Below, piece by piece: positions 1 through 25,465 of a stretch of DNA of 25,465 bases. The notes under the pieces are model-generated. The model saw only the letters and a list, made by a program, of their open reading frames with translations. It was not told the origin of the DNA and did not search any database. This DNA is from a virus. Each line of letters opens with the position of its first letter. The stretch's first letter is position 1. A program made the position numbers and the translations under genes. The stretch is taken from the IMG/VR virus record IMGVR_UViG_3300012936_000151, positions 1 through 25,465 of that record, one strand, 5' to 3'.

Positions 1-6919: not shown

Positions 6920-6967
6920 TGTGGAAAACTTGGGGAAAACCGAAAAGTTCACGAAAAGTTATCCACA
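6920..6967. promoter_or_regulatory. Inverted pair of DnaA boxes
   Basis: TGTGGAAAACTT (6920-6931) and AAGTTATCCACA (6956-6967) form a 12-base inverted repeat with one mismatch. The right arm holds a perfect DnaA box (6959-6967), the left arm a one-mismatch box in opposite orientation. They are followed by AT-rich DNA, as at many DnaA-dependent origins. Confidence 0.5.
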
Positions 6968-7015
6968 TTCCTCTAAACCTAGAAATATGTTAAGTTACAG
7001 CTACGTCTCGACGAG

Positions 7016-7040
7016 AAACCGACTACTCGGTCGGTTTTTT
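7016..7040 (+). terminator. CCGAC hairpin with T-run
   Basis: AAACCGAC (7016-7023), loop TACTCG, GTCGGTTT (7030-7037), followed by T to 7040: an 8 bp stem with the form of an intrinsic terminator on the plus strand. Its stem sequence matches the two hairpins left of the cassette (3606-3623, 3689-3702). Confidence 0.6.
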
Positions 7041-7267
7041 GCAAAAAAAAAATTTGTAAACGATTTTTGTCGACGAAGATTTTTTGATTCTATGACGACA
7101 AACAAAATGCAAGGCTTTACCAAGCTTTTTTGTGGCTCCAAAAGTGGCCAAAAACGCATCAAATTTCCAAAAAGTTATAATTGATAGCTGGAAAAAATGT
7201 ATATGAGTTTATAGACATAAAAAGATACATTTGTTATAGAAAAAAATAAGAAATAAGTAAAAAAAGC

Positions 7268-7316
7268 TTGCATCGTATACCCCCCCCTCCCTATATTCGC
7301 AGTATGCGAGATGCAA
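7268..7316 (+). promoter_or_regulatory. RNA hairpin with poly-C loop
   Basis: TTGCATC (7268-7274) pairs with GATGCAA (7310-7316), then GTATAC (7275-7280) pairs with GTATGC (7302-7307) after a 2-base bulge, giving 13 bp in all with one G-U. The 21-base loop opens with C-rich CCCCCCCTCCC, which could pair with the GGCGGAGGAG downstream at 7346. The position in the leader of the operon starting at 7479 suggests regulation at the RNA level. Confidence 0.45.
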
Positions 7317-7345
7317 AGAGAACAACAATTTTTATTATCATACAA

Positions 7346-7434
7346 GGCGGAGGAGTTTCCCCTTTTAACTATCATAAAACTTATAGTAGTGAACACTATA
7401 AGTACTCCTTTCGTGTCAACGAAACTTCTCCGTC
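7346..7434 (+). ncRNA. Candidate structured leader RNA (nested hairpins)
   Basis: GGCGGAGGAGTTTC (7346-7359) pairs with GAAACTTCTCCGTC (7421-7434) over 14 continuous bp with two G-U pairs. Inside, CTTATAGT (7380-7387) pairs with ACTATAAG (7395-7402), 7-base loop. A T-rich stretch (GTTCTTTTC) follows, then 40 bases to the ATG at 7479. It may be an attenuator, a cis-regulatory leader or a small RNA. The family is not recognised. Confidence 0.45.
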
Positions 7435-7478
7435 GTTCTTTTCAAAAAATTTATTAACAATAAACGAGGGATATAATA

Positions 7479-7724
7479 ATGAGTGCTAAGATAGAAGAAT
7501 GTTGTATTTGTCACGAAGATATTGATATTCAATATGTCGAAGAGATAAATAATAAGAATGGTACAAGGCACAAGAAAGTTTTTTGGTCTATGGGCCACAA
7601 TGCTGAACCTATTAAACAAGGTCGCTGTTGTACTGTATGTAATACTACTGTTGTGATTCCACAACGTATATTAATGATTCAACAAGGTCAAGACTTTAGG
7701 GAGGCAATTAATGATAACGATTAA
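7479..7724 (+). CDS. Small zinc-binding phage protein, 81 aa
   Basis: Two Cys pairs are visible: ECCICHED (C8/C9, C11) and GRCCTVCN (C50/C51, C54), enough for one zinc site of treble-clef or ribbon type. Between them is GHNAEPIKQG, and after them VVIPQRI. The GHNA.P...GRCC..CN..V...R pattern is common in small early proteins of marine phages; the function is not established. First gene of the rightward early operon, after a structured leader, with AGGG about 9 bases before the ATG. It overlaps the next gene by 14 bases. Confidence 0.75.
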   Translation: MSAKIEECCICHEDIDIQYVEEINNKNGTRHKKVFWSMGHNAEPIKQGRCCTVCNTTVVIPQRILMIQQGQDFREAINDND

Positions 7725-7998
7725 AAATTGCGATACCGAAAAACTAAAAAGTATTCTGATGAACACTAAAGGTAAACTGTTTTCAGTTTCCTTTATCAAG
7801 AAGAATGGCGAACTACGCAATATGGTAGCTCGCTTAGATGTAAAATCTAGAGCTAAGAACCCTAATAAGAAATCAACCGTTGAGCAAAAACATTTGCCTT
7901 ACGTGTTAGTATTTGATTTCCATAAGGACTCTTACAAGACAGTTAATTATAACACAATACAAAATATAAAGTTTCAAAACACTTTATATGAAAGGTAG
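7711..7998 (+). CDS. SH3-like beta-barrel phage protein, 95 aa
   Basis: The sequence has the pattern of a small beta-barrel protein common in phages: GKLFSVSFIKKNGELRNMVARLDVK (about 21-45), then a strand with LPYVLVFDFHK and KTVNYNTIQNIKF (about 81-93). Relatives are annotated only as SH3-fold or hypothetical. GGAGG lies 6-7 bases upstream of the ATG, inside the end of the previous gene. Likely an early nucleic-acid or protein-binding accessory factor. Confidence 0.65.
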   Translation: MITIKNCDTEKLKSILMNTKGKLFSVSFIKKNGELRNMVARLDVKSRAKNPNKKSTVEQKHLPYVLVFDFHKDSYKTVNYNTIQNIKFQNTLYER

Positions 7999-8009
7999 TT
8001 GAAGGAAAT

Positions 8010-8303
8010 ATGAAAACTAAAATCAAATTAGCTAAAACAACAAAAGACAAAAGAAAGGCAATGAAAGAAATTGACAAAGAGTTTGTAGAAATTACAAAGA
8101 ACTACGACGGCTTTGTTAAGCAGTTTCTTTTTAAGGCTTTCTTTCTTGGACTTGGCAGAGGCTTAAATCAATGTAGCTTGGTGCTGGATAATCATTATGA
8201 CAATAAAGACTTTGATTGTGACATTCAAGAGCTTAGAAAAAAAGTTGGGATAGATAAACCTAATCATATTAACGTAAGATTATTGGAGGATGATAATGCC
8301 TAA
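8010..8303 (+). CDS. Hypothetical early protein, 97 aa
   Basis: Not recognised. The Lys-rich N-terminus (KTKIKLAKTTKDKRKAMKEI) is followed by a helical, partly hydrophobic middle (QFLFKAFFLGLGRGL, about 44-58) and an acidic end. GAAGGAAAT precedes the ATG. It overlaps the following gene by 14 bases, as is usual in this operon. Confidence 0.6.
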   Translation: MKTKIKLAKTTKDKRKAMKEIDKEFVEITKNYDGFVKQFLFKAFFLGLGRGLNQCSLVLDNHYDNKDFDCDIQELRKKVGIDKPNHINVRLLEDDNA

Positions 8304-8604
8304 CAATATATATGACAGTCAAATAAAGCAAGCTTTAAAGGATAAAAAAGATAAGCTTTGTGCAGAGTCTTGGGAGGCTATTAGAATGGCTTACAGAGAC
8401 GGGAACTTAAATGAAATTGTATCTGACAATATTGCCTTACTTCAATTACGTAAGCTTGATGAGTTTGAGCAAGCACCAGTAATAGATGTAGATGATATTG
8501 GGAGGCAGTTTAACAAAATTTTAGCAAGAATAGATGAGACAAATCAAATCATCATTGACGGCTGGAATGACAAACAAAGAGACTATGCAAATGATAGCAG
8601 ATAG
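8290..8604 (+). CDS. Hypothetical early protein, 104 aa
   Basis: Not recognised. Mostly helical and charged (KQALKDKKDKLCAESWEAIR; FNKILARIDETNQIIIDGWN). Its ATG is placed by GGAGG 5 bases upstream, within the end of the previous gene. The end overlaps the start of a small membrane protein frame at 8591. Confidence 0.6.
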   Translation: MIMPNNIYDSQIKQALKDKKDKLCAESWEAIRMAYRDGNLNEIVSDNIALLQLRKLDEFEQAPVIDVDDIGRQFNKILARIDETNQIIIDGWNDKQRDYANDSR

Positions 8605-8704
8605 CATAGGAGGTATGGTGGGAGAAATTATAAATTTTACAATTTTATATTTCTCTTGCCTTGCCTTACTGTTATTAATTATCAGCTTTAAGGAGACACT
8701 ATGA
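8591..8704 (+). CDS. Small single-span membrane protein, 28-37 aa
   Basis: An open frame ends in TGA overlapping the next ATG (ATGA at 8701). The product has one hydrophobic helix, FTILYFSCLALLLLIIS, and a short charged tail. Possible starts are ATG 8591, ATG 8615 or GTG 8618; AGGAGG at 8608-8613 would best serve the GTG. Tiny hydrophobic early proteins of phages often act on the host membrane, but nothing here shows the target. Confidence 0.5.
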   Translation: MIADSIGGMVGEIINFTILYFSCLALLLLIISFKETL

Positions 8705-8883
8705 ACTTTGATTTACTATTAAAGACTCAACAAGAACTTCATTTAAATAATGCAAAATGGAATCAAGCTATAACTCAAATTAAAGAGATAACAATATTCC
8801 AATGTGCAACGCAAAAAGAATTTGAAGATGAAGTTGATAAGATAATTAAACAATGTTTTAGGGAGAGGCAAAATGATAAATAA
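8701..8883 (+). CDS. Hypothetical early protein, 60 aa
   Basis: Not recognised. A short, helical, Gln-rich protein (LLKTQQELHLNNAKWNQAI) ending KQCFRERQNDK. AAGGAG lies 5 bases before the ATG, one of the better ribosome sites of the operon. It overlaps the following gene by 11 bases. Confidence 0.55.
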   Translation: MNFDLLLKTQQELHLNNAKWNQAITQIKEITIFQCATQKEFEDEVDKIIKQCFRERQNDK

Positions 8884-9112
8884 TGATTTAGATAAAATGA
8901 TTTCAAAGGTTTTTAAAAGTTTAATAAAAGCAGAAAAGCAGTTATTAAAAACAAGACAGCACTTAAATAGGGTTGAGGAAACAGCTAAGATGCATCGTGA
9001 TAACCTTGCAAGGTATAAGAAAGGATTTGATATCTTGTCAGATTATTTTGATTCTATTAGCGAAGAAGAAAAACCAAAAGTGCATAAACAGCTCAAAGAG
9101 CTAAACTTATAA
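8873..9112 (+). CDS. Coiled-coil hypothetical protein, 79 aa
   Basis: Heptad-like helical protein with many Lys/Leu/Glu (LIKAEKQLLKTRQHLNRVEE, then HRDNLARYKKGF). Not recognised. Preceded by GGGAGAGGC and overlapping the previous gene, so part of the same early operon. It contains the palindromic CCTTGCAAGG at 9003-9012. Confidence 0.55.
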   Translation: MINNDLDKMISKVFKSLIKAEKQLLKTRQHLNRVEETAKMHRDNLARYKKGFDILSDYFDSISEEEKPKVHKQLKELNL

Positions 9113-9122
9113 GGAGAGGCAA

Positions 9123-9407
9123 ATGGCAAAAACATATGCAACCGGTAGAAAAAAACACGAAAACGTGAAAACTCTACTTACTGGAAGAAAGAGAATAAAA
9201 GATACTAAAACTGATAAGGTTATAAACTATCTTAAAAGAAATGGTTCTATAACAACTTGGGAGGCAATCGAACAGTTTCGGGCCACAAGATTATCAGCGA
9301 TAATATTTAACTTAAGATTGCAAGGCTTTATGATTAGGTCTGAAAAGGTCGAACAGATTGACGGTACTAGCTTTGTTAGATATCAGCTTGATAACCCTTT
9401 TCAGTAA
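9123..9407 (+). CDS. Helix-turn-helix protein (HTH_39-like)
   Basis: A 94 aa protein whose residues about 37-82 match the winged-HTH pattern of phage HTH_39 proteins: KVINYLKRNGSITTWEAIEQ, then RLSAIIFNLRLQGFMI with the recognition helix around TRLSAIIFNLR, and a short wing before SFVRYQLDNP. Probably an early DNA-binding regulator. AGGAGAGGC lies upstream of the ATG with good spacing. The basic N-terminal 30 residues (TGRKKHENVKTLLTGRKRI) may add nonspecific DNA contacts. Confidence 0.75.
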   Translation: MAKTYATGRKKHENVKTLLTGRKRIKDTKTDKVINYLKRNGSITTWEAIEQFRATRLSAIIFNLRLQGFMIRSEKVEQIDGTSFVRYQLDNPFQ

Positions 9408-9478
9408 CTGGGAAGCAGATTAATTATAGTAATGCCTTGCATTATTATATAAAACGTACTTAATTTTGTGAAAAAACT

Positions 9479-9658
9479 ATGGAACGAAAACAAAACAGAC
9501 AGTTAGTCTTAAAGTTAAACGATAGAGAAGAGTGTAATTATATTATATATGGATTGTCAAAACTACCTCAGCTTACAAAAAACGTCAACGAAACCAAGTT
9601 GAATATGTTGATAGCTAATATTGAGGTCGTCAAGGCAAGCTTAGATAAACAGCATTAA
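9479..9658 (+). CDS. Small hypothetical protein, 59 aa
   Basis: An open frame from ATG 9479 to TAA 9656-9658 in the gap after the HTH gene. The product starts MERKQNRQLVLKLNDREEC and ends in a helical VVKASLDKQH. There is no clear ribosome binding site. The frame ends immediately before an inverted repeat (9660-9720). Unrecognised; confidence rests on its position and clean frame. Confidence 0.45.
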   Translation: MERKQNRQLVLKLNDREECNYIIYGLSKLPQLTKNVNETKLNMLIANIEVVKASLDKQH

Positions 9659-9659
9659 T

Positions 9660-9720
9660 GCTACTCAAGCATTCATCATTACCTCTACCTCTCTTTGTTT
9701 GTTCATCGTGTTTGAGTAGC
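9660..9720 (+). promoter_or_regulatory. Inverted repeat upstream of ribbon-helix-helix gene
   Basis: GCTACTCAAGCA (9660-9671) and TGTTTGAGTAGC (9709-9720) pair over 12 positions with one G-U, enclosing a pyrimidine-rich loop of 37 bases. No T-run follows, so a terminator is unlikely. The location 20 bases before a likely Arc-type repressor gene suggests an operator or RNA control element. Confidence 0.5.
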
Positions 9721-9740
9721 AAAATTAAAATGGAGATAGA

Positions 9741-9896
9741 ATGGAAGAAAAAGGAAAAAAAGTAGGGATACAGATAGACAAGTTAACCTACAATGGACTG
9801 AAACAAGAGAGTGGAAAACAGTATAGAACTATTACCTCTCTTGTCAGAAAAGTACTAAACGAATATCTAGAGGACAAAGGATATACGTTTCGATAA
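9741..9896 (+). CDS. Ribbon-helix-helix (Arc-type) small regulator
   Basis: A 51 aa protein from ATG 9741 with GGAG six bases upstream. It has the layout of Arc/CopG repressors: a short basic arm and beta strand (KGKKVGIQIDKLTY), helix 1 (NGLKQESGKQY), a turn with RTITS, and helix 2 (LVRKVLNEYLED). Such dimers bind inverted operators; the 12 bp inverted repeat just upstream could be its own site. It may switch early gene expression. The assignment is by pattern, not by search. Confidence 0.6.
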   Translation: MEEKGKKVGIQIDKLTYNGLKQESGKQYRTITSLVRKVLNEYLEDKGYTFR

Positions 9897-9919
9897 TAAT
9901 CATTAACTGAGAGGTAAAG

Positions 9920-10348
9920 ATGAATAAACTAGAAATAATGAATACTTATGAGCTAGACCCTAAAAAGGATTTCTGGATTCATAAGCAAACCGGAAAGCAT
10001 ATCATTTCTTTCGAGGCGATTGAAAAGATGATTGACTATCACGAAATAGTATTTGAACAACCAGAAAAAAACTTTAGCACAAAAGACAATGAAGTTGCCT
10101 TGCTAATAACTGGTCGTATGTTTGATGAAGAGCTTAAAGAAAAACAATGTTGGAGTTTTGGCGAGGCTAATTCTAATAACTGTTACATTGATTATTTATG
10201 GTCAATGGCAGAGAAGAGAGGCAAAGCTAGAGTTGTTATGAAGTTGTTGGGCTTTTATGGTGGCAACAACGGATTCTACTCTGATGTTGAAATGGAAATA
10301 CAAGGACAAATTGAACAGAATACTAAAGATGTTGAATTTGGATTTTAA
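9920..10348 (+). CDS. Conserved early protein, possible ssDNA-annealing type
   Basis: A 142 aa protein with the segment WSFGEANSNNC (about 78-88) and then YIDYLWSMAEKRGKARVVMK (about 89-108) followed by LLGFYG. The A(M/T)AEKR.KAR...KLLG pattern resembles the core of phage Rad52/ERF-like recombination mediators, which anneal single strands, but the protein is short and I cannot align it fully. The N-terminus has a DFWIHKQTGKHIISFEAIEK segment. A strand-annealing or replication accessory role is plausible; unknown otherwise. A hairpin follows the stop. Confidence 0.55.
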   Translation: MNKLEIMNTYELDPKKDFWIHKQTGKHIISFEAIEKMIDYHEIVFEQPEKNFSTKDNEVALLITGRMFDEELKEKQCWSFGEANSNNCYIDYLWSMAEKRGKARVVMKLLGFYGGNNGFYSDVEMEIQGQIEQNTKDVEFGF

Positions 10349-10354
10349 TCTTAT

Positions 10355-10380
10355 ATACCTCTCCTATAAAGGAGAGGTAT
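10355..10380 (+). promoter_or_regulatory. Perfect 10 bp hairpin
   Basis: ATACCTCTCC (10355-10364), loop TATAAA, GGAGAGGTAT (10371-10380). The right arm is SD-like, but the true binding site for the ATG at 10397 (AAAGGAG) lies just after it. No T-run follows. It may be an mRNA processing or stability element between two early genes. Confidence 0.5.
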
Positions 10381-10396
10381 TGAAAGGAGCAGAACA

Positions 10397-10666
10397 ATGA
10401 AGTTCAAGATACTTAAAGATACTGATTTCTCATATGACAGCAAAGATAAAGATGTCATAACTCACACAAAATGGTACAGTATAAAGAGAAGAGTAAAGAA
10501 AAACCCTAAAGCTATAACTTTTAACCCAGTGGAAGTTGAGTTGCAAAACTTATATGCAGAATGGGAAAGAGAGAGGCAAGATAGATTTGTTTTGAGGTTG
10601 GCTTTGTTTATTTGTTTTTTGGCTATTTTAATTGCAATAGGACACGCAATATGGTTCCAGAGTTAA
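10397..10666 (+). CDS. Tail-anchored membrane protein, 89 aa
   Basis: A charged N-terminal domain (SIKRRVKKNPKAITFNPVEVE) is followed by one C-terminal hydrophobic helix, VLRLALFICFLAILIAIGHA (about 65-84), near the end of the chain. This suggests a protein anchored in the inner membrane with its basic domain in the cytoplasm. Family not recognised. AAAGGAG lies 8 bases before the ATG, and the gene overlaps the next by 16 bases. Confidence 0.65.
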   Translation: MKFKILKDTDFSYDSKDKDVITHTKWYSIKRRVKKNPKAITFNPVEVELQNLYAEWERERQDRFVLRLALFICFLAILIAIGHAIWFQS

Positions 10667-10974
10667 ACGTAGACTGGGCAGAACCAGAAAAATTCTGGAA
10701 AAAGTCAGAAGAAGAAAGGTTTCAATATTTTAAAAACACAAGTTTACAGTATTTTACCTTGCTTGACGAATTAAAAGAAGACCCTAAATGGACTAAAAAA
10801 GCTAATATGGCTAAAGAAGTTTTTACTAATGTAATGTTCTTTTTGGTGTTTTTAATGACTACAAAAGAAGAACAACAGCAAGGCATAGTTGATATTTGGA
10901 TTGATAGATTTATAACCGATATAAAAGAAATGCAAGATATCTTCATAAGCTTAGATAAAGTAGGAACGGCTTAA
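10651..10974 (+). CDS. Hypothetical early protein, 107 aa
   Basis: I start it at the ATG at 10651 (MVPELNVDWAEPEKFW) rather than 10612, because the extra residues overlap the neighbour's membrane helix and look like a shadow. The protein is helical, with a hydrophobic stretch EVFTNVMFFLVFLM in the middle and an acidic end. It is reminiscent of small phage helical proteins but not recognised. Its TAA overlaps the next ATG (TAATG). Confidence 0.55.
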   Translation: MVPELNVDWAEPEKFWKKSEEERFQYFKNTSLQYFTLLDELKEDPKWTKKANMAKEVFTNVMFFLVFLMTTKEEQQQGIVDIWIDRFITDIKEMQDIFISLDKVGTA

Positions 10975-11702
10975 TGCAAGGTAACGGCTGGATAAAACTA
11001 CATCGAGATATTCAACATCATTGGATATTTCAAAGAGATGATTATTTTAAGGCTTGGATTCTTTTGCTTTGTAAGGCTAATCATAAAGATTATACAACCC
11101 TTATGAACAACGAGCTTGTTGAAGTAAGACGTGGTCAAGTTGCAACATCATTAAAGAAGTTAGGATTAACCTTACGTTGGTCTCCAAGCAAAGTAAAAAG
11201 ATTTTTAAAAAATCTAGAAAAAGATAAAATGATTTACCTTGCAGATGAAAAAAGGTGGACACACCTAAGTATCAATAACTACGAGACTTACCAGCAAGGC
11301 AAGAACGATATCGAAACACAAACGAACTTCAAACAAACTAAAGTCGAACACAATCAAATAAATATAAAGAAAGAAAAGAATGAAAAGAAATCTCTAACAA
11401 AAGATACTCAGTTGAAAGGCATAAAAGAAAAACTAGATAAACTACAAGAAGATTTCCCTTACGTAGATGTAAAGTCTGAATATTTAAGAATGGAAGACTG
11501 GTTGTTATCTAGTGGCAAAAGATATAAGAACTACCTTGCATTCTTTAGAAATTGGTTACGCAAGGCATCCGAGAATGTACCGACTGATACGACAAAATCT
11601 TACAGTTATATTTGTAAGGTATGCAATAAAGAAAAAACTAAATCAGAATATAAAGACTTATATGTCGAATGTTGTGATAAAAAAATACAACCAACAATAT
11701 AA
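10974..11702 (+). CDS. Replisome organiser-like protein with C-terminal Cys cluster
   Basis: A 242 aa protein opening GNGWIKLHRDIQHHWIF, then FKAWILLLCKANHKD, RRGQVATS, and WSPSKVKRFLKNLEKDKM (about 62-79), then a NYETYQQG strand. This is the winged-helix pattern of phage replisome organisers (Phage_rep_org_N type), which bind the phage origin and recruit the helicase. After a polar linker, the C-terminal end has YICKVCNKE and VECCDKK (C214, C217, C233, C234), a small zinc-ribbon-like module. In known replication modules the organiser gene itself often contains or lies near the origin. A poly-C run and the next gene follow directly. Confidence 0.7.
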   Translation: MQGNGWIKLHRDIQHHWIFQRDDYFKAWILLLCKANHKDYTTLMNNELVEVRRGQVATSLKKLGLTLRWSPSKVKRFLKNLEKDKMIYLADEKRWTHLSINNYETYQQGKNDIETQTNFKQTKVEHNQINIKKEKNEKKSLTKDTQLKGIKEKLDKLQEDFPYVDVKSEYLRMEDWLLSSGKRYKNYLAFFRNWLRKASENVPTDTTKSYSYICKVCNKEKTKSEYKDLYVECCDKKIQPTI

Positions 11703-11707
11703 AGGAA

Positions 11708-11715
11708 CCCCCCCC
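11708..11715 (+). repeat. Poly-C tract (8 C)
   Basis: A run of eight C sits between a ribosome binding site (AAAGGA, 11701-11706) and the ATG at 11717. Runs of eight and nine C also occur on the same strand at 7280-7287 and 13735-13743. Slippage here would change only spacing, not the reading frame. Confidence 0.7.
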
Positions 11716-11716
11716 T

Positions 11717-12001
11717 ATGGCTAAGATAATAGATACTACGTGGTCAATCAAACACGAGGGAAAACTTAATCCTAATAATGTAATACTCACTGATAATAAA
11801 TATAAAGAACTTGTATCAAAACTTAAAGAAGTTGATAATTCTTTGGGAGCTGACTACGAACCAGATTATGTCAGTGATTGCTGTACACACAGTGCTTTTG
11901 GTAATAGCTTTATAGAAGAAGAACTGACTGGGATTTGTGGTAAGTGTTTTGACGGTGCAAATTTTAGTGATTTAAATGAAGAGGAGATTGTATGCCAATA
12001 A
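11717..12001 (+). CDS. Zinc-ribbon hypothetical protein, 94 aa
   Basis: Residues about 53-78 contain SDCCTHSAFG and GICGKCFDGANF; the CC (55-56) and C74/C77 pairs form a short zinc-ribbon like those in many phage and bacterial small proteins. The N-terminal half (VILTDNKYKELVSKLKEVD) is not recognised. The ATG is 11 bases after AAAGGA, spaced by the eight-C tract, which may lower or tune translation. It overlaps the nuclease gene by 10 bases. Confidence 0.65.
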   Translation: MAKIIDTTWSIKHEGKLNPNNVILTDNKYKELVSKLKEVDNSLGADYEPDYVSDCCTHSAFGNSFIEEELTGICGKCFDGANFSDLNEEEIVCQ

Positions 12002-12390
12002 ACAGTCAAGAGAAAGGCAAAAGAGCAGAAAGAGAAGTTGCTAAAATGATTAATAAATACTTGGGAACAAATGTAAGAAGAACTCCAAGCTCTGGAGGGC
12101 TGTCAATTAAAGGAGATATCATAGATATTAACCCAGATTCAGTTGCCTTTCAATATCATTTTGAAGTAAAAGACCAAAAAAAACTAATGATTCCTAAGTG
12201 GTGGCAACAAATTTATGATGATTGTGGTACAAAAATTCCTATTAATATATTTAAAATGAATGCTAAATTCTATTCAACAATGGAATTTGTAGACTGGTTG
12301 AGTTTACTGTCCGAAATGGAAGAGCTAAAAAATTTGTTAAAAGATAAAGAAAACAAAATAGAGTCTTTAAAGGAGCAATTATCTAAATGA
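11992..12390 (+). CDS. PD-(D/E)XK nuclease / Holliday-junction-resolvase-like
   Basis: A 132 aa protein with KGKRAEREVAKMI (about 8-20, helix with catalytic-type Glu), RRTPSSGGLSIKGDIIDI (about 29-46, Asp42), and FHFEVK-like YHFEVKDQKK (about 55-64, Glu58 and Lys60), then IPKWWQQI. This order (E...GD...ExK) is the PD-(D/E)XK signature of Hjc-type resolvases and related phage nucleases, which cut branched DNA before packaging. The C-terminal 30 residues form a coiled coil (LLKDKENKIESLKEQLSK). It lies between replication genes and overlaps the metallophosphoesterase gene by 4 bases. Confidence 0.75.
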   Translation: MPINSQEKGKRAEREVAKMINKYLGTNVRRTPSSGGLSIKGDIIDINPDSVAFQYHFEVKDQKKLMIPKWWQQIYDDCGTKIPINIFKMNAKFYSTMEFVDWLSLLSEMEELKNLLKDKENKIESLKEQLSK

Positions 12391-13619
12391 AAGAATACGA
12401 TAATCAAGTAGTCGTATGTCCGGCTTGTAATTCCTCCGATGTGAGAAAAAAAGGATTTCATCATTACAAGTCTGGAGAAAGCAAACAACGTTGGCTTTGT
12501 AATAAATGTGGATATTCTACTATTGATATGATGATGCTTGATAAAGAAGTTATTATTGAAAACGTAAGGCTAGAAAAAAGAGCTCAAAGACTTCAAGATT
12601 TAAACAGAATAAAAAACAAATCATTTAGGGAACACGGAAGATTAGACAATGCTTTAATAGAGTTTTCCAAGGCATTAACTGCAACAATATCTAGAACTCC
12701 AGTTCGTAGATTCGAAAAAATAGATTACAGTGATTCTACTGGTACCGGTCTTATACAAATATCAGATACACACTTTAACGAACTTGTTGAAATGGAAAGC
12801 AATCAATATGATTTTGAAATTGCCTCACGTAGAATGAAACATTTTGTTTGCAAGGCAAAGAAGTATTTGAAGGCTATGGGAGTAAAAAAAGTTTTTATTG
12901 CAATTACTGGAGACTTGATGAACTCAGACAGAAGACTAGATGAATTATTATCTATGGCATCGAACAGAGCTAATGCTACTTTTATAGGAGTAGAAATTTT
13001 AAAACAAGCTATTGAAGATATTAGATTAGATTTTCACGTTACTATTGGTTGCGTAAGCGGAAACGAAAGCAGAGCAAATCCAGAAATGGGATTTACTGAA
13101 GTTGTAGCATCTGACAATTACGATAATACTATTTATAATATTTTATATTACATCTTTAAAGATAAGTCAGATATTGAATTTATTCCTATGAAAAACTCTT
13201 TAGAGTTAGTAGTTGATATAGAAGGACAAAAGATTTTAATGATGCACGGACACAGTGTTAAAGGAAAGGTAGAAGCAAGCGTCACACAAATCAAAGGTCG
13301 TTATGCCTCTCAAGGCATAGAGATTGCATATATTATATTTGGGCATATACATTCTGCTAGGATAGGAGATACCTATGGTAGAAGTGCCTCTTTAGTTGGT
13401 GCTAACGCATATTCAGAAAAAGCGTTAAACCTAGAAAGTCGTGCCTCTCAAAATGTTTATATATTTTACAAGAACGGTAATAGAGACGGTGTTAAGATAG
13501 ACTTGCAAAACATAGACGATAAAGGATACCCTATTGCTAAAGAAATAGAGGCTTATAATGCTAAGTCTGCAAGCAAACTATCGCAAGGCAAAGTAATATT
13601 CCAAGTGGTAAAAATTTAA
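12387..13619 (+). CDS. Metallophosphoesterase with N-terminal zinc ribbon
   Basis: A 410 aa protein. Residues 11-41 form a four-Cys ribbon (CPAC at 11-14, CNKC at 38-41) like the DNA-binding end of transposases and InsA-like proteins. From about 122 the calcineurin-like phosphoesterase core follows with its motifs in order: QISDTHF (D127, H129), TGDLMNSD (D176), GNES (225-228, where GNHE is usual), MHGHS (286-290) and FGHIHS (318-323). These bind two metals to hydrolyse phosphodiesters. The context of nuclease, SSB and replication organiser suggests DNA as substrate. Missing the classic His in GNHE is odd but occurs in divergent relatives. Confidence 0.8.
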   Translation: MKEYDNQVVVCPACNSSDVRKKGFHHYKSGESKQRWLCNKCGYSTIDMMMLDKEVIIENVRLEKRAQRLQDLNRIKNKSFREHGRLDNALIEFSKALTATISRTPVRRFEKIDYSDSTGTGLIQISDTHFNELVEMESNQYDFEIASRRMKHFVCKAKKYLKAMGVKKVFIAITGDLMNSDRRLDELLSMASNRANATFIGVEILKQAIEDIRLDFHVTIGCVSGNESRANPEMGFTEVVASDNYDNTIYNILYYIFKDKSDIEFIPMKNSLELVVDIEGQKILMMHGHSVKGKVEASVTQIKGRYASQGIEIAYIIFGHIHSARIGDTYGRSASLVGANAYSEKALNLESRASQNVYIFYKNGNRDGVKIDLQNIDDKGYPIAKEIEAYNAKSASKLSQGKVIFQVVKI

Positions 13620-13734
13620 TTTAACGTAAACTTATAAATAGGAGGCGGGGGAAATAATATAAACAAAGTAAAAATATAGAAAGGAGTCTTACCTTTTAAT
13701 AATTTTTGCAAATATTTATTGGGTTGGCTACTCT

Positions 13735-13743
13735 CCCCCCCCC
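13735..13743 (+). repeat. Poly-C tract (9 C)
   Basis: Nine C in a row, 16 bases before the SSB-like gene's ATG. A G-rich stretch (AGGAGGCGGGGG) lies about 90 bases upstream, near 13641-13652, and could pair with it in the RNA. A third member of the poly-C set at 7280 and 11708. Confidence 0.65.
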
Positions 13744-13759
13744 TTATGAAAGGATAACT

Positions 13760-14023
13760 ATGGCTGATAAAAAGAAAAAGTTTGAACCTAACGAGCAAAG
13801 AGGATTTATATTTAAGAATAAATTTAAATCAAAAGACTCTCAACCAGATTTCCAAGGCAGTTGTAAGCTTGACGGAAAAATATGGCAAGTAACATTGTGG
13901 AAAAAAGTTACTAAAAATGGAGACCCAATGCTGTCTTTGGCATTTACAACCGAAGAAGTTAAATCTAAGAAATATGCAGCTGCTCCCGGTCAACCTATAG
14001 AAGAAGACGATTTACCGTTTTAA
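13760..14023 (+). CDS. Minimal single-stranded DNA-binding protein (SSB-like)
   Basis: An 87 aa protein from ATG 13760, chosen because AAAGGA lies 6 bases upstream; longer versions from 13706 would read through the poly-C tract. It has the features of a small OB-fold binder: FIFKNKFKSKDSQPDFQGSC, DGKIWQVTLWKK and DPMLSLAFTTEEV as strands, and an acidic C-terminus EEDDLPF, the same type of tip that bacterial SSBs use to bind partner proteins. As the last early gene before the convergent tail operon, it probably protects single strands during replication. Family identity is inferred from the tail and composition; no match was run. Confidence 0.65.
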   Translation: MADKKKKFEPNEQRGFIFKNKFKSKDSQPDFQGSCKLDGKIWQVTLWKKVTKNGDPMLSLAFTTEEVKSKKYAAAPGQPIEEDDLPF

Positions 14024-14054
14024 ATTGATTTAAGAGCTATTCTCGTGCGTTTTA

Positions 14055-14447
14055 TTACACTTCTTGTAATATACTAAAGGATACAGAGTAGATTCCGTAA
14101 GATGTTTGTACAAAACTTAGATTGTCTTCAGTAAATCTTACGGTATAATAAGTTGAATTGTTTGGAGTAAATTGAAAGGCATCTTTTCTACCGTCAACAG
14201 CATCTAGCAAAGCAATAAGCTTCCCTTTATCTGTTTCAGATAAATTTGTATAAGTTAATTTATATTCTAGTTGTTTACCATATCTTTGATTGGTATATAT
14301 CTTACCGCCATATGATTGATTTATTGAAATTCCCTTATAGTTGGTTTTTTCTTCAACGTTCATATCTGGATTTCTAGAAGGAGAATATGGAGTTGTGCCT
14401 CCCGCTGCTCCCACTAATCTAAATTTTGCTTCTGTAATTACTGCCAT
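14055..14447 (-). CDS. Minor/distal tail protein, 130 aa
   Basis: Last gene of the leftward structural operon. The beta-rich sequence contains YKLTYTNLSETDKGKLIALL, then DAVDGRKDAFQFTPNN, a pattern of small phage tail proteins related to lambda gpM/distal tail (short strands around an acidic helix followed by aromatic strands ending SYGIYSVSFSILQEV). It probably joins the tail tube end to the baseplate. The ATG follows AGGTTTAAT after the previous stop. Converges with the SSB-like gene with 31 bases between. Confidence 0.65.
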   Translation of the reverse strand: MAVITEAKFRLVGAAGGTTPYSPSRNPDMNVEEKTNYKGISINQSYGGKIYTNQRYGKQLEYKLTYTNLSETDKGKLIALLDAVDGRKDAFQFTPNNSTYYTVRFTEDNLSFVQTSYGIYSVSFSILQEV

Positions 14448-14454
14448 ATTAAAC

Positions 14455-16950
14455 CTACATTATTTCATATGCTGATATTGATATTTTACCAATACTTCTG
14501 GTCGTAGAAGTTACTATAAATTTATATCTGTACCAAGCAACACTTGGAGTTGACTTTAAAGCAGTAAAATCTGGAGCCTCTGTACCAAAAGGTTTTTGCG
14601 TTGTATTGTTTCCGTCCAAAGAGATTATATCTCCTACTTCTAGTCCGTAAAAACTAGGATTTACAACGTCAAAAGATAGTTGTATTCTAGGTCTATCGCT
14701 TAATGGAGAATAATGATTATGATAAAAATTAGACAGCTGACCTTTTACATCTATAACATTTTTAACTTCTTTAATATTTTCTGTGCTAATAGCATACTTT
14801 GTTCTGTTTTCTGAATTGTCAAATTCTTTTGATTCTAAAAAGTTGCTATTACTTGCTGGGTCTCTATGATAATTAATTTTATATTTTGTCGCTATTTTAT
14901 CTAAAGATAAATGTGATATTTGCAAGTTAGCTATATCTAAATCATCTAAATCATCAAAAGGAAACATTACTTTAAAAATAATAGCATTCTCTGGCAAAGG
15001 ATAATTAGCATCAGAAGGAATTAATTGCCTCTCCAAAAAGAAAGCTCTGTCTGCACCGGAAGGAGGAGCTATTTGTGTGTGGTCTTGTTCATAAACTCTC
15101 ATAAACTCAAAATGAGTTGAAAGCCCAGTAGGATTTACTGCAATTATATCTCCGTGTGAAAGATGTTCTGAACCAGTATAATCAACACCACAATATGTAT
15201 CTGTTTGAGATATGCCGCTTCCACCAACAGTTTGCAAGGTACCAATATTCTTTAAGTAAGGTTTTGTTGTGCTGACTGTTGTGCTAGTTGTTAAGTAGGA
15301 CGGGCTAATATATTCAAAACTACCGTCTAATTTATTCCTCATTATAAAACAACCAAAGTGCTGTATTTCATCTAGAACTTCTTCTAATTTTTTTTGTTTT
15401 TTAATATAGTAATGCATTTGACCTTTTTTTGATAACATCCCTTGTATCTCTGTAAAAGTAGTAGGTCTTGTGCTACTAAAATTGGAAGGCATAAAAGTTT
15501 CACATAAATATCTGTGAGCTTCTACTGGATTAGTTATTACCGAGTTTGAACCACTTAATTTATGACCGTCTTGTACACTGTATAATTCTTTAACGTTACC
15601 TACTATTTCTGAAGCTGATTGAACTTGCGTTGAGCTTTCGTCTATTTGTGTGGTAATAGCAAAATGAGGAGTGATATCATAATCTATGCTATAACTTTGC
15701 GTACCAGACCAAAAAAATTGCATTTTAACATCTACTCTTTGTGGCAATCCTCCGCTATTATCTGAATCATTAGTTACTGTATTTTCATTTAATACATTAT
15801 TTGTTACAAACTCTTCAGATATATCAGCTATAGAACTTAAAGTATTGCCAGACACTGTTCTAGATACCATTTGATAATTAGAAACTCCAGCAGCACTATC
15901 GCTACCCCAATAAACATCTATTACTGCTTTGTAAGAGCTAAAATTATTAATATTAATATTAACATTATCAAACTCTAGTGTAAGAGTTATAGCTTCTGGA
16001 GTATGCTTTATACTTCCAATTTCTTGTAAGCTATGAGTCACTTGTACGCTATTATTTGCAGAACCGCTTATATCAGTTCTAAAAGTTGTTCTGTCATTTA
16101 TTAAACTACCTTGACTGCTGTCTGCTATCCCTACTAGAGACAATGCACCTCTTCTAAGATTTAATTGTGCCGACCTTCCAAAAATTGTTGTACTTCCGTC
16201 TTGTGCTGTTAGACTTGTTTGTGTTTCATTGTTTAAAAGTGTGCCTCCCGCTTTTGTCATATTTTCAGAGCCGGGAGTTCTAAAAAGTCCAGTCTCAGAT
16301 ACGTGTAAATATCCGGTACTTACTGGAGTAGTATCGCTTTCGTGTGCTAAAGTAATTAACCTTCCAGCTTTTACTGTTTCTACTGGTACTGGATGTGCAT
16401 TTACTCCTAAGGTTTGAGTTTTTATTCCTAAAAAACCACCTCCAAAGGTATGTCCAGTATAGTTGCCAAAAACAATAGGTACATAATTGCCTTGCACTGA
16501 TTGAGTTACTGGAACGTTTATATTTTCAAAAGGTCTCAATGAACTTACTTGCAAGGTAATTTTATTTTCAGTTGTTTGTACAGCCCTAAGGATACCTTGA
16601 TAGATTAATAAACAGTTACTTAAATTATTTTCATCATCTAATTGAGAATATATTTTTACTGTTCTGTTTAAATATGTTCTGGTGTGTAATAATAAATCGT
16701 CTAAACCGTCGTTAGCACAGCTTATACTTAAATTACCTAAAGATGCTTTTGATTTATTTAAATCAATGCTTTCTCTTATTGCTGGTATGTTAGTTATAAC
16801 ACCGTTAAATGTTTCAGAGCTTACCGTTGTTTGATGCGTAGAAAGTCTTTTACCGACGGCATCTTGGTCATTAAAAATCTCTACTAAATAATGCTCTTTT
16901 ATTTTTTGTCCTAAATTAGAACTATAATTAGCTGGTAAAGATAAAGCCAT
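14455..16950 (-). CDS. Large distal tail / baseplate hub protein, 831 aa
   Basis: A long, beta-rich, Ser/Thr/Asn-rich protein lying directly after the tape measure gene, the usual place of the tail hub or receptor-binding module. The N-terminal 150 residues have the look of a baseplate domain: YLVEIFND, FNGVITNIPAIRESIDLNKS, SLGNLSISCAND, and YLNRTVKIYSQLDD. Later parts (FGGGFLGIKTQTLG, and an HYSPLSDRPRIQLSFDV end) are not recognised. It contains an ASREVQ-type variable middle rather than repeats. ATG overlaps the end of the tape measure gene by one base. Function inferred from position and composition. Confidence 0.65.
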   Translation of the reverse strand: MALSLPANYSSNLGQKIKEHYLVEIFNDQDAVGKRLSTHQTTVSSETFNGVITNIPAIRESIDLNKSKASLGNLSISCANDGLDDLLLHTRTYLNRTVKIYSQLDDENNLSNCLLIYQGILRAVQTTENKITLQVSSLRPFENINVPVTQSVQGNYVPIVFGNYTGHTFGGGFLGIKTQTLGVNAHPVPVETVKAGRLITLAHESDTTPVSTGYLHVSETGLFRTPGSENMTKAGGTLLNNETQTSLTAQDGSTTIFGRSAQLNLRRGALSLVGIADSSQGSLINDRTTFRTDISGSANNSVQVTHSLQEIGSIKHTPEAITLTLEFDNVNININNFSSYKAVIDVYWGSDSAAGVSNYQMVSRTVSGNTLSSIADISEEFVTNNVLNENTVTNDSDNSGGLPQRVDVKMQFFWSGTQSYSIDYDITPHFAITTQIDESSTQVQSASEIVGNVKELYSVQDGHKLSGSNSVITNPVEAHRYLCETFMPSNFSSTRPTTFTEIQGMLSKKGQMHYYIKKQKKLEEVLDEIQHFGCFIMRNKLDGSFEYISPSYLTTSTTVSTTKPYLKNIGTLQTVGGSGISQTDTYCGVDYTGSEHLSHGDIIAVNPTGLSTHFEFMRVYEQDHTQIAPPSGADRAFFLERQLIPSDANYPLPENAIIFKVMFPFDDLDDLDIANLQISHLSLDKIATKYKINYHRDPASNSNFLESKEFDNSENRTKYAISTENIKEVKNVIDVKGQLSNFYHNHYSPLSDRPRIQLSFDVVNPSFYGLEVGDIISLDGNNTTQKPFGTEAPDFTALKSTPSVAWYRYKFIVTSTTRSIGKISISAYEIM

Positions 16951-19427
16951 TATGAAAGATTTAGCCTTCCAGCTTCCTCAATCTTAGGTATGATAACATC
17001 CAGTATTGTTTCATCTACTAAAGGAGCAGATACATTAATGTTTATATTTTGTACGGGAGATGAACCTTGCCTTGCAGAAAGTCCGCTTAGAGGTTGTACT
17101 GTAACTCTTTCTGGACCAGACTCTCCTACTAGCATATTTTGTGGACCGGAAGTAATAAAACTACCACCAGTCGCAAATCTTGGAGCTGGTTGTGCGGCAA
17201 TAGCGGCTATCTGTGCAGCACCTAATGCTGCTACAAATGCTGCCATACCTACATTTGGTAAAGCTTTCGTATAAGCTTCTGCAGTATTCATTGCTGCGTC
17301 AGCCATATTACTTGCTTTATTAATCATAAATGCTTTCTTTCTTTGGCTTTTAAATTTTTGCTGTATTCTATTTTCCATTACAGCACGTTCTTCTTGAGAG
17401 GCATTTTCAAATGCTTTAGTAGCTTTTAGGGCTTCTAATTCTCTATTCATTCTTTGATTTACTAAATCTCCATAAGATGTTGAAAAGTCAGAGAATTTTT
17501 GCAAGGCAGTTTGCATTGCTATAATATTTTGGTCTTGTTGAAATTTTTGATGTGCTGTCAATTCTTCTGTTTTGTTCTTAGACTTATCTAGTTCGTCATT
17601 ATAAAGGCCTTGCAACAAAATTGTTTTTATAAGCTGGTTATTATAAAATGACTGAGGGTCTTCTGCGTCTTTAAAAAAGTCAGCTACTGACTGACCGCTT
17701 TCAATAGCACCAGCTAAATCAATTTGTTTTCTTCCAGCAGCAACTAAACCAGCATTATATTTAACGAGGTTTTCAACTCTTCTTTTTTCTGCGTCGTGAG
17801 TTCCATTTAACAATCCATTATACTTAGCTTGTACTTCAGCTTGTTGTGCAAGTATGTCTATTGTTTTGTTTAGTAAAAGTCTTCCAGCTCTTTCATCCTC
17901 GTCATTTAAGTCTTGCTGTGCTTTTATATTTGCTTTTAAAGTTTCAATGTATTTTTCGTAGGCCATTTGTTTTTGGACTATTTGCTTTACAGCATCCCTA
18001 CTTTCTAATCTTTTATCTTTATCGATAGTTAAGAGCATTTTTTCTATTCTTATATTTTGCTCTTGTACTTCTAGTTGTCTTATTTGTTTTTCAGACAATC
18101 CTACTAGTTCAGCCGACTCTTGCTTAATATTTGCTATACTAAGCTCTTGTGTTAAAACCATAGCTCTGTATTTGTTTTTCATTTTTTCTAAGTTTTCATC
18201 TACTGCATCTGCAGCATCATCTGATGCACCAGCAATTTTTGAAAAAGCGTCCGCTAAATCGTCGTTAGTATCAGCTAATGCTCTTGCTCTTGCATTTGCA
18301 GACATCATAGTTATACCTATTAAGGTCAACACAGCAGCGGCTGGATGCGTAACAGCTTTTAAAATAGCAAAACCTTTTGCCATTAATACTGTTCTGTTAA
18401 ATACAATTAAAGATGCGACTTTATATACACCGAAAGCTATTATAAGTTGTTTCGTTGTGTCTAAAAATGCAAAGATAGTATCTTTGTTTTCACTCATAGA
18501 TTTAAATAAATCTTCCAACGCATTGGCAGTAGAAACTAAACTTGGTATAAAAAATTCTCCTAAATCTTCTTGTAGAGTTCCAAAGGCCATACCCATACCT
18601 TGTTGTGCACCTTCTGCTGTTGCTCTCATAGCTTCTTGTAATCCACCGAATTGAGTTTCGGCGGCGTCTAATATAATTGACTGAGCTTCAAATAATTTAT
18701 TTTGTTTAACAAGTTCTTTAATAGTGTCTTTTTGTGTTTGTGTAAAAGTAAAACCAGAACGACTTAAAGCTCCTAATTGTTTATCCGGGTCTTGCAATGC
18801 CTTTCCTAATTGAATTGCAGCACCTCTAAGATTTTCAAACGTAGGTATACCTTGAGCAATACCTATAGCCATATCGTTTACAGAGTTTAGCGTACGTTCA
18901 AATGCCTCTCCTTGTATATTAGTAAAGGTTAAGAGCAAGGCAGCTACACTATTATTTGTTTCATCTCCAACGACACCAGTTTCTTCAATAGCTGCTGTCA
19001 TTTTTTGTATTTCCTCAGAAGATAATCCAGCTACTCCACCAGTAGATGCAATAGCAGCACTAAGTCTTCTTTCTGATGACTCTTGCTCTTGATATGCCCT
19101 AGTTAATCTACCAACGGTTGCAGCGTATAAACCTATTGCGAATGTTGCTAGTAATAGCTTAGAACGAAACACAGAAAAACTAAAACTACCATTTTGAACT
19201 ACTTTATTCATATTTCTTTGGTTTCTCATAGCGAGCATACCAGAGGCTATTTGTTTTTCTTGTGCTTTTTGAGTCATACCTAAAGCAGTACCTAAGGCTT
19301 TTTGACTTGCACCTAAAGTGACAGTAGAGTTACTAAGAGCATTTATAGCAGCGATTAGCTGTTTTTCGCCCTTAGGCTTAAACTCTATCGTTATATTATT
19401 TTTTCCCGTTGCTTTGCTTTTCGGCAT
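16950..19427 (-). CDS. Tail tape measure protein, 825 aa
   Basis: Long, helical protein that sets tail length and lines the tube before DNA ejection. The N-terminal coil is followed by a hydrophobic segment FRSKLLLATFAIGLYAATVG (about 87-106), then a long helical region with further hydrophobic stretches (VTHPAAAVLTLIGITMMSAN; AFVAALGAAQIAAIAAQPAP near the end) and a C-terminal LVGESGPERVTVQPLSG, a motif typical of tape measures. At 1.5 Å per residue it would span roughly 120 nm. The start overlaps the tail chaperone's second frame by 32 bases, the classical arrangement. Confidence 0.85.
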   Translation of the reverse strand: MPKSKATGKNNITIEFKPKGEKQLIAAINALSNSTVTLGASQKALGTALGMTQKAQEKQIASGMLAMRNQRNMNKVVQNGSFSFSVFRSKLLLATFAIGLYAATVGRLTRAYQEQESSERRLSAAIASTGGVAGLSSEEIQKMTAAIEETGVVGDETNNSVAALLLTFTNIQGEAFERTLNSVNDMAIGIAQGIPTFENLRGAAIQLGKALQDPDKQLGALSRSGFTFTQTQKDTIKELVKQNKLFEAQSIILDAAETQFGGLQEAMRATAEGAQQGMGMAFGTLQEDLGEFFIPSLVSTANALEDLFKSMSENKDTIFAFLDTTKQLIIAFGVYKVASLIVFNRTVLMAKGFAILKAVTHPAAAVLTLIGITMMSANARARALADTNDDLADAFSKIAGASDDAADAVDENLEKMKNKYRAMVLTQELSIANIKQESAELVGLSEKQIRQLEVQEQNIRIEKMLLTIDKDKRLESRDAVKQIVQKQMAYEKYIETLKANIKAQQDLNDEDERAGRLLLNKTIDILAQQAEVQAKYNGLLNGTHDAEKRRVENLVKYNAGLVAAGRKQIDLAGAIESGQSVADFFKDAEDPQSFYNNQLIKTILLQGLYNDELDKSKNKTEELTAHQKFQQDQNIIAMQTALQKFSDFSTSYGDLVNQRMNRELEALKATKAFENASQEERAVMENRIQQKFKSQRKKAFMINKASNMADAAMNTAEAYTKALPNVGMAAFVAALGAAQIAAIAAQPAPRFATGGSFITSGPQNMLVGESGPERVTVQPLSGLSARQGSSPVQNININVSAPLVDETILDVIIPKIEEAGRLNLS

Positions 19428-19842
19428 CTATTTCTCGTTGTCGTTCTATAATATTTTTAATAAAAAAACTTTTACTTATCCATTTTTTTGGCTGTTTGCC
19501 ATAGTGACCTTCATATGCCGGTACACTAAATGTAGTACAGTAAATATATTTATTTATATCTTCTTGTGCACTGTTAGAATATAAAAATCTTTTGCAAGCA
19601 AAGAAAGGTAGTTGTCCAAAAATTGCTTCAGCTATATTGAAGTCTTTGCCTTTCGTTTTATTAACGTGTTTAACTTCAGCTATTAGCTTATCAATTATAT
19701 CTTGAACATCTTTATCAGATTCGAATGTTAAGGTAGGGTATCTATTGTCAATCTTGAGAGGCACTTGTGCTTTATATGGGTATTTATCGTATTGACATCC
19801 CTCACAAACACCTATACACTCCGGACTTCTAAAGCTCAACAA
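19396..19842 (-). CDS. Tail assembly chaperone, second frame (gpT-like)
   Basis: An open frame of 148 codons from TTG 19842, but the same frame is open upstream to the end of the 88 aa gene (19877), so it is probably made as a C-terminal extension of that protein by a -1 frameshift. The region near the junction holds CIGVCEGCQYDKYP, a Cys cluster, then a helical half. It overlaps the tape measure start, as in lambda G/GT. Such extensions recruit the tape measure during tail assembly. If translated alone it would need the TTG start, for which I see no binding site. Confidence 0.65.
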   Translation of the reverse strand: MLSFRSPECIGVCEGCQYDKYPYKAQVPLKIDNRYPTLTFESDKDVQDIIDKLIAEVKHVNKTKGKDFNIAEAIFGQLPFFACKRFLYSNSAQEDINKYIYCTTFSVPAYEGHYGKQPKKWISKSFFIKNIIERQREIDAEKQSNGKK

Positions 19843-19868
19843 TACATTATATTCGAGAGTATAGGAAT

Positions 19869-19880
19869 CTACTCCCCCAG
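19869..19880 (-). promoter_or_regulatory. Candidate -1 ribosomal frameshift site
   Basis: On the minus strand the end of the 88 aa gene reads CTG GGG GAG TAG, with five G in a row (19874-19878). Slipping back one base after GGG gives GGA GTA GAT and joins the downstream frame, which is open all the way to the tape measure overlap. It has no full two-codon heptamer; single-site G slippage before a stop would be the mechanism. Known for tail chaperone genes as a class. Confidence 0.6.
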
Positions 19881-20135
19881 TTCTTGATACTGCCTTACTT
19901 CAAGAGCTAGATTATTTTTATCGTCTTCAGATAAACCTTTAATAAGTTTGTCGTCAGCATTTTTTACTCCCTTGCGAATCCAAGCAGTCCTTGCAGCTGA
20001 CATACCTTTAACAAAGCTATTTCCTTCTTTGTCTTGCATTATGCTTGGTATGTCATTGCAAAAATCAATGTCATCTACAGACATTTCTAACAGTTCTACT
20101 TCTTTCCCAGTAGAAAGCTTAAACTTCTTCTTCAT
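19869..20135 (-). CDS. Tail assembly chaperone, first frame (gpG-like)
   Basis: An 88 aa helical protein directly downstream of the tail tube gene: STGKEVELLEMSVDDIDFCN at the start, then ARTAWIRKGVKNAD and LSEDDKNNLALEVRQYQELG. Size, acidity and position match the short tail assembly chaperones of siphoviruses, which coat the tape measure before the tube is built. The last codons contain a G5 slip site; a minority of ribosomes would continue in the -1 frame into the 148-codon frame. Confidence 0.75.
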   Translation of the reverse strand: MKKKFKLSTGKEVELLEMSVDDIDFCNDIPSIMQDKEGNSFVKGMSAARTAWIRKGVKNADDKLIKGLSEDDKNNLALEVRQYQELGE

Positions 20136-20151
20136 TGTATCTCCTTATTAA

Positions 20152-21198
20152 TTATATTCTAACGCTAATTAGATTACCGCTTAACTTATCAATCATTTTC
20201 ATAGTTAAGGTAAGTTTCAAATAGTCACTCTCATCAAAAGCAACTTCAGTAATAACAGCAGCTGGAATATTAAATCCTAAATCTGCTGATTGCGTAAAGT
20301 CAGAAGCACTTGATAAGAATAAAGCATCTGAAGTAATTGGCGTTAATTCTTTCTGCATTTGGAAGAACTGGTCTACATTGTCGTCATATTTAACAGTAGC
20401 TGTAACTTGTACATCTAAGTTAGGTACGCCTCGCAAATAACTTTCTGGACAGCCCTCATAACCTCCAGATGTTTTGTTTCCAAGAAATGCAACCGGATTT
20501 TCAACAGCTAATTCAAAATTATCTAAAGCTACTACTTGCCCTCCAATTTTTTTATCTTCAGTGAATTGTCCAAGATATTGGAAATTTTCAGTAAAGTCTG
20601 TAAATCCAGAAAGTTTTGCAGCACCTATAGCAGTTAGAGTGTTTCTAGTCATAGCTGTTAACTCAAACATTAATCTTCCACCATTTTCTTGTGCGTTACC
20701 AGTAACTTTAAAACTTGTAACAACACATCCCGGTATAGAGTAAGAGTTCCCAGATACTCCTCCACCAGTAGTTACATCGGCATTTGCTAATCCGTTTACA
20801 TAAAAACATACGGTATTGTGTGCACCACTAGATGAAGCTCCAAAGTTAAATGCGGTATGTTCATATCCAGAAGCAAGTGTAATAAAATTACTTGCTACTG
20901 CTTTACCAAAAGCGGCTGGAAATAAAATATCAATTAAATCTGTAGTCAATACACCAGAAACAGAAAATTCGTGAACTGCTCCCGGCTCGTGAGATAATAA
21001 ATCGTTTTGATTTAAAACTCTCCCAGTAGAACCGCTTCTTTGTTCCATAACTCTTAAATCGTTATATGTTGGCATACTAATTGAATCGGTTTCAATAGCG
21101 ACAAAAGCACTTCCAGAAGGTGCGGTTCCTACAGTAGCCTCTGGAGCTACTAAAATCTGAAATTCTTTTGGATTATGAGCAGCTGTGTTTATAGCCAT
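20152..21198 (-). CDS. Major tail tube protein, 348 aa
   Basis: A 348 aa beta-rich protein in the position of the main tail subunit, just before the chaperones and tape measure. N-terminal segment EFQILVAPEATVGTAPSGS is typical of tail tube proteins, followed by alternating strand-rich blocks; Ser/Gly-rich loops (TTGGGVSGNSY) in the middle and an extra domain towards the C-terminus (NKTSGGYEGCPES; VTATVKYDDNVDQFF). The ATG overlaps the stop of the upstream 59 aa gene (TAATG). Confidence 0.8.
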   Translation of the reverse strand: MAINTAAHNPKEFQILVAPEATVGTAPSGSAFVAIETDSISMPTYNDLRVMEQRSGSTGRVLNQNDLLSHEPGAVHEFSVSGVLTTDLIDILFPAAFGKAVASNFITLASGYEHTAFNFGASSSGAHNTVCFYVNGLANADVTTGGGVSGNSYSIPGCVVTSFKVTGNAQENGGRLMFELTAMTRNTLTAIGAAKLSGFTDFTENFQYLGQFTEDKKIGGQVVALDNFELAVENPVAFLGNKTSGGYEGCPESYLRGVPNLDVQVTATVKYDDNVDQFFQMQKELTPITSDALFLSSASDFTQSADLGFNIPAAVITEVAFDESDYLKLTLTMKMIDKLSGNLISVRI

Positions 21199-21377
21199 TA
21201 GTCAATCTCCTTTTTAATTTTTTTCGGTTTGTCTGCAACCACTTCAACCTTACCAATTAAACATCTTGGAAGTACATCCATTTTAATTTCTTTACCAGCT
21301 AAAAGCTGTTTTTTCACGTTTAGGTCTATTGACGTAAGCTTGTGAGGTGCAATATCTTTTTTAAGTATATATTTCAT
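21198..21377 (-). CDS. Small structural-operon protein, 59 aa
   Basis: I found this frame in the gap before the tail tube gene: ATG at 21377 with AGGA about 6 bases upstream, TAA overlapping the tail tube start (TAATG). The product starts MKYILKKDIAPHKLTSIDL and contains VKKQLLAGKEIKMDVLP, ending in a Lys-rich tail. Small proteins of this type (LKKDI...KLTSIDL...LL.GKE..) sit beside tail tube genes in marine phages. The role is unknown. Confidence 0.65.
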   Translation of the reverse strand: MKYILKKDIAPHKLTSIDLNVKKQLLAGKEIKMDVLPRCLIGKVEVVADKPKKIKKEID

Positions 21378-21385
21378 AGTCTATC

Positions 21386-21904
21386 CTAGTTTAAAATTAC
21401 AAAGTTTTTACCATTAGATGTGGTAAAAATTTTATCATTACTTGTCATAAAAAAGCCATAAAGACTGTATGTCATAGGTATTTTTACACTGTAATTTATC
21501 GTTGAAACAAGCAAATTATCAACAAATTCTTCTTCATCTTGAGTATCGTTAAACGTTATCTCTTCAACTCTTCCGTCAATATAGTTATTTGCATCTCTTC
21601 TGTTTTCGTATAAAACTTGCTCTAAACGATTAGTTATATCTCTTAAATGTTTAAAAACAGTTTCATTGTGTTGTCTTGCATTCAAATATATTCTGAACTC
21701 TAATTCAACCTTATTAAATAACATTTTTTGTTTTGAGTCTTGGTTAGTAACACTGTTGACGAAAATCCTTATATGTGAGCTTTTGTTCTTTTTATATGTC
21801 TCTCCTATATAAACGGGCAAAGAGCCAGCATATTCTGTACGCAAAGTACTTTGAAACTTATTTAAAAGCCTATCATATATATAATTTATAGGACTGTAAG
21901 CCAT
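21386..21904 (-). CDS. Neck / tail terminator-like protein, 172 aa
   Basis: The sequence pattern YVGET-like SLPVYIGETYKKN, then IRIFVNSV, KVELEFRIYLNAR and NRLEQVLYEN parallels the gene just upstream (21906-22352), so the two are probably paralogues. A further 30 residues at the C-terminus (YGFFMTSNDKIFTTSNGKNF) are not in the other copy. Located between the connector and tail tube genes, the place for tail terminator or completion proteins. Assignment is from position and shape. Confidence 0.55.
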   Translation of the reverse strand: MAYSPINYIYDRLLNKFQSTLRTEYAGSLPVYIGETYKKNKSSHIRIFVNSVTNQDSKQKMLFNKVELEFRIYLNARQHNETVFKHLRDITNRLEQVLYENRRDANNYIDGRVEEITFNDTQDEEEFVDNLLVSTINYSVKIPMTYSLYGFFMTSNDKIFTTSNGKNFVILN

Positions 21905-21905
21905 T

Positions 21906-22352
21906 TTATCCCTTTAGTTTAGAAAACGTTAAATTAAATGTAGCGGTTTGCAGTCCATTTACATTTACTTCGTCGTCGATTATATCGTTTATACTTATAC
22001 TATCTATTTGAAAATTTAAAGGTTTTTCTCCAAGAAAAATAACACTTTGATATGCTAATATAAATTGTTCTATTCTGTGCAAGTAATTAAAGAAATCTTT
22101 ATATGTAGTATCATTTTTCATATTTAGTATATAATAAAGTTTTATTTCAAGCTCATAGGTATTTAAAAACCTATCACTGTTAATTTCATTAAATGTTTGT
22201 GATGTTGGATTTATTCTTATAGACCTATTGCCTTGCCTTTTATACTCTTCTGCAAGGTATATATTACAGCTACCTTGCAATTCAGATGCTAAATTTTTTT
22301 GAAATGAGTCTACAATTTCGTCAGAGTAAATCTTTGTAAACGATGTAGCCAT
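21906..22352 (-). CDS. Neck / tail terminator-like protein, 148 aa
   Basis: Shares the layout of the next gene: CNIYLAEEYKRQGNRSIRI (about 29-47), LNTYELEIKLYYILN, and NYLHRIEQFILAYQS. A beta-rich core with two helices fits lambda gpU-type tail terminators or head-tail completion proteins. The ATG overlaps the stop of the 322 aa gene by one base. The tandem pair suggests a duplication, with each copy probably at a different ring of the neck. Confidence 0.55.
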   Translation of the reverse strand: MATSFTKIYSDEIVDSFQKNLASELQGSCNIYLAEEYKRQGNRSIRINPTSQTFNEINSDRFLNTYELEIKLYYILNMKNDTTYKDFFNYLHRIEQFILAYQSVIFLGEKPLNFQIDSISINDIIDDEVNVNGLQTATFNLTFSKLKG

Positions 22353-23320
22353 TATTTGAACAGACTGTATCGAACTCTTTTATTATTTCTTCGAGTCATT
22401 TTTACACTTTTAACACCAGCATTATCTGTGTGTTCGTGTTTACCCATAACTTCTATTTCCCACTCATCATTTTGAGAGGCAGTGCTGCTATCTGCTGAAC
22501 CTTGAAAACGAATTTCAAGACCAGATGCTAGTTTTTGATAATCTCCATTTACTATCTCATTGGACACTACTAGGTCTGCTTTAAGGTTTTCAGAGTTTTT
22601 AACATATACAGAATATTTAGCTGTACCAATAGCTCCAGCAGTAGTTATTATAACTTTCATTCTGTCGTATGTTCCAACGTATTCTCCTCTCGTGTCAACG
22701 ATGTTTAGAGAACCACTAACTGATACTTTCTTGACATTCCCTTGAGACATATCCCCAGAGGATTGATATCCTAGTTTCACTGCTCCAGAATTTAAATCTT
22801 CTATATTTTTTTCATACTCTTCTTCTAGAGCAATAGCTATTTCACTTTCTGGTTCGTGTGCTTTAATCATAAAAGCTGCTGTTATTAAAGCAACAGTTCT
22901 TTTTACAAAAAAGTCATATGTGCCGTCTGGCAATACAAACATTTCTTTAGGTAGCGTTGCATCTACTTTGGATGTAAAAAACGCACTTGCGTTAGCTATC
23001 ATCCTATTTTTAAAAGTATTATTATCTTCTCCAGCCTCCATAAGTAAATCTGAGGGATTGTTAGCGGAACTGTAATAATACACGACGTCGTTTGATGCGT
23101 CATAATACCATTCGTCATTAGCGTCTAAATCAGACAACTGTGACTGAGCACTACCTAAGTTTTGTCCATTTACAAACAATACTGTGACTAATCCACTATT
23201 ATTAGCTTTGTATAAATTCGATGTATGTGCTACCCAGCCGTATATTTGAGCTTTTGAGTCAAACTCATCTATGTTAGGATAAACGTCATACAAGTCTCTT
23301 TGTGTTATATAATTAGCCAT
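22352..23320 (-). CDS. Head-tail connector-like structural protein, 322 aa
   Basis: The N-terminal half looks like a phage head-tail adaptor: MANYITQRDLYDVYPNIDEF at the start, then helices around residues 140-180 (FFVKRTVALITAAFMIKAHE; SEIAIALEEEYEKNIEDL). The C-terminal half (about 195-305) is beta-rich with VSVSGSLNIVDTRGEYVGTY and EIRFQGSADSSTASQNDEWE, perhaps an added decoration or carbohydrate-facing domain. It overlaps the endolysin gene by 8 bases, so lysis and neck genes share one transcript. The family is inferred. Confidence 0.55.
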   Translation of the reverse strand: MANYITQRDLYDVYPNIDEFDSKAQIYGWVAHTSNLYKANNSGLVTVLFVNGQNLGSAQSQLSDLDANDEWYYDASNDVVYYYSSANNPSDLLMEAGEDNNTFKNRMIANASAFFTSKVDATLPKEMFVLPDGTYDFFVKRTVALITAAFMIKAHEPESEIAIALEEEYEKNIEDLNSGAVKLGYQSSGDMSQGNVKKVSVSGSLNIVDTRGEYVGTYDRMKVIITTAGAIGTAKYSVYVKNSENLKADLVVSNEIVNGDYQKLASGLEIRFQGSADSSTASQNDEWEIEVMGKHEHTDNAGVKSVKMTRRNNKRVRYSLFK

Positions 23321-23804
23321 TTTCTATTGTTTCCAGTGTTCTTAACCACCAACCGTAGTAGAATCTTTTTTGCTCCGGTTTGTGATTAACTAATTTACTA
23401 TAATAATCTACTCTATATGCACAAAATCTTTTAACTGAAAGACCTTTAGCTGCTTTTAAAGTTTTTGGACCTATAAGGCCGTCTACTTCTAGAGGTATTA
23501 CACTCTGTGAATTTATGGCTTCTTGCAATATTTTTACAGCTCTTTTTTGTCCAGTGTTAATAACACAGTCAAAATAAGCATATCTTAAAGCATAAGGGAG
23601 CTTATCTACTTTAGCCGGTACATAGTAGTCGTCATAGTAAATTTCTTTGGCTTTTTCCAAAGTAAGATATTTAATATTTAAATGAGGGTAGAACCTTTTA
23701 GTAATACCGTATTTTGTCTCTCCACCTAAGTCAAGAGCATCGTTATTATACCCACCCTCATTGTGAATTACTTTATCTATTATTTTATCTGCGTCTTTAT
23801 TCAT
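23313..23804 (-). CDS. Endolysin, GH108 N-acetylmuramidase with C-terminal PG-binding domain
   Basis: About 163 aa from ATG 23804 (GGA about 9 bases upstream and an overlapping leader stop); an in-frame ATG at 23855 would add 17 residues, among them the hydrophobic IFLVFLLILYW, but has no binding site. The GH108 motif HNEGGYNNDALDLGGETKYG (about 14-33; catalytic Glu16) is followed by GITKRFYP, a helical centre, and a PG-binding-3-like end (PLEVDGLIGPKTLKAA, then FYYGWWLRTLE). It cleaves host peptidoglycan at lysis. Whether the longer form acts as a signal-anchored lysin is open. Confidence 0.85.
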   Translation of the reverse strand: MNKDADKIIDKVIHNEGGYNNDALDLGGETKYGITKRFYPHLNIKYLTLEKAKEIYYDDYYVPAKVDKLPYALRYAYFDCVINTGQKRAVKILQEAINSQSVIPLEVDGLIGPKTLKAAKGLSVKRFCAYRVDYYSKLVNHKPEQKRFYYGWWLRTLETIENG

Positions 23805-23871
23805 ATCTATATTCCAATAAAGAATCAGCAAAAATACTAGGAAAATATGATGCATTTAATAATATACACAT
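23797..23871 (-). CDS. Possible leader peptide, 24 aa, before endolysin
   Basis: ATG 23871-23869 has GGAG six bases upstream, better than either endolysin start, and begins one base after the stop of the 62 aa gene. The frame (MCILLNASYFPSIFADS...) ends in TAA at 23797-23799, overlapping the endolysin ATG at 23804. It may couple endolysin translation to the upstream gene rather than encode a functional peptide. Confidence 0.3.
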   Translation of the reverse strand: MCILLNASYFPSIFADSLLEYRYE

Positions 23872-23872
23872 A

Positions 23873-24061
23873 TTATTCTCCTAAATCTTCAAAAGCTTTT
23901 AAGTATCCTTGTTGTTGTTGAATTAAGTTAAATACTTCTTTTCTTCTGTTTTCAATCTCAACAGCTTCACTTTGAAGTTTATTAAATTGCTCTACTAAAG
24001 ATTCTAAAGCTTTAGTTGCTGTTTCTTTCAGTTCCTTTTTATTTTCTTTTTCTTTTGCCAC
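23873..24061 (-). CDS. Coiled-coil protein, 62 aa, GTG start
   Basis: Starts with GTG at 24061; AGGAG is about 6 bases upstream. Almost the whole chain is one charged helix (LKETATKALESLVEQFNKLQ, then EIENRRKEVFNLIQQQQGYL). Similar short coiled coils sit near structural genes in many phages, with no proven job. It overlaps the end of the 48 aa frame upstream by about 23 bases. Confidence 0.6.
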   Translation of the reverse strand: MAKEKENKKELKETATKALESLVEQFNKLQSEAVEIENRRKEVFNLIQQQQGYLKAFEDLGE

Positions 24062-24185
24062 TGTAATCTCCTAGTTTCAATTTTGGCTTTGATGCCAGTT
24101 TTTGTTTTACACTTTTTCTTTTCATACCAAACAATTTTTTTGGTATAAAGTTTTTTGCTGATTCTTTTGTTACATTACCGTTCAC
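24039..24185 (-). CDS. Small basic protein, 48 aa, GTG start
   Basis: The frame starts at GTG 24185, overlapping the TGA of the 79 aa gene (GTGA), and runs to TAA at 24039-24041 inside the next gene. The product is basic: SAKNFIPKKLFGMKRKSVKQ followed by KLASKPKLKLGDYSGKRKRK. Start coupling supports translation; the overlap with the next gene lowers confidence. Unrecognised. Confidence 0.45.
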   Translation of the reverse strand: MNGNVTKESAKNFIPKKLFGMKRKSVKQKLASKPKLKLGDYSGKRKRK

Positions 24186-24421
24186 GAGTATCTTCTCATT
24201 TTCATTCTTGTTTTTTTAGAATAACTCGCTTTTTGTTTACCAGCTTTTGTTGCCTTGCGTTTTTTTCTAGTTTCATAAGCATATTCTGAGCTAGACATAG
24301 ATTTTATTAACCTAGAAGGCAAATATCTTTCTCCGGTTTTCTTAGAAGGTTTACCAGACTTTGTAGTCCATTTTTGTTTAGTCCATTTCTTTAAACTTTT
24401 TTGAGATTTTTTTAAAGCCAT
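24182..24421 (-). CDS. Basic conserved phage protein, 79 aa
   Basis: Very Lys/Ser-rich: MALKKSQKSLKKWTKQKWTT, KSGKPSKKTGERYLPSRLIK, SSSEYAYETRKKRKATKAGK, and a basic end. I recognise the order (KKSQKSLKKWTKQKW.TKSGKPS...TGERYLP...I.SMSS.EYA.TTR.KR) from small proteins of marine phages; function not assigned. The ATG overlaps the stop of the 59 aa gene (TAATG). With its neighbours it makes up a set of positively charged small proteins between lysis and head genes. Confidence 0.75.
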   Translation of the reverse strand: MALKKSQKSLKKWTKQKWTTKSGKPSKKTGERYLPSRLIKSMSSSEYAYETRKKRKATKAGKQKASYSKKTRMKMRRYS

Positions 24422-24600
24422 TATCTGTAGCCTCCGCCTTTAGCCTTATATTCTCTAGCTAACATTTGTGCCTTGCGTGCTGACCACTGTCCGGGCCTAC
24501 CGCCTTTGCTACCAGCTTTAATTTTTTGGAATAATCTTTTACGCATTGTTGGTTTCGTATAATTACCAGCTTCGTTGACTCGAGATTTAGTTTTTGCCAT
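24421..24600 (-). CDS. Small conserved phage protein, 59 aa (AGSKGG type)
   Basis: A complete frame from ATG 24600 to TAA 24421-24423. The sequence MAKTKSRVNEAGNYTKPTMR is followed by KRLFQKIKAGSKGGRPGQWS, then ARKAQMLAREYKAKGGGYR. The block TKP..RK.LF.KIKAGSKGG.PGQWSARKAQ.LA..YK..GGGY is one I know from many uncultured marine phage genomes, with no assigned role. Coupled to both neighbours (start one base from the thioredoxin-like stop; stop overlapping the next ATG). Confidence 0.75.
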   Translation of the reverse strand: MAKTKSRVNEAGNYTKPTMRKRLFQKIKAGSKGGRPGQWSARKAQMLAREYKAKGGGYR

Positions 24601-24995
24601 TATCTAATCTCTCTTCTTATTTTATTTAAAACTTCTTCTTCGTTAAATTTCATTGATATTCCAGCTTCAAATCTAATCTTTTCTACGCCTTTTTCAAAAA
24701 TTATAATTGTAGGAACTACAGATATTTTCCATTCTTTCTTTATAACTGCACCTATATCTTTATTCATTAAATCTATTTCAGCTATATAGCAATCTTTAAG
24801 TTTTTCTATTTTTAGTCTGCTATTATAATTCCAAGATGCGTTTACTTGAACTACAGCACACTCTTCTAAGGTCATTAGCTGTATATCTTGAAACGTTCTT
24901 AGATTAACTGACTGACCCGATAAAGAAGATGAGCAAGCAAATAAAGCAAAACCATACAACAAGCATTGTTGTAAAATATTTTTTATCTTTTTCAT
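24600..24995 (-). CDS. Secreted thioredoxin-like protein without CXXC
   Basis: A 131 aa protein with an N-terminal signal (MKKIKNILQQCLLYGFALFA followed by CSSSLSGQS; the LFAC could be a lipobox). The mature part has a thioredoxin fold by pattern: VVQVNASWNYNSRLK in the place of the active-site strand and loop, KDCYIAEIDLMNKD, KEWKISVVPTIIIF with the cis-Pro, and EKGVEKIRFEAG. But the usual WCxxC is replaced by WNYNS, so disulfide exchange seems lost. It may act as a chaperone or adaptor in the periplasm. It lies between the holin-like gene and the basic proteins of the lysis region. Confidence 0.7.
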   Translation of the reverse strand: MKKIKNILQQCLLYGFALFACSSSLSGQSVNLRTFQDIQLMTLEECAVVQVNASWNYNSRLKIEKLKDCYIAEIDLMNKDIGAVIKKEWKISVVPTIIIFEKGVEKIRFEAGISMKFNEEEVLNKIRREIR

Positions 24996-25010
24996 CTGTT
25001 AGTCTCCTCA

Positions 25011-25307
25011 TTAGTTGTTATTCATATTCAGTAGAGTTTGATTAATACTTTTAGTGTCTTCTTTAATATCATCCACTTTTTCTTCTAATTTATCTACTTT
25101 TTCCTCAGTATTCAATATAGATTCTCTAACCATTTGGTCTTTCAATTCATACTCCATACGTGATACTTCTGGCTCTGGTAATCGCTTTGCCTCTTCTATA
25201 TCAGACTGCAAGGAATACCATAAACCAACGACCATAGCAATAGTCACCGCAATACTTATAGCAGTTTCTATGCTTAGTGTAAATTTGCTGTCTTTTCCGA
25301 CTTCCAT
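25011..25307 (-). CDS. Holin-like/coiled-coil membrane protein, 98 aa
   Basis: One N-terminal membrane helix (IETAISIAVTIAMVVGLWYS, about 13-32), then LPEPEVSRMEYELKDQ and a long charged coiled coil (ILNTEEKVDKLEEKVDDIKE). This topology, in an operon that also encodes an endolysin, fits a class of small phage lysis proteins (holin or antiholin-like), but also other membrane-anchored coiled coils. AAAGGA lies 7 bases before the ATG. Function by position and shape only. Confidence 0.6.
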   Translation of the reverse strand: MEVGKDSKFTLSIETAISIAVTIAMVVGLWYSLQSDIEEAKRLPEPEVSRMEYELKDQMVRESILNTEEKVDKLEEKVDDIKEDTKSINQTLLNMNNN

Positions 25308-25311
25308 TTTA

Positions 25312-25356
25312 TTATCCTTTTATTTTATTAATTAATCTAATTAAATAAGCAATCAT
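25312..25356 (-). CDS. Possible 14 aa peptide MIAYLIRLINKIKG
   Basis: ATG at 25356-25354 overlaps the stop of the upstream structural gene (TAATG), the same coupling seen at many junctions here, and TAA at 25312-25314 precedes the holin-like gene. The peptide is hydrophobic with two or three Lys/Arg, an amphipathic helix. Too short to judge from sequence alone. Confidence 0.3.
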   Translation of the reverse strand: MIAYLIRLINKIKG

Positions 25357-25465
25357 TACGGCTGTAATCCCCCGCCACCACCAGTAGCAATCTGACAATT
25401 AATTTGTAAATCTGTATTGCTTACACCATTGTTTGTAAAAGTAATAGTTCTATCTTCTGCACTTA
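25356..25465 (-). CDS. Structural protein, C-terminal end (cut by window edge)
   Basis: The minus-strand frame is open to the right edge and ends in TAA at 25356-25358. The visible 35 residues (RTITFTNNGVSNTDLQINCQ and IATGGGGGLQP) look like the beta-rich, Gly-ended tip of a fiber or other virion protein. Identity cannot be decided from this end. Confidence 0.6.
   Translation of the reverse strand, partial: SAEDRTITFTNNGVSNTDLQINCQIATGGGGGLQP

Follow-up and report, generated by a model that had tools for sequence, protein, structure and literature searches.

Two stretches with strong folding potential, at 7268–7316 and 7346–7434, stand at the start of the early operon in a 25,465-base viral contig from IMG/VR (hereafter the window). 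A first-pass annotation of the DNA had read them as the two halves of an RNA switch. The question raised by this locus is whether they control the early genes as alternative RNA folds or whether one of them is a DNA element.

Setting of the locus and its relatives

In the window, the gene for a class-II glutamine amidotransferase-like protein has its 3' end at 6568 and is followed by a terminator-like hairpin at 6600–6630. About 0.7 kb without convincing genes separates it from the rightward early operon, which contains DnaD-like, RusA-like, exonuclease and single-strand-binding genes. A nucleotide search of phage records returned no matches to the window. The first early gene found no relatives in IMG/VR, and the 600-aa gene found none in IMG/VR or in phage records. 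Family contigs, in which the gene order is the same, were reached through the exonuclease, DnaD-like and WYL_2-like genes. When the DnaD-like gene was searched against GTDB genomes for a host, only distant matches were obtained. The second ordinary early gene (7711–7998) matches Pfam WYL_2, which has an Sm-like SH3 fold, and is present family-wide; its product is a candidate nucleic-acid-binding regulator.

A promoter layout with a C-tract in the spacer

The first foldable stretch contains, on the + strand, a −35-like box TTGCAT (7268–7273), a C8 tract (7280–7287) and a −10-like box TATATT (7292–7297), with an 18-nt spacer between the two boxes. The full run in the window is C8-T-C3 (7280–7291), and an ATG at 7304 stands 6 nt after the −10-like box. 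A plain consensus scan called no promoter at this site, where the −35-like box shares only 3 of 6 positions with TTGACA; scored against shuffled flanks, the site reached p 0.04. As the window promoter is weak by consensus, the case for it rests on the family.

The same layout is kept in at least 12 lineages. It consists of TTGACW, 3–6 nt, a run of C6–C10, 3–6 nt, TANNNT (in most relatives) and, usually about 6 nt later, a start codon, which lies 34–39 nt after the −35. TTGCAT, which aligns with TTGACW of the relatives, replaces it in the window and in L002. The C-run is present in 12 of 12 aligned lineages, and a run of 6–10 C was found in every inspected member that holds the region from the amidotransferase to the early genes. 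Flanking sequence is otherwise diverged among the twelve lineages, the invariant positions of their alignment being six columns of C and the final T of the −10. Promoter scores exceeded those of shuffled flanks at p<0.05 in 9 of the 12; the combined p of ~3e-9 is rough, since the lineages share ancestry. In L042 and L046, the −10 chosen by hand differs from that of the scorer.

The C-run is longer where the remainder of the −35-to-start distance is shorter, and vice versa (r −0.84, permutation p 2e-4). The compensation is seen directly in L006, where C8 is followed by TATA, and in L028, where C6 is followed by TATATA. Sampled spacers were 16–18 nt throughout. Judged by sequence, a sigma70-type layout with −35 and −10 boxes 16–18 nt apart is thus found across the aligned family, the window's own −35 being weak.

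We consider it probable that 7268–7303 is the main early promoter of this uncultured phage, with a predicted leaderless start at about 7304. The hairpin and C-rich loop described earlier most likely represent promoter DNA for the early genes, not an RNA element. A host sigma70-type RNA polymerase would read 7268–7303, with the C-tract occupying the middle of the promoter spacer. Transcription would begin at or beside the A of ATG 7304, so that the mRNA would be leaderless and its first ORF would run into the next gene. The −10 and the start codon are 5–7 nt apart in most lineages but 9 nt apart in L006, L028 and L057, which means that not every lineage would be strictly leaderless.

A scan of all IMG/VR for the complete layout returned 13 stretches with C8, 7 of them in the family, and 4 with G8 as a control; outside the family, 6 stretches versus 4 is near background. 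Three unrelated viral contigs carry TTGACA, C9–C11, a good −10 and, 6 nt further on, an ATG (L112:1553; L111:1309, − strand; L107:674). L112 looks like a microvirus, and its promoter-like site precedes a replication gene.

The gap upstream of the promoter has features of its own. Between 6900 and 7110, the window contains a perfect DnaA box (TTATCCACA) about 320 nt 5' of the C-run, a palindrome CCGACTNNTCNGTCGG about 260 nt 5' of it and TTCTATGACGAC about 190 nt 5' of it. The DnaA box and the GTCGTCA motif are also found at similar places in L002, L040 and L042, and because of this recurrence the gap before the early operon may double as a replication origin.

Hairpin 1, stem 2 and the leader ORF

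An inverted repeat does exist around the promoter at 7268–7316 (hairpin 1; arms ~7269–7280 and 7303–7315), although the clean 13-bp hairpin originally proposed was found to be 12 predicted pairs with a 2-nt bulge. It folds at −10.9 kcal/mol (z −3.35), and 2 of 200 shuffles were as good. This repeat occurs in the window only: the equivalent 49 nt of six relatives did not fold in this way (0 to −4.1 kcal/mol, z −0.95 to +0.9), and hairpin 1 was rejected as a conserved RNA.

Stem 2 was as described, with 14 contiguous pairs on the + strand (7346–7359 with 7421–7434) and a 61-nt loop; an inner 9-bp hairpin lies at 7379–7403. Its helix score was reached by none of 200 dinucleotide shuffles, and the 221-nt region folds at z −4.5. 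Within the first 150 nt, a stem of exactly 14 pairs was found in the window, L002 and L042 (0/200 shuffles each), beginning at +43 in the window and L002. The three stems are unrelated in sequence and cannot be aligned. L040 has 8 pairs plus 3, which is not significant alone, and no significant stem was found in L003, L006, L043, L046, L049, L052 or L057. Folding of the whole leader was significant only in the window (z −3.4); z was about −1.7 in L002 and L040 and −0.4 in L042. When A-C was allowed instead of G-U, the best stems dropped to 7–10 bp. The stems need G-U, and the pairing therefore points to RNA of the + strand; as the stem search itself allowed G-U, this dependence is supporting evidence only. 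We conclude that stem 2 probably exists as an RNA stem, located within the very short first gene. The idea of RNA structure ahead of the early genes thus stands for stem 2, which precedes the first ordinary early gene, and falls for hairpin 1.

As a terminator or intrinsic attenuator, stem 2 was rejected. It is followed by no T-run, and no terminator-like site was found in 7346–7450; the attenuator suggested earlier is not borne out in its intrinsic form. No terminator was found in the sequence after the stems of the relatives. Rfam gave no match at the gathering score or at E up to 1, in agreement with the first reading, which recognised no known riboswitch.

According to the first-pass annotation, hairpin 1 and stem 2 would be mutually exclusive folds; in such a switch, a transcript arriving from upstream would carry both, and their exchange would attenuate the early operon. 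In the window, both structures are stable when folded, and stem 2 can pair through its left arm with the C-run (−10.3 kcal/mol duplex). But the differing arms of three relatives can also form duplexes with the C-run (−6.2 to −12.8 kcal/mol), because all contain Gs. The main part of the two-state switch fails, as the C-run lies in a conserved promoter spacer and the relatives are without hairpin 1. With the start predicted at about 7304, the early transcript would include neither the left arm of hairpin 1 nor its C-loop. We found no sign of the upstream transcript that the switch needs, and two terminator-like sites lie between, ahead of the promoter; stem 2 has no terminator tail. A switch between the hairpin 1 loop and stem 2 is therefore unlikely, and attenuation of an upstream transcript by the two folds is very improbable.

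The predicted leaderless leader ORF of 61 codons occupies 7304–7489 on the + strand, and its end, with the stop, overlaps the next gene, which starts at 7479. Leader ORFs in the same place, also ending over the next start, were found in L002 (47 codons), L040 (50), L042 (34) and L046. No homologue of the window leader peptide was found. The leader peptides of the window, L002, L040 and L042 have no mutual similarity; a relationship is visible between the peptides of L043 and L046. Stem 2 would act later than the promoter, in the mRNA and within the leader ORF, where it would be melted by ribosomes translating that ORF. Its probable function is to couple or tune translation of the gene that overlaps the ORF, or else to protect the transcript or have it processed.

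C-tracts at other early genes and comparison with known systems

Across 31 family contigs (380 kb, with some close relatives among them), runs of C7 or longer numbered 43 on the early-coding strand, while the opposite strand had 0; 2.7 were expected, both strands together. In sister phages with ~50% exonuclease identity, the counts were 2 and 2 in 769 kb. A C8 tract (11708–11715, + strand) lies between the Shine-Dalgarno sequence and the ATG of the gene after the DnaD-like gene, and it is in the same place in L002, L042, L004 and L052. It was rejected as a promoter for lack of any promoter signal. Since this run is outside any promoter, the tract is not simply part of one. A C9 tract (13735–13743, + strand) stands upstream of ssb, after a conserved GGTTGGCTACT block, and recurs in the same place in many relatives; in several members it is plausibly part of a promoter. 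At L049:9556 and L056:1113, the GGTTGGCTACT-C7 block, whose usual place is before ssb, instead precedes a different, hairpin-containing stretch, as though it could move as a module.

Because the tract is pure, confined to a single strand and recurrent before other early genes, its most likely role, which we favour tentatively, is that of an element recognised in one orientation by a factor from phage or host. A wider version of this reading, which we regard as somewhat unlikely, is that a phage-encoded factor recognises C7–C10 on the coding strand both in promoter spacers and ahead of start codons; the reader is perhaps the conserved WYL_2-like protein or a Cys-rich early protein. Were that so, and the chance seems rather small, this promoter class would be one not described before.

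The tract might instead be a slippage-prone spacer, with replication slippage altering its length and so tuning the promoter in the manner of Neisseria opc and porA; a tract between a Shine-Dalgarno sequence and an ATG would tune translation. The recurrent C-runs all sit at spacing-critical places, known phase-variable promoters share the design, and lengths differ between related contigs (C9 in L021 and L040 versus C10 in L025, which are 96% identical; C8 in L043 versus C7 in L044 and L045), although sequencing error can also give such homopolymer differences. However, G-tracts would do equally well, yet the count is 43 C to 0 G. The sampled spacers also hold 16–18 nt by compensation, and a phage whose early promoter switched off would lose its infection. 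We consider slippage a doubtful explanation. That the C-tract sets only the DNA geometry of the promoter spacer, with no specific reader, agrees with a spacer length that is constant while the number of Cs varies, but the one-strand bias and the C-runs that lie outside promoters, after a Shine-Dalgarno sequence, speak against it; it appears unlikely.

The supposed RNA switch is replaced by a testable promoter rule, in which a single motif locates the early promoter and the first gene for a clade of uncultured phages. The rule also raises the question of why an unstable C-run is retained at the very point where spacing is most critical. Recognition of the tract by a factor would represent a new control of early transcription; if slippage acts, it would be phase variation in a phage early promoter.

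In leader-peptide attenuators, the first ordinary gene is preceded by a short ORF and an RNA stem. The phage leader resembles them in having a short ORF with an RNA stem and a stop that overlaps the next start; it differs from them in that it has no intrinsic terminator, no regulatory codon run was noticed and its peptides are not conserved. The cI gene of phage lambda, transcribed from PRM, is a leaderless gene. As in lambda, the start codon in the window lies ~6 nt after the −10 and the mRNA would begin with AUG; unlike cI, the ORF is the first of an early operon, a C-tract fills the spacer and the 5' end is a predicted one.

No phage C-tract early promoter was found among the open-access papers searched, a set with few subscription journals. 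The closest design is in Neisseria, where poly-C or poly-G lies between the −10 and −35 of opc, porA and fetA and the tract length changes expression (PMC2791445, PMC3447861). The predicted phage promoters, too, have a homopolymeric tract between the −10 and −35; the phage clade has, in addition, C-runs outside promoters. Unlike the Neisseria tracts, those described here belong to phage early promoters, are clade-wide and are always C on the coding strand, with a spacing of ~16–18 nt kept.
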